A DNA stretch of 64,000 nucleotides from Teichococcus coralli (GTDB taxonomy: Bacteria > Pseudomonadota > Alphaproteobacteria > Acetobacterales > Acetobacteraceae), in the NCBI RefSeq assembly GCF_009829925.1, contig NZ_SNVJ01000016.1, positions 1 through 64,000 of the forward strand. The letters run 5' to 3'. Numbering within the stretch: the stretch's first letter is position 1; each line of letters begins with the position of its first letter. The notes beneath the pieces are model-generated. The model made no database searches. It was not told where the DNA came from and saw nothing but the letters and a program-made list of their open reading frames with translations. Of the stretch, positions 1-64,000 are shown in pieces. The translations under genes and the position numbers were made by a program.

Positions 1-33
1 TGCGGGTTCAACTACACCTCGATCGGCCGGTAG
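1..33 (+). CDS. Possible C-terminal tail of a gene cut by the window start
   Basis: Frame 1 reads ten sense codons ending CGFNYTSIGR and a TAG stop at 31-33. The residues look like a normal protein tail, but the piece is far too short to identify. It would lie upstream of, and co-oriented with, the glycosyltransferase-like gene. Confidence 0.2.
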   Translation, partial: CGFNYTSIGR

Positions 34-100
34 TCTTTTACTTCCTTCGCGCGCGCTTTGAGGCAACTGGCGGCTTGTGGAAGAGAGAGTGGAGAATTTG

Positions 101-913
101 ATGCGCAACGTGGTGACGTTCGTGGCGAACGACAAGGTGCTCCACTACCTCCGGCCGTTTCTGGAAAGCTTCAGGGCGCATATGCCGTCGCAGGAAGCCG
201 TCATGATCTCCTATGACGGCAACGATGCCCAGGCGAGGGCGCTGGCGCAGACCTACAACGTCCGCGTGATCGACAGTTCGGTCAGCCATCCGGAGATCTC
301 CGGGCTTTCCGAGGCGATCTATGGGAAGTTCCATGGGCACTTCAGGAAGCTGGAGGCATTCTACGTCGAGTCCGACTGCACGATGATGATCGACGTGGAT
401 GTGGTCGTGGCTTGCGACTTCAAGCCGGTCTTTGACATCTTCCGCAGCAACCAGCTGGATTTCCTGTATGGCGAGCGCACCTCGCAATACGTCTATAGCC
501 AGGCGGGGCTTGCTCATTTCCCGGAATCCGAGCTCTTCTCCACCGGCTTTCTTTTCTTCGATGCGAAGAAGCATCCGGTGGCGTCGATCATGCAGCACAC
601 GATCGGGAACATCGCCGAATACAAGACTTTCCGGAACCAGTACGTGCACGACCAGCCCTTGCTGAACTACTACGTCGACAAGAAGGGGCTGAAGTGCCGC
701 AACCTGGACTCGTTGAGCGACAGGTACACCGGCGAGAATTTCTATGCCGGCAGCCGGATGAAGGTGACCTGGGAGAAGGGGGAGCCGCAGATCTCCGCCG
801 GCGGCAAGCAGGCGCTCATGCTGCACTTCGCTGGCCTCAAGACCATCGAGGGTGACTTCCGCTTCAAGGAAGTGATCACCCATTACCAGAAGAAGGCGGA
901 CGCCCGCTCCTGA
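101..913 (+). CDS. Putative GT-A-fold glycosyltransferase-like protein
   Basis: The protein is 270 aa. I chose the ATG at 101 over the GTG at 77 because a GGAGA motif sits six bases before it. An acidic DVD triplet at residues 98-100, inside a hydrophobic stretch (MMIDVDVVV), resembles the DxD metal/nucleotide-sugar site of GT-A glycosyltransferases. The following 'STGFLFFDAKK' segment is like that of small GT8-type enzymes that read off a product-side strand. There is no signal peptide or membrane helix, so a cytoplasmic enzyme of polysaccharide assembly is likely. The next gene is WcbI-like, which supports a surface-polysaccharide role. The donor and acceptor cannot be told. Codon use is less GC-biased than in the rest of the window, hinting at transfer or an accessory origin. 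Confidence 0.6.
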   Translation: MRNVVTFVANDKVLHYLRPFLESFRAHMPSQEAVMISYDGNDAQARALAQTYNVRVIDSSVSHPEISGLSEAIYGKFHGHFRKLEAFYVESDCTMMIDVDVVVACDFKPVFDIFRSNQLDFLYGERTSQYVYSQAGLAHFPESELFSTGFLFFDAKKHPVASIMQHTIGNIAEYKTFRNQYVHDQPLLNYYVDKKGLKCRNLDSLSDRYTGENFYAGSRMKVTWEKGEPQISAGGKQALMLHFAGLKTIEGDFRFKEVITHYQKKADARS

Positions 914-969
914 GGAAGCCTTGCCCGTCCGCCAGGGCGGCTCCCCGCGAAGCGAATGGGACTGAACCC

Positions 970-1932
970 ATGGAAACGATCAAGCTGGTCCTGATCGGGA
1001 ACTGCCAGACAGGGCCGTTGAACACCGCTCTTTCGAACTATCCCGAGTTCGAGATGCTGGACACCCTGGACGTGAACACGTTCGGATCCCAGTCGTACAA
1101 CCAGAAAGTGGAGAACCTGAAGAAGGTTCTGGCTGATCCTCCCGAGGGGCTGGTTGTTCTGACGCAGAAGCTGTCGGACAAGTTCCCTGACATCGCCACC
1201 GAGCACCTGCGGCGTGCTTATCCGCGAACGCTTGTTTACACGAACATTTCCTTCGCCGGGTTCCATCCCGACATCTTCTGGGTGGGAGGCTTCCAGAACA
1301 AGCTTTCCGGTCCCATGGGCGTGTACCACAGCAGGATTGTCGCTTCCTCTTTCCTCGCCGGCCTTGGCGAGGCCGAATGCCGTGAGATGTTCAACGGAGA
1401 AGTCTACGAGAAGCTGGGCTTCTATGATGTCTACGCCTCCTCCCGCAAGGAGCTGCTCGTCCGCGACGAGGTCTGCGACATCAAGTTCGCCGAGCGTTTC
1501 TTCGAACTCTCGAAGCAGCGCATCCCGCTCTACTGCAACAACCACCCGACCTCGCATGTGGTGCAGGAACTCACCTCCGGCATCGCGGAGGCGCTTTCGG
1601 TCTCGCCCCGCCGCCTCAGCGCCGATCTCGCCCCTTGCAGCCTGTCGGTCGGCGCCTGGTGGCCGATCTACGACGAGGTCAGCGAGCGTCACGGGTTGGC
1701 ATACCGGGACAGCGGCACCTTCAAGCAGCCACGGATCTCCGGCGGCAAGCTTCTCACGCTGGATGAGGTGATCACGGAATTCTACAGCTTCTATCGGTCC
1801 CTCGGGCAGGATGAGATCGGCAAGATCAACCCGGCGACCGATATGAGCGTGTTTGAAAAGGTGCGGAGCGGCGGCGCTCTCGCGGGCCGGGGAACGCCTG
1901 TTCAGGAGGATTTCCACTTCGCAGCGCAGTAG
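970..1932 (+). CDS. WcbI-like polysaccharide biosynthesis protein
   Basis: The protein is 320 aa. The N-terminus (METIKLVLIGNCQTG) carries the GNCQ motif at about residues 10-13 that marks the WcbI family, named for a capsular polysaccharide gene of Burkholderia. WcbI proteins have an SGNH-hydrolase-like fold and bind coenzyme A, and are thought to modify capsule sugars, probably by acetylation. Here the family call rests on the motif, its N-terminal position and the length. The gene follows the glycosyltransferase-like gene after 56 bp and is probably co-transcribed with it. Several codons end in A or T (for example ACA, CCC/CCT, GTT), which is unusual in this window. The C-terminus is unremarkable. 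The sugar target is unknown. Confidence 0.65.
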   Translation: METIKLVLIGNCQTGPLNTALSNYPEFEMLDTLDVNTFGSQSYNQKVENLKKVLADPPEGLVVLTQKLSDKFPDIATEHLRRAYPRTLVYTNISFAGFHPDIFWVGGFQNKLSGPMGVYHSRIVASSFLAGLGEAECREMFNGEVYEKLGFYDVYASSRKELLVRDEVCDIKFAERFFELSKQRIPLYCNNHPTSHVVQELTSGIAEALSVSPRRLSADLAPCSLSVGAWWPIYDEVSERHGLAYRDSGTFKQPRISGGKLLTLDEVITEFYSFYRSLGQDEIGKINPATDMSVFEKVRSGGALAGRGTPVQEDFHFAAQ

Positions 1933-2501
1933 CCCGGGCGTGCTTCCGGGCCGAGGGGACAGCGTGCCGCCGGTGGCTCGCAGCGCACCCGGCCCGGCCG
2001 AAGGCCGCGTTCCGCCGGGATCCGGTTTCAGGCCCGCCCGTTCTGGTGGCGACCCTCAACATGAGCGGGAGCCAATCCGCAGAGCCACCCGACCTTCCGC
2101 CCGAAGACATTTCTCGGTTCTGCTGGCCTGAATTCGTCCCCTGCGAAGCGAGCGCCGTCAGCGCATCGGAGGCCGAGATGCTGGCGAAGCTCGGGATCAG
2201 GCTCAGGGTGTACACGGGCGAAGCTGGCATCGGCTCCATCGACACGGCTCGCACCAGGCCCGACATCAGCCTGAACTGCTGCGGGAAGCCGGAGAACGTC
2301 ACAGGCCTCGGCAGGGGTGGCGGCACGAACGCAGACCTGCGCTTCGAATACGACGGCAGAATGCTGCTCCGCCGCGGGCATGGCATCCGATGGATGAAGG
2401 CCCGCTTCCGCGGCCGGCCCGCCGATCTTCGACGAAAACATCCCCTGGCCGCCCCGGCCATGTGCTCTTCTGGCTTGCACGCGTCGGGGGAGGCACAGAT
2501 C
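1933..2501 (+). other. 569-bp stretch without a convincing gene
   Basis: The frame of the downstream ATPase stays open back to an ATG at 2046. Its N-terminal extension (residues such as RFCWPEFVPCEAS, with rare codons and many Arg near 2390-2450) has no recognisable domain and a weaker GC-third-position bias. A good Shine-Dalgarno sits only before the GTG at 2502. The stretch could hold a promoter region, a degraded gene or a true N-terminal domain. I see no tRNA, terminator or mobile-element end in it. Confidence 0.4.
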
Positions 2502-4274
2502 GTGAAAACAACCGCTACGCGTCTGCGGGTGCAGGACGAGGATTTCCTTGTCGCGGCGATGATCGAGCGCTGCCCGAAGACGATGATGATCCGGGAGCTG
2601 CTCAAGAACGCGCTGGAAGCTGCCGCGACCGCGCCGGAAGGAGCCCGCCGCGTCGCCTTCTCCGCCCTGGCTGTGGAAGGCGTGCCCAAGCTGGCCCTCT
2701 GGAACTCCGGGCAGGGGCTGACCGGCCCGGAGCTTTACCGGATGTGCGACATCGCCGCCTCCATCCGCAAGGAGAACGCGCTCGACCGCAACTTCGGCAT
2801 GGGCGCCAAGGTGGCGTCGCTGCCCTCGAACCAGGCTGGCATGCGCTACCGGTCGGCGCATGAGGGCAGCGTGCAGGAGGTGGTGATCGGCAAGTTCGGC
2901 GGCGTCTATGGCCGGCTGCTGCGTCCCGGCCCTGACGGGGCCCCCTCCGAGGTCCTCAGGGTGACGGAGGCGGCCCGCGCGGAAGGCCGCGACCCCGCCG
3001 CGGACTGGACGGAGGTGGTGCTGTTCGGCAACCGGCCTGACCAGAACACCGTCGCCGACCCTTATGGCGGCAATCCGCGCAGTTCCAGGCAGTGGCTGGT
3101 GGAAGCCGTCCGCAGCCGCTTCTTCCGCTTTCCCGAGGATGTCGAGATCGTCTTCCGCCAAGGCGTGGCGAACCTGAAGCAGGACCGCCGCCTGTTCAGC
3201 CTCGCCGCCCGGCTGGCGAGGTTGCAGCACTACGAGGCGGTGCGGCTGCCGGACGGCGCCACCATCCATTATGCCTACAACCCCACCCTGCTGGCAGCCC
3301 CCGCGGGCGGCGGCGCCGATCCCTGGGAAGCCGGCGAGAGCATGGGCGCGCTGGTCTATCAGGACGAGATCTACAGCATCCTGCGCGGCCCGGCCTGGCT
3401 GAGGGAGGCGCCGAGCTTCGGCATTCCCTTTCTGGCGCGGGCGATCACCGTGCTGGTCGAATTGCCGGGCGACTACCCCGTGCTGCCGGAAGCCTATCGC
3501 GAGTTCCTCCGTTACCGCAGCGAGCGGCAGGAGCAGGTGCGGGTGCACGACTACGCCGCCCTGGTGGCGCGCCTGCAGCCGCTTTGGCTGACCCGCCTGC
3601 TCGCCGAGGCCGTGCCGCGCGCCGACTATGTTGATGACATCATGGCCGAGATGCGGGAACTGCTGGAGCGGCTGGGTGTCGCGATGCGCCGCCCGAATCA
3701 GGCGCCGGACTTCCGGCCCAGGCCGCTGGCCCGCCCCGCGACGCCGGGCGAGAACCCACCGGGCGGGAAGCCACCAGGCGAGTACCCACCGGGCGGGAAC
3801 CCACCGGGCGAGTTGCCGCCCTTCAACCTCGAAACGCCCCCGGCCATCATCCTGTTGCGCGACCCGCCGGACATCGCCGAACGCGGCCTGGCGCACCGTG
3901 CCGCAGCCTATTATCCCGAGACGCACCAGCTGCATGTGAACCTGCAATACGCGGCGGTTGCCGAAGTCGCGCGGTCCCTTCTGGCCACGGCGCCGCAGGA
4001 GCTGGACATCGAGGGGGTGCAGGCGGCGGCCCGGCTCACGGCCGAGCGGGCGATGGTCAGCCGGGTGGCGCGTGCGCTGACCCATTCCCTTTCCAAGCGC
4101 GGCCGGCCGCGCGAGTGGGGCGAAGGCCATCTGCGCCATGCCTTTTCACCCGAGGCGCTGACCCTCGCGGCGGACGATACCCGTACCGGCTGGCACGAGA
4201 TCGAGGCGGACTTCGCCGCCGCCCTCAAGGCCCTGGCTCCGGCGCCGCCGCGCGCGGACGGAGCGCCGCTCTAG
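2502..4274 (+). CDS. Orphan GHKL-type (HSP90/MutL-like) ATP-binding protein
   Basis: The protein is 590 aa, starting at GTG 2502 with GGGGGAGG eight bases upstream. The Bergerat ATP fold is visible: N-box ELLKNALEA (residues 32-40, Mg-coordinating Asn36), a G1-like box WNSGQG (67-72, with Ser in place of the usual Asp), and a lid motif NFGMGAK (97-103). There is no HisKA dimerisation or phosphoacceptor His, so this is not a histidine kinase. It is nearer to stand-alone HSP90/MORC-like ATPases. Residues 416-440 form a Pro/Gly linker of five pentapeptides, separating the ATPase part from a roughly 150-residue C-terminal domain I do not recognise. The gene has no obvious partner: polysaccharide genes lie upstream and kdsA 268 bp downstream. 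The substitution of the G1 Asp may weaken or alter adenine recognition. Its function is unknown. Confidence 0.75.
3747..3821 (+). repeat. Five imperfect 15-bp repeats encoding a Pro/Gly linker
   Basis: Five in-frame 15-bp units encode [20 protein letters not shown] and GELPP. Units alternate E and G at the second position, so the true period may be 30 bp. The linker joins the ATPase region to the C-terminal domain of the GHKL-type protein. Confidence 0.85.
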
Positions 4275-4542
4275 CCGGTCTGGCACGGGGCGGATCGTTG
4301 GCCGGGCGGGAGCGCGGCAGCCTCGCCCTTGCGCGTGCGAGGCGGCGCAGGTGGTTTTGCGGGGGTTCCCGGCGCCTCCTGCCTTTGCGCGCGCGGTGCT
4401 CGGCCATACATGCGCGTCGGAGCGGGCGAGGAGGCTGTTCCTGCAGGCCGCCTCCCTCGCTCCGGCCGGTCTCCATCCCCATGTTGCGCCGCCCGGCCCT
4501 GCATGCCACAAGGCGCGCGATTTCGAAGGAAGCGAAGGATCG

Positions 4543-5385
4543 ATGGCATTGCCCTTGTCGGAAGTGACTGTTGGCGCTGTCCGCTTCGGAAATGCTCTGC
4601 CGTTTTCGGTGATCGCCGGACCTTGCCAGCTCGAAAGCCGCCAGCACGCCTTGGAGATGGCCGCGGCGCTGAAGGAAATCGCCGCCCGGCTGGGCGTCGG
4701 CCTCGTCTACAAGACCAGCTTCGACAAGGCCAACCGCACCAGCGGCAAGGCTGCCCGCGGGCTCGGCCTGGAGGCATCGCTTCCCATTTTCGCCGAGATC
4801 CGCGAGAGCCTCGGCCTTCCCGTGCTGACGGACGTGCACCTGCCCGAGCAATGCGGGCCGGTGGCCCAGGCCGCTGACATCCTGCAGATCCCCGCCTTCC
4901 TCTGCCGCCAGACCGACCTGTTGCTCGCGGCCGCCGCCACCGGGCGGGCGGTCAACGTCAAGAAGGGCCAGTTCCTGGCGCCCTGGGACATGGCGAATGT
5001 GGTGGACAAGCTCACCGGCGCCGGCAATCCGCAGGTGCTGCTGACCGAGCGCGGCACCAGCTTCGGCTACAACACGCTGGTGTCCGACTTCCGCGGCCTG
5101 CCGATCATGGCCCGCACCGGTGCACCCGTCATCTTCGACGCGACGCATTCCGTGCAGCAGCCGGGCGGGCTGGGCGGCAGCTCTGGCGGCCAGCGCGAGT
5201 TCGTGCCCGTGCTGGCCCGCGCGGCGGTGGCGGTGGGCGTGGCCGGCCTGTTTATCGAAACTCACCAGGACCCCGACACGGCACCCTCCGACGGCCCGAA
5301 CATGGTGCCGCTCGGCCGGTTCGAGGCGCTGCTGCGCGACCTCGTGGCGCTGGACCGGCTGGCCAAGGCGCAGCTTGCGGCATGA
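4543..5385 (+). CDS. kdsA: 3-deoxy-8-phosphooctulonate synthase (KDO-8-P synthase)
   Basis: This 280-aa enzyme condenses phosphoenolpyruvate with D-arabinose 5-phosphate to give KDO 8-phosphate, the first committed step to the lipid A-core sugar KDO. Recognisable blocks are AGPCQLES (25-32), [27 protein letters not shown] and FDATHSVQ. Cys28 sits where metal-dependent (class II, Aquifex-type) enzymes have their metal-ligand Cys and E. coli KdsA has Asn, so I infer a metal-requiring enzyme. The start is the ATG at 4543 after an AAGGAAG/AAGGA stretch; the frame is open 64 codons further upstream but that part is low in quality. Its stop overlaps the kdsB start (ATGA), and kdsD follows, forming a KDO operon. 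Confidence 0.95.
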
Positions 5386-6119
5386 ACCCGGTTGTTCTGA
5401 TCCCCGCCCGGCTGGCCGCCACGCGCCTGCCGGACAAGCCGCTCGCCGACATCCATGGCGAGCCGATGATCGTGCATGTCTGGCGCCGCGCCATCGAGGC
5501 CGATGCCGCCCCGGTCTGGATCGCGACCGACAGCCCGGCCATCGCCGAGGCGGTGCGGGCCGCCGGCGGCCAGGCGGTGCTGACCGGGGCGGCCCATCCC
5601 TCCGGCTCCGACCGCATCTTCGAGGCGCTTGGGCGCATTGATCCGGAAGGCCGGTTCGACACCGTGCTCAACGTGCAGGGCGACCTGCCGACCGTCACGC
5701 CCGCCACCCTGCGCGCCGCGTTGCTGCCGCTGGCCGATGCCGAGGTGGCGCTCGGCACGGCGGTGGCCGAGATCGTGCGGGAGGAGGAGCGCGCCGCCTC
5801 CTCCGTGGTGAAGATGGTTGGCTCGCCGCTCGGCGGGGGGCGCTTTCGCGCGCTCTACTTCACCCGTGCCGCCGCTCCCTGGGGCGAGGGGCCGCTCTAC
5901 CACCATATCGGCCTTTATGCCTGGCGTCGTGCGGCGCTGGCCCGCTTCGTCGCCCTGCCGCCTTCGCCGCTGGAGCGGCGCGAGAAGCTGGAGCAGTTGC
6001 GTGCCTTGGAGGCGGGCATGCGGATCGACGCCTTGCAGGTCGCCGAGGTGCCGCTCGGGGTGGATACGCCGGAGGACCTGGAGCGGGCGCGGGCGCTGCT
6101 GCGCGGGCGCGGCGCCTGA
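5382..6119 (+). CDS. kdsB: 3-deoxy-manno-octulosonate cytidylyltransferase (CMP-KDO synthetase)
   Basis: This 245-aa enzyme activates KDO with CTP to CMP-KDO, the donor used by the KDO transferase WaaA. The N-terminal signature [18 protein letters not shown], the IATDS segment, the PSGSDR motif and the LNVQGDLP motif are all typical. The length matches the family (about 245-250 aa). The start codon overlaps the kdsA stop by ATGA, showing translational coupling, and kdsD starts five bases after its stop. The Asp in NVQGD and the Asp in TDS are the expected metal/nucleotide ligands. It is a cytoplasmic enzyme. Confidence 0.95.
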
Positions 6120-6124
6120 GAACC

Positions 6125-7138
6125 ATGAGCGGCGAGGACAGTAGCAGCATGCAGGCAGCCCTGATGCCCGAGGATGTGGCGCTGGCCACGGCGCGCCAGA
6201 CCCTGGAACTGGAGACCCAGGGCCTGGCCGCCTTGCGCCAGGCGCTGGACGGCGCGCTGGGCGAGGCTCTCGGCCGCGCCATCGCTGCGCTGCGCGCCGC
6301 CACCGGCCGTGTCATCGTCACCGGCATGGGCAAGTCGGGCCATGTCGGCCGCAAGATCGCGGCGACCTTGGCCTCCACCGGCACGCCGGCCTATTTCGTC
6401 CATCCGGCCGAGGCCAGCCATGGCGACCTCGGCATGATCCAGGAGCAGGACGTGGTGATCGCGCTCTCCTGGTCGGGCGAGGCGCCGGAGCTGTCCGACA
6501 TCGTCGCCTATACCCGCCGCTTCAAGGTGCCGTTGATCGCCGTCACCGCGCGGCCCGGCAGCGCGCTCGGCAAGGCGGCCGACGTTCCGCTGATCCTGCC
6601 CACCATGCCCGAGGCCTGCCCGAACGGCCTGGCGCCCACCACCTCGACCACCATGCAGATGGCCATGGGCGATGCGCTGGCGGTGGCGCTGCTCTCGCTG
6701 CGCGGCTTCTCGGCGCAGGACTTCCGGCAGTTCCACCCCGGCGGCAAGCTGGGCTCGCAGCTCCGCACCGCGCGCGACCTGATGCATCACGGCGCCGCCG
6801 TGCCGAAGGTGCCGGAGGGCGCCACCCTCTCGCAGGCGATCATGGAAATGACCGGCAAGCGGTTCGGCATCACCGCGGTGGTGGATGGCGAGGAGCGGCT
6901 CGCCGGCGTGATCACCGATGGCGACCTCCGCCGCGCCTTCGAGGGCGGCGGCTTCGTCGAGCAGCCGGTCGGCCAGATCATGACCCGCAACCCGCGCACC
7001 ATCGCCCCCGAGGTCCTGGCGCCGCAGATCCTCGCCGAGCTGAACCGCTCCGCCATCACGGCGATTTTCGTGGTGGAGGACAGCCGTCCCGTCGGCGTCC
7101 TCAACATCCACGACCTGCTGCGCGCGGGCGTGGCCTGA
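6125..7138 (+). CDS. kdsD: D-arabinose-5-phosphate isomerase
   Basis: This 337-aa protein of the KpsF/GutQ family interconverts ribulose 5-phosphate and arabinose 5-phosphate, supplying the KdsA substrate. It has an N-terminal SIS sugar isomerase domain with VTGMGKSGHVGRKIA, the HPAEASHGDLG block and SWSGEAPEL. Two C-terminal CBS domains follow (from about residue 215, ending in PVGVLNIHDLL). The length is usual for the family. Together with kdsA and kdsB in the same operon it completes arabinose-5-P to CMP-KDO. Capsule-type kpsF is an alternative name, but the coupling to kdsA/kdsB favours the housekeeping LPS role. Confidence 0.93.
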   Translation: MSGEDSSSMQAALMPEDVALATARQTLELETQGLAALRQALDGALGEALGRAIAALRAATGRVIVTGMGKSGHVGRKIAATLASTGTPAYFVHPAEASHGDLGMIQEQDVVIALSWSGEAPELSDIVAYTRRFKVPLIAVTARPGSALGKAADVPLILPTMPEACPNGLAPTTSTTMQMAMGDALAVALLSLRGFSAQDFRQFHPGGKLGSQLRTARDLMHHGAAVPKVPEGATLSQAIMEMTGKRFGITAVVDGEERLAGVITDGDLRRAFEGGGFVEQPVGQIMTRNPRTIAPEVLAPQILAELNRSAITAIFVVEDSRPVGVLNIHDLLRAGVA

Positions 7139-7325
7139 TCAGCCGGGACGTCCCGGCTTTGCGGCAGGGGCGGGAAGCTGATACGGTTGTAGCGTGGAGG
7201 CTTTCCTCCCGCTTTGCGTGCTTTGATCGCGGCGCCGGGCATCGCCAGCGCGCCCCCGCAGGCCGGGCCGGGAGGCCGCCGGCGCCGTTGCAACGAGTTT
7301 CCGCGGAAGAGGCCGTCGAGCCGCC

Positions 7326-8645
7326 ATGGACACACGCCTTTTGCAGGCAGCCATTCGCTTCGGGCTGGGGCCGCGGCCTGACCAGCCCCTGCCGTCCGAC
7401 CCGCTGGCCTGGCTTGATGCCCAGCTCGCGGGCGACGACATCGCGCCGCCGCCGCCCGAGGGGTTCGAAAAGGCACCCGACGTCGCGGAGGGCTACCGGA
7501 TCTGGCGTGAGCATTCGGAAGCGAGCCGCGCCATGCGCGCGCCGCGGGACGCCGTCCTGGCCCTCTACCGCGCCGAGGCCGCCAGCGCGCTGGGCTGGCG
7601 CATCGACACGCCCGCGCCGTTCCGGGAGCGGCTGGTGGATTTCTGGTCCAACCATTTCACGGTCAGCCGCCGCGCCGGCCATGCGGTCGCCAGCGTGCAG
7701 GGTGCCTATGTCCGCGAGGCCATCCGCCCGCATGTGACCGGGCGCTTCGCGGACATGCTGGTGGCGGTGATCAAGCATCCGGCGATGCTCAGCTATCTCG
7801 ACCAGGCCAGCTCGATCGGACCCAACAGCCCGGCCGGCCGCAAGCGCGGCCGTGGCCTGAACGAGAACCTCGCGCGAGAGCTGCTGGAACTGCACACCCT
7901 TTCGCCGGCCGCCGGCTATACCCAGGCGGATGTGGTGCAATGCGCCCGGCTGCTGACCGGCTGGGGTATCGAGCGCAGCAAGGAGCCGGTGGGAGCCGTT
8001 TTTCGCCCGGCCAACCATGAGCCCGGCCCGAAAACCGTGCTGGGCCGCCAGTTCGAGGAGGGGCCGGAGGCCGCCGAGGCCCTGCTCCGCTTCCTGGCCG
8101 ATCATCCCGCCACCCAGCAGCATCTCGCAACCAAGCTGGTGCGGCACTTCGTGGCCGACGATCCGCCACCGGAGGCGGTGTCGCGCATTGCCGCGGTGCT
8201 GCGCGACACAGGCGGCGACCTGCGGGCCGTGGCGATGGCCCTGCCGCGCCTGCCCGGCGCCTGGGAGCCGCCTCTCGGCAAGCTGCGCAGCCCGGTTGAT
8301 CTGGTCACCGCCACCTTCCGGGCCGGAGGGGCCTCGGGAGCCGATGCCGGCACGGCCGCCTACAGTGCCTGTGCGCTGCTGAACCAGCCTTTCTGGGCCG
8401 CGCCCCAGCCGAACGGCTGGCCGGACGAGGCGAGCGGATGGCTGGGGCCCGAGGCCGCGATGCAGCGGCTCGACTGGATCTACGATGCGGCGGGCCGCCT
8501 TGGCCGGCTGGACCCGGGGCAGGTGCTGGAAGCCAGCCTCGGCCCGCTGGCGCCGCAGGAAACCCATGACGCCGTCCGCCGAGCGGGGTCCATGCGCGAG
8601 GCGCTCGCCCTGATCTTCGCCAGCCCGGAGTTCCAGCGCCGATGA
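7326..8645 (+). CDS. DUF1800 family protein
   Basis: The protein is 439 aa. It opens with RLLQAAIRFGLGPRP, carries FWSNHFTVS near residue 110, the block RGLNENLARELLELHTL and QADVVQCARLLTGW, all diagnostic of DUF1800. The biochemical role of this family is not established. Such genes nearly always sit next to a DUF1501 gene, as here, where the stop and the next start overlap (ATGA at 8642-8645). I see no clear signal peptide. The 187-bp gap from kdsD suggests its own promoter. The RELLELHTL and downstream His/Asp residues could be a metal site, but that is a guess. Confidence 0.88.
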   Translation: MDTRLLQAAIRFGLGPRPDQPLPSDPLAWLDAQLAGDDIAPPPPEGFEKAPDVAEGYRIWREHSEASRAMRAPRDAVLALYRAEAASALGWRIDTPAPFRERLVDFWSNHFTVSRRAGHAVASVQGAYVREAIRPHVTGRFADMLVAVIKHPAMLSYLDQASSIGPNSPAGRKRGRGLNENLARELLELHTLSPAAGYTQADVVQCARLLTGWGIERSKEPVGAVFRPANHEPGPKTVLGRQFEEGPEAAEALLRFLADHPATQQHLATKLVRHFVADDPPPEAVSRIAAVLRDTGGDLRAVAMALPRLPGAWEPPLGKLRSPVDLVTATFRAGGASGADAGTAAYSACALLNQPFWAAPQPNGWPDEASGWLGPEAAMQRLDWIYDAAGRLGRLDPGQVLEASLGPLAPQETHDAVRRAGSMREALALIFASPEFQRR

Positions 8646-9841
8646 GCCACCTTCCGAAGATCGGCCGCCGGGGCCTGCTGCTCGGCCTCACCGCGACGGC
8701 CGCAACGGCGCAGGCGCGCCTCGCCTTCGCCGGAGCCGCCTCCGCCGGCGCCGAGGAGAGCCGGCTGGTGGTGATCATCCTGCGTGGCGCCATGGATGGC
8801 CTCGCGGCCCTCGCGCCCTATGGGGACCCCGCCTACCGTGAGGTGCGGGGCGGCCTCGCATTGCCCGAGCCGGGGCAGGAGGGGGGGCTGCTGGATTGCG
8901 GCGGCTTCTTCGGCCTGAACCCGCAGCTGAGCACGCTGCACCGCTTCTTCCTTGAGGGAACGCTGCTGCCGATCCACGCCGTTGCCGGCCCCTACCGCAA
9001 TCGCAGCCATTTCGAGGCGCAGGACCTGCTGGAGAGTGGCGCGGCGGAGCGCCTCGGCTCGGGCTGGCTGAACCGGGCGCTCGCCGGCCTGCCGGCGCCG
9101 CCGCCCGGCAAGCCGGAAGCCGGCCTCGCGGTGGGATTCGACCTGCCGCTGCTGATGCGTGGCCCGCAGCACGTCGGCATGTGGGCGCCGCCGCGGCCGG
9201 TGCGTCCGGCGCCCGACCTCTACGCCCGCATGGCGGACCTGCTGCATGCGGACCCCCTGCTCGGGCCGGCGGTGGCCGACGGGATGCGGGCACGAGGCTA
9301 TGCCGCCACGGTGCTGGGCGAGGAGCGGGGCGCGCGCAACGGCTTCGTGGCGCTGGCGAGCGCGGCCGGCAAGCTGCTGGCCGCGCCGGCGGGGCCAAGG
9401 GTGGCGGCGATGGAGCTTGGCGGCTGGGACACCCATGCTGACCAGTCGCGCCGCCTCGGGCCGGTGCTGGGGCAGCTCGACGCCGGGATCGGCGCCATGC
9501 AGGACCAGCTGGGCGCGGCCTGGAGCAAGACCGCCGTGCTGGTGATGACCGAGTTCGGCCGCACCGTGCGGATCAACGGCGCGAACGGGACGGATCACGG
9601 CACCGGGGGGGTGGCCTTCCTGCTCGGCGGCGCGGTCGCGGGGGGACGGGTGCTCGCCGATTGGCCCGGCCTGGCGGAAGGCCAGCTTTTCGAGAAGCGC
9701 GACCTGCAGCCGACGCGGGACCTGCGCGCCATTGCCAAGGCCCTGTTGCGCGACCATCTGCGATTGCCCGCGGCGGCGGTCGCGGCCGCCTTCCCGGACA
9801 GTGGGAACATCACACCCGAGAAGGACGTGTTCCGCGCCTGA
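8642..9841 (+). CDS. DUF1501 family protein with Tat-type signal
   Basis: The protein is 399 aa. The N-terminus (GRRGLLLGLTATAATAQARLAFA) is a twin-arginine signal peptide, so the product is likely exported folded. Family landmarks are LVVIILRGAMDGL near residue 45, GPYRNRSHFEAQD, LGGWDTHADQ and VMTEFGRTVRINGANGTDHG. This region looks like the alkaline-phosphatase-superfamily metal site with His and Asp residues. The gene is translationally coupled to the DUF1800 gene, and the pair is presumed to act together. Substrate and role are unknown. Confidence 0.88.
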   Translation: MSHLPKIGRRGLLLGLTATAATAQARLAFAGAASAGAEESRLVVIILRGAMDGLAALAPYGDPAYREVRGGLALPEPGQEGGLLDCGGFFGLNPQLSTLHRFFLEGTLLPIHAVAGPYRNRSHFEAQDLLESGAAERLGSGWLNRALAGLPAPPPGKPEAGLAVGFDLPLLMRGPQHVGMWAPPRPVRPAPDLYARMADLLHADPLLGPAVADGMRARGYAATVLGEERGARNGFVALASAAGKLLAAPAGPRVAAMELGGWDTHADQSRRLGPVLGQLDAGIGAMQDQLGAAWSKTAVLVMTEFGRTVRINGANGTDHGTGGVAFLLGGAVAGGRVLADWPGLAEGQLFEKRDLQPTRDLRAIAKALLRDHLRLPAAAVAAAFPDSGNITPEKDVFRA

Positions 9842-9861
9842 CGCGCCGGCCCTGCGCGGCC

Positions 9862-9898
9862 AATAAAAATCCCGGGGCGGCCTGTGCCGGGCCCCGGG
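9862..9898 (-). terminator. Rho-independent terminator of hpf
   Basis: An 8-bp perfect stem (CCCGGGGC at 9871-9878 with GCCCCGGG at 9891-9898) is followed on the minus strand by ATTTTTATTG. It lies 39 bp past the hpf stop codon and faces the convergent DUF1501 gene. Confidence 0.75.
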
Positions 9899-9936
9899 AA
9901 GGTCGGGGCGGAACCGAAGGCTCCGCCCAAGCTGCT

Positions 9937-10605
9937 TCAGCCGGCCGGGTCGATCCAGCCCACATGCCCATCCGGTCGCCGGTAGACGACGTTCAACTGG
10001 CCGCTGGCCTGGTTGCGGAACATCATCACGGGCGCCTGGCTGAGATCCAGCCGCATCACGGCCTCGCCGACCGTCAGCCGGGCAATCTCCGTCGGCGTCT
10101 CGGCCACGATGGCGCCGTGATGCTCCCCATCATGCCCGTCGGCCATCGTCTCCTCCGCCATCATCTCTTCCGCCGCCGGGGTTTCCTCGGTCAGCCCATC
10201 CAGCAGGATCGCGCGGTCGATCGGCTCCTCCGGCTCCTCGGCCGGTCGCGCCAGCACCACCTCGCGTGCCGTCTCGGCGCTGCTCGGCAGCCGCGCTTCG
10301 GCCAGGTTGCGGGAGTGCTCGTTCATCCGGCGCCGGTAGCGGCGCAGCCGCTTTGCGATATGCGCGGCGGCCTCGTCGAAGGCGCGCTGCGCCTCGGAAC
10401 CCTCGCCTTCGCCGCGCAGGCTGAGCCCGCGCCCCGCATGGATGTCGATGGTGCAGGCAAAGAAGGCGCGGTTCCGGAAGAACGTGACATACGCTTCCAG
10501 GGCGTGGTCGAAGTACTTCTTGGTGACGGTGTTCAGCCCCTCGGCCACATGGGTCCTGAGGGCTTCCCCCGTTTCGACCTGCTTCCCTGAGACGACGATA
10601 TGCAT
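9937..10605 (-). CDS. hpf: Long-form ribosome hibernation promoting factor
   Basis: The 222-aa protein binds the 30S decoding region and drives 100S ribosome dimers in stationary phase. The N-terminal RaiA/HPF domain spans about residues 1-105 (MHIVVSGKQVETGEALRTHV...FDHALEAYVTFFRNR) with basic stretches such as AKRLRRYRRRMNEHSRN. An acidic, low-complexity linker (about 130-165) leads to the C-terminal dimerisation domain ending PVMMFRNQASGQLNVVYRR...GWIDP. This makes it the long form, as in alphaproteobacteria. It follows rpoN, the order conserved in proteobacteria. Its Shine-Dalgarno lies in a small hairpin (10616-10640). Confidence 0.93.
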   Translation of the reverse strand: MHIVVSGKQVETGEALRTHVAEGLNTVTKKYFDHALEAYVTFFRNRAFFACTIDIHAGRGLSLRGEGEGSEAQRAFDEAAAHIAKRLRRYRRRMNEHSRNLAEARLPSSAETAREVVLARPAEEPEEPIDRAILLDGLTEETPAAEEMMAEETMADGHDGEHHGAIVAETPTEIARLTVGEAVMRLDLSQAPVMMFRNQASGQLNVVYRRPDGHVGWIDPAG

Positions 10606-10615
10606 GGCGGGCTAA

Positions 10616-10640
10616 CCCCTCCTTTGATTTTTGGGAGGGG
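10616..10640 (-). promoter_or_regulatory. Hairpin that would cover the hpf ribosome-binding site
   Basis: Read on the minus strand, CCCCUCC pairs perfectly with GGAGGGG across an 11-base A-rich loop. The GGAGG of the 3' arm is the only good Shine-Dalgarno for hpf, about 12 bases before its ATG. Masking of the site is an inference. Confidence 0.4.
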
Positions 10641-10686
10641 CCGCCCCGGAGGGACGGCGGGGCGGGCGGGTCTTGCCCGCTCCGGG

Positions 10687-12162
10687 TCAGGCCGGGACGG
10701 CCTTCTCCCGTTTGCGCTGCACGGATGATGGAATGCGCAGCGCTTCCCTGTATTTGGCCACCGTCCGCCGGGCGATGTCCACCCCTTCCTGCCGCAGAGC
10801 GGAAACAATCGCATCGTCGCTCAGGATGTTCTCCGGCGCCTCGGCGGCCACCATGCTACGGATCCGGTGGCGGATGGCCTCCGCGCTGAACGTCTCGCCG
10901 GAAGTACCTCCGATGGCGGTGGTGAAGAAATACTTCAGCTCGAAATTGCCGCGCGGCGTGGCGATGGACTTGTTGGCGGTGACGCGGCTGACGGTGGATT
11001 CATGCATCTCCACCGCCTCGGCCACGTCGCGCAGGATCAGTGGCCGCAGATGGCTCACGCCCTGGCGGAAGAAGCCCTCCTGCCGCCGCACGATCTCGCC
11101 CGCCACCCGCAGGATGGTGCTGGCCCGCTGTTCCAGGCTCTTCAGCAGCCAGTTGGCCGCCTGGTACTTCTCCGAGAGGAAGGCGCGCTCCTCGCGGGTG
11201 GCACGGCGCTGGGCCTGGGCATGGAAGCCGCGGTTCACCAGCACGCGGGGGAGGGTGTCCGGGTTCAGCTCCAGGATCCACTCGCCTTCCGGGGCTCCCG
11301 CCGGGGCGCGGCGCATCAGCACGTCCGGCACCAGCCAGGGAGCGGGTCCGCTGTCCTGTCCGGCGCCCGGCTTGGGGTCGAGGCGCCGCAGCTCGGCGGC
11401 CATGTCGGCGAGATCCTCCGCATCCACCCCGCAGAGCCGCATCAGCCCGCGCAGGTCGCGCCGCGCCAGCAGGTCGAGATTGTCCAACAGCGCCGCCATG
11501 GCGGGGTCCAGCCGGTCGCGCTCGGCGAGCTGCACGGCCAGGCACTCGCTGAGCGAGCGGCAGAACATGCCCGCCGGCTCGAAGCGCTGCATGCGGAGGC
11601 GGATGGCCGTCACCCGGCCCCCGGCGCAGCCGAGCGCGGCGGCAATCGCCGCATCCTCCGCCAGCAGCCGGCCGGAGGGGTCGAGCAGCGCAATGAGCTG
11701 CGCCGCGATCAGCCGGTCGGAGGGGTCGGGAAAGGTGAGGCGAACCTGCTCGGCCAGCTCCTCGCGCAGGCTGCGCGGACGCCCGGCCACCGTGTCCTCG
11801 ATGCCCGGCAGGTCCTCGAAGTCCGGTCGGCCGCCGCGCCCGGCGCTGTCGCCGTCATAGACGTTCGACCAGTCGCCGATGTCGAGCGGCGCGTCGGCCG
11901 CGGCCGGCAGGCAGGCGGCGTTCGCGCCCTCGTAGCTGTCGGGCATGGCGGCGGGCGGCGGCTCGGCACCGGCCGGCGGCTCGGGCTCCGCTCCGTCGGG
12001 CCGTTCGTCCCGCTCCAGCAGGGGATTGCGCTCCAGCTCCTCCTCGACGAAGGCGCTGACCTCCAGGTTGGAGGATTGCAGGAGCTGGATGGCCTGCCGC
12101 AGCTGCGGCGTCATCACCAGGGACTGGGTGAAGCGCAGGTCGAGCCGGGGCCCGATGGCCAT
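10687..12162 (-). CDS. rpoN: RNA polymerase sigma-54 factor
   Basis: The 491-aa protein is the alternative sigma factor that reads -24/-12 promoters and needs AAA+ activators. The N-terminal activator-interacting region I (RLDLRFTQSLVMTPQLRQAIQLLQ) is followed by an acidic region II, the core-binding domain and the C-terminal DNA-binding part. There HESTVSRVTANKSIATPRG is the helix-turn-helix, and the RpoN box reads ARRTVAKYREAL near residue 473. All key blocks are intact. The gene starts 46 bp after lptB and is followed by hpf, the common lptB-rpoN-hpf order. Confidence 0.96.
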   Translation of the reverse strand: MAIGPRLDLRFTQSLVMTPQLRQAIQLLQSSNLEVSAFVEEELERNPLLERDERPDGAEPEPPAGAEPPPAAMPDSYEGANAACLPAAADAPLDIGDWSNVYDGDSAGRGGRPDFEDLPGIEDTVAGRPRSLREELAEQVRLTFPDPSDRLIAAQLIALLDPSGRLLAEDAAIAAALGCAGGRVTAIRLRMQRFEPAGMFCRSLSECLAVQLAERDRLDPAMAALLDNLDLLARRDLRGLMRLCGVDAEDLADMAAELRRLDPKPGAGQDSGPAPWLVPDVLMRRAPAGAPEGEWILELNPDTLPRVLVNRGFHAQAQRRATREERAFLSEKYQAANWLLKSLEQRASTILRVAGEIVRRQEGFFRQGVSHLRPLILRDVAEAVEMHESTVSRVTANKSIATPRGNFELKYFFTTAIGGTSGETFSAEAIRHRIRSMVAAEAPENILSDDAIVSALRQEGVDIARRTVAKYREALRIPSSVQRKREKAVPA

Positions 12163-12208
12163 GGCCTAGCTCGCTCCCGCCGCGTACGGCCGCCCTGGCG
12201 CGCACATG

Positions 12209-12961
12209 CTACAGGCTGAAGCTCTCGCCGAGATAGACCCGCCGCACGCCCTCATGCGCCACGATGTCGGCCGGCGTGCCCTCCATCAGCACCTGCCCGT
12301 CATGCAGGATGTAGGCGCGGTCGATGATCTCCAGCGTCTCGCGGACGTTGTGGTCGGTGATCAGCACGCCGATGCCGCGGTTCTTCAGGTGCCGCACCAG
12401 CTCGCGGATCTCGCCCACCGCGATGGGGTCGATGCCCGCCAGCGGCTCGTCGAGCAGGACATAGGCGGGATGGGTGGCGAGCGCCCGGGCGATCTCGCAG
12501 CGCCGCCGCTCGCCGCCGGAAAGGGCGAGGGAAGGGGAGCGGCGCAGCCGCGTCAGCCCGAACTCGGCCAGCAGCCCGTCCAGCATCTGCTCGCGCCGCT
12601 CGCGGTCGGGCTCGACCACCTCCAGCGCGGCACGGATGTTGTCCTCCAGGCTGAGGCCGCGGAAGATCGAGGCCTCCTGCGGCAGGTAGCCCAGGCCCAT
12701 GCGGGCGCGGCGGTACATCGGCAGGGTGGTGACGTCCTGCCCGTCCATGAAGACCTGCCCCTGGTCGGGGCGGACCAGGCCGGTCATCATGTAGAAGGTC
12801 GTGGTCTTGCCGGCGCCGTTCGGCCCGAACAGCCCGACCGCCTCGCCGCGCTGCACCCGCAACGAGACGTTGCGCACCACGGGGCGCTTCTTGTAGCGCT
12901 TGCCGAGCCCCTGGGCGATCAGCCCGCCCTCGCCGGGGATGACCTTCAGCGACGCGCTCAC
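12209..12961 (-). CDS. lptB: LPS export ABC transporter ATP-binding protein LptB
   Basis: This 250-aa ATPase powers extraction of lipopolysaccharide from the inner membrane by LptB2FG. Visible motifs are Walker A GPNGAGKTT, the Q-loop after PQEASIFRGL, the ABC signature LSGGERRR, Walker B YVLLDEP and the switch His in LITDHNVRET, which includes the family-typical LptB sequence. The start overlaps the lptA stop (12958-12961), so the two are coupled. It acts at the cytoplasmic face; lptF and lptG are not in this window. Confidence 0.96.
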   Translation of the reverse strand: MSASLKVIPGEGGLIAQGLGKRYKKRPVVRNVSLRVQRGEAVGLFGPNGAGKTTTFYMMTGLVRPDQGQVFMDGQDVTTLPMYRRARMGLGYLPQEASIFRGLSLEDNIRAALEVVEPDRERREQMLDGLLAEFGLTRLRRSPSLALSGGERRRCEIARALATHPAYVLLDEPLAGIDPIAVGEIRELVRHLKNRGIGVLITDHNVRETLEIIDRAYILHDGQVLMEGTPADIVAHEGVRRVYLGESFSL

Positions 12962-13857
12962 CGCGAACGGCCCTGCTCGGGCTGCAGCGCCTGCTGGCCC
13001 TGCTGCGGGATGATCAGGCCCTGCACCCGCTGCCCCGGCGTCGAGACCAGCCGGGCCACGCCGCTGCGCATGTTCACGATGGCCTCCTGGCCGTTCAACT
13101 GGTTGTCGCCCCGCGTGATGCGGACGCCGCCGAGCAGCCGGGCCATGCCGGTCACCTCCGAATAGACGCCGCGGTCGCCGCGCACCACCTCGGTGGGCGT
13201 GCGGATCTCGACATTGCCGAAGGATTCCACCCGCTCGAGCTGGCTGCCCTCCTTCGCGCCACCGCGCGCCGCCTGCGGCGCCCCGTCGCGGTCCTGGAAA
13301 TAGCCGACCAGCGTGTCGGCGAAGATCTGCCGCTGGTCCTGCGTCACCACATGGGCGGCGCCCCGCGCCACGGCCATGCGCTTCTGCGGCCAGTATTCCA
13401 TGCTGTCGCGGGCGGTCAGCACGTCCTGCGGCGTGGTCAGCTTCAGCGCGCGGCCGGTCATCACCAGCACCGCCTGGTCCATGTCATAGATCGCGCGGTC
13501 GCCCTCGGCATGCTCGGTGGCGCTGTCGATCTTCACATGGCCCTCGGCCTCGAGCCGCCAGATCTCGCCGCCGGACATCGGGCTCTCGGCCGGGGCGGCC
13601 GTGGCGGCGGGCTCGCCGGCGCGCGGGCGGTAGCGGGCGATCAGGCGGTCGGCGGTCAGGGTCACGCCTTCCCGCACGGCGCGGGCATCGCCGCGGGCGA
13701 TCACCACCTGCTCCTGCTGGCGCCATTCGATGCCGTTGCTGGCCGTCACCTCGATCGGGCCACCCCCGGTGAGGTCGAGCGCCTGGGCCTGCGCCGCCAC
13801 CGGAAGCGCGAGCGCCGCCAGCAGCGCCAGGGCGGGAAGGACGTGGCGCCGGCTCAT
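12958..13857 (-). CDS. lptA: LPS transport periplasmic protein LptA
   Basis: The 299-aa protein has a signal peptide (HVLPALALLAALALPVAAQA) and an OstA-like beta-jellyroll region: IEVTASNGIEWRQQEQVVIARGDA, then YRPRAG, and later EHAEGDRAIYDMDQAVLVMTG. LptA forms the periplasmic bridge that carries LPS from LptC to LptD. At 299 aa it is longer than E. coli LptA (about 185 aa), as is usual for alphaproteobacteria. The C-terminus is Gln-rich (PQQGQQALQPEQG). It overlaps both lptC upstream and lptB downstream. Confidence 0.92.
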   Translation of the reverse strand: MSRRHVLPALALLAALALPVAAQAQALDLTGGGPIEVTASNGIEWRQQEQVVIARGDARAVREGVTLTADRLIARYRPRAGEPAATAAPAESPMSGGEIWRLEAEGHVKIDSATEHAEGDRAIYDMDQAVLVMTGRALKLTTPQDVLTARDSMEYWPQKRMAVARGAAHVVTQDQRQIFADTLVGYFQDRDGAPQAARGGAKEGSQLERVESFGNVEIRTPTEVVRGDRGVYSEVTGMARLLGGVRITRGDNQLNGQEAIVNMRSGVARLVSTPGQRVQGLIIPQQGQQALQPEQGRSR

Positions 13858-14558
13858 CGGCCACCCTCCAGCACGGCCTTGGCCTTGCCGGTGAACACCA
13901 CCACCTGGCCGCGGTTCTCCAGCCGGAAGCCTTCGCTGACGATGGTTCCGAAGGGGCCCTGCGCGGCCACCGGGCGGTCGCCGGTGGCGCCGCCGGCCAC
14001 CAGGTCGATCTTCGCCGCCTCGGTGCGCAGCGTGCTGCCGTTGTCGTGCCAGAGCGTCACGTCGCCGTCGAGGTCGAGCAGGCTGCTGTCGCGCGCATAC
14101 TGCCCCTCATCCGCCTCCAGCAGCACCCAGGCGCCGTTGCTCATCACCATGTCGGCGCGCGGATGGTCGAGGTCCACGAGGTTGCGCTGCTCCTGCTGCA
14201 CGGCCGAGTTGGCGGTGATGGTGAAGGGGCGGTTCTGCTCGTCCACGCCCTGGTAGCGGGCGCTCGAGATCCGCATCGCGTCGCTGCTGACCTGGGTGAC
14301 GCGGCGAAAGGCGAGGCGGCCCCGGTCCTCGGCGCGGTCGAATTCCGGCCAGAGCGCGATCAGCGCCAGCAGCGCGAGCGCCCCCACCGGCAGCAGCCAC
14401 CTGGCCACACGCACCAGCAGGCGGCGACGGGCCAGCGCGCCGGCGCTGACCTTCACCCGCGCGCGCGAGGGCAGCAGCACGCGGCTGAGGCCGGGGGCGG
14501 AGGAGCGGTCGGTCCGCGGGGCGGCCGGAATGTCGCGCGGAGGAAGCGGCAAGGTCAT
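13854..14558 (-). CDS. lptC: LPS export system protein LptC
   Basis: The 234-aa protein has a cytoplasmic Arg-rich start, a single membrane helix (WLLPVGALALLALIALWPEF, about residues 55-75) and a periplasmic Lpt jellyroll domain. Blocks like RISSARYQGVDEQNRPFTITA and LDLDGDVTLWHDNGSTLRTEAA match LptC family pattern. I took the ATG at 14558. The frame runs on to a GTG at 14678, but those 40 extra residues are Pro-rich and have no ribosome-binding site. LptC takes LPS from LptB2FG and passes it to LptA. Confidence 0.85.
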   Translation of the reverse strand: MTLPLPPRDIPAAPRTDRSSAPGLSRVLLPSRARVKVSAGALARRRLLVRVARWLLPVGALALLALIALWPEFDRAEDRGRLAFRRVTQVSSDAMRISSARYQGVDEQNRPFTITANSAVQQEQRNLVDLDHPRADMVMSNGAWVLLEADEGQYARDSSLLDLDGDVTLWHDNGSTLRTEAAKIDLVAGGATGDRPVAAQGPFGTIVSEGFRLENRGQVVVFTGKAKAVLEGGR

Positions 14559-14760
14559 GTGTTGGCTTCGTTGGCCCGCACCATTCCCGCGGTTTGTCCG
14601 CGCAGCGGGCGCGGGGGGAGCGAAAAGGGGCAGGATTGGAACAGGAACGGCCTCACCCGGCTTGTATGGGGCTGGCACCCGGCGGGGTCAACGCAGCAGC
14701 ACGTCAGTTCTCTAACAAAATCCGTGCCAAGCTTTTGCCAAAATCTCGCTTCGCGGGAGG

Positions 14761-15414
14761 CTAATGGGCAAAGATATCGGGATCGTCATAGCCCAGCAGA
14801 TCCAGCGTGCCGCGCGCGGGAAGGAAGCGGAAGCAGGCCTCGGCCAGCTCGAACCTGCCCTCACGCCGCAGGAGGGCTTCCAGCCTCGCCCAGAGCGCGT
14901 GCAGGTGGAGCACGTCGGAGGCGGCATAGGCCAGCTGCTCGGAAGTCAGTTCCGCCGCGCCCCAGTCGGAGGACTGCTGCTGCTTGGAGATGTCCACGCC
15001 CAGCAGCTCGCGGCACAGCTCCTTCAGCCCGTGCCGGTCGGTGAAGGTGCGCACCAGCTTGGAGGCCACCTTGGTGCAGCGCACCGGGGCGCATTCCACG
15101 CCGAGCGCCGCGCGCAGGATGGCGACGTCGAAGCGGGCGAAGTGAAACAGCTTCACCACGCCCGGATCGGCCAGCAGGGCCTTGAGGTTGGGGCAGTCCG
15201 CGCCGCGCCCGCCGAGACGGGGCGGAATGATCTGCACGCAATGGGCGTTGCCATCCCCGGCGGAAAGCTGCACCAGGCAAAGCCGGTCGCGCCGCGGGTC
15301 AAGCCCCATGGTTTCGGTGTCGATGGCAACCACCGGGCCGAAGTCGAGCCCGGCGGGCAGGTCATGCTTGTGGAGCTTGATCATGGCGTTTGGCGCGAAC
15401 AGGGTGCTTCCCAT
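14761..15414 (-). CDS. RNase D-like 3'-5' exonuclease
   Basis: The protein is 217 aa from the ATG at 15414, with AGGGG upstream; a TTG at 15423 and an ATG at 15384 are alternatives. It is a single DEDDy exonuclease domain: AIDTETMGL (Exo I), FHFARFDVAIL (Exo II) and AYAASDVLHLHALW (Exo III, Tyr and Asp present). No HRDC domain follows, so it is the short RNase D-like form common in alphaproteobacteria. Such enzymes trim tRNA or other RNA 3' ends. The tRNA-Leu gene lies directly upstream on the same strand. Confidence 0.85.
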   Translation of the reverse strand: MGSTLFAPNAMIKLHKHDLPAGLDFGPVVAIDTETMGLDPRRDRLCLVQLSAGDGNAHCVQIIPPRLGGRGADCPNLKALLADPGVVKLFHFARFDVAILRAALGVECAPVRCTKVASKLVRTFTDRHGLKELCRELLGVDISKQQQSSDWGAAELTSEQLAYAASDVLHLHALWARLEALLRREGRFELAEACFRFLPARGTLDLLGYDDPDIFAH

Positions 15415-15482
15415 CTTCGCCAACCCCTGCCTTTCTGATCACCGCTTCCGCTGGCCAGCCTCGCCGGCGGGGGAAGGGGAAA

Positions 15483-15567
<85 letters not shown>

Positions 15568-15598
15568 AGGGGGCGAACCGCCGAACGGCGTGGACGGG

Positions 15599-15627
15599 CT
15601 TTTATGGGCAGCGGCGAACTCCGTCAA
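15599..15627 (-). promoter_or_regulatory. Candidate promoter of tRNA-Leu
   Basis: On the minus strand TTGACG (15622-15627) and TAAAAG (15599-15604) are 17 bp apart, about 32 bp upstream of the tRNA 5' end. Consensus match is moderate. Confidence 0.4.
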
Positions 15628-15854
15628 CAGGGGTTTTGCAGCTTTTTCGGCAATGCTCCCGCTATCTGGCCGTCATCACCGATCGCGATGTCGGCGACGC
15701 CCGTACCGCCCCCGTTGATCGCGCAGACGTCCTGGATATCCTGTCGTTCGTAAGTTCCGCGTGAGACTTATCATCATGTCTGGTGATGATTTCACAATCA
15801 TGCCGCTGGCTCTCGGCGATCCTCCCATGCAGCGGCTCCGGTGGAGAAGGGGCA

Positions 15855-15899
15855 GGGAGGGGCCAGGGGAAAGCGCTTCCCCTGGCCCCTCCCTTTTTT
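15855..15899 (+). terminator. Strong rho-independent terminator without an upstream gene
   Basis: A perfect 17-bp stem (15855-15871 with 15877-15893; AGGGGAA and TTCCCCT at the tip) encloses a five-base loop and is followed by six T residues. It is 166 bp before the ATG of the amino-acid binding protein gene. Confidence 0.85.
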
Positions 15900-16064
15900 C
15901 CTGCTTCTTTCAGGTCTCTGCGGTGTGGCCGGGCTGCGCCAGCCGGCAGAAGGGAAAGGAAGGAGGGTTGGGGGAACTCCTTCCCCGGCCGTTATCCGCC
16001 ACGGCAACCCAAGCCCTGGCTGCCGGTTGCGCCCGCAGTGAACCTGTTCCGGGAGTTCCGCCGC

Positions 16065-17087
16065 ATGCGATTCAGCTTCAGCCTGGCCGGGTTGGCCCTG
16101 GCCGGCCTGCTCACCGTTCCGGCCCTGGCGCAACAGCCCGCCACCGATGTCCTGGCCGCCGTGAAAGGCCGCGGCACACTGGCCTGCGGCGTCTCCACCG
16201 GCGTTGCCGGCCTGTCGCAGGCGGATTCACGCGGCGAGTGGCGCGGCATCGACGTTGACTTCTGCCGCGCCGTTGCCGCCGCCGTGTTTGGCGACGCGGG
16301 AAAGGTCCGCTTCGTGCCGACCACGCCGCAGAACCGCTTCACGGCGCTCCAGTCGGGCGAGATCGACCTGCTCTCGCGCGGCACCACCTACAGCTTCACC
16401 CGCGACACCGGCATCGGCCTCAGCTTCACCGACGTGCTGGTGCATGACGGCCAGGGCTTCCTGGTGAAGCGCGAGCTGGGCGTCAGATCCGCCAAGGAAC
16501 TGGATGGGGCGACGGTTTGCCTGCAGCCCGGCACCACCACCGAGCTGAACCTCACGGACTGGGCGCGCACCAACGCGGTGAACTTCCAGCCCGTGCTGAT
16601 CGAGAACTTCCAGGAGGCCACCAGCGCCTTCCTGGCCGGCCGCTGTGACGTCTACACCACCGACCGGACCGGCCTCGCCGCCATCCGCGCGACGCAGGGT
16701 TCCAATGCCGACCGGTTCGTCATCCTGCCCGAGACGATCAGCAGCGAGCCGCTCGGCCCCTTCGTCCGCAAGGACGACGCCCGCTGGGCGGATATCGTGA
16801 AATGGGTGCGCAACGCGCTGATCGCCGCCGAGGAATACGGTGTCACCGCCGCCAATGCGGAGAGCCGCCGGCAGGACGCCAACCCCGAGGTGCAGCGCCT
16901 GCTCGGCACCACCGGCGGCTTTGGCGAGAAGCTCGGACTCGACAATGGCTGGGCGCGGCACGCCATCAGCACGGTTGGCAACTACGGCGAGGTGTGGGAG
17001 CGCAACATGACCCCCGTTGGGGTGGACCGCGGCCGCAACGCGCTGGTGCGCGACGGCGGCCTGATGTGGTCGCCGCCCTTCCGTTGA
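16065..17087 (+). CDS. AapJ/BztA-type amino-acid ABC transporter substrate-binding protein
   Basis: The 340-aa protein has a cleavable signal peptide (FSLAGLALAGLLTVPALAQ) and a periplasmic type II binding fold of the SBP_bac_3 family. It has VKGRGTLACGV, a GEWRGIDVDFCRAVAAAVFGD block, TPQNRFTALQSGEIDLLSR and DVYTTDRTGLA. Length and motifs fit the general L-amino acid (AapJ/BztA) receptors. The permease and ATPase genes are not next to it, so it must work with components coded elsewhere or is an orphan receptor. The ATG at 16065 directly precedes the signal peptide. A GC hairpin terminator follows. Confidence 0.88.
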   Translation: MRFSFSLAGLALAGLLTVPALAQQPATDVLAAVKGRGTLACGVSTGVAGLSQADSRGEWRGIDVDFCRAVAAAVFGDAGKVRFVPTTPQNRFTALQSGEIDLLSRGTTYSFTRDTGIGLSFTDVLVHDGQGFLVKRELGVRSAKELDGATVCLQPGTTTELNLTDWARTNAVNFQPVLIENFQEATSAFLAGRCDVYTTDRTGLAAIRATQGSNADRFVILPETISSEPLGPFVRKDDARWADIVKWVRNALIAAEEYGVTAANAESRRQDANPEVQRLLGTTGGFGEKLGLDNGWARHAISTVGNYGEVWERNMTPVGVDRGRNALVRDGGLMWSPPFR

Positions 17088-17121
17088 ACCGGTTCACGGC
17101 GCTGAAGGAGCGCAGTATGCA

Positions 17122-17152
17122 GGGCCATGGGGGGAGGGGACCCCCATGGCCC
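17122..17152 (+). terminator. Terminator-like hairpin after the amino-acid binding protein gene
   Basis: GGGCCATGGGGG (17122-17133) pairs with CCCCCATGGCCC (17141-17152) over a seven-base loop. Only a weak T-rich stretch (GCTGCTTTCT) follows. It precedes the pncA ribosome-binding site by about 25 bp. Confidence 0.6.
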
Positions 17153-17189
17153 GCTGCTTTCTCCCGCCGAACCGCGAAAGGAGTTCGCC

Positions 17190-17834
17190 ATGCCCGAGGC
17201 GATGCCGCTCCGGCCCGAGACCGACCTGCTGCTGGCGGTGGACGTCCAGCCCGACTTCATGCCCGGCGGCGCCCTGCCGGTGCCGGAAGGGGACGCGGTG
17301 GTGCCGGTGATCAACCGCCTGCTCGGCCGCTTCGCCCATGCCGTGGCGACGCAGGACTGGCACCCGGCCGCCCATGCCTCCTTCGCCAGCCAGCACCCGG
17401 GCCAGCGGCCCTTCGCCAGTGTGACCCTGGCCTATGGCGCGCAGACCCTCTGGCCGGACCATTGCGTGCAGGGCACGCCCGGCGCCGAGCTGCATCCCGC
17501 CCTTGATGCGCGGCGCTTCGAGCTGGTGCTGCGCAAGGGTTTCCGGGCGGCGATCGACAGCTATTCCGGCTTCCGCGAGAACGACCGCCAGACGCCGACC
17601 GGCCTGCATGCCTATCTGCGCGAGCGCGGCTTCCGGCGGCTCTTCGTCGCGGGGCTCGCGCGCGGCTACTGCACGGACTACACGGCCGAAGACGCCGCCG
17701 AGCTGGGCTACGAGGTGGTGCTGGTCGAAGATGCCTGCCGCGGCATCACGCCGGAAGCCACGGCGGCCGGCACCCAGCGCCTGCGCGAGCGCGGGGTGCG
17801 TTTTCTGCGCAGCGAAGCCCTGCTGGCCGGGTAA
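17190..17834 (+). CDS. pncA: Nicotinamidase
   Basis: The 214-aa enzyme deamidates nicotinamide to nicotinate for NAD recycling (and can act on pyrazinamide). The catalytic triad is visible: Asp18 in AVDVQPDF, Lys in VLRKGF, and the nucleophilic Cys in ARGYCTDYTA. The metal-site Asp and His lie in TQDWHPAAHASF. Isochorismatase-like fold and length are normal. The ATG at 17190 has AAAGGAG upstream. It faces the convergent OYE gene 32 bp away. Confidence 0.93.
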   Translation: MPEAMPLRPETDLLLAVDVQPDFMPGGALPVPEGDAVVPVINRLLGRFAHAVATQDWHPAAHASFASQHPGQRPFASVTLAYGAQTLWPDHCVQGTPGAELHPALDARRFELVLRKGFRAAIDSYSGFRENDRQTPTGLHAYLRERGFRRLFVAGLARGYCTDYTAEDAAELGYEVVLVEDACRGITPEATAAGTQRLRERGVRFLRSEALLAG

Positions 17835-17866
17835 GCGGGGGCGGCCATCGCCCCCGCGAGGCGCTT

Positions 17867-18979
17867 TCAGCCCGCCAGCCGGACCGGCCCCCGCAGGCCC
17901 GGCCAGTCGGAGTAGCCGGTGCTGTCGCCGCCGTACCAATACTGCTTGGGCGCCTCGGCCAGCGGCGCACCCGTGCGCAGCCGCTCCACGAGGTCGGGAT
18001 TGGCGATGAAGGGGCGGCCGAAGCTGACCAGGTCGGCATTTCCCTCTGCCAGCGTCTTTTCCGCCAGTTCGGCCGTGTAGTTGTTGTTGGCGATGTAGGC
18101 GCCGGAGAAGCGCCGGCGCAGCGCGGGATAGTCAATGCCGTTGGCGTCGCGGCTCATCTGCGTGACGCCCTCGATGTCATGCACATACATCAGCCCGAAG
18201 CCAGAAAGCGCGTCGAGATAGGCGGCATAGGTCGCCATCGGGTCGTTGTCGAGCGGGGTCTCGCCGGGCTGCGTGGTGCCGGGCGAGATGCGGATGCCGA
18301 CCCGCTCGCCGCCGCCCCAGACCTCCGTCACCGCGCGCACCACGTCCAGCGGGAAGCGCAGCCGGTTCTCCAGCGCGCCGCCATAGCGGTCGGTGCGCTG
18401 GTTGGTGCTGTCGCGGATGAACTGCTCCAGCAGGTAGTTGTTGGCGGAGTGGATCTCGACGCCGTCGAAGCCCGCATCCTTCGCGCATTGCGCGGCGTGG
18501 CGGTAGTCCTCAACAATGGGCGGGATCTCGTCCGTCTCCAGCGCTCGCGGCGTGACGTGGTCCTTCAGGCCGCCCTGCGTGAAGGCCTGGCCTCCGGGCT
18601 TGATGGCCGAGGGTGCCACCGGCAGCGCGCCGCCGTGCAGGTCGGGGTGGGAGATGCGGCCGGTATGCCAGAGCTGCAGCATCATCCGGCCGCCCTGCGC
18701 GTGCACCGCGCGCGTGACGCGCCGCCAGGCCTCGACCTGCGCCGGGGTCCAGATGCCCGGGGTCATCGCGTAGCCGCGCGCCTGGGCGGAGATGTTGGTC
18801 GCCTCGGAGACGACCAGCCCGGCGCTCGCGCGCTGTGCATAGTAGTCGGCGGCGTAGTCGGGCACGACGCCGTCCTCGCTGGAGCGGCTGCGCGTGAGCG
18901 GCGCCATGACGATGCGGTTGCGCAGCGGGAGGGCGCCCAGCGTGAAGGGCTGGAACAAGAGCTTCGGTGTGTCGGGCAT
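17867..18979 (-). CDS. Old Yellow Enzyme family NADH:flavin oxidoreductase (NemA-like)
   Basis: The 370-aa FMN enzyme reduces activated alkenes such as N-ethylmaleimide, enones or nitro-esters. It has FQPFTLGALPLRNRIVMAPLTR at the start, ATNISAQARGY, QLWHTGR, the substrate-binding pair EIHSANNYLLEQF with RTDRYGG, and the phosphate-binding SFGRPFIANPDL. The ATG at 18979 is used rather than an upstream in-frame ATG because the family starts at this point. Substrate is not deducible. The SDR gene lies upstream on the same strand, so the two may be co-transcribed. Confidence 0.9.
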   Translation of the reverse strand: MPDTPKLLFQPFTLGALPLRNRIVMAPLTRSRSSEDGVVPDYAADYYAQRASAGLVVSEATNISAQARGYAMTPGIWTPAQVEAWRRVTRAVHAQGGRMMLQLWHTGRISHPDLHGGALPVAPSAIKPGGQAFTQGGLKDHVTPRALETDEIPPIVEDYRHAAQCAKDAGFDGVEIHSANNYLLEQFIRDSTNQRTDRYGGALENRLRFPLDVVRAVTEVWGGGERVGIRISPGTTQPGETPLDNDPMATYAAYLDALSGFGLMYVHDIEGVTQMSRDANGIDYPALRRRFSGAYIANNNYTAELAEKTLAEGNADLVSFGRPFIANPDLVERLRTGAPLAEAPKQYWYGGDSTGYSDWPGLRGPVRLAG

Positions 18980-19078
18980 GATCTTTCCGGGAAAGGACAG
19001 GAGGGTGCGATGGCCCTCCGCTCGCCCGGGTAAAGGATCCGGAGGCACGGCGGGTTTCAATCCGCCGGCCTGGCGCCC

Positions 19079-19930
19079 TCAGCCGCGCTTGGTGAACTCG
19101 GCGAAGGCTTCGCCGTAATCGGGATGCCAGCGCGAAAGGGGCGGGCGGTTCTCGACGATGTCGCCAGCCGCCCAGAGGATGCGCCGCTCGTCCAGCGCGC
19201 GCGGCACGTCGTTGTCCGGGCAGAGGATGTAGAAGTCGCCAGCTTCCAGCCGCTCCAGCATGAAGTCGGCGGTCTGCTCCGGCGTCCAGGCGCCGGCCGG
19301 CTTCTCCGTGCGGCCATTGGCGGTCAGGCCGGTGAAGACGAAGCCCGGAATCAGCAGATGCGCGCTCAGCCGGCAGCCCGGCGTGCTGCGCAGCTCGTGC
19401 TGCAGAGCTTCGGTGAAGGCCTTCACCCCCGCCTTGGAGACGTTGTAGGCGGGATCGCCCGGCGGGGTGGTAATGCCCTGCTTGGAGCCGGTGTTGATCA
19501 CCAGACCCGGGCGGCCGCGCGCGATCATGCCGGGCAGGAAGGCCCGGGTGCCATGGATGATGCCCCAGAGGTTGACGCCCAGGATGCGCTCCCAATGGCC
19601 GGGCGGACCCAGGATGGTGCTGCCCGGCTGCACGCCGGCATTGTTCATCAGCACGTCGGTGCCGCCGAAGCGCTCGCGCACCGCGGCCTCCAGCTGCGCC
19701 AGCTCGTCGGCACGGCTGACATCCACGCGCATCGTCATGACGTCCGCCGCGCCGCCGGGCGCCGCCGTGGCGAGCGCCTCGGCGGCGCGGGCGAGGCTGT
19801 TCTCCGCGAGATCGGCGATGCAGATCTTCAGGCCGTGCTGCGCGAAGCGCAGGGCGGCGGCGAGGCCGATGCCGGCGCCGCCGCCGGTGACGACGGCCAC
19901 GGCGCCGGGGGTGAGGGCAGGGTGGGACAA
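19079..19930 (-). CDS. SDR family NAD(P)-dependent oxidoreductase
   Basis: The 283-aa protein has the Rossmann motif TGGGAGIG (about residues 15-22), NNAG, the catalytic Ser in NTGSKQG and YNVSK. It begins at a TTG codon with GGAG seven bases before it; no ATG fits. A long C-terminal part (GDFYILCPDNDVPRALDE) is shared by a subgroup of SDRs of unknown substrate. It lies 99 bp upstream of the OYE gene on the same strand. Confidence 0.88.
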   Translation of the reverse strand: MSHPALTPGAVAVVTGGGAGIGLAAALRFAQHGLKICIADLAENSLARAAEALATAAPGGAADVMTMRVDVSRADELAQLEAAVRERFGGTDVLMNNAGVQPGSTILGPPGHWERILGVNLWGIIHGTRAFLPGMIARGRPGLVINTGSKQGITTPPGDPAYNVSKAGVKAFTEALQHELRSTPGCRLSAHLLIPGFVFTGLTANGRTEKPAGAWTPEQTADFMLERLEAGDFYILCPDNDVPRALDERRILWAAGDIVENRPPLSRWHPDYGEAFAEFTKRG

Positions 19931-20012
19931 GGCGGTTTCTCCAGCGGGAAAGCGGGCAGTCCTGCAAGAATGCCGCTCCGCGCCGCCTGTTGCAGCGAGG
20001 CGGTGGCCGCCC

Positions 20013-22577
20013 TCAGGCCTCGGAGGACACCTCCAGCTTCTCCAGTCCCGCCGCCTTCGCGGCCTCCGCCGGCGCGGGCGCGGCCGGCTCCTCCAGCGCG
20101 GGCGGCTGGCGCCCTTCGGAGATGCGCTCCATCCGCCGCCCGAGTTCCGGCGCCTCGGCCACTAGGCGTTGGAAGTCGGCCGCGTCCAGCTCCAGGAGAT
20201 GGCAGAAGCTGGTGGCGCGGACGCGCCCGCGGCGGCGCGAGGGCGTCAGCAGCTCCGCCTCGCCGAAGAAGTCGCCGTGCGTCAGCGGGATCTCGGCGCC
20301 CTCATTCTGCAGCAGCACGTCGCCGCGGCTGATGAAGAAGACCGAGCGGGGGCGCTGGCGGCGGCGGTAGATCCATTCGCCCGGCGCGGCGAAGCGGATG
20401 GTCACGCTCATCGCCAGATCGTGCAGCAGCGCGTCCTGCAGGCCGGAGAAGATCGGGAACTCCTCGATCCGCTTGTCCAGCCCGGACTGGATGTTGAACT
20501 GCAGGGGCCGCGCCACCTGCCGGCGCAGCGCCTCCAGGCCGCGTATCAGCTCCTCGTAGAGCTCCTCGCCGACCAGCGATTCCTGCTTCAGCAGGGCATA
20601 TTCCTCCAGCTCCAGGCGCAGGCCGATCTGCCGCAGGATCCGCGTCTCCAGCGCCTCGGCATAGCCGGGATACTGCAGGCGCAGCGTCTCCATGGCGTCC
20701 GCCAGCAGGTCCTCGCGGCGGCCGACGATCTCGGAGACCACCTCCGTCACGCGCGCCCCGAGCACCGGCTCCATCCGCCGGCGCATGAAGCGCTGCATGG
20801 AGAGGGCGATGAGATGCGCCAGCAGCAGCATCTCGAAGCGCTCCGCCATGCAGTGCATCAGCGGCTTGTCGATGCGGAACTTGCGGTGCAGCCACTGCGC
20901 CAGGTGGAAGCGCATCCCCGGCTGCAGCCGCCGCCGCGCCGCTTGGATATAGCCGAGCCGGCCCTCGCTGCGGGCGCCGTCGATCATGCTCTCGGCGGTC
21001 CAGAGCAGGTTCTCCATCACCCGGCGGGAGAGCCCCTGGTCCTGGAACATCTCCAGCAGCAGGGAGCGCTCCTGCGAGGCAAAGGTGATCAGGCCGAGGG
21101 TGACGCGCTCACGGTCGCTGATGGCGGTGTCGAAGGTGTTGGCGGCGGTCTCCACCTTCACCCGGCGCTCGTACATGTCCACCACATGCGCCGCGGCCGG
21201 CGGGGAGAAGCCGAACTCGGCGGCGGTGCGGCGCAGCTTGTCGCGCACCTCGCCGAGGCCGATGGCCACGACCTGCGTGCGCAGCGCCTGGTCGGCGGGG
21301 GAAAGGCGGTCGAGCTTCAGGGCACGGACCAGGAAGCGCAGCGTGGTGCCGTTCACCAGCAGGGTGGAAAGCACATAGCCGGTGGCGACAATGGCGACGA
21401 ACTGCTGCACCTGGCGCGGCACGGCAGGGTTCTCGGTGACGGCCAGCGCCAGGGCCAGGGTGATGGCGCCGCGCATGCCGCCCCAGAGCATCGTCACCTT
21501 GAAGGGGATCGGCACCCGCTGCGAAAGCCGCGCCAGCCGCAGCAGCGGCATCACGCCGAACAGCACGGCGGCGCGCGCGGCCATGGCCGCCACGATCACC
21601 ACCCCGATCAGCACCAGGTCGTGCTGGTCCATGCCGAGCAGGAGCCGCGGCACCAGCATCGAGGCCAGCACGAAGACCATGGAACTGGCCCAGAAGGAGA
21701 GCTGGTCCCAGATGTCGTGCAGGAACTGCCAGGAGCGCGGGCGGAGGGTGGAGGGCCCGACGGCGCTCACCGTCAGCCCCGCCGCCGCCGCCGCGACCAC
21801 GCCGGAGAAGCCCAGCACCTCGTCGCAGAGGATGTAGCTGAGATAGGGCAGGGCAAGGGTGAGCGTGACTTCGGCGGTGCGGTTGCCGCCGAGCCAGGGC
21901 AGCACCAGCATCACCAGGCGTGCCAGCACGAAACCGACCGCCAGCCCGCCGGCGAAGGCGGTGACGAAGGTCAGCACCACCGACAGCAGCGGGGCGGTGT
22001 GCTGCCCGGTGAGCTGGCCGAGGAAGATGGTGAAGATCGAGATGGCCGCCGCGTCGTTCAGCAGGCTCTCGCCCTCGACCAGTCGGGTCAGGCGGCTGTT
22101 GGCGCCGATCTCGCGGAAGATGCTGACCACCGCCGAGGGATCCGTCGTGGCCACGATGGCGCCCAGCATCAGGCAGGCGGTGAGCGAGACGCCCGCGAGC
22201 GGCGCCAGCGCGAAGCCGATGGCGGCCGTGGTCACCACCACCGCCACCACCGCCATCACCAGCACCGGCGCCCAGTCCCGCGCCAGGCGGCGCACGTCGA
22301 TCGACAGCGAGCCGTGGAACACCAGCAGGGGCAGGAAGATGAACAGGAAGGCCTCGGCGTTCACCGGGAAGCGCAGCAGGGTGCTGGCGGCCTCGTCGAG
22401 CGGAGTGGGGCGCGGCGTGTTGATCAGAAACGTCGCGCCGCCTCCCAGCAGCACGCCGACCACCGCCAGCAGCACGGTGCTGGAGAGCATCAGCCGCCGC
22501 GCGAGGGGCTGGATGGCACTGACGACGATCAGCAGCAGGGCAATGACGAGGAGGGTGTTGGGCAGGGTCGTCAGCAT
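20013..22577 (-). CDS. CPA1-type cation:proton antiporter with C-terminal cyclic-nucleotide-type domain
   Basis: The 854-aa protein has about 12 membrane segments in its first 420 residues. The transport signature TDPSAVVSIF and VEGESLLNDAAAI place it in the NhaP/SOD2 branch of CPA1. A long soluble region (about 430-670) of helices follows. From about residue 680 a cNMP-binding/CAP-like beta-barrel is seen: PIFSGLQDALLHDLA, EWIYRRRQRPRSVFFISRGDV, and GDFFGEAELLTPSRRRGRV, which aligns with the phosphate-binding cassette. The fusion suggests that transport is gated by a nucleotide or by a related ligand. The ion (Na+, K+) is not deducible. The start is ATG 22577. It diverges from guaD. Confidence 0.9.
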   Translation of the reverse strand: MLTTLPNTLLVIALLLIVVSAIQPLARRLMLSSTVLLAVVGVLLGGGATFLINTPRPTPLDEAASTLLRFPVNAEAFLFIFLPLLVFHGSLSIDVRRLARDWAPVLVMAVVAVVVTTAAIGFALAPLAGVSLTACLMLGAIVATTDPSAVVSIFREIGANSRLTRLVEGESLLNDAAAISIFTIFLGQLTGQHTAPLLSVVLTFVTAFAGGLAVGFVLARLVMLVLPWLGGNRTAEVTLTLALPYLSYILCDEVLGFSGVVAAAAAGLTVSAVGPSTLRPRSWQFLHDIWDQLSFWASSMVFVLASMLVPRLLLGMDQHDLVLIGVVIVAAMAARAAVLFGVMPLLRLARLSQRVPIPFKVTMLWGGMRGAITLALALAVTENPAVPRQVQQFVAIVATGYVLSTLLVNGTTLRFLVRALKLDRLSPADQALRTQVVAIGLGEVRDKLRRTAAEFGFSPPAAAHVVDMYERRVKVETAANTFDTAISDRERVTLGLITFASQERSLLLEMFQDQGLSRRVMENLLWTAESMIDGARSEGRLGYIQAARRRLQPGMRFHLAQWLHRKFRIDKPLMHCMAERFEMLLLAHLIALSMQRFMRRRMEPVLGARVTEVVSEIVGRREDLLADAMETLRLQYPGYAEALETRILRQIGLRLELEEYALLKQESLVGEELYEELIRGLEALRRQVARPLQFNIQSGLDKRIEEFPIFSGLQDALLHDLAMSVTIRFAAPGEWIYRRRQRPRSVFFISRGDVLLQNEGAEIPLTHGDFFGEAELLTPSRRRGRVRATSFCHLLELDAADFQRLVAEAPELGRRMERISEGRQPPALEEPAAPAPAEAAKAAGLEKLEVSSEA

Positions 22578-22715
22578 CGGTCCACTCGTCTTGCGCCGCG
22601 GCGGGAGGTGGCGGCGGCTGGGCAATGAAGGCCGTTCTGGCCCGGCTCTGCGGCGGATATAGGGCGCGGGGCGCCAATACCATGTGACATATCGCTTCGG
22701 TGGCGCTGGCGGGGC

Positions 22716-24050
22716 ATGATCGCGGGAATGGAACAGAACAGGCACGCCTCCTCCCGGCACGCGCTGCGCGGCGCGACGATCAGCTTCCGGGCGGACCCCT
22801 TCCTCACTGATCCGGCCGACGCCCTGGAGCACTGGCCCGATGCGCTGGTGGTGATCGAGGCGGGGCACATCGCCTCGGTCGGCCCATGGTCGGCCGAGGC
22901 GGCGGCCGGCCTCACCGTCACCCACTACCCCGACGCGCTGCTCTGCCCCGGCTTCGTGGACACCCACGTGCACTACCCGCAGACGCCGATGATCGGCGCC
23001 TATGGCGAGCACCTGCTGGAATGGCTGGAGCGGTACACCTTTCCCGCCGAGGCGGCCTTCGCCGATCCGGCGCATGCCGCTGCCGTGGCGCGGCTCTTCC
23101 TGCGCGAGCTGCTGGCGGCCGGCACCACCACCGCGGCGGTCTACTGCACAAGCCATGCGGCCTCGGTCGAGGCCTTCTTCGCCGAGTCCGCCCGGCTCAA
23201 CACCCGCATGATCGCCGGCAAGGTGCTGATGGATCGCCACGCCCCCGGAAACCTGCTGGACCCGCCAGGCGGCGGCATCGCCGAGTCCCGCGCGCTGATC
23301 GGACGCTGGCACGGCCGGGGGCGGCAGCTCTACGCCGTCACGCCCCGCTTCGCCCCCACCTCCAGCCAAGCCCAGCTCGAGGCCGCCGGTTGCCTCTGGC
23401 GCGAGCACCCCGGCACCTATCTGCAGACCCACCTGTCGGAAAGCCCGGCCGAAATCGCCTGGGTGCGCGAACTCTTCCCCACGGCGGAGAGCTACCTTGA
23501 CGTCTATCGCCGCGCCGGACTGACCGGGCCACGTGCCGTCTTCGGCCACGGCATCCATCTCTCGGAAGGCGAGTTCTGCCAATGCCACCGCACCGGCTCG
23601 GCGCTGGCGCATTGCCCGACCTCAAACCTCTTCCTGGGCAGCGGGCTGTTCCGCGCCTTCGACGCCAAGCGGGCGGACCGGCCGGTGCGGCTCGGCCTGG
23701 GCAGCGACCTCGGCGCCGGCACCAGCTTCTCCCCTTTGCGGACGATGGGGGAGGCCTACAAGGTGGCGCAGCTCAACGACACCCGCCTTTCCGCCCTGCA
23801 CGCCTTCTATCTGGCCACCCTCGGAGGCGCCGAGGCCCTCTACCTAGACGACCGGATCGGCCGGATCGCGCCGGGCCATGAGGCCGACCTGGTGGTGCTG
23901 GACCTCAAGGCCACGCCACTGCTCGACTTCCGCCTGGGTTTCTGCCGCGACCTCGCCGAGCGCCTCTTTGTGCTGATGACCCTGGGCGACGAGCGTGTCG
24001 TCCGCGCCACATATGTGGCCGGCATGCTGGCCGCCGAGCGCGGGGGCTGA
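22716..24050 (+). CDS. guaD: Guanine deaminase
   Basis: The 444-aa amidohydrolase converts guanine to xanthine. It has the Zn-binding HxH in FVDTHVHYPQTPMIG with the family marker GEHLLEWLERYTFP, then LQTHLSES, FGHGIHLSEGE and GLGSDLGAGTSFSPLRTM, which bear the further metal His and Asp. The C-terminus ends RATYVAGMLAAERG. The start may be the ATG at 22716 or the one at 22728. The 138-bp gap to the divergent antiporter gene must hold both promoters. Purine salvage or degradation partners are not adjacent. Confidence 0.93.
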   Translation: MIAGMEQNRHASSRHALRGATISFRADPFLTDPADALEHWPDALVVIEAGHIASVGPWSAEAAAGLTVTHYPDALLCPGFVDTHVHYPQTPMIGAYGEHLLEWLERYTFPAEAAFADPAHAAAVARLFLRELLAAGTTTAAVYCTSHAASVEAFFAESARLNTRMIAGKVLMDRHAPGNLLDPPGGGIAESRALIGRWHGRGRQLYAVTPRFAPTSSQAQLEAAGCLWREHPGTYLQTHLSESPAEIAWVRELFPTAESYLDVYRRAGLTGPRAVFGHGIHLSEGEFCQCHRTGSALAHCPTSNLFLGSGLFRAFDAKRADRPVRLGLGSDLGAGTSFSPLRTMGEAYKVAQLNDTRLSALHAFYLATLGGAEALYLDDRIGRIAPGHEADLVVLDLKATPLLDFRLGFCRDLAERLFVLMTLGDERVVRATYVAGMLAAERGG

Positions 24051-24210
24051 TTTCCGCCGAAACATTCCGAAACCTGCCCAGGCCAGCCACGTTGCTCCGG
24101 AGCCGGCCGGAAGGGCGGCCTTGGCTGCGGCGAAGGATGGTCCTTCCCGCGTCCTTCAACCGGAGCCGGGCCGCCGACGCGGCGCGGCCGTGCTCGGCGG
24201 AGATCCTCGC

Positions 24211-24468
24211 ATGTCCATCATCTGGACCATCATCATCGGCTTCGTCGCCGGAATCATCGCAAAGTTCCTGATGCCGGGCCGCGACCCGGGCGGCTTCATC
24301 ATCACCACCCTGCTGGGCATCGTCGGCGCGGTGGTTGCCACCTATCTCGGGCAGGCCGTCGGCTGGTACCGCGCCGATGAAGGCGCGGGGTTCATCGGCG
24401 CGATCGTCGGCGCCGTCATCGTGCTTGCGATCTACCGGATGGTCCGCGGGCGCTCGGCGCATAGCTGA
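24211..24468 (+). CDS. GlsB/YeaQ/YmgE family small membrane protein
   Basis: The 85-aa protein has three hydrophobic helices: IIWTIIIGFVAGIIAKFLM, then FIITTLLGIVGAVVATYL and GFIGAIVGAVIVLAIYRMV. The Gly-rich pattern and the MPGRDPGGF connecting loop are the signature of transglycosylase-associated proteins. These are inner-membrane proteins often induced by stress. No real enzyme activity is established. The ATG at 24211 is the first sensible start. A possible terminator follows at 24481-24509. Confidence 0.85.
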   Translation: MSIIWTIIIGFVAGIIAKFLMPGRDPGGFIITTLLGIVGAVVATYLGQAVGWYRADEGAGFIGAIVGAVIVLAIYRMVRGRSAHS

Positions 24469-24480
24469 GGATGGACACGA

Positions 24481-24509
24481 GGGCTGGGTGGATGAATTCC
24501 CCCCAGCCC
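24481..24509 (+). terminator. Weak terminator-like hairpin
   Basis: GGGCTGGG (24481-24488) and CCCAGCCC (24502-24509) can pair over a 13-base loop, 12 bp after the GlsB-like stop. There is no T run and the loop is large. Confidence 0.3.
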
Positions 24510-24605
24510 CCCTCCTTCCTTCGGGTTCGCCGCACATGCGGCGCGCGCGGCGCCGGATCGGCAGGAGAAGGGTGGAAGGCTGGGGTGTCCCTTGTCCGCC
24601 CTAGC

Positions 24606-25604
24606 TCACAACGCCACCACCAGCTTGCCGAAGTTGCGGCCTTCCAGCAGGCCGATGAACGCTTCCGGAGCGTTTTCCAGCCCCTGCACCACGTCCTCCT
24701 TCCACTTCAGCCTGCCATCGCGGATCCAGGCGGCGCCGCGCTGGCGCCAGACCGGCCATGCGCGCGGGTGATCGGAGACGATGAAGCCCTGTAGCCTCAG
24801 CCGCTTGCGGTTGATGCTGGAAAGGTTGGGGCCTGGTGGTGGCGGGCGGACGTTGTAGGTCGCCACCGTGCCGCAGAAGGCCATGCGGCCGAACTCCCGC
24901 ATGCGCGGGAAAACCGCTTCCTGCACCGCGCCGCCGACATTCTCGAAATAAACGTCGATCCCCTCCGGGCAGGCCGCGTCCAGCGCCGCCTCCAGGTCGC
25001 CGCGATGGTCGAGGCAGGCGTCAAATCCCAGCGTCTCGGTGACGTAGCGGCACTTCTCGGCGCCCCCGGCGATACCGATGACACGTGCGCCCATCTGCTT
25101 CGCCACCTGCCCGGCGACACCTCCCACCGCGCCCGATGCGGCCGAGACAACAAAGGTCTCGCCCGGCCGCGGCTGGCCGATCTCGGTGACGCCCACCCAG
25201 GCGGTGACGCCGGGCATGCCCAGCACGCCAAGCCAGGCGGTGGGCGGAACGCCGCCTTCCTTCGGCAGCTTCAGCAGCGTCCCCCCCGGTGCCACCGAGT
25301 AGCGCTGCCAGCCGCGCGCGCCGCCGACCCAGTCCCCGGGCGCGAAGCCGGGATGCTGGCTCTCCACCACCTCGCCCACGCATTCGCCCTCCATGACGCC
25401 GCCCAGCGGCACCGGCCTGGCGTAGGAAGCGGCATCGTCCATCCGGCCGCGCATGTAGGGATCGAGCGAGAGGAACCGGTGGCGCACCAGCACCTCGCCC
25501 TTCGCCGCTGTCGGGCGGGGTCCTTCGGAAAGCTCGAAATGCTCGGGGCCCGGCCGGTCTTTCGGCCGTTCCCTCAGAAGGACACGCAGGTTGTTTTCTG
25601 CCAT
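24606..25604 (-). CDS. Zinc-independent MDR NADP-dependent oxidoreductase (CurA-like)
   Basis: The 332-aa protein is a medium-chain reductase of the leukotriene B4 dehydrogenase/curcumin reductase type. It starts NNLRVLLRERPKDRPGPEHF, then has FLSLDPYMRGRM, the nucleotide-binding AASGAVGGVAGQVAK and the YFENVGG motif, all family markers. No structural-zinc Cys cluster is present. The NADPH preference is expected but not shown. The ATG at 25604 has GGAGGAG ten bases before it. It diverges from the DUF305 gene; start codons are about 70 bp apart. Confidence 0.9.
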   Translation of the reverse strand: MAENNLRVLLRERPKDRPGPEHFELSEGPRPTAAKGEVLVRHRFLSLDPYMRGRMDDAASYARPVPLGGVMEGECVGEVVESQHPGFAPGDWVGGARGWQRYSVAPGGTLLKLPKEGGVPPTAWLGVLGMPGVTAWVGVTEIGQPRPGETFVVSAASGAVGGVAGQVAKQMGARVIGIAGGAEKCRYVTETLGFDACLDHRGDLEAALDAACPEGIDVYFENVGGAVQEAVFPRMREFGRMAFCGTVATYNVRPPPPGPNLSSINRKRLRLQGFIVSDHPRAWPVWRQRGAAWIRDGRLKWKEDVVQGLENAPEAFIGLLEGRNFGKLVVAL

Positions 25605-25676
25605 GTGATGGAACTCCTCCCACAACTGGTCGCTTGGCCAGCCAGTGATGGCGGCAACCGGAGAGACAGCAGCGGA

Positions 25677-26431
25677 ATGCAGCGGATGGCAAGCGTGAGG
25701 TTGATGGTGGCACTGGCGGCCGCCCTCCGGGCAGGAGCGGCTTGGGCGGACCATGCCGATGTGGGCCGCTACTACGACCCAGGGCGCGAGGACGACACGG
25801 CGCCGATCACCACCACCTGGTGGGACATCCTGCCCCGTGGCGAGGCCGCCTCCGCCATTGCCGCCGATCGCCACTACATCGAGGGCATGCGTCCGCACCA
25901 TGCCGGGGCGCTGACGCTGGCGAAGACCTATCTGGCCGATCCGCAGGCGCAGAACCTGGTGTTGCGCCGCCTCGCCACCTCTATCCTGCGCAACCAGGCC
26001 TTCGAAATCATGCTGCTCGACACGGTTGGCGAGCAGATCCGCAAGCCGCCGGTGCCGTTCTTGGGCGGCCTCGTGCTTCGGCCGGTGGCGGTGGAGGGAC
26101 TCGGCCAGAAGCTGCAGATCCTGCGAACGCCTGGCCCCAGCCTGCTGGCGCTGCTGAGCGGCGCCGCGCCCGCCACGAAGGTGGACCTGCGCTTTGCCAA
26201 GGAAATGCGCATCCACCACGTGGCGGCCGGAAAATGGCGCGGGACTACAATTCCGGCCCTGACTCCCGGAACAACTTCCTGCGGCTGATGAACGTGAACA
26301 TCGTCACGGACCAGACGCAGGAAATCGCCATCATGGACCGGGTGCTGGCGGAGCATGCGCGGGAGGCGGCGGCCATCCCGGTGGACCCCGCCAGCATCCC
26401 CGGCATGGAGCATATGGCGGGCGGCCACTGA
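25677..26431 (+). pseudogene. DUF305 family protein interrupted by a -1 frameshift
   Basis: Two reading frames make one protein. The first (from ATG 25677 or 25686) has a signal peptide ending GAAWA and a DUF305 half with GMRPHHAGALTLAKTYL; it runs to EMRIHHVAAGK near 26235. The second half continues only in the frame shifted by -1: KMARDYNSGPDSRNNF through EHMAGGH and the stop at 26431. The junction is GGAAAATGG (26229-26237); a fifth A would restore one ORF of about 251 aa. Both halves carry the MRxHHxxA motif, so this is a duplicated DUF305 periplasmic protein, a family linked to metal binding. The error could be real, a sequencing slip in an A run, or ribosomal slippage on AAAA. Confidence 0.75.
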
Positions 26432-26449
26432 GAACCCGGGCGGGCGGGC

Positions 26450-28471
26450 CTATTCCCGCTCGCGCAGGTAGTCCTCGCTGGTCCTGGGGCGCGGCCGGGC
26501 GGGACCAGCATAGGGGTCGAGCTGCCCGCCCGTGGCAACGCCGACGCGGCAGTCCTCGCAGAGGTCGAGCAGCGCCAGCCGCGCCGGATCCTGGAACATC
26601 CAATGGCCGTTGGCGCGCAGCCGCGCCTTCACCCGTTCGATCGAGGCGCGGGTGCCGAAGGCCTTGGCGCAGCTCGGGCAGATGGCCGGCTCCTCCTGCT
26701 TCACCACGCGGCGCGCCGCCGCCTCGGGTGCCAGGTTCAGGCGCGGAACAAGGGCGATGACCTTCTCCGGGCAGGTGCTGGCGCAGAGGCCGCACTGCAC
26801 GCAGGCCTCCTCCAGAAAGGAAAGCTCCGGCCGGTCGGGGTTCGCCGCGAAGGCGCCGGTCGGGCAGACCATGGTGCAGGCGAGGCAAAGGGTGCAGCCC
26901 TCCACCGCCACCCGAGCCTCGCCGAAGGGTGCGCCGACCGGCAGCGCAATGGCGTCGGCAGGGCTGCCGGCTGCGTCGCGCAGCGCGCCAAGCGCCGCCT
27001 TCAGGATCTCGCGCGGCGCGCCCATCGGCAGGAACTCGGCAGATTCGGCCGGAGCGGAGCGGGGGGCGGCCTCCAGCGCCTCGCGCAGGGTGAAGGGATC
27101 GTCGGTCTCGATGGCGCCGGGCGCATGCGGCATGCCGAGCCCGGCGAGCAGCGCCCCGGCATAGCCGAGGTTGCGCAGCACGCCCTCGGCGCCATGCGGG
27201 CGATGGGCCGGCAGCAGCACCTGGACGCTGCTGGCGCCCCAGGCGAAGGGCGCCACCAGCAGGGCGAGGTCGGCGGCGGTGGGCTCGTTCACCCGAACCG
27301 GCAGCACATGCGCCGGCAGGCCGGGACCCTGGCGGGCGAGCGCGTCGAGCATCGCATCGCCGGCCTCGCCATGCAGCAGCAGGGTTGGCGCCGCGCCACC
27401 CGCCGCGCGATAGGCCAACAGCAGGGTGCGGACACGGCGCAGCAGGGCGTCGGTGGGCGGCAGGGCGTATTGCGCCGCGCCGGTCGGGCAGACGGCGGCG
27501 CAGGCGCCGCAGCCGGCGCAGATCTCGGCGCTGATCGCCACGCTGTCCCGGTGGCCCTGGGCGCCGGGCGTGATGGCGCCGGTCGGGCAGAGGTCGAGGC
27601 AGCGGGTGCAGCCGGTGCGCTTGTTGCGCGCATGGGCGCAGAGCCCGGCCTCGAAACGGATGAAGCGCGGCTTGTCGAAGCTGCCGACCAGCTCCCCCGC
27701 CTGCGCGGCGAGACGGGCGACGGCTGCCGCATCATCCGGCGCCGCCCGCAGGTAGCCCTGCCGCACCTCGTGCGCGGGAAAGAGCGGCGGCTGGCCGGCA
27801 AGGTCGATGATCAGGTCGCACTGGCTGGTGGCGCCATCCCGCGACGCTCCCCAGCGATAGGCGGCGCGGGAGGAGGGGGCGGCGGCGGCGAAGCCGTCCA
27901 CGGTGACGGCGAAGTGGCCGAGCCAGCCGGTGGCGTTGCGCGCGCGGCCGCGCAGCACAGGGTACTCGGCCTGCAGGCGGGGGGAGACCTCCTCCTCGCC
28001 GGTCAGCAGCACGGTGAGGTCGAGCTTCTCCTTCAGCTGCTCGGCCAGTTCCAGGGCCGCCGCGTCGCGTCCGAGGATCAGCGCGACGCCCTGACTCTCC
28101 AGCGACACCAGCGGCACGGGCGGCATCGGCACGGCCGCGGCAGCCAGCAGCGCGGCCATCTTCGGCCCGGCCTTGGAACCTTCATCGGACCAGCCCGCCT
28201 GCTCGCGGATGTTGACGAAGTCGAGCGCTCCGGCGTGCCCGGCGGCTTCCGCCTCCTGGCGGAACAGCGGCGCCTCCTGGGTGCAGCCGACGGTGATGTC
28301 GCCTTGCCCCAACGCCGCGAGGAAGCGGTCGAGCTGGCTGCGGCAGAGCTGCTCGGCGCTGCGCAGCCGGCCGCCGCAGCCGCGCGCCAGGGCCTTGTCG
28401 TCCAGCGCCATGCTGTCCTCGCAGCTGCAGGCGAAGACGGTGCGGGCGGGCTGGTTCGCGGAATCGGTCAT
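26450..28471 (-). CDS. Polyferredoxin-like 4Fe-4S protein of the formate dehydrogenase locus
   Basis: The 673-aa protein has an N-terminal Cys-containing region (ACSCEDSMALDDKA) and then ferredoxin clusters: CTRCLDLCPTGAI, CAGCGACAAVCPTGA, later CTLCLACTMVCPTGA and CVQCGLCASTCPEKV. A further Cys group (CPSCAKAF, CEDCRV) lies near the C-terminus. It is soluble, with no signal peptide. Genes of this type sit beside formate dehydrogenase operons in alphaproteobacteria, and an electron-transfer or assembly role is inferred. It diverges from the FDH accessory operon across 83 bp. Confidence 0.85.
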   Translation of the reverse strand: MTDSANQPARTVFACSCEDSMALDDKALARGCGGRLRSAEQLCRSQLDRFLAALGQGDITVGCTQEAPLFRQEAEAAGHAGALDFVNIREQAGWSDEGSKAGPKMAALLAAAAVPMPPVPLVSLESQGVALILGRDAAALELAEQLKEKLDLTVLLTGEEEVSPRLQAEYPVLRGRARNATGWLGHFAVTVDGFAAAAPSSRAAYRWGASRDGATSQCDLIIDLAGQPPLFPAHEVRQGYLRAAPDDAAAVARLAAQAGELVGSFDKPRFIRFEAGLCAHARNKRTGCTRCLDLCPTGAITPGAQGHRDSVAISAEICAGCGACAAVCPTGAAQYALPPTDALLRRVRTLLLAYRAAGGAAPTLLLHGEAGDAMLDALARQGPGLPAHVLPVRVNEPTAADLALLVAPFAWGASSVQVLLPAHRPHGAEGVLRNLGYAGALLAGLGMPHAPGAIETDDPFTLREALEAAPRSAPAESAEFLPMGAPREILKAALGALRDAAGSPADAIALPVGAPFGEARVAVEGCTLCLACTMVCPTGAFAANPDRPELSFLEEACVQCGLCASTCPEKVIALVPRLNLAPEAAARRVVKQEEPAICPSCAKAFGTRASIERVKARLRANGHWMFQDPARLALLDLCEDCRVGVATGGQLDPYAGPARPRPRTSEDYLRERE

Positions 28472-28554
28472 GCAGTCTCCTGCCCGCTGTGCTGGCGCGG
28501 GCCGATGCGCATATATCGTCCCACCAACGCCATTTCCAAAGGAATGCCGCCCGG

Positions 28555-29259
28555 ATGCGCGGAGGACTGCCCCCACTGCCCAGCCTGTTCGACCCGGTGC
28601 CGCTCGGCGCCGGCGAGGATGCGCAGGCGGGTGCCATGGCCCTGGCGCCGGAGCGCGGCGGCGGCACGCTGACCTGGCTGGCGACGTCCGATCGCGTCGA
28701 GGCCGCGCTGGTGCTGGAGCCCGAGGAGCCGCTGGCCGCCGCGCGCGCCGCCGTTCTGGCCGCCGCCTCCGCCTTCGCCGACGCGCTGGTGGTGCTCGGC
28801 CCGCCCGAGATCCCGGTGACGCTGCGCTGGCCCGCCCGCGTGGTGCTGAACGGCGCGGAGGTCGGGGAGGCGGTGCTGGGCGCCCCGCCCGGCCTGCCCG
28901 GCACGGCCGTGCCCGACTGGCTGGTGGTCGGCTTCCGCGCGCGCTGGCGGCATCCGCCCGGCTACCAGCCCGGCCTGGACCCGGGCCGCACCGTCCTGGC
29001 GGAGGAGGGCTTCCTGGAGGTGCCGCCGGAGGAACTGGTGGCCGGCTGGGCGCGGCACCTGATGGCCGGTTTCGCGGAGTGGCAGCGGCGCGGCTTTCCC
29101 GCCATGGCCGAGAAGGTGCTGGCGCGGCTGGAAGTGGAGGACTGGATGCAGGGCGCCCGGCGCGGGCTTGATCCGGCCAGCGGCGACCTGATCCTGCAAG
29201 GCGAGGGTCGCGAGACCCGGCATGGCCTCGCACAGGCCCTGGCGGAGGCGGCGGCATGA
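28555..29259 (+). CDS. Biotin/lipoate-protein ligase-like protein (DUF4444 type)
   Basis: The 234-aa protein, first gene of the FDH accessory operon, starts MRGGLPPLPSLFDPVP at ATG 28555 with AAAGGA about 12 bases upstream. Its N-terminal two-thirds resembles the fold of biotin/lipoate ligases, and the C-terminal end (LDPASGDLILQGEG) resembles the domain called DUF4444. I do not see the GRGRxGR-like motif of a true BirA-type ligase, so ligase activity is doubtful. Its constant place next to formate dehydrogenase suggests a maturation role. It overlaps the DUF6505 gene by ATGA. Confidence 0.7.
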   Translation: MRGGLPPLPSLFDPVPLGAGEDAQAGAMALAPERGGGTLTWLATSDRVEAALVLEPEEPLAAARAAVLAAASAFADALVVLGPPEIPVTLRWPARVVLNGAEVGEAVLGAPPGLPGTAVPDWLVVGFRARWRHPPGYQPGLDPGRTVLAEEGFLEVPPEELVAGWARHLMAGFAEWQRRGFPAMAEKVLARLEVEDWMQGARRGLDPASGDLILQGEGRETRHGLAQALAEAAA

Positions 29260-29804
29260 CGCACCGGCTGCCGCGCACGCTGCGGCTCGACCCTTCCGAC
29301 ACGGTGATCTTCGCCCACCCCGCCGCGCCGGGCGAATGGGCGGTGCCCGGGGGCTTCGCCTTCTGGGACGAGGACCCCGCCGCGCTCACCGGCCAGCGGC
29401 GGCAGGAATTCCGCGCCGGCTTCCTGGGGCTCGGCAGCTTCGGCTTCGCCACGCTGGTGGAGGTGGCGGAGGCCAGCGCCGAGGAGCGCGCGGCGGCGGT
29501 GGCGGCGCTGGCGGCGCATATCCGCGCCCGCTACGGCGCGCCCGACGAGGCCGCCGCCCGCGCCGCCGCTGAGGAGGAGGTCGGCTTCGCGGAATCGCTC
29601 TGCGACCATCCGCCGGGCACGGTGCTGGCGATGGCGCGCAGCGTCGAGGCGGGCGCGGTGCGCGAGCGCTTCCGCACCCTGCGGCGGCGCCAGGGACCAG
29701 ACCGAGACTATCCCGGCCTGCCGGTTTTTGGCCTGGTGGAGGTGGAGGGGGAGGGTGACGAAGCGCCCGAGCGCCCCGATCTGACGCAGATGGGGAAGGA
29801 ATGA
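29256..29804 (+). CDS. DUF6505 family protein
   Basis: The 182-aa protein is of unknown function. It starts MTHRLPRTLRLDPSDTVIF and has a block GFAFWDEDPAALTGQRRQEFRAGFLGLGS typical of the DUF6505 set found in FDH loci. It ends in an acidic tail with APERPDLTQMG. No signal peptide or membrane segment is seen. It is overlapped at both ends: ATGA with the previous gene and the next gene's ATG at 29801. A cytoplasmic role in FDH maturation is inferred only from context. Confidence 0.75.
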   Translation: MTHRLPRTLRLDPSDTVIFAHPAAPGEWAVPGGFAFWDEDPAALTGQRRQEFRAGFLGLGSFGFATLVEVAEASAEERAAAVAALAAHIRARYGAPDEAAARAAAEEEVGFAESLCDHPPGTVLAMARSVEAGAVRERFRTLRRRQGPDRDYPGLPVFGLVEVEGEGDEAPERPDLTQMGKE

Positions 29805-30829
29805 TGATGCCGGATTTCTGGGTGGCCTCCGGCCATCAGCTCTGCGAGCGGGACGCCGCGGGCCGCCTGCTGGCGACGCCCGACCTTTGGCGCGCCTTTC
29901 TCGCCCGTCCCGAGCTGGTGCCGCCGGAGGAGGCCTGCGACGCCGAGCGCGCCCTTCACCTTAGCCTGCTGGAGGATCCGGTGCAGCCCGTGCCGCCCAT
30001 GGCGCTGGCGGCGCTCACCGACCCCGATGCGCGGGAGAACTGGCAGGTCTTCTTGGCCTTCCGCGACCGCGTGACGGCGCAGCCGACGCTGGAGGCCGCC
30101 TGGCTCGCGCTTTATCGCGGCGGCGTCGGCGGGGTGCCGCCGCTGTTCCTGCAGATGCTGACGCAGCTTGTCGCCCGTGCCGCGCTGGAGGGGGTTGGGG
30201 ACGCCTTCGCCCTGCGCGCCGCCGAGTGCCTGTTCCGTCCGCAGCGCGCCGCCATCCACCACGGCGCGCTGCTGCTGGCCGACGAGGAGGTGGTGGCGTT
30301 ACGTGCGCAGGCGGCGGATCTCGGGCCGCTGGGCCGGCTGCTTTCCGAAGCGGGCGCGCCGGCGCGCGAGGTGGAGCTGGACGTGCTGGGCGAGGCGGAT
30401 CCCGCCCCCTATGCCGCCCGTTCCGACGCGCATGACTTCGTGCTCGACATCGCCGAGGGGCGGCCGGGCCAGCATGGGATGGCGCGGGCGCTGGAGCGGT
30501 TCATCGGGCATGTGCTGGGAGAGGGGGTGACGATCCGCCCGGTGCCGGTGATCGAGGACGCCGCCTGGAGCTGGCATGTCGGGTTGGACGGCGAGGCAAC
30601 GTCGATTGCCAACGATCTCTGGCATGGCACGTCGGTGGAGCAGGCAAGGCTGGCGCGCATTCTCTGGCTGGGCGTGCTGGAGTTCATGGATGGAACGCGG
30701 GTGCTGCCGCGCGTGGCGGGCCGGCCGGTCTATCTGGTGCTGGCGATGGATGCCGCGCAGCGGGTGCGGATGAAGCCGCAGAACCTGGCCACGGGCCTGC
30801 CGCTGATAGCCGCGGAGGCGGCGCTGTGA
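29801..30829 (+). CDS. DUF6352 family protein
   Basis: The 342-aa protein begins MMMPDFWVASGHQLCERDAAGRLLATPDLWRAFLARPEL, a start shared by the DUF6352 family. It appears fully soluble with helix-rich middle parts (LRAAECLFRPQRA, HGALLLADEEVVALR). The family occurs in formate dehydrogenase operons of alphaproteobacteria; its biochemical role is unknown. The gene overlaps DUF6505 and is followed 82 bp later by DUF3305. Confidence 0.78.
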   Translation: MMMPDFWVASGHQLCERDAAGRLLATPDLWRAFLARPELVPPEEACDAERALHLSLLEDPVQPVPPMALAALTDPDARENWQVFLAFRDRVTAQPTLEAAWLALYRGGVGGVPPLFLQMLTQLVARAALEGVGDAFALRAAECLFRPQRAAIHHGALLLADEEVVALRAQAADLGPLGRLLSEAGAPAREVELDVLGEADPAPYAARSDAHDFVLDIAEGRPGQHGMARALERFIGHVLGEGVTIRPVPVIEDAAWSWHVGLDGEATSIANDLWHGTSVEQARLARILWLGVLEFMDGTRVLPRVAGRPVYLVLAMDAAQRVRMKPQNLATGLPLIAAEAAL

Positions 30830-30911
30830 GGGCGCGGCGGAATTTCGGGATCCGGGGAGGCGGTTGCCTTTCCGGCGGGGGCGTGGGGGCGGCGCCCTCG
30901 CGGCGCGTGCC

Positions 30912-31424
30912 ATGAAGCCCGCCGACACGCCGCAGACGGTGCGCATCGCGGTCGCCGTCATCGCCGAGCGCCGGCCTTCGGCGAGTCCCTGGGCCGAGTG
31001 GTCCTGGCGCGTGGTCGAGGTGCTCGCCGAGGCTCCGGAGGCGCCGCCCTGGACGCTGCTGCGGCAGGAGGCCGGGCGCGCCCTGTATCTCGCCGGCCAT
31101 GCCGAGATCGCGCTGCACCCGACCGATACCGACAACTACCGCCAGAACCTGACGGCCGCCGAGCCGCGCCTCTGGGTGGTGTTGCGCGCCGCGCCGGGCG
31201 AGCCGGGCATGGCGCTGCACCTGGTGACGCTGGACCCTGGCGAGGCGCATCTCTATGCCGATGTCGGCAGCGACGTGCTGGAGAGCCTGCCGATGCCGGC
31301 GTTCCTGCGTGCCCCGCTGGAGGGCTTCGTGGCCCGCCATCACCGGGAGCGCGGCTTTCACAAGCGCCGCCGCGACCGCGCCGACCCGGAGGCGATGGCG
31401 CGGCATCGCCCGGAGGACGAGTGA
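30912..31424 (+). CDS. DUF3305 family protein
   Basis: The 170-aa protein reads TVRIAVAVIAERRPSASPWAEWSWRVVEVL, ending in a basic tail (HRERGFHKRRRDRADPEA). DUF3305 proteins pair with DUF3306 next to formate dehydrogenases. I took the ATG at 30912; there is no strong ribosome-binding site, and a 16-codon upstream extension is Arg/Gly-rich and unlikely. Its stop and the DUF3306 start overlap as TGATG. Function unknown. Confidence 0.8.
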   Translation: MKPADTPQTVRIAVAVIAERRPSASPWAEWSWRVVEVLAEAPEAPPWTLLRQEAGRALYLAGHAEIALHPTDTDNYRQNLTAAEPRLWVVLRAAPGEPGMALHLVTLDPGEAHLYADVGSDVLESLPMPAFLRAPLEGFVARHHRERGFHKRRRDRADPEAMARHRPEDE

Positions 31425-32041
31425 TGGGTGAAGGCGGCTTCCTTTCGCGCTGGTCGCGCCGCAAGCGTGGGCTTGAGCCCGTGGCGCCGGAGCCTGCCGC
31501 GCCGCCCGCCCTGGAGGCTGAAGCGCCGCCGGCCGAGCCTGAATTCGACCTCGCCAGCCTGCCGCCGGTGGAAAGCCTGGGACCGGGGAGCGACATCACG
31601 GTGTTTCTGCGGCCGCGGGTGCCGGTGCTGCTGCGGCAGGCGGCGCTGCGGCGGATGTGGTCGCTCGACCCTGCCATCCGCGATTTCACGGGGCCTGCGG
31701 AGTACGCGTGGGACTTCAACGCGCCGGACGGGGTGCCGGGCTTCGCGACGGAGCTGAGCGAGGAGGTGGGGCGGCGGCTGGCGCAGGCGCTCGGCGGGCT
31801 GCCGCCGCCGGGCGGGGAGGAGGCCGAGGCGCCGCCGCGGGAAGCGCCCGCTGCTCCTGCGGAGCCGGCGGAGGCCGCGATGGCGGAGGTGCCGCCTCCG
31901 CCGGAGTCCTCGCTGCGGCTCAGCGCGGCCGAGCCATCCGAGCCCGCGCTGCCCGAGCCTTCGGTTGAGGCGTCGGTCGGGGCGCCTGAGGAGGCCGCGC
32001 CGCCTCCCCGCAGGCGGCATGGTGGGGCGGTGCCAAGTTGA
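31424..32041 (+). CDS. DUF3306 family protein
   Basis: The 205-aa protein starts GEGGFLSRWSRRKRGLEP, which is the DUF3306 opening, with FDLASLPPVESLGPGSDITVFL and LRRMWSLDPAIRDFTGPAEYAWDFN in the middle. The last 80 residues are Ala/Pro/Glu-rich and probably disordered. It is coupled to DUF3305 (TGATG). Acts presumably in the cytoplasm in FDH maturation or electron transfer, by context only. Confidence 0.82.
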   Translation: MGEGGFLSRWSRRKRGLEPVAPEPAAPPALEAEAPPAEPEFDLASLPPVESLGPGSDITVFLRPRVPVLLRQAALRRMWSLDPAIRDFTGPAEYAWDFNAPDGVPGFATELSEEVGRRLAQALGGLPPPGGEEAEAPPREAPAAPAEPAEAAMAEVPPPPESSLRLSAAEPSEPALPEPSVEASVGAPEEAAPPPRRRHGGAVPS

Positions 32042-32122
32042 AAATGAGAATACTTCGCAAATTCTTGGATGCGTCCCGCTTGACTTGCCGCGGGGCGGCC
32101 CGCTGAGGCACTATGAAGTATT

Positions 32123-32148
32123 GGCCATCCTTGCATGCGGGGATGGCC
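32123..32148 (+). promoter_or_regulatory. Perfect 8-bp inverted repeat upstream of torD-like gene
   Basis: GGCCATCC (32123-32130) and GGATGGCC (32141-32148) flank a ten-base spacer, ending 37 bp before the chaperone ATG. No T run follows. It may be an operator or an RNA hairpin in the 144-bp gap that splits the DUF genes from the structural fdh genes. Confidence 0.35.
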
Positions 32149-32185
32149 GACCTCTAGGAAACGCCAGAGACAGGCTTTGCTGCAA

Positions 32186-32806
32186 ATGAGCTCCACGGTC
32201 CCGCCGGCCGCTTCCGACGACCCGCAGGCCCTTGACCTGTTGGAGCTTGAGCGCGCGCGGCTGTTCGCGCTTCTGGGACGGTTGCTGGTGGCGGCGCCGG
32301 ATGGCGCGCTGCTGGCCAGCCTGCGCGGCCTGCGGGGCGAGCCCGGCACGATGCTGGGCGCCGCCTATGAGGGGCTGGCCGAGGCGGCACGGCAGGCCAC
32401 GCCCGCGCGGGCGGAGCGCGAGTTCCACGCGCTGTTCATCGGCGTCGGGCGCGGCGAGCTGCTGCCCTTCGCGTCCTACTACCTCACCGGCTTCCTGAAC
32501 GAACGGCCGCTGGCCGAGCTGCGTTCCACCCTGGGCAGGCTCGGGGTGGAGCGCGCGCCGGGGGTGAGCGAGCCGGAGGACCACCTCGGCTTCCTGTGCG
32601 AAACCATGGCGGGGCTGATCGCCGGGGTGTTTCCCGCAACGCCCGACGCCGCGGCCGAGTTCTTCACCCGGCATGTCCAGCCCTGGGCGATGCGCTGCTT
32701 CGCCGACCTGGAGGCGGCGGAGGCGGCCCGCTTCTACCGGGCCGTCGGCGCGCTGGGCCGCGCCGCGCTGGAAATTGAGATCGCCGCCGCGGAACTGCCG
32801 CGGTGA
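32186..32806 (+). CDS. TorD-family molybdoenzyme chaperone
   Basis: The 206-aa all-helical protein fits the TorD/DmsD family: LELERARLFALLGRLLVAAPD at the start, then AREFHALFIGVGRGELLPFASYYLTGFLNERPLAELR and EPEDHLGFLCETMAGLI. Such chaperones bind the Tat signal of a molybdoenzyme and hold it until the cofactor is inserted. Its natural client here is FdhA or the small Tat-signal protein just downstream. The ATG at 32186 is chosen because MSSTVPP matches a normal start. Confidence 0.87.
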   Translation: MSSTVPPAASDDPQALDLLELERARLFALLGRLLVAAPDGALLASLRGLRGEPGTMLGAAYEGLAEAARQATPARAEREFHALFIGVGRGELLPFASYYLTGFLNERPLAELRSTLGRLGVERAPGVSEPEDHLGFLCETMAGLIAGVFPATPDAAAEFFTRHVQPWAMRCFADLEAAEAARFYRAVGALGRAALEIEIAAAELPR

Positions 32807-32834
32807 GCATGACCACCACAAGAGGGAGGCAGCG

Positions 32835-33047
32835 ATGAGCGACCGTGAGGATGCGAAGGTGGCGGAGCGGCGCGGCTTCCTGAAAACGCTGGGCCTGGCC
32901 GGCGGAGCCGCGGTGGCAGCCAAGCCGGCGCTCGCCATCCAGGAGCGCGCGCCCGAGCAGCGCAAGGAATCCGAGACGCAGAAGGTCGCCGCGCGCTACC
33001 GCGAGACCGAGCACGTCAAGGCCTACTACCGCACCAACCGTTACTGA
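32835..33047 (+). CDS. Small Tat-signal formate dehydrogenase-associated protein
   Basis: The 70-aa protein has a twin-arginine signal (VAERRGFLKTLGLAGGAAVAAKPALA) and a short charged tail ending HVKAYYRTNRY. It is too short to hold a cofactor. Small Tat-signal proteins of this kind occur between torD and fdhA in alphaproteobacterial FDH operons. A role as a structural or export partner of FdhA is inferred. The ribosome-binding site GAGGGAGG lies before ATG 32835. Confidence 0.8.
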   Translation: MSDREDAKVAERRGFLKTLGLAGGAAVAAKPALAIQERAPEQRKESETQKVAARYRETEHVKAYYRTNRY

Positions 33048-33072
33048 GCACGCGACAGGGAAGGGACGCCCG

Positions 33073-35970
33073 ATGCTGATCAAGCGCAGCGAGGGGAAGG
33101 CCGCCCGGCAGCGGCTCGCCTCTGCCTACCAGGGGCTCTCCGGCGGGGGGCTGGACCGGCGCGGCTTCCTGCGCCAGGCCGGGCTTGGCGGTGCCGGGCT
33201 GGCGGCTCTCGGCGGCCTCGGGCTGAGCACGGCGCGCAAGGCCGAGGCCGGGCCCACCGACTTCGGCAAGCCGATCAGGCGCGTCAAGAACGTCTGCACG
33301 CATTGCTCGGTCGGCTGCACCGTCATCGCCGAGGTGCAGAACGGCGTCTGGGTCGGGCAGGAGCCGGCCTGGGAAAGCCCGATCAACCGCGGCACGCATT
33401 GCGCCAAGGGCGCCTCGGTGCGGGAGCTGGTGCATGGCGACCGCCGCCTGAAGTATCCGCTGAAGCTGGTCGACGGCGCGTGGAAGCGCCTCTCCTGGGA
33501 GCAGGCGATCGACGAGATCGGCGACAAGCTGATGGAGGTGCGCCGGAAGTCCGGACCCGATGCGGTGTTCTGGCTGGGCAGCGCCAAGTTCAGCAACGAG
33601 GGCGCCTACCTCATGCGCAAGTTCGCGGCCTTCTGGGGCACCAACTCGGTGGACCACCAGGCGCGCATCTGCCACTCCACCACCGTCGCCGGCGTCGCCA
33701 ATACCTGGGGGTATGGGGCGATGACCAACAGCTACAACGACATCCGCAACGCCCGCACCATGATCATCATGGGCGGCAACCCGGCGGAGGCGCACCCGAT
33801 CTCGATTCAGCACGTGCTCTCGGGCAAGGAGCTGAACCGCGCCAACCTGATCGTCATCGATCCGCGCTTCACCCGCACCGCCGCCCACGCCACCGAATAC
33901 GTCCGGCTGCGCCCGGGCACCGACATCCCGGTGATCTGGGGCATGCTCTGGCACATCTTCGAGAATGGCTGGGAGGACAAGGAGTTCATCGCCCAGCGGG
34001 TCTACGGCATGGACGACATCCGCAAGGAGGTCGCCAAGTGGAACCCGCAGGAGGTGGAGCGCGTCTCCGGCGTGCCGGGCGAGCAGCTCAAGAAGGTGGC
34101 GCAGATTTTCGCCACCCAGAAGCCCTCGACCCTGATCTGGTGCATGGGCGCGACGCAAAAGACGGTCGGCACCGCCAATGTCCGCGCCTATTCGATCCTG
34201 CTGCTGGCCACGGGCAATGTCGGCAAGCCCGGCACCGGCGCCAACATCTTCCGCGGCCACTGCAACGTGCAGGGCGCCACCGACTTCGGCCTCGATGTCA
34301 CCTCTCTGCCCGCCTATTACGGGCTGGACGAGACCGCCTGGCGCCACTGGTGCCGCGTCTGGGACGTGCCCTACGAGGACATGCTCGCGCGCTTCGCCAG
34401 CAAGGACATGATGCAGACGCCGGGCATCCCGACCACGCGCTGGTTCGATGCCGTGCTGCTGCCGAAGGAGCAGGTGGCGCAGCAGGACAACATCAAGGCC
34501 ATGGTGGTGGTCGGGCATGGCGGCAACACCGTCACCCGCATGCCGGACGCGGTGAAGGGCATGGAGGCGCTGGACCTGCTGGTCGTCGCCGACCCGCATC
34601 CCACCACCTTCGCCGCCCTCTCCAACCGCAAGAATGGCACCTATCTGCTGCCGATCTGCACGCAGTTCGAGGTGGACGGCAGCCGCACCGCCTCCAACCG
34701 CTCGATGCAGTGGGGCACCAAGGTCGTCGAGCCGATCTTCGAGAGCAAGAACGACTTCGAGCTGATGTACCTGCTGGCCCGCAAGCTCGGCTTCCACGAG
34801 CCGATGTTCAAGGGCATCGAGGTGAAGGACGGCACCAGGCCGACCGCGGAGGGAATCCTGCGGGAGATCAACCGCGGCTCGCTCTCGACGGGCTATTCCG
34901 GCCAGTCGCCTGAGCGGCTGAAGCTGCACATGGAGCGGCAGGCCGACTTCGATCTCGTCACCCTGCGCGGCCGCGAGGGCACGCCGGTGGCCGGCGAGTT
35001 CTACGGCCTGCCCTGGCCGTGCTGGGGCACGCCGGAGATGAAGCATCCCGGCACCCACATCCTCTACAACACCAACCTGCACGTGAAGCAGGGCGGTGGC
35101 ACCTTCCGCGCCCGCTGGGGCGTGGAGCGCAACGGACAGACACTGCTGGCCGAGGGCTCTTATTCCCAGGGCTCTGAGCTGACCGACGGCTATCCGGAAT
35201 TCACCGTGGCCGTGCTGAAGCGGCTCGGCTGGTACGACGAGCTGACCGAGGCGGAGAAGGCGACCATCGCCCGCGTCGGCGGGGAGAATGTGGACAAGGT
35301 CTCCTGGTCCACCGACCTGTCCTGCGGCATCATCCGCGTGGCGATGGAGCATGGCTGCCTGCCCTACGGCAACGGCAAGGCGCGCGCCAATGCCTGGAAC
35401 CTGCCGGACGCCATCCCGCAGCACCGCGAGCCGGTCTATACCCCGCGCACCGACCTGATCGCCGAGTACCCGACGATCGAGGACCGCCGCGCCTTCCGCC
35501 TGCCGCTCATCAACCGGTCCGTGCAGGCGCGCTCCCACACGGTGGCGCGCGACTTCCCGATCATCCTCACCTCCGGCCGCCTGGTCGAGTACGAGGGCGG
35601 CGGCGAGGAGACGCGCTCCAACCCCTGGCTGGCCGAGCTGCAGCAGGACATGTTCGTCGAGGTCAACACGCAGGACGCGGCCGACCGCGGCATCCGCGAG
35701 GGGCAGTGGGTCTGGGTTTCCGGGCCGGAGAACAACGCCCGCGTGCGGGTGAAAGCCCTGGTGACCGACCGCGTCGGCCGGGGTGTCGCCTTCATGCCCT
35801 TCCACTTCAGCGGCTGGTTCCAGGGCGAGGACCGCCGGAAATACTACCCGCCGGGCACCGACCCGATCGTGCTCGGCGAGAGCGCCAACACCGTGACGAC
35901 CTATGGTTACGACCCGGTGACGGCGATGCAGGAAACCAAGGTCACGCTCTGCCAGATCCGCGCGGCCTGA
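33073..35970 (+). CDS. Formate dehydrogenase catalytic (alpha) subunit, Cys type
   Basis: The 965-aa molybdopterin oxidoreductase oxidises formate to CO2 in the periplasm. A Tat signal (DRRGFLRQAGLGGAGLAALGG) precedes the [4Fe-4S] site CTHCSVGC. Mo ligand Cys200 lies in ARICHST, at the place where E. coli FdnG has selenocysteine; no in-frame TGA is present. Further blocks: GNPAEAHPISIQHV, GNVGKPGTGANIFRGHCNVQGATDFG, and the C-terminal cofactor-binding domain with FHFSGWF. Length matches the roughly 960-1000 residue FdhA of FDH-3 type loci. Its partners are the following beta and gamma subunits. Confidence 0.95.
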   Translation: MLIKRSEGKAARQRLASAYQGLSGGGLDRRGFLRQAGLGGAGLAALGGLGLSTARKAEAGPTDFGKPIRRVKNVCTHCSVGCTVIAEVQNGVWVGQEPAWESPINRGTHCAKGASVRELVHGDRRLKYPLKLVDGAWKRLSWEQAIDEIGDKLMEVRRKSGPDAVFWLGSAKFSNEGAYLMRKFAAFWGTNSVDHQARICHSTTVAGVANTWGYGAMTNSYNDIRNARTMIIMGGNPAEAHPISIQHVLSGKELNRANLIVIDPRFTRTAAHATEYVRLRPGTDIPVIWGMLWHIFENGWEDKEFIAQRVYGMDDIRKEVAKWNPQEVERVSGVPGEQLKKVAQIFATQKPSTLIWCMGATQKTVGTANVRAYSILLLATGNVGKPGTGANIFRGHCNVQGATDFGLDVTSLPAYYGLDETAWRHWCRVWDVPYEDMLARFASKDMMQTPGIPTTRWFDAVLLPKEQVAQQDNIKAMVVVGHGGNTVTRMPDAVKGMEALDLLVVADPHPTTFAALSNRKNGTYLLPICTQFEVDGSRTASNRSMQWGTKVVEPIFESKNDFELMYLLARKLGFHEPMFKGIEVKDGTRPTAEGILREINRGSLSTGYSGQSPERLKLHMERQADFDLVTLRGREGTPVAGEFYGLPWPCWGTPEMKHPGTHILYNTNLHVKQGGGTFRARWGVERNGQTLLAEGSYSQGSELTDGYPEFTVAVLKRLGWYDELTEAEKATIARVGGENVDKVSWSTDLSCGIIRVAMEHGCLPYGNGKARANAWNLPDAIPQHREPVYTPRTDLIAEYPTIEDRRAFRLPLINRSVQARSHTVARDFPIILTSGRLVEYEGGGEETRSNPWLAELQQDMFVEVNTQDAADRGIREGQWVWVSGPENNARVRVKALVTDRVGRGVAFMPFHFSGWFQGEDRRKYYPPGTDPIVLGESANTVTTYGYDPVTAMQETKVTLCQIRAA

Positions 35971-35985
35971 GGGGAGGAACAGCAG

Positions 35986-36582
35986 ATGGCCCGCATGAAG
36001 TTCCTCTGTGACAGCGACCGTTGCATCGAGTGCAACGCCTGCGTCACCGCCTGCAAGAACGAGCACGAGGTGCCCTGGGGCATCAACCGCCGCCGCGTCG
36101 TCACGCTGAACGACGGCAAGCCCGGCGAGCGCTCGATCTCCATGGCCTGCATGCACTGCTCCGACGCGCCCTGCGCGGCGGTCTGCCCGGTCTCGTGCTT
36201 CTACACGACGGAAGACGCCATCGTGCTGCACGACAAGGACCTGTGCATCGGCTGCGGCTACTGCTTCTACGCCTGCCCCTTCGGCGCGCCGCAATACCCG
36301 CGCGTCGGCAACTTCGGCGGCCGCGGCAAGATGGACAAGTGCACCTACTGCGCCGGTGGCCCGCAGCAGGACAACACCATGGCGGAATACGTGCAGTACG
36401 GCGCCAACCGGATCGCCGAGGGCAAGCTGCCGCTCTGCGCCGAGATGTGCTCGACCAAGGCGCTGCTCGCCGGCGATGGCGAGATCATCGCCTCCATCTA
36501 CAAGGAGCGGGTGCAGCGGCGCGGCTACGGCTCCGGCGCCTGGGGCTGGCGCACCGCCTATCGCGAGACGGTGGAGGTGTGA
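35986..36582 (+). CDS. Formate dehydrogenase iron-sulfur (beta) subunit
   Basis: The 198-aa FDH-3 type subunit carries four ferredoxin-like [4Fe-4S] groups: CIECNACVTACK, CMHCSDAPCAAVCP, CIGCGYCFYACP, and the split group CTYC with CAEMC. It carries electrons from FdhA to the membrane heme. There is no signal peptide or membrane anchor, so it is presumably co-exported with FdhA. It begins 15 bp after fdhA, and its stop overlaps the start of the gamma gene (TGATG). Confidence 0.95.
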   Translation: MARMKFLCDSDRCIECNACVTACKNEHEVPWGINRRRVVTLNDGKPGERSISMACMHCSDAPCAAVCPVSCFYTTEDAIVLHDKDLCIGCGYCFYACPFGAPQYPRVGNFGGRGKMDKCTYCAGGPQQDNTMAEYVQYGANRIAEGKLPLCAEMCSTKALLAGDGEIIASIYKERVQRRGYGSGAWGWRTAYRETVEV

Positions 36583-38663
36583 TGCCGGTGCTTCGCAACA
36601 ACCTCCTGGCGCTGGCCGCGGCAGTCCCGCTGCTGGTCGCCCCCGGGCTCGCCGCCGCCCAAGCGCCCGCAGGCCAGGCTCCCGCAGGCCAGGCTCCCGC
36701 AGGCCAGACTCCCGCAGGCCAGGCTCCCGCAGGCCAGGCTCCCGCAGGCCAGGCTCCCGCAGGCCAGGCTCCCGCAGGCCAGGCTCCCGCAGGCCAGGCT
36801 CCCGCAGGCCAGGCTCCCGCAGGCCAGGCTCCCGCAGGCCAGGCTCCCGCAGGCCAGGCTCCCGCAGGCCAGGCTCCCGCAGGCCAGGCTCCCGCAGGCC
36901 AGGCTCCCGCAGGCCAGGCTCCCGCAGGCCAGGCTCCCGCAGGCCAGGCTCCCGCAGGCCAGGCTCCCGCAGGCCAGGCTCCCGCAGGCCAGGCTCCCGC
37001 AGGCCAGGCTCCCGCAGGCCAGGCTCCCGCAGGCCAGGCTCCCGCAGGCCAGGCTCCCGCAGGCCAGGCTCCCGCAGGCCAGGCTCCCGCAGGCCAGGCT
37101 CCCGCAGGCCAGGCTCCCGCAGGCCAGGCTCCCGCAGGCCAGGCTCCCGCAGGCCAGGCTCCCGCAGGCCAGGCTCCCGCAGGCCAGGCTCCCGCAGGCC
37201 AGGCTCCCGCAGGCCAGGCTCCCGCAGGCCAGGCTCCCGCAGGCCAGGCTCCCGCAGGCCAGGCTCCCGCAGGCCAGGCTCCCGCAGGCCAGGCTCCCGC
37301 AGGCCAGGCTCCCGCAGGCCAGGCTCCCGCAGGCCAGGCTCCCACAGGCCAGGCTCCCACAGGCCAGGCTCCCACAGGCCAGGCTCCCACAGGCCAGGCT
37401 CCCGCTGCGGAAAGCCCGGCGCAGCCGCCCTCGGCGCAATCTCCCTCCGCCGAGCCGCAGGCGGGCGCCGCCGAGCGTGCCGCCAGCGACCCGCAGGTCA
37501 AGCAGGCGCTGCCGCCGGCCTCCGTGACGCAGCAGGAGCAGCAGAAGACCGACAGTGCCGGCCCGCCGCCCGGCGCGCCGGAAGTCCAGGGCCGCGTGCC
37601 GGAGGGCACCGCCGCCGGCACCAACGAGCAGAAGCAGGCGCCGACCACCACGGCGCCCGCCCAGCCCACCGGGACGCCTGCCCCGGCGATTCCCGCGCAG
37701 CCGCCGCAGCCCGTGCAGCCTGTCCCGGCGCCAGCGCCGATGGGCGACCGCGGCACGTTGCCGGCGGCGGAGCTGGAGTTGCAGAACGCGCTGAAGGGCG
37801 GCCGCATCGCGGGCCGCGTGTCCATCCCCGACGAGAAGGCCGCCACCCTGGTGCAGCCCGAGGGACGCGACTGGCGCGCCTTCCGCAACGACACGCTGCA
37901 CTGGGTCGGCGCCATCGCGGTGCTCGGCATGCTGGCGCTGCTGGCGCTGTTCTTCCTGGTGCGCGGGCGCATCCGCATCCACAACGGCTGGTCCGGCCGC
38001 ACCATGGTGCGCTTCAACTTCTTCGAGCGCATGAACCACTGGATGACGGCGAGCAGCTTCATCGTGCTGGCGCTCTCCGGGCTCAACCTGACCTTCGGCC
38101 GCTCGCTGATCCGCCCGCTGATCGGGCCGGAAGCCTTCACCGCCCTGGCCGACTGGGGCAAGATCGCGCACAACTTCCTGGCCTTCCCCTTCACGGTGGG
38201 CCTGCTGGTGATGCTGCTGATTTGGGCGAGGGACAACCTGCCCAACAAGCTGGACTGGGTCTGGCTGAAGAACGGCGGCGGCTTCATCGGCGGGGCGCAT
38301 CCGCAGGCCGGGCGCTTCAACGCCGGGCAGAAGGGCATCTTCTGGATCACCGTGCTCGGCGGCGGCGTGGTGGCGGTCTCCGGCTTCCTGCTGATGTTCC
38401 CCTTCTTCCTGCTCGACATCGCCGGGCAGCAATGGGGCCACATGGTGCATGGCACCCTGTCCATGCTGCTGATCGCGGTCATGCTGGCGCATATCTATAT
38501 CGGCTCGCTGGGGATGGAGGGCGGCTTCAGCGCCATGGGCAGCGGCCGGGTGGACTACAACTGGGCGCGCGAGCACCACGGCCTGTGGGTGGACGACGAA
38601 CTGAAGCGCGCGCATGAGGCGGTGCAGCCGGAGGCCGCCGCGCGCCCCGCCGGGGCAGACTGA
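36582..38663 (+). CDS. Formate dehydrogenase cytochrome b556 (gamma) subunit with giant APAGQ repeat
   Basis: The 693-aa protein begins with a signal peptide (LALAAAVPLLVAPGLAAAQ). Residues 28-272 are 49 tandem pentapeptides (APAGQ, with one TPAGQ and four APTGQ). A Pro/Ala/Gln-rich linker follows to about residue 420. Then comes the normal gamma part: a helix (IAVLGMLALLALFFLV), the FFERMNHWMTASSFIVLALSG heme-ligand helix, WGKIAHNFLAF, and HMVHGTLSMLLIAVMLAHIYIGSLG, i.e. four helices with bis-His heme. A plain gamma subunit is around 300-400 aa, so about 300 residues are added at the periplasmic side. The linker may tether or extend the complex in the periplasm. Confidence 0.93.
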   Translation: MPVLRNNLLALAAAVPLLVAPGLAAAQAPAGQAPAGQAPAGQTPAGQAPAGQAPAGQAPAGQAPAGQAPAGQAPAGQAPAGQAPAGQAPAGQAPAGQAPAGQAPAGQAPAGQAPAGQAPAGQAPAGQAPAGQAPAGQAPAGQAPAGQAPAGQAPAGQAPAGQAPAGQAPAGQAPAGQAPAGQAPAGQAPAGQAPAGQAPAGQAPAGQAPAGQAPAGQAPAGQAPAGQAPAGQAPAGQAPAGQAPAGQAPAGQAPTGQAPTGQAPTGQAPTGQAPAAESPAQPPSAQSPSAEPQAGAAERAASDPQVKQALPPASVTQQEQQKTDSAGPPPGAPEVQGRVPEGTAAGTNEQKQAPTTTAPAQPTGTPAPAIPAQPPQPVQPVPAPAPMGDRGTLPAAELELQNALKGGRIAGRVSIPDEKAATLVQPEGRDWRAFRNDTLHWVGAIAVLGMLALLALFFLVRGRIRIHNGWSGRTMVRFNFFERMNHWMTASSFIVLALSGLNLTFGRSLIRPLIGPEAFTALADWGKIAHNFLAFPFTVGLLVMLLIWARDNLPNKLDWVWLKNGGGFIGGAHPQAGRFNAGQKGIFWITVLGGGVVAVSGFLLMFPFFLLDIAGQQWGHMVHGTLSMLLIAVMLAHIYIGSLGMEGGFSAMGSGRVDYNWAREHHGLWVDDELKRAHEAVQPEAAARPAGAD
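36663..37397 (+). repeat. Minisatellite of 49 x 15-bp repeats inside the gamma subunit gene
   Basis: Unit GCTCCCGCAGGCCAG repeats in frame 49 times without an indel. Unit 1 starts GCG instead of GCT, unit 4 begins ACT (Thr), and the last four (from 37338) have ACA for GCA. All other copies appear identical in every base, which points to recent slippage or recombination. The repeat has no stop in any frame, so long false ORFs run through it on both strands. Confidence 0.97.
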
Positions 38664-38668
38664 CCGCT

Positions 38669-38699
38669 GCGCCCCGGGAGGCTGCACCTCCCGGGGCGC
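38669..38699 (+). terminator. GC hairpin terminator after the fdh operon
   Basis: GCGCCCCGGGAGG (38669-38681) and CCTCCCGGGGCGC (38687-38699) form a 13-bp perfect stem with a five-base loop, six bases after the gamma stop. No T run follows, so termination would rely on the stem alone or on Rho. Confidence 0.6.
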
Positions 38700-38751
38700 G
38701 CACCAAGGATTGCCCTTGCCGACAGGGCATGGGCCGCCGTAAGCCGGCGCC

Positions 38752-39252
38752 ATGCGCCTGATCGGACTGGCCGGCTGGAGCGGCGCCGGCAAGACCACCC
38801 TCCTCGCCAAGCTCATCCCCTGCCTGACCGGGCGCGGCATCCGCGTCTCCACCATCAAGCACGCCCACCACCGCTTCGACGTGGACCAGCCGGGCAAGGA
38901 CAGCCACGTCCACCGTCAGGCCGGCGCGGAGCAGGTTCTGGTCGCCTCGTCGCTGCGCTGGGCGCTGATCACCGAGTTGCGGGGCGCCCCGGAGCCCCGG
39001 CTGGAGGAACTGCTCGGCCATCTCTCCCCGGTGGACCTTGTGCTGGTGGAGGGCTTCAAGCGCGATGCCCATCCCAAGATCGAGGTGTTCCGCGTCGCCA
39101 ACGAGAAGCCCTGGCTGCACCCGGAGGACCCGGCCATCCGCGCCGTCGCCAGCGACGCGCCGCCGCCGGGCGGGCTGCCGCGGGCCGGGCTGGACGATGT
39201 GGAGGCCGTGGCCGACCTCGCGCTGCGGTATGCCGTGCCATGGCGCAGCTGA
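38752..39252 (+). CDS. mobB: Molybdopterin-guanine dinucleotide biosynthesis protein MobB
   Basis: The 166-aa GTP-binding adaptor supports MobA in making bis-MGD, the cofactor of formate dehydrogenase. The P-loop is GLAGWSGAGKTTLLAKL at the start, followed by STIKHAHHRFDVDQPGKDSHVHRQAGA and DLVLVEGFKRDAHPKIEVFR. All are standard MobB blocks. The gene lies 88 bp after the fdh operon and its 3' end overlaps moeA by 13 bp. Confidence 0.93.
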   Translation: MRLIGLAGWSGAGKTTLLAKLIPCLTGRGIRVSTIKHAHHRFDVDQPGKDSHVHRQAGAEQVLVASSLRWALITELRGAPEPRLEELLGHLSPVDLVLVEGFKRDAHPKIEVFRVANEKPWLHPEDPAIRAVASDAPPPGGLPRAGLDDVEAVADLALRYAVPWRS

Positions 39253-40490
39253 GCGACGACTGCTTCGCCTTCGGCGGCACGCTGCTCTCGGTGGAGGCCG
39301 CGGCGGCGCTGATCACCGGGCGCGTGCCGCCGCTGCCGGGGCAGGAGCTGGCGCCGCTGGCCGCCGCGCGCGGCCGCGTGCTGGCGCAGGACCTGCATGC
39401 GCCGCATCCCCTGCCGCCCTTCTTCAACAGCGCGGTGGACGGCTACGCCTTCCGCCACGCGGACCTGCCGCCCGGCGGCGAGAGTTGTCTGGCGCTGGCC
39501 GGACGGCTGGCGGCGGGGCAGGCGGCCGGAGCGCCGCTGGCGCCGGGCACCGCCTGCCGCATCCTGACCGGGGCACCGATGCCGCCTGGCGCCGACACGG
39601 TGATGATGCAGGAGGACATCCGGCTGGAGGGCAGCGTGCTGCATCTGCCCGCCGGCCTGAAGCGCGGCGCCAATTGCCGCCCCGCCGGGGAGGACGTGCC
39701 GCAGGGTGCCCTTGCGCTGGCCGCCGGCACCCGGCTGAACCCGGCCCATGTCGGGCTGGCGGCGGCGCTGGGGCAGCCGGCGCTGGCGGTGCGGCGGCGC
39801 CCGCGCATCGGCGTGTTCAGCACCGGCGACGAGCTGGCGCCGCCCGGCGGCAGGCTCGGCCCGGCGCAAACCTTTGACAGCAATCGCTTCTCGCTGCTTG
39901 CCCTGCTGGCCGGGCTGCCCGTGGAGCCGGTGGATCTCGGCATCCTTCCTGACCGCGCCGAGGCCACCGCCGCCGCGCTACGCGAGGCCGCCACGGCGCA
40001 CGACATGCTGCTGACCTCCGGCGGTGTCAGCGCCGGGGAGGAAGACCATGTGCGCGCCGCCATCGAGGGCCAGGGGCGCCTGGTCTTCTGGCGCCTGGCG
40101 CTGAAGCCGGGGCGGCCGGCGGCAATGGGCATTGTCCGGGGCACGCCGGTGCTGGGCCTGCCGGGAAACCCGGTGGCCGCCATCGTCACCTTCCTGCACC
40201 TGGCGCGACCGCTGGCGCTGCAGCTTTGCGGCGCCGCGCCGGAGCCGCTGCCGCGCTTCGTGGCGGAAGCCGCCTTCGCGCATCGCAAGAAGGCGGGCCG
40301 GCGGGAATATCTGCGCGTCACGCTGACGGCCGGGGGGGGCCTGCCGCTGGCGCGGAAGGACCCGCGGGAAGGTGCGGGGCTGCTCTCTTCCCTGACCGGC
40401 AGCGATGCCTTCGCCGAACTGCCGGAGGATTGCACCGCGATTGCGCCGGGCGAGAGGGTGGCGGTGCTGCCCTTCACGGCCATCTTCTGA
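39240..40490 (+). CDS. moeA: Molybdopterin molybdenumtransferase
   Basis: The 416-aa enzyme inserts molybdenum into adenylated molybdopterin. Visible are the N-terminal region with FNSAVDGYAF, GRLAAGQAAGAPL, CRILTGAPMPPGADTVMMQED, the MogA-like domain with FSTGDELAPPG and DSNR, LLTSGGVSAGEEDHV and PVLGLPGNPVAA. All catalytic-domain blocks are intact. It overlaps mobB by 13 bp. Together they supply bis-MGD to the FDH upstream. Confidence 0.95.
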   Translation: MAQLSDDCFAFGGTLLSVEAAAALITGRVPPLPGQELAPLAAARGRVLAQDLHAPHPLPPFFNSAVDGYAFRHADLPPGGESCLALAGRLAAGQAAGAPLAPGTACRILTGAPMPPGADTVMMQEDIRLEGSVLHLPAGLKRGANCRPAGEDVPQGALALAAGTRLNPAHVGLAAALGQPALAVRRRPRIGVFSTGDELAPPGGRLGPAQTFDSNRFSLLALLAGLPVEPVDLGILPDRAEATAAALREAATAHDMLLTSGGVSAGEEDHVRAAIEGQGRLVFWRLALKPGRPAAMGIVRGTPVLGLPGNPVAAIVTFLHLARPLALQLCGAAPEPLPRFVAEAAFAHRKKAGRREYLRVTLTAGGGLPLARKDPREGAGLLSSLTGSDAFAELPEDCTAIAPGERVAVLPFTAIF

Positions 40491-40621
40491 AGCAGGCCGG
40501 GGAAATGAGTGCCCCCGAACACCCATCTTCTTTCTTCGCGCTTCCAAGCCAGCGGAAGCAAGCCAGGGGGCCTGGGAAGTTCCTGTCCCGGCCATCGCTT
40601 CACTTAAAGGAGGAATGCCCG

Positions 40622-40954
40622 ATGTTCATCGCCATGAACCGGTTCCAGGTGGCCCTGGGTGCGGAGGCCGATTTCGAGACGGTCTGGACCAGCCGCGAAT
40701 CGCACCTGCACAAGGTGCCGGGCTTCGTGGAGTTCCATCTGCTGCGCGGCCCGGCGCGAGAGGACCACGTGCTCTACGCGTCCCACACGATCTGGCGCGA
40801 CAAGGCGGATTTCGAGGCCTGGACGCGGTCGGACGCCTTCCGCCTGGCGCATGCGGGCGCCAGGCCGAGCAAGCCGCTCTATCTCGGCCCGCCGCAGTTC
40901 GAGGGCTTCGAGGTCATCCAGACCGTGGGGCATCCGGAGAACGGGGGCGGCTGA
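40622..40954 (+). CDS. Antibiotic biosynthesis monooxygenase (ABM) domain protein
   Basis: The 110-aa ferredoxin-like fold protein begins MFIAMNRFQVALGAEADFETVWTSRESHLHKVPGFVEFHLLRG, the ABM signature shared with heme-degrading HmoA/IsdG-like proteins. A Trp and Asn/His typical of heme monooxygenases are not clearly conserved, so the activity is open. Its ribosome-binding site AAAGGAGG is strong. It ends seven bases before the convergent kinase gene. Confidence 0.85.
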   Translation: MFIAMNRFQVALGAEADFETVWTSRESHLHKVPGFVEFHLLRGPAREDHVLYASHTIWRDKADFEAWTRSDAFRLAHAGARPSKPLYLGPPQFEGFEVIQTVGHPENGGG

Positions 40955-40960
40955 CGCCCT

Positions 40961-43783
40961 TCAGCCCTCCAGCGGAGCGTATTCCAGCCGCGCCGCGATG
41001 CGCTCCAGCAGCCGCTCCACCTCGACCGGCTTGTTCAGCAACGAGAAGGTGCCGCTCGGCGCATCCGCCAGGGCGCTTTCCGCGGCATCGGTGACGAAGC
41101 CGGTCAGCAGGATCGCCGGCAGGCCGGGGCGGCGCCGTTGCGCCTCGCGGATCAGTTCGAGGCCGCTCATGCCCGGCATGGAAAGATCGGACACCAGCAG
41201 GTCCACCGCTTCGCCGCCATCCAGCAGATCCAGCGCCGCCGCGGCGGAAGCCACGGGCAGCACGGAATGCCCGGCCGCTTCGAGCTGCGTGGCAAGCACG
41301 GTGCGGACGGCCGGCTCATCGTCCACCAGCAGCAGCCGGGCGCGGCCGGAGGGCGGCCCGAGGAGGCTGGCCACCGGCGCCGGGACAGCGCCCCGGTGTT
41401 CGTCGGCCAGCGGAAACCACAGGCTGATCGTCGTACCCTGCGCCGGCCTGCTTTCCACCCGCAGGGCGCCGCCGCTCTGCTCCGCGAAGCCTTTGGCCAT
41501 GGAAAGGCCCAGGCCGGTGCCCTGCCCGACCGGCTTGGTGGTGAAGAAGGGCTCGGTCGCGCGCTCCAGCGTCGCGCTGTCCATGCCGCTGCCGGTATCG
41601 GCGACGGCAAGGCGCAGGTAGCGGCCCGCCGGAAGCGCCACGCCACCGCGCCTTTCGCCCTGCGGCACGACTTCGATGTCCGCGGCAAGGGTCAGCGTGC
41701 CGGTTCCCTCCATCGCATCGCGGGCATTGGTGGCCAGGTTGACCAGCACGGTCTCCAACTGGCCCTTGTCGGCCAGCAGCGGCGGCAACCGCGGCGATGC
41801 GTCCACCCGGACTTCAACGCCGCCGCCGAGCGTATGGGCCAGAAGCTCGCGCATGTTGCTCAGGAGGCCGGCGGCGTCCACCGGCTCGGCGCGCAGGTCG
41901 CTGCGGCGCGCGAAGGCCAGCAGGCGCCGCGTGATGGCGGCGCCGCGCTCGGCCGCCTGGGTGAGCATGCGGGCAAGCTGGCGGACGCCGTCATTGCCGC
42001 CGGCCTGCCGCTCCAGCAGCCCGGCGCTGCCGATCACGGCCTGCAGAACGTTGTTGAAATCATGGGCGATGCCGCCGGCCAACTGCCCCAGCGCCTCCAT
42101 GCGCTGCGCCTGCGCGAGCTGGAGCTGCGTGGCCTCCAGGTCCAGCGTCCGCGCGGCGACCAGCTGCTCCAGCTCCGCTCGGCTGCGCGCCAGCACGTCG
42201 CGCGCCTCGACGATCTCCTGGATCTCCATGATGCCGCCGAACCAGCGAAGCAGGCGTCCCTGCTCGTCACGCATGGGCAGGGCGCGGGCGAGCACCCAGC
42301 GCCAGGCGCCGTCATGCCGCCGCAGGCGATACTCCGCCTCGAAGGGCGTGCCGGTGCGCAGGCAACAACGCCAGCGCTCGCTGATGGCCTCCCAATCCTG
42401 CGGATGAACCAGAGGCCGCCAGGGGTTCTCGTTGCGCTTCCCGCGGGGGTGGCCGGTGAAGTCGTGCCAGCGGGCGTTGAAGTACTCGTACTGGCCGTCG
42501 GGCGTGGCGGACCAAACCATCTGCGGCATGGTGTCGGCGAGTGTGCGGAACCGCGCCTCGCTGGCCTTCAGCGCCTGCTCGGCCTCCCGGCGCTCCGCCA
42601 GGATGGCGGCCAGGGAGGCGGCGAGGTCGTCCGCCTCGCGCAGGCCGGCGCTGCCGTGGAGGGTGCCGCCCGCCGCCAGCAGCGGAACGCGCCGGAAGGC
42701 GGTGACCACCCGGCGCGCCAGCAGGGAAGCCACCAGAAGGCCGCCCGCGAGCACGAGCGCGCCGGTCACCGCCGAACGCAGCAGCGCGGCCTGCAGCGGC
42801 GCGAGGAAGACCTGCTCCGGCACGTCCAGCTTGACGATGAAGCCGCTGGCCGGGGCATGGGCGAAGGCGATGGCGGAGGGAACGCCTTCCAGCGTCCGCG
42901 TGCCCGGCGGTGCCATGCCGGAATCGGCCGACATGATGGCTTTCAGCACGGCCGGCATGGGCAGCTTGCCGACGGTTTCCGCATCGCGCAGGGAACGCAC
43001 GATGGTCTTGCCGCCCCGGTCCTGCACGGAGGCGAAGCCGCCCGACGGCAGGCTCACGGTGCCGATGAGCAGGGCCAGCCGCTCGCGCGGCACGCTGACG
43101 CCGATGACGCCCCAGGGCTCGGACGCGGCCGGCGCGCCCGGCGCCTGCACGGGAACCGCAACGGCGATGAGCGGCCGGTTGAGCTCCTGCGCGAAGAAGA
43201 GGTTGGAGATCTGCGGCCGGCCGGAGGCGAGCGCCCTCGCCACGTGCGGCTGCATCGGCACGGTGTCGGCGGAAGGCGCTGTGGCGGTGAGGCTGGTGTC
43301 GAACAGCCGGGTGCGGTCGGCACGCACGAGACGCAGGATCGCCGGTTCCGCGCCCGTCGGCAGGTCCGACGAGAGGAGACCCGCCGCGGCGCGCAACTCT
43401 TCGCCAAAGGCACGCAGGTTGCCCTGCGCGAAAGCGGTGGAGCGGGCCAGGGTTCGCGCCACGGCCGTCGCCTGGTCGAACTCGCGGTCCACCAGCCGGG
43501 CGAGGGTGCGCGCCTGCGCCACGAGCTGCGCCTCCGCCCGCGCGCGCTCCGAGCGGTACTGCATCCAGAGCGAGCCGGCGCCGAGCAGGGTGAGGGGCAG
43601 CGCCACCGCCGCAACCAGCAGCATGAGGCGCCGGGAGAGAGGGGCTGCGCCGGCAAGGACCTTTCGCGCCGGGTTGCCCGGCGGGGGGCCGGCCTGGGGC
43701 GCGTTCTGCCGCGCCGGGCCGGGCGCGGGGCCATCCGTGCCCTCCTGCCGGGCGATGGGCTGCTGGCCGCTTCTGGGCGCCAT
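40961..43783 (-). CDS. Hybrid sensor histidine kinase with PAS and receiver domains
   Basis: The 940-aa orphan kinase starts at ATG 43783 (AGGA five bases before); an ATG at 43849 is possible. It has a membrane helix (SRRLMLLVAAVALPLTLLGAG), a periplasmic Cache-like sensor region, a second helix near residue 340, and a PAS domain (WSATPDGQYEYFNARW). HisKA has the His in GGIAHDFNNVLQAVIG. HATPase boxes are NLATNARDAMEG, DTGSGM and GTGLGLSMAKG. The C-terminal receiver has phospho-Asp in LLVSDLSMPGMSG and Lys in LLNKPV. An internal His-Asp relay is expected; the input signal and next partner are not visible. Confidence 0.92.
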   Translation of the reverse strand: MAPRSGQQPIARQEGTDGPAPGPARQNAPQAGPPPGNPARKVLAGAAPLSRRLMLLVAAVALPLTLLGAGSLWMQYRSERARAEAQLVAQARTLARLVDREFDQATAVARTLARSTAFAQGNLRAFGEELRAAAGLLSSDLPTGAEPAILRLVRADRTRLFDTSLTATAPSADTVPMQPHVARALASGRPQISNLFFAQELNRPLIAVAVPVQAPGAPAASEPWGVIGVSVPRERLALLIGTVSLPSGGFASVQDRGGKTIVRSLRDAETVGKLPMPAVLKAIMSADSGMAPPGTRTLEGVPSAIAFAHAPASGFIVKLDVPEQVFLAPLQAALLRSAVTGALVLAGGLLVASLLARRVVTAFRRVPLLAAGGTLHGSAGLREADDLAASLAAILAERREAEQALKASEARFRTLADTMPQMVWSATPDGQYEYFNARWHDFTGHPRGKRNENPWRPLVHPQDWEAISERWRCCLRTGTPFEAEYRLRRHDGAWRWVLARALPMRDEQGRLLRWFGGIMEIQEIVEARDVLARSRAELEQLVAARTLDLEATQLQLAQAQRMEALGQLAGGIAHDFNNVLQAVIGSAGLLERQAGGNDGVRQLARMLTQAAERGAAITRRLLAFARRSDLRAEPVDAAGLLSNMRELLAHTLGGGVEVRVDASPRLPPLLADKGQLETVLVNLATNARDAMEGTGTLTLAADIEVVPQGERRGGVALPAGRYLRLAVADTGSGMDSATLERATEPFFTTKPVGQGTGLGLSMAKGFAEQSGGALRVESRPAQGTTISLWFPLADEHRGAVPAPVASLLGPPSGRARLLLVDDEPAVRTVLATQLEAAGHSVLPVASAAAALDLLDGGEAVDLLVSDLSMPGMSGLELIREAQRRRPGLPAILLTGFVTDAAESALADAPSGTFSLLNKPVEVERLLERIAARLEYAPLEG

Positions 43784-43940
43784 CCGTTCCTGTTTCCCGT
43801 TGCCGCCGCCCCGCGATCTCCGGAACAGGCCGTCCTGAGCACGGGGCATTGATATTCTACACGAGACGCCCTCGTGGCGAGGCGCTTTCCGGGCGTGAGG
43901 GCAGCCTTGGCCGGAAAAAGCCGCCCCGAGGGGTACGCGC

Positions 43941-44432
43941 TCAGCCCGGCGGCAGCGCCGCCAGGGGGAGGCGCCCGGATTCCTTCAGCCGTTCCAGCAC
44001 GATGGAGGAGCGGACGCGCGCGACGCTGTCATGCGCCAGCAGCGTTTCGTTCACCAGCCGCGAAAGGCCCTTCAGGTCCGGCACCACGGCCTTCAGCAGG
44101 TAGTCCGTGTCGCCGGTCATGGCATAGGCTTCCTGGATCTCGCCGGCGCGCGCCAGAAGGTCGCGGAAGCGGCGGGCGTTCTCGCCGCTATGCGCGGTGA
44201 GCGTGACCTGGATGAAGGCCAGCACCCGCAGGCCCAGCGCCTCCGCCGCCAGCTCGGCGTGGTAGCCGCAGATCAGCCCGGCCGCTTCCAGCGCCGCGCG
44301 CCGGCGCGAGCATTGCGAGGCGGACAGCCCGATGCGCTCGCCGAGTTGCTGGTTGGTCAGCCGCCCGTCCTCCTGCAGGGCCGCCATCAGGCGGAGGTCG
44401 AGCGCGTCCAGTGTGACGGTTCCGTGCGGCAT
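43941..44432 (-). CDS. Lrp/AsnC family transcriptional regulator
   Basis: The 163-aa regulator has an N-terminal winged helix (DLRLMAALQEDGRLTNQQLGERIGLSASQCSRRRAALEAAGLI) and a C-terminal RAM (ligand-binding) domain: GLRVLAFIQVTL...EAYAMTGDTDYLLKAVVPDL. It is divergent from hppD, with 114 bp between the two start codons. Control of tyrosine breakdown by an amino acid or aromatic ligand is inferred from this position. Confidence 0.9.
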   Translation of the reverse strand: MPHGTVTLDALDLRLMAALQEDGRLTNQQLGERIGLSASQCSRRRAALEAAGLICGYHAELAAEALGLRVLAFIQVTLTAHSGENARRFRDLLARAGEIQEAYAMTGDTDYLLKAVVPDLKGLSRLVNETLLAHDSVARVRSSIVLERLKESGRLPLAALPPG

Positions 44433-44483
44433 AAAGGCGTTTCATGCGGGTTATGTGCATCACTCTAGCGTCCCGCGACCGCT

Positions 44484-44503
44484 TTGCACACCTGTTGCAC
44501 GCC
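44484..44503 (+). promoter_or_regulatory. Tandem TTGCACRCC repeats upstream of hppD
   Basis: TTGCACACC (44484-44492) and TTGCACGCC (44495-44503) are direct repeats with 11-bp period, near one helical turn, in the lrp-hppD intergenic region. They could be Lrp-binding half-sites. No good -10/-35 pairing was found. Confidence 0.25.
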
Positions 44504-44546
44504 ACCCCGCCTATCCTCCAGGGACCGAAGAGAAGGACCGCATCCC

Positions 44547-45683
44547 ATGGGCCCGTTCCCGCATGACGCTCCCCGCCCGGTCGTCGACGACCACAACCCG
44601 ATGGGAACGGACGGCTTCGCCTTTGTCGAGTTCGCCCATCCGGAACCGGCGAAGCTGCACGCGCTGTTCCGGCAGATGGGCTTCACCGCGGTGGCGCGGC
44701 ACCGCAGCAGGGCGGTCACCCTCTTCCGCCAGGGCGACATCAACTACCTGCTGAACGAGGAGCCCGGCAGCCACGCCGTGCGCTTCACCGAGGCGCATGG
44801 CCCGAGCGTGCCCTCCATGGGCTTTCGCGTGGTGGACGCGCAGCACGCCTATCGCCGCGCGCTGGAGCTCGGCGCCGAGCCGGCCGACCCGGCGGCGGGC
44901 GGCCTGACGCTCGACGTGCCGGCGATCAAGGGCATCGGCGGCAGCCTGATCTATTTCGTGGACCGCTATGGTGAGACCGGCTCGGTCTATGACGCGGACT
45001 TCGAATGGCTCGGCGAGCGCGAGCCCTTCCCGCAGGGCGCCGGCCTCTTCTACATCGACCACCTGACGCACAACGTCCATCGCGGCCGGATGGACGTCTG
45101 GTACGCCTTCTACAGCAAGCTCTTCAACTTCCGGCAGATCCGCTACTTCGACATCAAGGGCGAATACACCGGCCTGTTCTCCCGCGCGCTGACCAGCCCG
45201 GACGGCCGCATCCGCATCCCGCTCAACGAGAGCGCGGACGACGAGAGCCAGATCGAGGAGTACCTGCGGGAATACAAGGGCGAGGGCATCCAGCACATCG
45301 CCTGCGGCTGCAACGACATCTACGGCACCATCGAGGGCCTGCGCACCGCCGGCCTCGCCTTCATGCCCGCGCCGCCCGACACCTATTACGAGCGCGTGGA
45401 CGCGCGCCTGCCCGGCCATGGCGAGGACCTGGCGCGGCTGAAGCGCAACGGCATCCTGGTGGATGGCGAGGGCGTGGTGGAGCACAGGAAGGCGCGGCTG
45501 CTGCTGCAGATCTTCTCCGCCAACGTCATCGGCCCCGTCTTCTTCGAGTTCATCGAGCGCAAGGGCGACGACGGCTTCGGCGAGGGCAATTTCCGCGCGC
45601 TGTTCGAGAGCATCGAGGAGGACCAGCTCCGCCGCGGCGTGCTCAGCGCGGCGTCGAAGCGCGCGGCGGCGCCGGCGAAGTAG
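44547..45683 (+). CDS. hppD: 4-Hydroxyphenylpyruvate dioxygenase
   Basis: The 378-aa Fe(II) enzyme converts 4-hydroxyphenylpyruvate to homogentisate in tyrosine breakdown. The two-domain VOC fold ends in the catalytic half with Fe ligands His in FYIDHLTHNV, His in GIQHIACGC and Glu in VFFEFIERKGDDGFGEGNF. The start at ATG 44547 has AGAAGGA upstream; an upstream GTG-like extension of 21 codons is rejected. It is divergent from the Lrp gene and 582 bp before hmgA, with the MarR gene in between. Confidence 0.95.
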   Translation: MGPFPHDAPRPVVDDHNPMGTDGFAFVEFAHPEPAKLHALFRQMGFTAVARHRSRAVTLFRQGDINYLLNEEPGSHAVRFTEAHGPSVPSMGFRVVDAQHAYRRALELGAEPADPAAGGLTLDVPAIKGIGGSLIYFVDRYGETGSVYDADFEWLGEREPFPQGAGLFYIDHLTHNVHRGRMDVWYAFYSKLFNFRQIRYFDIKGEYTGLFSRALTSPDGRIRIPLNESADDESQIEEYLREYKGEGIQHIACGCNDIYGTIEGLRTAGLAFMPAPPDTYYERVDARLPGHGEDLARLKRNGILVDGEGVVEHRKARLLLQIFSANVIGPVFFEFIERKGDDGFGEGNFRALFESIEEDQLRRGVLSAASKRAAAPAK

Positions 45684-45686
45684 GGC

Positions 45687-46175
45687 TCAGTCCTCCGCCC
45701 CATCCGCCGCGAGCTGCCGCGTGCGCGCGGCGACCTTGTCGAGGATGGCGCGGAGCTGCCGGTGCTCGGCCGCGCTCAAGGCACTGGCGAGGGACGCCTG
45801 CAACGCCCGCGCCAGCGGCACGATCTCGCCATAGACCGTGCGGCCCTTGCGGCTGAGCCGCAGCACCTGCGCCCGCTGGTCCTGCGGGTGGGCGCGGCGG
45901 TCCAGCAGGCCCTTGTCGGCCAGCCGGGTGACGGCGCGGCTGACCCGCACGCGGTCCATGCCGGTGTGCCCGATCACCTCCTGCGTGGTGGCGCTGCCGT
46001 GCTGGCCCACCACCGCCACCACGCGCCATTCCGGGATGCCGAGGCCGAAGCGCTCCTGGTAGCGCGAGGCGAAGAGGCCGCTCACCGCCTCGGTGACGAC
46101 GGAGAGGCGGTAGGGCAGGAAGTCCTGCAGGATTAGCGGCGCATCCTCGGCCGCATCACGCTTCTGTTGGGCCAT
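45687..46175 (-). CDS. MarR family regulator of the homogentisate genes
   Basis: The 162-aa protein is a MarR winged-helix repressor: [62 protein letters not shown] is the DNA-binding and wing segment. It sits in the reverse strand between hppD and hmgA, and divergent from hmgA, the arrangement of an hmgR-like repressor. A palindrome (46191-46202) between the two start codons may be its operator. The effector, presumably homogentisate, is inferred. Confidence 0.88.
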
Positions 46176-46190
46176 GCGTCCGGCTTTTCA

Positions 46191-46202
46191 TCTCATCTGA
46201 GA
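46191..46202. promoter_or_regulatory. TCTCA-N2-TGAGA palindrome, candidate MarR operator
   Basis: Perfect 5-bp inverted repeat with a two-base centre, in the 90-bp region between the MarR and hmgA start codons. An AT-richer stretch GATATA follows at 46204-46209 and may be a -10 element. MarR proteins commonly bind such palindromes next to their own promoter. Confidence 0.4.
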
Positions 46203-46265
46203 CGATATAGAGAAGAACCCCGTGCCGGTCGATGGCCGCCAGCGGCAGGAAAGGGAGCGAAGCGC

Positions 46266-47624
46266 ATGAACCAGTCCGTACGGCCCGGCACGGCGGTCGC
46301 GCAGGGCACGGCGCCGGGCAACCCGGCCTATCTCTCGGGGTTCGGCAACGGCTTCGAGACGGAGGCGCTGCCGGGCGCGCTGCCCATCGGCCGCAACTCG
46401 CCGCAACGTTGCGCCTACGGCCTTTACGCCGAGCAACTCAGCGGCTCGCCCTTCACCGCGCCGCGCGCCAGCAACGAGCGGAGCTGGCTCTACCGCATCC
46501 GCCCGACCGTCGCGCATTGGGGAAGCTTCGAGAAGATCGGAGCCGGGCTCTGGCGCACCGCGCCCTGCGCCGAGCTGGACATGCCGCTGGCGCCGCTGCG
46601 CTGGGATCCGCTGTCGATCCCGGAGGGCGAGGCGCTTTCCTTCATCGAGGGCATCCGCACTGTCACCACGGCGGGCGACGCCGCCGCGCAGTCCGGCATG
46701 GGTGCGCACATCTATCTCGCCACCCGCTCGATGCGGGACGAGTATTTCTACAACGCCGATGCCGAGATGCTGTTCGTGCCGCAGCAGGGCGCGCTGCGCC
46801 TCTGGACCGAGTTCGGCATCATCGACATCGCGCCGGGCGAGATCGCGGTCATCCCGCGCGGGGTGAAGCTGCGCGTCGAGCTGCAGGGCGAGGCCCCGGC
46901 GCGCGGCTATCTCTGCGAGAACTATGGCGGCGCCTTCACCCTGCCCGAGCGCGGGCCGATCGGCGCCAACTGCCTGGCCAATCCGCGCGACTTCCTCACC
47001 CCCTTCGCCGCCTACGAGGACCGCGAGGCGCCCTCCACCCTGGTGGTGAAGTGGGGCGGCAACCTCTGGCGCACGCAGCTCGCGCAATCGCCGCTCGACG
47101 TGGTGGCCTGGCACGGCAACTACGCGCCCTACAAGTACGACCTGCGCCGCTACTCGCCGGTCGGGCCGGTGCTGTTCGACCATGCCGACCCCTCGATCTT
47201 CACGGTGCTGACCTCGCCTTCCGAGACGCCGGGCACCGCGAACATCGACTTCGTCATCTTTCCCGAGCGCTGGATGGTGGCGGAGAACACCTTCCGGCCG
47301 CCCTGGTACCACATGAACATCATGAGCGAGTTCATGGGCCTGATCGAGGGCGTCTATGACGCCAAGACCGGCGGCGGCTTCACGCCCGGCGGCTTCAGCC
47401 TGCACAACTGCATGCTGCCGCACGGGCCGGACATGGCCTCCTTCGAGGCCGCCAGCGCCGCCGAGCTGAAGCCGCACAAGCTGGAAGGCACGCTGGCCTT
47501 CATGTTCGAGACGCGCTTTGCGCAGCGCGTCACCCGCTTCGCCGCCGAGGCGCCGCAGCTCCAGCAGGACTACCCGAGCTACGGCCGGGCCCTGCGCCGG
47601 CATTTCGACCCCTCGCGCCCATGA
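46266..47624 (+). CDS. hmgA: Homogentisate 1,2-dioxygenase
   Basis: The 452-aa Fe(II) enzyme opens the homogentisate ring to maleylacetoacetate. Blocks include [81 protein letters not shown] and CMLPHGPDM. The Fe ligands are His in the WYHMN and MLPHGP regions and the Glu in MSEFMG. The ATG at 46266 has AGGAAAGGGAG upstream. The gene is coupled to fahA by ATGA. Confidence 0.96.
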
Positions 47625-48931
47625 GCGGCCTCGACGCCACGCATGACCCCGCGCGCCGCTCCTGGGTTCCGGGTGCGGATGGGCATGCCGATTTCCCCAT
47701 CCAGAACCTGCCCTTCGGCATCTTCACCCCGCCGGGCGGCGATGCCCCGCGCGGCGGCGTGGCCATCGGCGGCCACATCCTCGACCTGCGCGCGGGGCTG
47801 GCGGCGGGGCTCTTCGCCGGCGCGGCGGCGGAGGCGGCCGAGGCTGCCGCGGCCGAGACGCTGAACGGTTTCATGGCGCTCGGCGCCGCGCCACGGCGGG
47901 CCTTGCGGCAACGGCTTGCCGCGATCCTCGCCGCGGGAAGCGCGGAGCAGGGCAGGGCCGCCGCCTGCCTGCATTCCGCCGCCGGATGCGCCCTGCACCT
48001 GCCGGCGCGCGTCGGCGACTACACCGACTTCTATGTCGGCATCCACCATGCCACCAATGTCGGCCGGGTCTTCCGCCCCGACAATCCGCTGCTGCCGAAC
48101 TACAAGTACGTGCCCATCGGCTATCACGGCCGCGCTTCCTCCCTCCGCGTCTCGGGCACGGATGTCCGGCGGCCCCAGGGGCAGCTCAAGGCCCCGGAGG
48201 CCGAGGCGCCGCGCTTCGCACCCTGCGAGAAGCTGGATTTCGAGCTGGAGCTCGGCGTCTGGGTCGGTCCCGGCAACGCCTTGGGCGAAGCCGTTCCGGT
48301 GGGCGAGGCGGCGGCGCATGTCGCCGGCTACTGCCTGCTGAACGACTGGTCCGCGCGCGACATCCAGGCCTGGGAATACCAGCCGCTCGGCCCTTTCCTG
48401 GCCAAGAGCTTCGGCAGCACGCTCTCGCCCTGGGTGGTGACGCCCGAGGCGCTGGCGCCCTTCCGCATCCCGCAGCCTTCCCGGCCGGAGGGCGACCCGG
48501 CGCCGCTGCCCTACCTGCTCGACGGGGCCGACCAGCGGGAAGGCGCCCTGGACCTCGCGCTGGAGGTTCTGCTGCTGACGCCGGCCATGCGGGAGCGCGG
48601 CCTGCCGGCGCACCGCCTGGCGCGTTCCAACGCCCGGCACATGTACTGGACGGTGGCGCAGATGCTGGCGCACCACACCAGCAACGGCTGCGACCTGAAC
48701 CCGGGCGACCTGCTGGGCTCCGGCACCCTCTCCGCCCCCGACCCGGCGGGCCTCGGCAGCCTGCTGGAGATGACGCAGGGTGGCCGCGCACCGGTTGAGC
48801 TGCCTTCCGGCGAAACGCGCCGCTTCCTGGAGGATGGCGACGAGGTCATCCTGCGCGCCCGCGCGGCGCGGGAGGGCACGGTCGGCATCGGCTTCGGGGA
48901 GTGCCGCGCCTGTATCCTGCCCGCACGCTGA
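47621..48931 (+). CDS. fahA: Fumarylacetoacetase
   Basis: The 436-aa enzyme cleaves fumarylacetoacetate to fumarate and acetoacetate, the last step of tyrosine degradation. Typical blocks are [50 protein letters not shown] and the divalent-metal Asp/Glu group in [12 protein letters not shown], with [20 protein letters not shown]. It overlaps the hmgA stop (ATGA). The isomerase that should act between HmgA and FahA (maiA) is not in this window. Confidence 0.95.
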
Positions 48932-48993
48932 AGTTCATCGTCCAGGAGAGGGCCGGTTCGAGCCGGCCGCCACAACGGAAAGAAGAAACGTCC

Positions 48994-49980
48994 ATGTCCC
49001 GCAGCTTCACCCTGTCCCGCCGCCGGCTCGCCCTGGGCGGGCTCGCCGCCGGCCTGCTCCCCCTTGCCGCCCGCGCGGCCTATCCCGAGGCGCCGGTCAA
49101 GTGGATCGTCGCCTATGCGGCGGGCGGCGGCACGGACACGCTGGCGCGGCTGCTGGCCGTGCCGATGTCCGAGGGCCTGGGCAAGCCGGTGGTGATCGAC
49201 AACCGTCCGGGCGCCGCGACCAATATCGGCGCCGAGGCGACGGCGCGCGCCGCGCCTGACGGCTACACGGTGATGAGCGCCGACAACGGCACCATGGTCT
49301 TCAACCCGGCCTTGTTCAAACAACTGCCGTACGATCCGGAAAAGGATTTCCGCCCGCTCGGCGGCATCGCCCGCTTCCACCTGGTGCTGGCGGTGAAGAA
49401 GGAGTCGCCCCTCACCGACATCGGCGCCTTCATGGCGACGGCGAAGGCGAAGCCGGGCAGCATCGACTACGGTTCGCCCGGCATCGGCTCGCCGCACCAC
49501 CTGGCCATGGAGCGGCTGGCGCGCAGCACCGGCACACGCTTCAACCATGTGCCGTACCGCGGCGCCGCCCCGGCGCTGAACGACCTGCTGGCCGGGGTGG
49601 TGGAGGCGGCGGTGCTGGACACGGTCGCCGGCGGGGAGGCGCTGCGCAGCGGCATGGCCCGGCCGCTGGCCGTCTTCTCCGCCGCCCGTCAGTCCGGGTT
49701 CCCGGCGGTGCCGACGCTCTCCGATGCGCTCGGCCTGGAAGGCTTCGAGGCCTATGCCTGGCAGAGCCTTGTCGCGCCACGGGCGACGCCCGACGCCGTG
49801 GCCACGCGGCTGACGGAGGAGTTGCGGAAGGCGCTGGCGCAGGAGAGCGTGCAGCGCAAGTTCCGTGAGATCGGCGTCGAGCCGTTGCAGGCCTCGCCCG
49901 GGCAGGTGCAGGCCATGCTGGCGGCCGACCGTGCCGTCTGGGTGCCGCTGATCCGGGAGCTGGGCATCACCCTCGACTGA
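48994..49980 (+). CDS. Bug family tripartite tricarboxylate transporter receptor
   Basis: The 328-aa periplasmic receptor has a Tat-like signal (RRRLALGGLAAGLLPLAARA) then the Bug opening YPEAPVKWIVAYAAGGGTDTLARLLA, VIDNRPGAATNIGAEATARAAPDGYTVM and the Bug NHVPYRGAAPALNDLL block. It sits 62 bp after fahA and may be co-transcribed. No membrane components (TctA/TctB) are adjacent, which is common for Bug receptors. Ligand is unknown; an aromatic or organic acid would fit the context. Confidence 0.9.
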   Translation: MSRSFTLSRRRLALGGLAAGLLPLAARAAYPEAPVKWIVAYAAGGGTDTLARLLAVPMSEGLGKPVVIDNRPGAATNIGAEATARAAPDGYTVMSADNGTMVFNPALFKQLPYDPEKDFRPLGGIARFHLVLAVKKESPLTDIGAFMATAKAKPGSIDYGSPGIGSPHHLAMERLARSTGTRFNHVPYRGAAPALNDLLAGVVEAAVLDTVAGGEALRSGMARPLAVFSAARQSGFPAVPTLSDALGLEGFEAYAWQSLVAPRATPDAVATRLTEELRKALAQESVQRKFREIGVEPLQASPGQVQAMLAADRAVWVPLIRELGITLD

Positions 49981-50038
49981 GGCCGCGCTGCGGGCAGGCC
50001 GCGGCCGGCACCGCGGGAGGGGAGCCGGGGAATGAGGG

Positions 50039-50061
50039 TCCGGGAGGCGGAGCCTCCCGGA
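50039..50061. terminator. Bidirectional hairpin between Bug and carbonic anhydrase genes
   Basis: TCCGGGAGGC (50039-50048) and GCCTCCCGGA (50052-50061) make a perfect 10-bp stem over a three-base loop between convergent genes. It has no T run on either side. Confidence 0.55.
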
Positions 50062-50069
50062 GCGCGGTG

Positions 50070-50600
50070 TCAGCCGATGCGGCGCAGCCCGGCGGCGAAG
50101 CGGCGCCAGTTGCGGACGTAGTTCGCCGCCGAGGCGCGCAGCTTCTCGGCGGTTTCCGGCTCCAGCGTGCGCGCCACCTTGGCCGGCGCGCCGATGATCA
50201 GCGAGAAATCCGGGAACTCCTTGCCTTCCGTCACCAGCGCGTTGGCGCCGACGATGCAGTGCCGGCCGATGCGCGCATGGTTCAGAACCGTCGCACCCAT
50301 GCCGATCAGCGAGCCGTCGCCCACCGTGCAGCCATGCAGGATGGCGTGGTGCCCGACCGTGACGTCGGCGCCGATGGTCAGCGGGGCGCCAGGATCGGCG
50401 TGCAGCATGGCGCCTTCCTGGACGTTGGTGCGCGCGCCGAGGCGGATCGGGGTGTTGTCGCCGCGCGCCACGGCGCCGAACCAGAAGCCAACATCCTCCG
50501 CCAGGGTGACGTCGCCGATGACATGCGCGTCCGGCGCCACCCAGTAGCGGCCTTCCTCCGGCAGGGTGGGCGCGATGTCGTTCAGGGCATAGATGGGCAT
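50070..50600 (-). CDS. Gamma carbonic anhydrase family protein
   Basis: The 176-aa left-handed beta-helix protein shows hexapeptide repeats and the gamma-CA Zn ligands: His in EGAMLHADP and the pair in TVGHHAILHGC. The ending SLIIGAPAKVARTLEPE and a C-terminal helix (AANYVRNWRRFAAG) follow. Many such proteins are assigned loosely; activity as carbonic anhydrase is not certain. ATG 50600 has AGGAAGG upstream. Confidence 0.88.
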   Translation of the reverse strand: MPIYALNDIAPTLPEEGRYWVAPDAHVIGDVTLAEDVGFWFGAVARGDNTPIRLGARTNVQEGAMLHADPGAPLTIGADVTVGHHAILHGCTVGDGSLIGMGATVLNHARIGRHCIVGANALVTEGKEFPDFSLIIGAPAKVARTLEPETAEKLRASAANYVRNWRRFAAGLRRIG

Positions 50601-50811
50601 GCGGGACCTTCCTCGTCTTCGGGAGTGGCGCCCGACAGGCGCCAGCCTCCGGTTCTTGTGGGGGAATAGTAGCCTCGGGCATGACCCGGGCCCAACCCGC
50701 CATGCCCGGAGGGAAAACCGGGCCGCCCCGGGGCTCCGTCGGCCGCGCCGGGCCTGCGCAAGGCGCCGGCGGCGGGGCCGCCTCGCCCCGCGCATGGCAA
50801 GCGCGGCTGTG

Positions 50812-51594
50812 CTACATCACGGGCGAAAGGTTGCCGTCCACGTTGATCGCCGTTCCGGTGACGTAGCCGGCCAGGTCTGAGGCCAGGAAGCAGGCGACGT
50901 TGGCGAACTCCTCCGCGGTGCCGACCCGCCCCATCGGGATGTCCCTGCCCATCCCGGCGAGGAAGTCCTCGAAGGATTGGCCGCTCTGCTGCGCGGCATG
51001 GCGGCGGACCCACTGATCGCTCTCGATCAGGCCGACATGCAGCGAGTTGACCAGGATGTTGTGGGGCGCGCCTTCGCCGGCCAGCACCTTGGTGAGGGCC
51101 ATGCCCGCCGCCCGCGACACCGCGGTGGGGGCGCCCTCGGCCTTGGGCGCCTTGGCGCCGATGTTCAGCACGTTGATGATCCGCCCCCAGCGCCGCTCCG
51201 CCATCTGCGGCCAGACCAGCCGCGCAAGGCGGATGGCGGCGAACAGCTTGAGGTCCAGATCGGCCTGCCAGACCTCGTCGGTGATGCCGGTGAAGGCGCC
51301 CCTCTGCGAGGTGCCGGCGTTGTTCACCAGGATATCCACCCGCCCCAGCCCGGCCATGACCTCGCCATGGGCGCGCGTGACATCCTCGGCCCTTGAGACG
51401 TCGCAGGCCACGGCCAGCACGCGGCCGCGCGCCGTCCTGCCGACCGCCTCCCGGGCCGCTTCAAGGGCCTCGGGCCGGCGTGCCAGCAGCGCGACATCCG
51501 CGCCGCTCGCCGCCAAGCGCGTGGCGATCGCGAGGCCGATGCCCTTGCTGCCGCCGGTGACCACGGCCGCCCGGCCGTCGAGCTTGATTTCCAT
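50812..51594 (-). CDS. SDR family protein with altered catalytic motif
   Basis: The 260-aa protein has the SDR nucleotide motif TGGSKGIG, the CDVSR/NNAG blocks and the C-terminal GTAINVDGN. The catalytic Tyr-x3-Lys is replaced: the segment reads PTAVSRAAG, so Thr and Arg stand where Tyr and Lys are expected. The Ser of the classical triad is also not clear (NVLNIGAK). Some SDRs of this subgroup share the change. Redox activity may be reduced, altered or lost. It is monocistronic and lies upstream of carbonic anhydrase on the same strand. Confidence 0.85.
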   Translation of the reverse strand: MEIKLDGRAAVVTGGSKGIGLAIATRLAASGADVALLARRPEALEAAREAVGRTARGRVLAVACDVSRAEDVTRAHGEVMAGLGRVDILVNNAGTSQRGAFTGITDEVWQADLDLKLFAAIRLARLVWPQMAERRWGRIINVLNIGAKAPKAEGAPTAVSRAAGMALTKVLAGEGAPHNILVNSLHVGLIESDQWVRRHAAQQSGQSFEDFLAGMGRDIPMGRVGTAEEFANVACFLASDLAGYVTGTAINVDGNLSPVM

Positions 51595-51804
51595 GTCCGT
51601 TCCCCCAGGCCCGACCGGCTGCCGGCTGCCCGGGCGGGCTCCCGGCGCCGGAGGGCGCTGCCGCCACTGTCAGCGGCATGCCGCCGGGCGGCAAGGTGCG
51701 TTCGCGCGTCCGGCAGGCCGGGAAGGGCGCCTCAGATCCTGCCGGCCGGCGCCGTCTCCGGTGCCGGACGCGCGCGGGGGGGAAGGAATGTCCTTTCGCC
51801 GCCG

Positions 51805-53091
51805 TCACGTCCCGATGGCGTCGAGCGCCTGCGCCAGGTCGGCGATCAGGTCCTCGTGGTGCTCGATCCCGATGGAAAGCCGGACCAGGCCGTCCGTCAC
51901 CTCAAGGCGCTCGCGGATTTCCGCCGGCACGCCGGAATGGGTGGTCGAAGCCGGATGGCTGGCAAGGGACTCCGTTCCGCCCAGGCTCACCGCCAGCTTG
52001 AAGATCCGGAGCGCGTTCAGCATGCGGAAGGCTTCCGCCTGGCCGCCCTTGATCTCCAGGCTGAAGGTCGAACCCGGCCCGGTGCACTGCGCCTCGTAGA
52101 CGCGGCGGGCCTCGCTTCCCTGCGGCAGGAAGCCGAGCGCATGCACCCGGGCGACCCGCGGATGCCCGGCGAGAAAGGCGGCGACCGCCTCGGCATTGCG
52201 GGATGCCTCGCGCATCCGCAGCGAAAGCGTCTCCAGCGAGCGGCCCACCATCCAGCAGGAATGCGGGTCAAGCTGCGTGCCGATGGCGCTCCTGAGAAGG
52301 CGGACCGGCTGCACATGCGCCCTGGCGCCCGTCACCGCGCCGCCGACCAGGTCGCTGTGCCCGCCCACGTACTTGGTCAGGCTGTAGACGGAAAGGTCCG
52401 CGCCGAGCGCCAGCGGCTTCTGGAACAGTGGCCCGAGCATCGTGTTGTCGCAGACAACGAGGGGGCGGTGCCCCTGCGCCTGGCCGATGCGATCGGCCAC
52501 CCTGCGGAGCAGGGCCAGATCCACGAGCGAATTGGTGGGGTTGGACGGTGTCTCGACCATGATGACGCTGACCCGCCCCCGGGCCATCGCCGCCTCCGCC
52601 GCGCGGCCAACCGCCTGCTCGCTGAGGCCGTCCGGGAAGCCCTGGGCCTGGATGCCGTAGGCCGCGAAGGTGCGCATCAGCAAAGTTTCGGTGCCGCCAT
52701 AGAGAGGCTGGGAGTGCAGGATGGCGTCGCCCGGGCGGGCATAGGTCAGGATCACCGTCGCGATCGCCGCCATGCCCGCGCCGAACACCAGCGAGGCCTC
52801 CGCCCCTTCGAAGACCGCCAGGCGGTCCTCGACGATCTCGGCGTTCGGGTGGTTGAAGCGCGAATAGACGAGGCCGGCCCCGCCGGGCGGCGCCGGCTGC
52901 CGGCCCGAGACGACGTCGAAGTAGTCCTTGCCCTCCTCCGCGGAGCGGAACACGAAGGTGGAGGTGAGGAAGACCGGCGGCTTGACGGCGCCCTCCGAGA
53001 GGTGCGGGTCGTAGCCGTAGCCGAGCATCAGCGTCTCCGCGTGGAGAGGCTGGTTGCCCATCGGGCCGTCCAGGCCGCGCTCCTTGCCCAT
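51805..53091 (-). CDS. Cystathionine gamma-synthase family PLP enzyme
   Basis: The 428-aa Cys/Met metabolism PLP enzyme starts at ATG 53091 with GGGAGGAA upstream. Markers are [68 protein letters not shown], and the PLP Lys in [13 protein letters not shown]-terminal [20 protein letters not shown] is the usual closing block. It could be cystathionine gamma-synthase, beta/gamma-lyase or methionine gamma-lyase; sequence alone does not settle this. An upstream hairpin (53137-53166) may be part of its leader. Confidence 0.9.
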
Positions 53092-53136
53092 CTGTTCCTC
53101 CCGCTGATCTGCTTTTCGTGGATTACCGACATGCCG

Positions 53137-53166
53137 CCCTGGCGAAACGCGCCGGAGCGCCCAGGG
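53137..53166 (-). promoter_or_regulatory. Candidate leader hairpin of the PLP enzyme gene
   Basis: CCCTGG (53137-53142) pairs with CCAGGG (53161-53166), and inside GCGC pairs with GCGC over CGGA, with an asymmetric bulge. It is 46 bp upstream of the start. It does not match a SAM riboswitch type I know, so the role is unknown. Confidence 0.2.
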
Positions 53167-53344
53167 ATGCGGCGCCGCTCCTGCGGCCCATGACCCAGGC
53201 GTGGCCTGGACTGCGCCGGCCGCGCTTTCCTTCCCTGCCATCCGCCTCCTGGCCGTGATCCTTTCCGCGGCCGGCGCGGCGGGCGTGCGGACTCGCTGCG
53301 CCTTGCCTGGTTATGCGCCTGTTGAGCTGCTGGCGCCGCGCCGC

Positions 53345-55009
53345 TCAGTCCGGCGCCGGCTGCAACAGGTCCACCGGCGGTGCCGCGCCACGCGGCAGCA
53401 CCGCCTGCAGCGAGGTGCGGACCACGGCGACGAGCGGCCCCGGCGCCCGCAGGGCCGCGGCCAGGGCCGGCAGGTCCGCCTCCGCCTGCACGCGCAGCAG
53501 CGGCGCGCCGAAGGCGGCGCACCAGGCGCCCAGATCGGGATTGACCAGGTCGGTGCCCGAGACGCGCCCGGGATGTTGCCGCTCCTGGTGGATGCGGATC
53601 GAGGCATAGCTGCCGTTGTCGGAAAGCAGCAGCTTGATGGGCAGGCGGCGCGCCATGCCGACCGCCAGCTCGTTGCCGGTCATCAGCGCCCCGCCGTCGC
53701 CCACGGCGCAGATCACCATGCGCTCCGGGTGGCGCAGCGCCGCGGCCACCGCCGCCGGCACCCCGAAGCCCATGGCGCCCGAGATCGGCGCCAGCAGGCG
53801 CTGTGGCGGCCGCCAGGCCAGCTTGCGGTAGAAGGGCGCGGCGAAGGTTCCGGCGTCGAGCGTGAGGATGGCGTCCGCCGGCGCGCATTCGCCGACCAGC
53901 CGCGCCACGCGGAGAAACGGCAGCCCGTCCGGGAAGCTGCCGGCCATGGCGCGGCTGTCCTCCTCCTGCAGCCGGCGCAGGCGGCCGTTCCAGGCGGCGC
54001 GGCCGGACGGGGCGGCGGCGCGCTCGGCCGCCAGCGCCGCCAGCACGGCAGGGGCCTCGGCGGCGATGGCCGGCTCCGCCGGAAAGAGCCAGCCGAGGAA
54101 GCGCGGATCGGCGCAGACATGCACCAGCCGCTGCCCGGGCGCGGGCCAGCTATAGCCCTGGGTGGTGATGTCGGTCAGCCGCGTGCCGAGGGCCAGCACG
54201 AGGTCCGCCTCGGCGAAGGCCTCCCGCTGGGCGTCCGGGTTGCGCAGGCCAAGGTCGCCGGCATAGAGCGGATGGTCGTTCGGAAAGAGGTCCTGGCGGC
54301 GGAAGGACACCGCCACGGGCAGCTGCCAGGCCTCGGCGAAGGCCCGCAGCGCTTCCCGCCCGCCCGGCACGTCCAGCCCATGCCCGGCCAGCAGGATCGG
54401 CCGCTCGGCGCGGCGCAGCAGGCCCGCGAGTTCCGCCGCGGTCTCCCCCGGCAGCCCGGCGCCGGCGAGGCGCGTCGGCGGCAGGGCGGGGGCGGCGCAG
54501 GGCGCGGACAGCACATCCTCCGGCAGGGCGAGCACCACCGGCCCTGGCACGCCCTGGGTCGCCATGCTCCAGGCGCGGGCGATCAGCTCCGGCACCTCGT
54601 CCGGATGGGTGGCCTCGCCGACCCATTTGGCGATGCCGCCGAACATCGCGGCATAGTCGATCTCCTGGAAGGCGCGGCGGCGCAGGTCGCGCTTCTCCAC
54701 CTGGCCGATCAGCAGGATCAGCGGCACCGCGTCCTGCTCGGCGGTGTGCAGCGCGATGGCGGCGTTGCAGGCGCCGGGGCCGCGCGAGACCAGCACGATG
54801 CCCGGCCGCCCCGTGAGCCTGGCGTCGGCCACCGCCATGAAGCCCGCGCCGCCTTCCTGCCGGCAGGTCACGAGGTCGATGGAGGGGTGCGCGTGCAGCG
54901 CGTCGAGCAGCGCGATGTAGGATTCCCCCGGCACGCAGAAGGCGCGGTCGGCCCCCCGCGCGGCCAGCGTGTCGAGGAGCACCTCGGCGGCGGTCTTGGC
55001 GTTTCCCAT
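53345..55009 (-). CDS. Thiamine-pyrophosphate-dependent enzyme (acetolactate synthase-like)
   Basis: The 554-aa enzyme has the TPP-enzyme three-domain layout. The catalytic Glu is in TCRQEGGAGFMAVA, the central domain begins ADLVLALGTRL, and the C-terminal ThDP motif is AVGDGGALMTGNELAVGMARRLPIKLLLSDNGSYASIR (GDG to N). It starts ATG 55009; a GTG at 55033 is possible. The exact reaction (acetolactate synthase, oxalyl-CoA type or other 2-oxoacid lyase) is not clear. It is transcribed away from the LysR gene, which probably controls it. Confidence 0.85.
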   Translation of the reverse strand: MGNAKTAAEVLLDTLAARGADRAFCVPGESYIALLDALHAHPSIDLVTCRQEGGAGFMAVADARLTGRPGIVLVSRGPGACNAAIALHTAEQDAVPLILLIGQVEKRDLRRRAFQEIDYAAMFGGIAKWVGEATHPDEVPELIARAWSMATQGVPGPVVLALPEDVLSAPCAAPALPPTRLAGAGLPGETAAELAGLLRRAERPILLAGHGLDVPGGREALRAFAEAWQLPVAVSFRRQDLFPNDHPLYAGDLGLRNPDAQREAFAEADLVLALGTRLTDITTQGYSWPAPGQRLVHVCADPRFLGWLFPAEPAIAAEAPAVLAALAAERAAAPSGRAAWNGRLRRLQEEDSRAMAGSFPDGLPFLRVARLVGECAPADAILTLDAGTFAAPFYRKLAWRPPQRLLAPISGAMGFGVPAAVAAALRHPERMVICAVGDGGALMTGNELAVGMARRLPIKLLLSDNGSYASIRIHQERQHPGRVSGTDLVNPDLGAWCAAFGAPLLRVQAEADLPALAAALRAPGPLVAVVRTSLQAVLPRGAAPPVDLLQPAPD

Positions 55010-55057
55010 GCGGCATGGATAGCGCGCCAGCACATGCGCCGGCTCGCAGTATCAGCT

Positions 55058-55072
55058 ATAGCCCAGGGCTAT
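55058..55072. promoter_or_regulatory. ATAGCCC-A-GGGCTAT dyad at the LysR start
   Basis: A perfect 7-bp inverted repeat around one central base. Positions 55059 and 55071 give T-N11-A, the LysR box form. It overlaps the LysR ATG at 55071 and lies 49 bp before the divergent TPP gene, so it fits both autoregulation and control of that gene. Confidence 0.45.
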
Positions 55073-56003
55073 GGACCAGACGCGGCTGCGCTCCCTGCTG
55101 GCGATCGCCGATCATGGCGGCTTCGGCCGGGCGGCGGCGGCACTCGGCCTCGCCCAGCCCAGCCTGTCGCGGCAGGTCGCGCTGCTGGAGCAGGAGGTGG
55201 GCCGGCCGCTGCTCTACCGCCACGGCCGCGGCGCCCGGCTGACCGAGGACGGGCAGCGCCTGGCCGATGCCGCGCGGCCGCTGCTGGCGGGGCTGGCCAA
55301 CCTGCCGGCGGCGCTCGACGACCCGGTGCCGCGCGGCCAGGTGGTGCTCGGCGTGCCGACCTTCATGTCCGTGCACCTGGCGGAGTCGATCTTCGGCGAG
55401 CTGCGCCGGCGGCATCCGCAGCTGCAGATCCGCCTGGTCGATGGCTTCAGCGGCTTCATCAACCAGTGGCTGACGGAGGGCCGGCTCGACATCGCCATCC
55501 TCTATGACAGCCAGCGCAGCCGGGCGATCGCGGCGGAGGTGCTGGCCGAGGAGGACCTGCTGCTCTTCGCCCGGCGGCGCCGCGCCCGCGACCTGCGGGG
55601 GGAGGTGCCGGTGCCGGTGCCGGCGCTGGCACGGCTCGACCTCGTGCTGCCGGACCGGCAACACGGGCTGCGCCGGGCGCTGCAAAGGGCCGGGGCGCAG
55701 CCCGACCCGTCGCTTCTGCTGGAGGTGGACAGCCTTTCCGCCATTCGCGCGCTGGTGGAGCGCGGCATCGGCTGGAGCGTGCTGCCGCGCGCCGCCCTGA
55801 CGCGGGAGAAGGCGGACCGGCGCTACATCCTGCGCGGCCTCGGCGCGCCGCCGCTGCGGGCGCGGCTGATGGTGGCGGTCAGCCCCGCGCGCGCCATGAC
55901 GCCGGCCCTGCGCGCCGTGCTGGCGCATCTGCACGCCATGGTCGGCCGGCTGCAGGCCGAGGGCATCATGACGCCGCCGGCCGACGGCATGCCGGGGCGC
56001 TGA
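55071..56003 (+). CDS. LysR family transcriptional regulator
   Basis: The 310-aa regulator has the N-terminal helix-turn-helix (LRSLLAIADHGGFGRAAAALGLAQPSLSRQVALLEQEVGRPLLYR) and a ligand-binding domain with GQVVLGVPTFMSVHLAES and GFINQWLTEGRLDIAILYD. It diverges from the TPP enzyme gene and is its likely activator. It ends 37 bp before the ABC-F stop (convergent). Confidence 0.92.
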   Translation: MDQTRLRSLLAIADHGGFGRAAAALGLAQPSLSRQVALLEQEVGRPLLYRHGRGARLTEDGQRLADAARPLLAGLANLPAALDDPVPRGQVVLGVPTFMSVHLAESIFGELRRRHPQLQIRLVDGFSGFINQWLTEGRLDIAILYDSQRSRAIAAEVLAEEDLLLFARRRRARDLRGEVPVPVPALARLDLVLPDRQHGLRRALQRAGAQPDPSLLLEVDSLSAIRALVERGIGWSVLPRAALTREKADRRYILRGLGAPPLRARLMVAVSPARAMTPALRAVLAHLHAMVGRLQAEGIMTPPADGMPGR

Positions 56004-56039
56004 GCCGCCCCAGCCGGCCGTCCCAGCCGGCCGCCCGGG

Positions 56040-57662
56040 TCAGCCGCGCAGCCCCGGCGCCTCCTGCCCCGTGCGCGCCACGTACTCGGTGTAGCCGCCG
56101 CCATACTGGTGGATGCCCTCGGGCGTCAGCTCCAGCACGCGGTTGGACAGCGCGGCCAGGAAGTGCCGGTCGTGCGAGACGAAGAGCATGGTGCCCTCGT
56201 ACTGCGCCAGGGCGGCGATCAGCATTTCCTTGGTCGCCATGTCCAGGTGGTTGGTCGGCTCGTCCAGCACCAGGAAGTTCGGCGGGTCGTACAGCATCCG
56301 CGCCATGACCAGCCGCGCCTTCTCGCCGCCCGACAGCACGCCGCACTTCTTCTCGACCTCGTCGCCGGAGAAGCCGAAGCATCCGGCCAGGGCGCGGAGC
56401 GAGCCTTGCGCCGCCTTGGGGAAGGCATCCTCCAAGGTCTGGAAGACCGTGCGCTCGCCATCCAGCAGCTCCATGGCGTGCTGGGCGAAGTAGCCCATCC
56501 TCACGCTGCCGCCGAGCGCGACCGTCCCCTCGTCCGGCTCGGCCGTGCCGGCCACGAGCCTCAGCAGCGTGGACTTGCCCGCGCCGTTGGTGCCGAGCAC
56601 GCAGCAGCGCTCCTTGCGGCGCACCAGGAAGTCCAGCCCGTCATAGATCACCCGGTCGCCATAGCGCTTGCGCACCTTGCGCAGGTTCACCACGTCCTCC
56701 CCGGAACGCGGCGCCGGCAGGAACTCGAAGGCGACGGTCTGCCGGCGCTTCGGCGGCTCCACGCGGTCGATCTTCTCCAGCTTCTTGACGCGGCTCTGCA
56801 CCTGCGCGGCGTGCGAGGCGCGCGCCTTGAAGCGCTCGATGAACTTGATCTCCTTGGCCAGCATCGCCTGCTGCCGCTCGAACTGCGCCTGCTGCTGCCG
56901 TTCGTTCATCGCGCGCTGCTGCTCGTAGAAGGCGTAGTCGCCGGAGTAGGAGGTCAGCGTGCCGCCATCGATCTCGATCACCTTGTTGACGATGCGGTTC
57001 ATGAACTCGCGGTCGTGCGCGGTCATCAGCAGCGCGCCGTCATACTGGCCCAGGAACTGCTCCAGCCAGATCAGGCTCTCCAGGTCGAGGTGGTTGCTCG
57101 GCTCGTCCAGCAGCATCACGTCCGGGCGCATGAGCAGGATGCGGGCGAGCGCCACGCGCATCTTCCAGCCGCCGGAAAGCGCGCCGACATCGCCGTCCAT
57201 CATGGCCTGGCTGAAGCTGAGGCCGGCGAGCACCTCGCGCGCCTGGCCTTCCAGCGCATAGCCGCCAAGGCTCTCGAAGCGGGCCTGGACCTCGCCGAAG
57301 CGCTGGATGTTTTCCTCCAGCGCGTCCGTCCGCGCCGGGTCCGCCATGGCGGCCTCCAGCGCCTGCAGCTCGGCGGCCACGGCGCTGACGTCGCCGGCGC
57401 CGTCCATCACCTCGGCGACGGCGCTGCGGCCCGACATCTCGCCCACGTCCTGGCTGAAGAAGCCGATGCTGACGCCGCGCTCGACCAGCACCAGCCCTTC
57501 GTCCGGTTGCTCCCGCCCGGTGATCATGCGGAACAGCGTGGTCTTGCCCGCGCCGTTCGGGCCGACGAGGCCGATCTTCTCGCCCTTCTGGAGTGCTGCC
57601 GAGGCTTCGATGAAGAGAAGCTGCTGGCCGTTCTGCTTGCTGATGTTGTCGAGGCGGATCAT
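56040..57662 (-). CDS. ABC-F family ATP-binding protein
   Basis: The 540-aa soluble protein has two nucleotide-binding domains in tandem with no membrane part. NBD1 has GPNGAGKTTLF and LSGGWKMRV; NBD2 has GTNGAGKSTLLR and LSGGEKARLVMARML. Walker B regions are VMLLDEPSNHLD and FLVLDEPTNHLD. The long linker with FYEQQRAMNERQQQAQFERQQAMLAKEIKFIERFK is the ribosome-reaching P-site arm. ABC-F proteins act in translation or antibiotic protection; it is most like the housekeeping YbiT/Uup group. Start ATG 57662. Confidence 0.94.
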   Translation of the reverse strand: MIRLDNISKQNGQQLLFIEASAALQKGEKIGLVGPNGAGKTTLFRMITGREQPDEGLVLVERGVSIGFFSQDVGEMSGRSAVAEVMDGAGDVSAVAAELQALEAAMADPARTDALEENIQRFGEVQARFESLGGYALEGQAREVLAGLSFSQAMMDGDVGALSGGWKMRVALARILLMRPDVMLLDEPSNHLDLESLIWLEQFLGQYDGALLMTAHDREFMNRIVNKVIEIDGGTLTSYSGDYAFYEQQRAMNERQQQAQFERQQAMLAKEIKFIERFKARASHAAQVQSRVKKLEKIDRVEPPKRRQTVAFEFLPAPRSGEDVVNLRKVRKRYGDRVIYDGLDFLVRRKERCCVLGTNGAGKSTLLRLVAGTAEPDEGTVALGGSVRMGYFAQHAMELLDGERTVFQTLEDAFPKAAQGSLRALAGCFGFSGDEVEKKCGVLSGGEKARLVMARMLYDPPNFLVLDEPTNHLDMATKEMLIAALAQYEGTMLFVSHDRHFLAALSNRVLELTPEGIHQYGGGYTEYVARTGQEAPGLRG

Positions 57663-57918
57663 GGCTACCTGAGGCGAGGGGAGGGCGGTTCTGGCGCGCT
57701 TATGCCACGCCCGGCGCCGCCAGGCATGCCCGCACCGCCCGCGGCGCGCGTTGAAATGCGCCGTGAGGCGGCTTTCGCGAGCCAGGACCCCGCCGCCGCG
57801 CCGGTGCCTGCCGGCCGGACCGGTGAACCCCCCGCCCTGGCGGCCGCCGCCTCCTTGCGCCAGACTGCGGCGGCGTGCCGGTGAACAGGCACCTGTCTTC
57901 CGAGGGGGAATGCGGCGC

Positions 57919-58590
57919 ATGGATGTGTTTGAGGCGATGGCCACGCGCCGCAGCGTGCGCGGTTTTCTGCCCGATCCCGTCCCGCGCGCCGCCATCGTGT
58001 CGATCCTGGAGATCGCCGCGCGCGCCCCGTCCGGCTCCAACGTGCAGCCCTGGAAGGTGCGCGTCACCGAGGGGGACGAGAAGGCGCGCCTTTCCGCCGC
58101 GCTGCATGCCGCGCATGACGCCGGCACCGTGACGCCGCGCGACTACCAGTACTATCCCCGCCACTGGCGGGAGCCCTACCTGTCGCGGCGCCGCAAGGTG
58201 GGGTGGGATCTCTATGCGCTGGCCGGCGTCGCCAAGGGCGACCATGCCGCCGGCCATGCGCAACGGGCGCGCAACTTCGACTTCTTCGGCGCGCCGGTCG
58301 GGCTGGTCTTCACCATCGACCGCGACCTCGAGCAGGGCTCCTGGCTGGACTACGGCATGTTCCTGCAATCCGTCATGCTCGCGGCCCGCGGCTTCGGGCT
58401 GGACACCTGCCCGCAGGCGGCGTTCTGCGACCACCACGACGTGCTGCGCGCCCATCTCGGCATCCCGGCCGAGGAGGCGGTGGTCTGCGGCATGGCGCTC
58501 GGCCGCGCGGACCCGGGCGAGCCCGCCAACCGCCTGGCGACCGAGCGCGCGCCGCTGAGCGACTTCGTGCGCTTCGGGCCCGAGGCATGA
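57919..58590 (+). CDS. Nitroreductase family protein
   Basis: The 223-aa FMN flavoprotein opens MDVFEAMATRRSVRGFLPDPV, with ARAPSGSNVQPWKVRV and the C-terminal CGMALGRADP block of the family. The ATG at 57919 is preferred to 57910 because the GAGGGGG signal is then ten bases upstream. It reduces nitro or quinone substrates with NAD(P)H, details unknown. It overlaps the MFS gene (ATGA at 58587). Confidence 0.9.
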   Translation: MDVFEAMATRRSVRGFLPDPVPRAAIVSILEIAARAPSGSNVQPWKVRVTEGDEKARLSAALHAAHDAGTVTPRDYQYYPRHWREPYLSRRRKVGWDLYALAGVAKGDHAAGHAQRARNFDFFGAPVGLVFTIDRDLEQGSWLDYGMFLQSVMLAARGFGLDTCPQAAFCDHHDVLRAHLGIPAEEAVVCGMALGRADPGEPANRLATERAPLSDFVRFGPEA

Positions 58591-59798
58591 CCGGCGAGCA
58601 GCTGCTGGATTCCCGGACGGCCTGGGTGCGCCTTGCCGCCATTGTCGCGCTCACCACGCTGGGCGGCGCGGGGATGTGGTCCGTCGTCGTGGCGCTGCCC
58701 TCGGTGCAGGCGGAGTTCGGCGCGACGCGCGGCGCGGCCTCGCTGCCCTATACGCTCACCATGCTCGGCTTCGGCGCGGGCGGCATCCTGATGGGGCGGC
58801 TCGCCGACCGCTTCGGGGCGATGAAGCCGCTGCTCGGCGCGGCGGTGGTGCTGGCGGGCGGCTATGCGCTGGCCGGCCTGGCGCCAAGCCTGACCTTCTA
58901 CACCCTGGCGCAAGGGGCGATGATCGGCGTCGGGGCCTCGGCCACCCTGGCGCCGCTGATGGCCGATGCCTCCCTCTGGTTCCGCCGGCGGCGCGGCATC
59001 GCGGTCGCGCTCGCGGCCTCCGGCAACTACCTGGCGGGCGTGGTCTGGCCACCACTGCTGACCTGGCTGATCGGGGCCTATGGCTGGCGCGTGGCGCACC
59101 TGGCCGTCGGCGGCATCTGCCTGGTGGCGATGTCGCCGCTGGCGCTGATGCTGCGCGCGCGGGCGCCGGAACTGAAGGGCGGCGGCCTCGCCGGCGAGCG
59201 GGGGCAGGCACGGCCGCTCGGCCTCTCGCGCAACGGGCTGACGGCGATGCTTTCCTGCGCCGGAGTGGCGTGCTGCGTCGCCATGGCGATGCCGCAGGTG
59301 CATATCGTCGCCTATTGCGGCGACCTCGGCTACGGCGTGGCGCGGGGCGCGGAGATGCTGTCCCTCATGCTTGCCTGCGGCATTGTCTCGCGGGTCGCCT
59401 CCGGCTTCATCGCCGACCGGATCGGCGGGCTCCGCACGCTGATGCTGGGCTCGGTGCTGCAGGGCGTGGCGCTGTCGCTGTTCCTGTTCTTCGACGGCCT
59501 CGGCTCGCTTTTCACCCTTTCGGCCCTGTTCGGCCTGTTCCAGGGCGGCATCGTTCCCTCCTATGCGGTGATCGTGCGGGAAAGCTTTCCGGCCTCCGAG
59601 GTGGGCACGCGGGTGGGCATCGTGCTGATGGCGACGCTGGTCGGCATGGCGCTGGGGGGATGGCTTTCCGGCGTCATCTTCGACGCCACAGGCAGCTACG
59701 CCGCCGCCTTCCTGAACGGCGTCGCCTGGAACGCCGCGAACCTGCTGATCGTGGCGACGCTGCTGCTGAGGAGCCGCGCGAAACTGGCCGCCGCCTGA
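58587..59798 (+). CDS. MFS transporter
   Basis: The 403-aa protein has about 12 membrane helices with the MFS motif A-like loop GRLADRFGAMKPL between helices 2 and 3 and SRVASGFIADRIGGLRTLML between 8 and 9. The family resembles monocarboxylate-type MFS carriers. It is translationally coupled to the nitroreductase, so an uptake or export partner for its substrate is likely. Its stop lies inside a perfect 16-bp inverted repeat. Confidence 0.9.
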   Translation: MTGEQLLDSRTAWVRLAAIVALTTLGGAGMWSVVVALPSVQAEFGATRGAASLPYTLTMLGFGAGGILMGRLADRFGAMKPLLGAAVVLAGGYALAGLAPSLTFYTLAQGAMIGVGASATLAPLMADASLWFRRRRGIAVALAASGNYLAGVVWPPLLTWLIGAYGWRVAHLAVGGICLVAMSPLALMLRARAPELKGGGLAGERGQARPLGLSRNGLTAMLSCAGVACCVAMAMPQVHIVAYCGDLGYGVARGAEMLSLMLACGIVSRVASGFIADRIGGLRTLMLGSVLQGVALSLFLFFDGLGSLFTLSALFGLFQGGIVPSYAVIVRESFPASEVGTRVGIVLMATLVGMALGGWLSGVIFDATGSYAAAFLNGVAWNAANLLIVATLLLRSRAKLAAA

Positions 59799-59829
59799 GG
59801 GTGAGGGGGCTCCGCCCCCTCACCCTCAG
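59795..59829. terminator. Perfect 16-bp hairpin overlapping the MFS stop codon
   Basis: Stem 59795-59810 pairs with 59814-59829 over a three-base loop (TCC). TGA of the MFS gene is at 59796-59798, inside the left arm. The convergent Bug gene ends 35 bp further on. No T run. Confidence 0.6.
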
Positions 59830-59850
59830 GCAGGGGACACGCTCCCCTGC
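59830..59850. terminator. Second hairpin before the convergent Bug gene
   Basis: GCAGGGGA (59830-59837) and TCCCCTGC (59843-59850) pair over a five-base loop, directly after the previous hairpin. The two together likely insulate the convergent genes. Confidence 0.5.
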
Positions 59851-59863
59851 ACCCGCGACGCCT

Positions 59864-60844
59864 CTATTCCGGCTGCACGCCCGCCGCGCGCATCACCGAG
59901 CCGTAGCGCTCGACGCCGTCGCGCACCAGGGCCATCACCTCGTCGGAGGTCTCGAAGCCCGGCCGCGGCGCGACCCCGGCCAGTTCGATGAGCTTCGGCG
60001 CGCTTTGCTGGATCGCGGCCCGGAAGCCGGTGCCCAGCGCGGCCAGCACGGGCGCTGGCGTGCGGGCCGGGGCGAGGATGGGGAAGAACTCCTCATGGAT
60101 CAGGTTGGGCAGGCCCGCCTCCGGCGCGCTCGGCACGTCCGGCAGCGCCGGGCTGCGCTGCTCCGCGAGCACCGCCAGGGCGCGCAGCCCGCCGCCACGC
60201 ACCTGGCCGAGCGAGGAGGCCATGGTCGGCGTGCCCAGCTGCGCCTCGCCCTGCGCCAGGGCGGCAACGCTTGGGCCGCCACCGCGGTAGTGCACCACCT
60301 CGACCTGCGCCTGGGTGCCGGTGCGGAACAGCTCGCCGCCGAGATGCACGCTGCTGCCGATGCCGGCCGTGGCCAGGTTGTACCGGCCCGGATTGGCCTT
60401 CAGCAGCGCCACCAGCTCCGCCACGCTCTTCGCCGGCACCTGCGGGTTGACGACCAGCACATGCGGCGAGAAACCGGCCACCGCGACGCCCACGAAGTCC
60501 TTGACCGTGTCGTAGGGCATGCGCGCAACAATCGCCGGCACCGCCGAATGAGAGCTGTTGATCAGCAGCGTGTAGCCGTCCGGGGCGGCGCGCGCGACCG
60601 CCTCGGCGCCGATCATGCTGCCGGCCCCGGCGCGGTTCTCGACGACGATCGGCTGCCCGAATTTCTGGCTCGCCGCGTCCGCGATGATCCGCCCGACGAT
60701 GTCGTTCGATCCGCCGGGAGCAAAGGGGACGATCAGCCGGATGGGCCGGTCGGGCCGCCAGGCCGGCGCGGCCTGCGCGCGCGCGGCCGCAGGCACGAGG
60801 CCGGCGGCGAAAGGAAGGGCAAGGGCCTGTCGGCGGGTGGGCAT
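59864..60844 (-). CDS. Bug family tripartite tricarboxylate transporter receptor
   Basis: The 326-aa receptor has a Tat-like signal (RRQALALPFAAGLVPAAARA), then WRPDRPIRLIVPFAPGGSNDIVGRIIAD, VVENRAGAGSMIGAEAVARAAPDGYTLL and HYRGGGPSVAALAQGE. All match the Bug pattern. The ATG at 60844 has GGGAGA upstream. No TctAB is near. This is the second Bug receptor in the window and is not close to the first in sequence. Confidence 0.9.
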   Translation of the reverse strand: MPTRRQALALPFAAGLVPAAARAQAAPAWRPDRPIRLIVPFAPGGSNDIVGRIIADAASQKFGQPIVVENRAGAGSMIGAEAVARAAPDGYTLLINSSHSAVPAIVARMPYDTVKDFVGVAVAGFSPHVLVVNPQVPAKSVAELVALLKANPGRYNLATAGIGSSVHLGGELFRTGTQAQVEVVHYRGGGPSVAALAQGEAQLGTPTMASSLGQVRGGGLRALAVLAEQRSPALPDVPSAPEAGLPNLIHEEFFPILAPARTPAPVLAALGTGFRAAIQQSAPKLIELAGVAPRPGFETSDEVMALVRDGVERYGSVMRAAGVQPE

Positions 60845-61237
60845 CGAGAACGTCTCCCTGGTTCGGCTTCGCGGCGCCCTGGCAAGGCGCGCGGGTCGTG
60901 CTTTTGGCCTGACCATACCGCGGCCAGGTGCGTCTGCGAGGCGCAGCGTGACCGATCGGCCTGGGTTACGCTACCGAATCTTCCCGTGCGGCCGGATGCC
61001 GGGATGGTGGCCTCCGCGACGGGGCCGCTCCAGAGGTTGAGCTCCCTTGCATCGGGCCGCGTTGCACGCCTGACTCCGGCGAGGCTGCGCGGCACGAGCG
61101 CCTCGCGACTCGCATTCGCCGACCCCGGATGAAGCGGGGCCTTGGCCAGCCCTGGCGGCGGATCTCGCGGCGGCCGGGCTGCGCTGGCACGCTTCATGCC
61201 AGGACCGAAGGCGCTCTTTTCCTGACCGGAGGCTGCC
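60845..61237 (+). other. 393-bp gene-free region between divergent receptor genes
   Basis: It separates the Bug gene (minus) from the peptide-binding protein gene (plus) and must hold both promoters. I see no coding frame, hairpin or repeat that stands out. A good Shine-Dalgarno (CCGGAGG) lies just before ATG 61238. Confidence 0.5.
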
Positions 61238-62815
61238 ATGCCGTCACGCCGAGGATTGATCGGAACCGCCTTCGCCACGGGCCTCGGCCTGCCGTCGCTC
61301 GGGCGGGCTCAGGGCGGCGCGAGCCGTCTGCGTTTCGTCCCGATGGCCGCCTATTCCTCGCCCGACCCGATCTGGACCACCGCCATCGTCGTCCAGACCC
61401 ACGCGTTGATGGTGTGGGACACGCTCTACGGCGTGGATATCGGCCTTGCCCCGCATCCGCAGATGTGCGCCGGCCACGAGCTCTCCGCCGACAAGCTGAC
61501 CTGGACCTTCACCCTGCGCGACGGCCTGCTCTTCCACGACGGCGAGAAGGTGCGCGCGGCCGACGCCGTCGCCTCCATCGCGCGCTGGGCGCAGCGCAAC
61601 AGCTTCGGCCAGCTCCTCACCGCGGCGACGGAGGAGATGAAGGCCCTGGACGACCGCCGCTTCGCGATCCGGCTCAAGTCGCCTTTCCCGCGGATGCTCT
61701 ACGCCCTCGGCTCGCAGGGCTGCTACATCATGCCGGAGCGCATGGCCCGCGTGCCCTCCAGCGAAGCCATCAAGGAGTTCGTCGGCAGCGGCCCCTTCCG
61801 CTTCCGCCAGGACGAATGGGTCTCCGGCGTGCGCTCGCTCTACGAGCGCTTCGACCGTTATGTCCCGCGCGACGAGCCGCCGGACTACCTGGCCGGCGGC
61901 AAGGTCGTGCATTTCGACCAGGTGGAGTGGTCGATCCAGCCCGACCCCGGCACCGCCGCCTCGGCCCTGCAATCGGGCGAGGTGGACTGGGTGGACCAGC
62001 CGCTCTTCGACCTGGTCCCCGCGCTGAAGCGCAGCCGCGGCGTCACTGTGCAGCAGCTCGATCCGTTCGGGTTGATCGGCATCATCGCCCTCAACCACCT
62101 CCTGCCCCCCTTCGACAACCCGAAGCTGCGGCGTGCCTTGCTGCCGGCCATCGACCAGCGGGATTACGTGGCGGCCGTGCTGGGCGAGCAGGTGGACTAC
62201 GCCTCCATCCCCGTCGGCTACTTCACCGCCGGCTCCCCCATGGCGAGCGACGCGGGCATGGACACGCTCACCGGCCCGCGCGACCTGGAGCTGGCGCGCC
62301 GCCTGGTGCGGGAGAGCGGCTATGGCGGCGAGACCATCCTCATCTTGGACCCGGGCGACCAGCCGCAGATGCACGCCATGGCCGAGGTGACCTCCTCCAC
62401 CTTCCGGAAGATCGGGCTGAAGACCGAGCTGGTGGCCATGGACTGGGGCTCGGTGCTGACCCGGCGCGCGGTGAAGAAGCCGGTCGCCGAAGGGGGATGG
62501 AACGTCTTCAACACCCGCCAGGCCGGGCTGGGCGCCGCGGACCCCGCCAGCGTCCAGCTCAAGGGCAATGGCGACCGTGCCTGGTTCGGCTGGCCCACGG
62601 CCCCGAGGCTGGATAGCCTGCGGGAAGCCTGGTTCAGGGCCGACGACCTCGCGACGCAGAGGCGCATCGCGGCCGAGATGCAGGCCGTGGCCTTCGAGGA
62701 CGTGCCATACATCCCCCTCGGCCAATGGTCCCAGCCGACGGCCTTCCGCTCCGATCTCACCGGCTTCCTCCGAAGCGCCAACCCGCTGTTCTGGAACCTC
62801 CGGCGCAGCGCCTGA
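61238..62815 (+). CDS. Family-5 peptide/nickel-type ABC transporter substrate-binding protein
   Basis: The 525-aa periplasmic protein has a Tat-type signal (SRRGLIGTAFATGLGLPSLGRA) and the SBP_bac_5 pattern: LTWTFTLRDGLLFHDGEKVRAADAVASI, FVGSGPFRF and ALNHLLPPFDNPKLRRAL. Its peptide, nickel or glutathione-like ligand is not clear. No permease or ATPase genes are adjacent in the window. A Bug receptor gene lies upstream, divergent. tRNA-Thr follows 199 bp after its stop. Confidence 0.9.
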   Translation: MPSRRGLIGTAFATGLGLPSLGRAQGGASRLRFVPMAAYSSPDPIWTTAIVVQTHALMVWDTLYGVDIGLAPHPQMCAGHELSADKLTWTFTLRDGLLFHDGEKVRAADAVASIARWAQRNSFGQLLTAATEEMKALDDRRFAIRLKSPFPRMLYALGSQGCYIMPERMARVPSSEAIKEFVGSGPFRFRQDEWVSGVRSLYERFDRYVPRDEPPDYLAGGKVVHFDQVEWSIQPDPGTAASALQSGEVDWVDQPLFDLVPALKRSRGVTVQQLDPFGLIGIIALNHLLPPFDNPKLRRALLPAIDQRDYVAAVLGEQVDYASIPVGYFTAGSPMASDAGMDTLTGPRDLELARRLVRESGYGGETILILDPGDQPQMHAMAEVTSSTFRKIGLKTELVAMDWGSVLTRRAVKKPVAEGGWNVFNTRQAGLGAADPASVQLKGNGDRAWFGWPTAPRLDSLREAWFRADDLATQRRIAAEMQAVAFEDVPYIPLGQWSQPTAFRSDLTGFLRSANPLFWNLRRSA

Positions 62816-63014
62816 GGGCGTGGCGGAACCCTGCCCCGCCTGTGTCCCTCCGCCCGGGCGGGCATGCGGCCGCCGCTCACGCACCGCTTGAAATCCGGTC
62901 TCAAACCGTGGAGAAGGGGGAACGCCATGGCCGGGGCCGGTCGGACGGCTGCCGCGGGCATGGCGCCTTCCCGGATGGCTCGGCGCAGGCGAAGCCTCGG
63001 CCTTCCAGGCACTT

Positions 63015-63089
<75 letters not shown>

Positions 63090-63272
63090 CCAGGTGGCAC
63101 CGCGCCCCCGGCAGGCGGCGCCTTCGAGGCGTCCATCCCGCACCGGCACCGCCGGAGCTGCCGGGCGACGCGCATGGTCCGCGCCGGACAAGCCAATTGA
63201 CGCCATCGCGCACCCCCGGCATCGAGAAGGCACCGGTGACATCCGGCTCCGCCCAGGCCAGAAGGTTCTGCA

Positions 63273-64000
63273 ATGTCCGACCGTGACCAGACCGGAGCCG
63301 CCTGGCGGCTCTCTCCCGCTGCCTATGCCGAGGCGCGCGCGGTTCCCTTCAGCCTGCCCGAGGCGCCCGTATCGCGCTATCTCACGATGCGCGACGGCTG
63401 CCGCATCGCCATCGATGTCTGGCGGCCCGAAGGCGCGACGGAGCCGTTGCCGGCCATTCTGATCCTGACGCCCTACTACCGCCGCTTCCGCCTGCGCGAG
63501 GGCGGCAGCGGCGATGCCATCCCGAATGCCGGCAAGTTCGTCCGCACCCTCGTGCCGCGCGGCTATGCGGTGGTGGTGGCGGATGTGCGCGGCACCGGCG
63601 CCAGCTTCGGCACGCGCGACAGCTTCCGCTCGCCGCGGGAGCGCGAGGACAGCCGCGAGATCGCCGACTGGGTGGTTGCGCAACCGTGGTCCGACGGGCA
63701 GCTCGGCGCCACCGGCATCTCCTATCCCGGCGCCGCCTCGGATTTCCTGGCCAGCACCGGGCATCCGGCGGTGAAGGCCATCGCGCCGCTCTTCGCCGTC
63801 TGGGACACCTATGCCGACAACTATTATCCTGGCGGCATCCTGCTGAAGCAGCTCGCGGCGAGCTACGACGCGCTGATGGTCGCCATGGACCACGACCGGC
63901 GCGACCTGCTGCGCAACTACGTCTATTACGCCAACCCGGACCTCGCCGGCCCGCACCCGGTGGACGAGGACCCGGACGGCACCCTGCTGGCCGCGGCGTT
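63273..64000 (+). CDS. CocE/NonD family hydrolase, cut by the window end
   Basis: The first 242 residues are seen, from ATG 63273 after AGAAGG. It is an alpha/beta hydrolase of the X-Pro dipeptidyl-peptidase S15 type. RYLTMRDGCRIAIDVWRP, ILTPYYRRFR, VVVADVRGTGASFGTR and the nucleophile elbow GISYPGAA (Ser) match the family, as does the PWSDGQLGATG block. The remaining Asp and His of the triad lie beyond the window. It may hydrolyse esters or amides of an acyl substrate; the ligand is unknown. Confidence 0.9.
   Translation, partial: MSDRDQTGAAWRLSPAAYAEARAVPFSLPEAPVSRYLTMRDGCRIAIDVWRPEGATEPLPAILILTPYYRRFRLREGGSGDAIPNAGKFVRTLVPRGYAVVVADVRGTGASFGTRDSFRSPREREDSREIADWVVAQPWSDGQLGATGISYPGAASDFLASTGHPAVKAIAPLFAVWDTYADNYYPGGILLKQLAASYDALMVAMDHDRRDLLRNYVYYANPDLAGPHPVDEDPDGTLLAAA

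Follow-up and report, generated by a model that had tools for sequence, protein, structure and literature searches.

The closest counterparts of the gene described here are the FDH3-type gamma subunits (TIGR01583) of formate dehydrogenase (FDH) in Acetobacteraceae and their neighbours, which it resembles in the signal peptide, the linker, the GRVSIPD motif, an extra membrane helix and a core like that of E. coli FdnI. It differs from them in an array of 49 pentapeptides. Among the papers listed by literature searches, judged by titles and the opening lines of abstracts, none dealt with a repeat array in an FDH gamma subunit.

Two kinds of described repeat proteins are comparable in part. Excerpts of PMC9239064 and PMC5542605 describe AAEAP repeats at the N-terminus of the Neisseria proteins Lip (H.8) and Laz; in the nitrite reductase AniA, imperfect repeats resembling AAEAP lie close to the N-terminus, and AASAP occurs four times close to the C-terminus. 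Like the gamma array, these are Ala/Pro-rich pentapeptide tandem repeats at the terminus of an envelope protein. As described in the same excerpts, however, Lip, Laz and AniA are lipoproteins in which serines carry glycans or are implicated as their attachment sites, whereas the present array consists of near-perfect copies and has neither Cys nor Ser. In Periscope proteins, as outlined in the part of PMC8201768 that was available, protein length is likewise set by the number of tandem repeats, which are folded domains projecting a ligand-binding domain. We rejected the gamma subunit as a Periscope protein, since its units are five residues long, follow a signal peptide and have nothing N-terminal to project. 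On the excerpts of these papers, neither the Neisseria repeat proteins nor the Periscope proteins are a family for the gamma subunit. We consider it rather probable that the array is a minisatellite that expanded recently and in frame, and was tolerated, within a disordered tail of variable length.

The formate dehydrogenase operon

The window analysed here comprises 64,000 nucleotides of Teichococcus coralli, and the features of its FDH locus are collected in Table 1. With alpha and FDH3 beta genes alongside, the gamma gene lies in an FDH operon; its score exceeds the curated cut-off of TIGR01583, and its naming as an FDH gamma subunit in an earlier sequence-only reading is thereby confirmed. 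The alpha subunit has a twin-arginine leader, DRRGFLRQ, as read directly. The frame and start of the gamma gene are secure, because its ATG overlaps the beta stop codon (TGATG) and the leader ahead of the array is conserved in the sister species, Roseomonas sp. E05.

Table 1. Features of the formate dehydrogenase locus, in positions of the window
Feature	Position	Strand	Basis
TorD/DmsD/NarJ-type chaperone gene	32135..32806	+	Pfam Nitrate_red_del, E 1.1e-28; NCBIfam TorD/DmsD models below cut-offs
FDH alpha (molybdopterin, catalytic) subunit	33073..35970	+	TIGR01591, E 1.1e-138, below curated cut-off
FDH3 beta (4Fe-4S) subunit, 198 aa	35986..36582	+	NF038355, 336.8 bits, cut-off 240
FDH gamma (cytochrome b) subunit, 693 aa	36582..38663	+	TIGR01583, 144.8 bits, cut-off 115.85; PF01292
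Putative type-I signal peptide, 26 aa, ...GLAAA-Q	36582..36659	+	read by eye
Minisatellite, 49 x 15 bp, (A/T)P(A/T)GQ x49	36663..37397	+	TRF and unit-by-unit reading
Older non-repeated Pro/Ala/Gln-rich linker	37398..37811	+	common to relatives, length variable
Juxtamembrane motif GRVSIPD...LVQPEGRDWR and extra N-terminal membrane helix	37812..37964	+	conserved; outside E. coli FdnI match
FdnI-like four-helix cytochrome b core	37989..38636	+	1kqf_C, Z 19.9; hmmsearch 8e-28
mobB, molybdenum cofactor	38752..39252	+	profile matches
moeA, molybdenum cofactor	39240..40490	+	profile matches

The repeat array

The units of the array are contiguous, uninterrupted and in frame, and they encode 245 residues; the sequence-only reading had given the coordinates, the 15-bp unit, the copy number and the residue count exactly. 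With near-identical tandem units of a length divisible by three inside an ORF, the array is an in-frame coding minisatellite. Forty-three of the 49 units are identical (GCTCCCGCAGGCCAG), the exceptions being copy 1 (GCGCCCGCAGGCCAG), copy 4 (ACTCCCGCAGGCCAG) and the four units of copies 46-49 (GCTCCCACAGGCCAG). Only copy 1 differs synonymously. Copies 4 and 46-49 carry Ala-to-Thr changes, so that the earlier claim of identity at synonymous sites in all but the first, fourth and last four copies stands for the first and falls for the others. Thr is present in only 5 of the 49 units, Ser is absent from the array, and Cys is absent from both leader and array.

TRF scores the array at 1448 over 36646-37405 (50.6 copies, 98% match), compared with 105 for the next best of the 11 TRF rows in the window, and chance is therefore excluded. 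Searched with up to three mismatches, the 5.02 Mb draft genome contains a two-unit 30-mer 48 times, always within the array. The codons GCT and GCA, which the sequence-only reading had singled out, are indeed rare: among 243 Ala codons counted in five genes nearby, they make up 1.2% and 1.6%. Their presence in the array, however, does not carry the significance attached to it: the copying of one seed unit explains them without any argument for function, and they would simply be the codons of the founding copy. A DNA hairpin was rejected as the driver of expansion, since six folded units show no special structure: on each strand, most shuffled sequences fold more stably (z +1.73 and +2.05).

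The number 49 is an assembly estimate, and there is some possibility, though clearly the smaller one, that the copy number of a real array is an artefact, which would be compatible with a recent expansion. The genome is a draft of 76 contigs, the run of 41 consecutive identical units (615 bp) is too long for an ordinary short read to span, and the gamma gene of a congener, AT-5844, is broken between contigs within its Pro-rich linker. However, the array lies inside a contig of 111,863 bases without Ns and is bounded by distinct variant units at both ends, and assembly from short reads would be likelier to contract a perfect array than to extend it.

Anatomy of the gamma subunit

From the N-terminus, the gamma protein is composed of the leader, a single Gln, the array, a linker of about 138 residues, the GRVSIPD motif, a membrane helix and the cytochrome core. 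The array begins one residue past the putative AAA-Q cleavage site. Of 77 gamma proteins (76 relatives and the window's own), 71 have, somewhere in residues 1-60, a match to the permissive pattern [AVSGLI]xA with Q directly after it; the six misses are L041, which has lost its N-terminus at a contig end, and L081, L084, L085, L086 and L091. Cleavage of the leader is favoured because such a site is so widely kept, and the array would then form the free N-terminus of the mature subunit. As the array begins at the signal-peptidase site, no part of the mature enzyme would lie N-terminal to it. The idea of the sequence-only reading, a tether that keeps the catalytic dimer off the membrane, was therefore rejected: it would need a retained leader, and alpha and beta are separate polypeptides.

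By the positive-inside rule, the positive charges of RGRIRI, which follows the first helix, suggest that the C-terminal end of this helix is cytoplasmic and its N-terminal end periplasmic. Together with the leader, this charge pattern argues for the periplasmic side that had been assigned to the array.

The portion of gamma after the array was modelled with AlphaFold2, with model residues numbered from there. The mean pLDDT is 75.4; residues 1-83 fall below 50, in keeping with a linker that is for the most part disordered, and confident helices start at about residue 154. E. coli FdnI (1kqf_C) aligns with the core at model residues 198-413 (rmsd 2.4, 205 aligned residues), giving gamma the four-helix FdnI-like fold. 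The first membrane helix (model residues 154-189) lies outside this match. The array itself is presumably disordered.

Comparison with relatives

The closest relative is Roseomonas sp. E05, with a gamma subunit 92% identical over 299 C-terminal residues. It has APATGGQ at the array site and no array: AAAQAPATGGQAQPPSAQ in E05 stands against AAAQ, then the 49 units, then APAAESPAQPPSAQ in the window. A query with the C-terminal part of gamma matched 16 of 17 genus genomes, without a match in the one that is 71% complete. Clear orthologues, at 58-92% identity, are found in 11 genus genomes besides the window's, and four others have only paralogue-like matches at 35-37%.

A scan of the relatives' contigs gave 77 loci, and 76 of these yielded a gamma protein (L078 was dropped, having no usable start). 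As the sequence-only reading had proposed, their gamma subunits were compared with that of the window. No array is present in the N-terminal segments of the 76 named relatives, although L041, cut off by its contig end, cannot show one either way; L095 also starts near a contig end. TRF returned 19 rows in 13 of these segments, with a best score of 73 and at most 3.3 copies. When the 77 loci were read whole, no row of at least 100 fell in the gamma N-terminal region, and the four rows that reached 100 are all downstream of it.

Between leader and IPD motif lie 384 residues in the window and 23-164 residues in the 69 measurable relatives (70 lengths in all; L088, with a cleavage motif and no IPD motif, was excluded). 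This interval is 23-42 residues in 54 of the relatives and 91-164 in the other 15, and in the longer gammas the linker is rich in Pro, Ala and Gln.

Of 289 genomes searched across the class, 40 had a match, the window's own included. No tandem array was found in 42 class-wide stretches from other genomes (29 and 13 from two retrievals; best TRF score 76), although for the 18 loci without the linker motif only the tandem-repeat scan counts. Among plasmids, the gamma protein matched 232 records, all below 60% identity. Judging from these sequences, the array is lineage-specific among the relatives examined, although its absence in draft relatives is weaker than it appears, as arrays of this kind may be broken or collapsed when assembled from short reads.

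In Acetobacteraceae bacterium AT-5844, the two parts of the split gamma gene lie on separate contigs (L011:1 and L175). We rejected a hidden array there as the less likely case: the contig ends nearly abut within a stretch that is intact in P. wenyumeiae, and nothing long need be missing.

The linker lengths also bear on whether the array has been selected as a spacer that crowds or sterically shields FDH in the periplasm, stretches towards the peptidoglycan or, if the leader stays uncleaved, forms a long periplasmic loop between two membrane anchors. We regard this as unlikely. A coil of 245 residues could extend far into the periplasm, and the 15 relatives with long Pro/Ala/Gln linkers include Pseudoroseomonas, Siccirubricoccus and Rhodovarius. 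However, the 54 others have just their short stretch ahead of the conserved motif, and the array sits at a free end; the widely kept cleavage site argues against the loop form in particular.

Other arrays in the genus and family

A 65-residue piece of the array matched 5 of 16 genus genomes, namely the window's own and four others at 31-56% identity; in the own genome, the piece matched the array itself and, at 39%, a single place on contig C3. With the whole array as query and up to 18 candidates scored per genome, 13 of 150 family genomes matched, the own genome included, and the 12 others are at 28-49% identity among the matches listed. No second APAGQ array was seen in the 16 genus or 150 family genomes among the matches listed, and those from other genomes that were read are other low-complexity repeats.

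Congeners carry 15-bp arrays in apparently coding genes unrelated to FDH gamma: 14.7 copies at L109:1473-1693 (PPPPS in the longest plus-strand frame, by eye), 9.3 copies at L104:1552-1690 (QAPYS/QAPSS, frame by eye) and 8.7 copies at L106:1478-1606 (a CheA-like frame, named by eye). Family genomes hold further arrays, such as one of 19 copies in L117, and the best other family array listed has a TRF score of 872 (15.1 copies of a 45-bp unit, 85% match). The 15-bp coding minisatellites of other Acetobacteraceae resemble the gamma array in their period, their open frame and an often Pro/Ala-rich product; they differ in gene, unit and fewer or more diverged copies. Since congeners and family genomes carry such arrays, pentapeptide-sized expansion is, as far as these sequences tell, a recurrent event in these GC-rich genomes. 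The window's array is the longest and cleanest found in a search biased to array-like sequences. A second 15-bp repeat lies in the window at 3744-3812 (4.6 copies, consensus CCGGGCGAGAACCCA).

Age of the expansion

Between the window and the sister species, the gamma gene differs at 24 of 99 fourfold sites in the linker and at 35 of 138 in the membrane domain (0.24-0.25). The corresponding values are 26 of 91 for mobB (0.29) and 72 of 270 for moeA (0.27). We rejected a mutation hotspot at gamma, because its divergence resembles that of mobB and moeA and the values of alpha and beta are simply lower. Compared with 24-29% for gamma, mobB and moeA, the fourfold differences from the sister are 65 of 521 (12.5%) in alpha and 10 of 96 (10.4%) in beta (33073-36582 against L026).

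Units 5-45 form the run of 41 consecutive identical units, in which 164 fourfold sites are unchanged. For an array dating back to the split, with units not homogenised, the probability of no change at d = 0.25 would be about 1e-9. The age of the array would thus be at most about 15% of that of the split from the sister (95%), unless the units have been homogenised by exchange, which could make an old array look young. Against the sister divergence of about 25% in gamma, the identity of these units bears out the recent expansion that the sequence-only reading had proposed. Copies 46-49 share one variant, implying duplication of whole units. Copy 1 is probably the seed, as it keeps the GCG codon found in the sister.

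Proposed origin and tolerance of the array

We suppose that the ancestral gamma had a Pro/Ala/Gln tail at its mature N-terminus, disordered, variable in length and containing an APAGQ-like word. In the window's lineage, repeated duplication of one copy of the present unit would have led to 49 in tandem; replication slippage or unequal exchange is the presumed cause. The expansion would be tolerated because steps of 15 bp keep the frame, as the sequence-only reading had correctly noted, and because the encoded peptide carries no charge, is presumably disordered and sits at a free end. With the core, the extra helix and the operon unchanged, the enzyme should work as in its relatives, and the expansion is most likely neutral. 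It counts against a tolerated expansion that 49 near-perfect copies go far beyond the other arrays (TRF 1448 against 872) and that selection for length would fit the same observations.

The locus offers a clear and datable case of low-complexity growth within a respiratory gene, with the array-free state seen in the sister species. The array could find use in strain typing or as a model for how minisatellites behave in GC-rich bacteria; it points to no new mechanism.

Frequent change of copy number might alternatively tune the amount or stability of FDH, making the array a contingency locus. The near-perfect tandem units of VNTRs are expected to be unstable, which would suit such a role. However, a 15-bp unit cannot shift the frame, and the array lies inside the ORF past the start codon, so that we find this reading improbable. 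A phase-variable switch acting through frameshift or promoter was rejected on the same observations, and with it the phase-variation-like locus of the sequence-only reading, since gain or loss of 15 bp alters only length. Slightly more doubtful still is the idea that populations use a disordered periplasmic tail of about 384 residues, tunable by copy number, to adjust the spacing or crowding of FDH.

Least probable of all is a glycosylated or surface-active region like that of Neisseria Lip, Laz and AniA: in the excerpts of PMC9239064 and PMC5542605, as here, envelope proteins including a respiratory enzyme bear Ala/Pro pentapeptides close to their processed N-terminus, but the gamma array has no Ser and few Thr-containing units, and a lipoprotein of the H.8/Lip-Laz type was rejected because the AAA-Q site has no lipobox Cys.

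The extra membrane helix

A conserved GR(V/I)SIPD...QPEGR.WR-like motif, with an extra N-terminal membrane helix after it, occurs in the FDH3-type gammas of this group (36582-38663, L026-L102). The FDH3 beta subunit aligns with positions 92-201 of the 283-position FDH-beta model, and the C-terminal region is absent. In E. coli FdnH, the C-terminal region holds the membrane anchor. The extra helix of gamma may replace this anchor.
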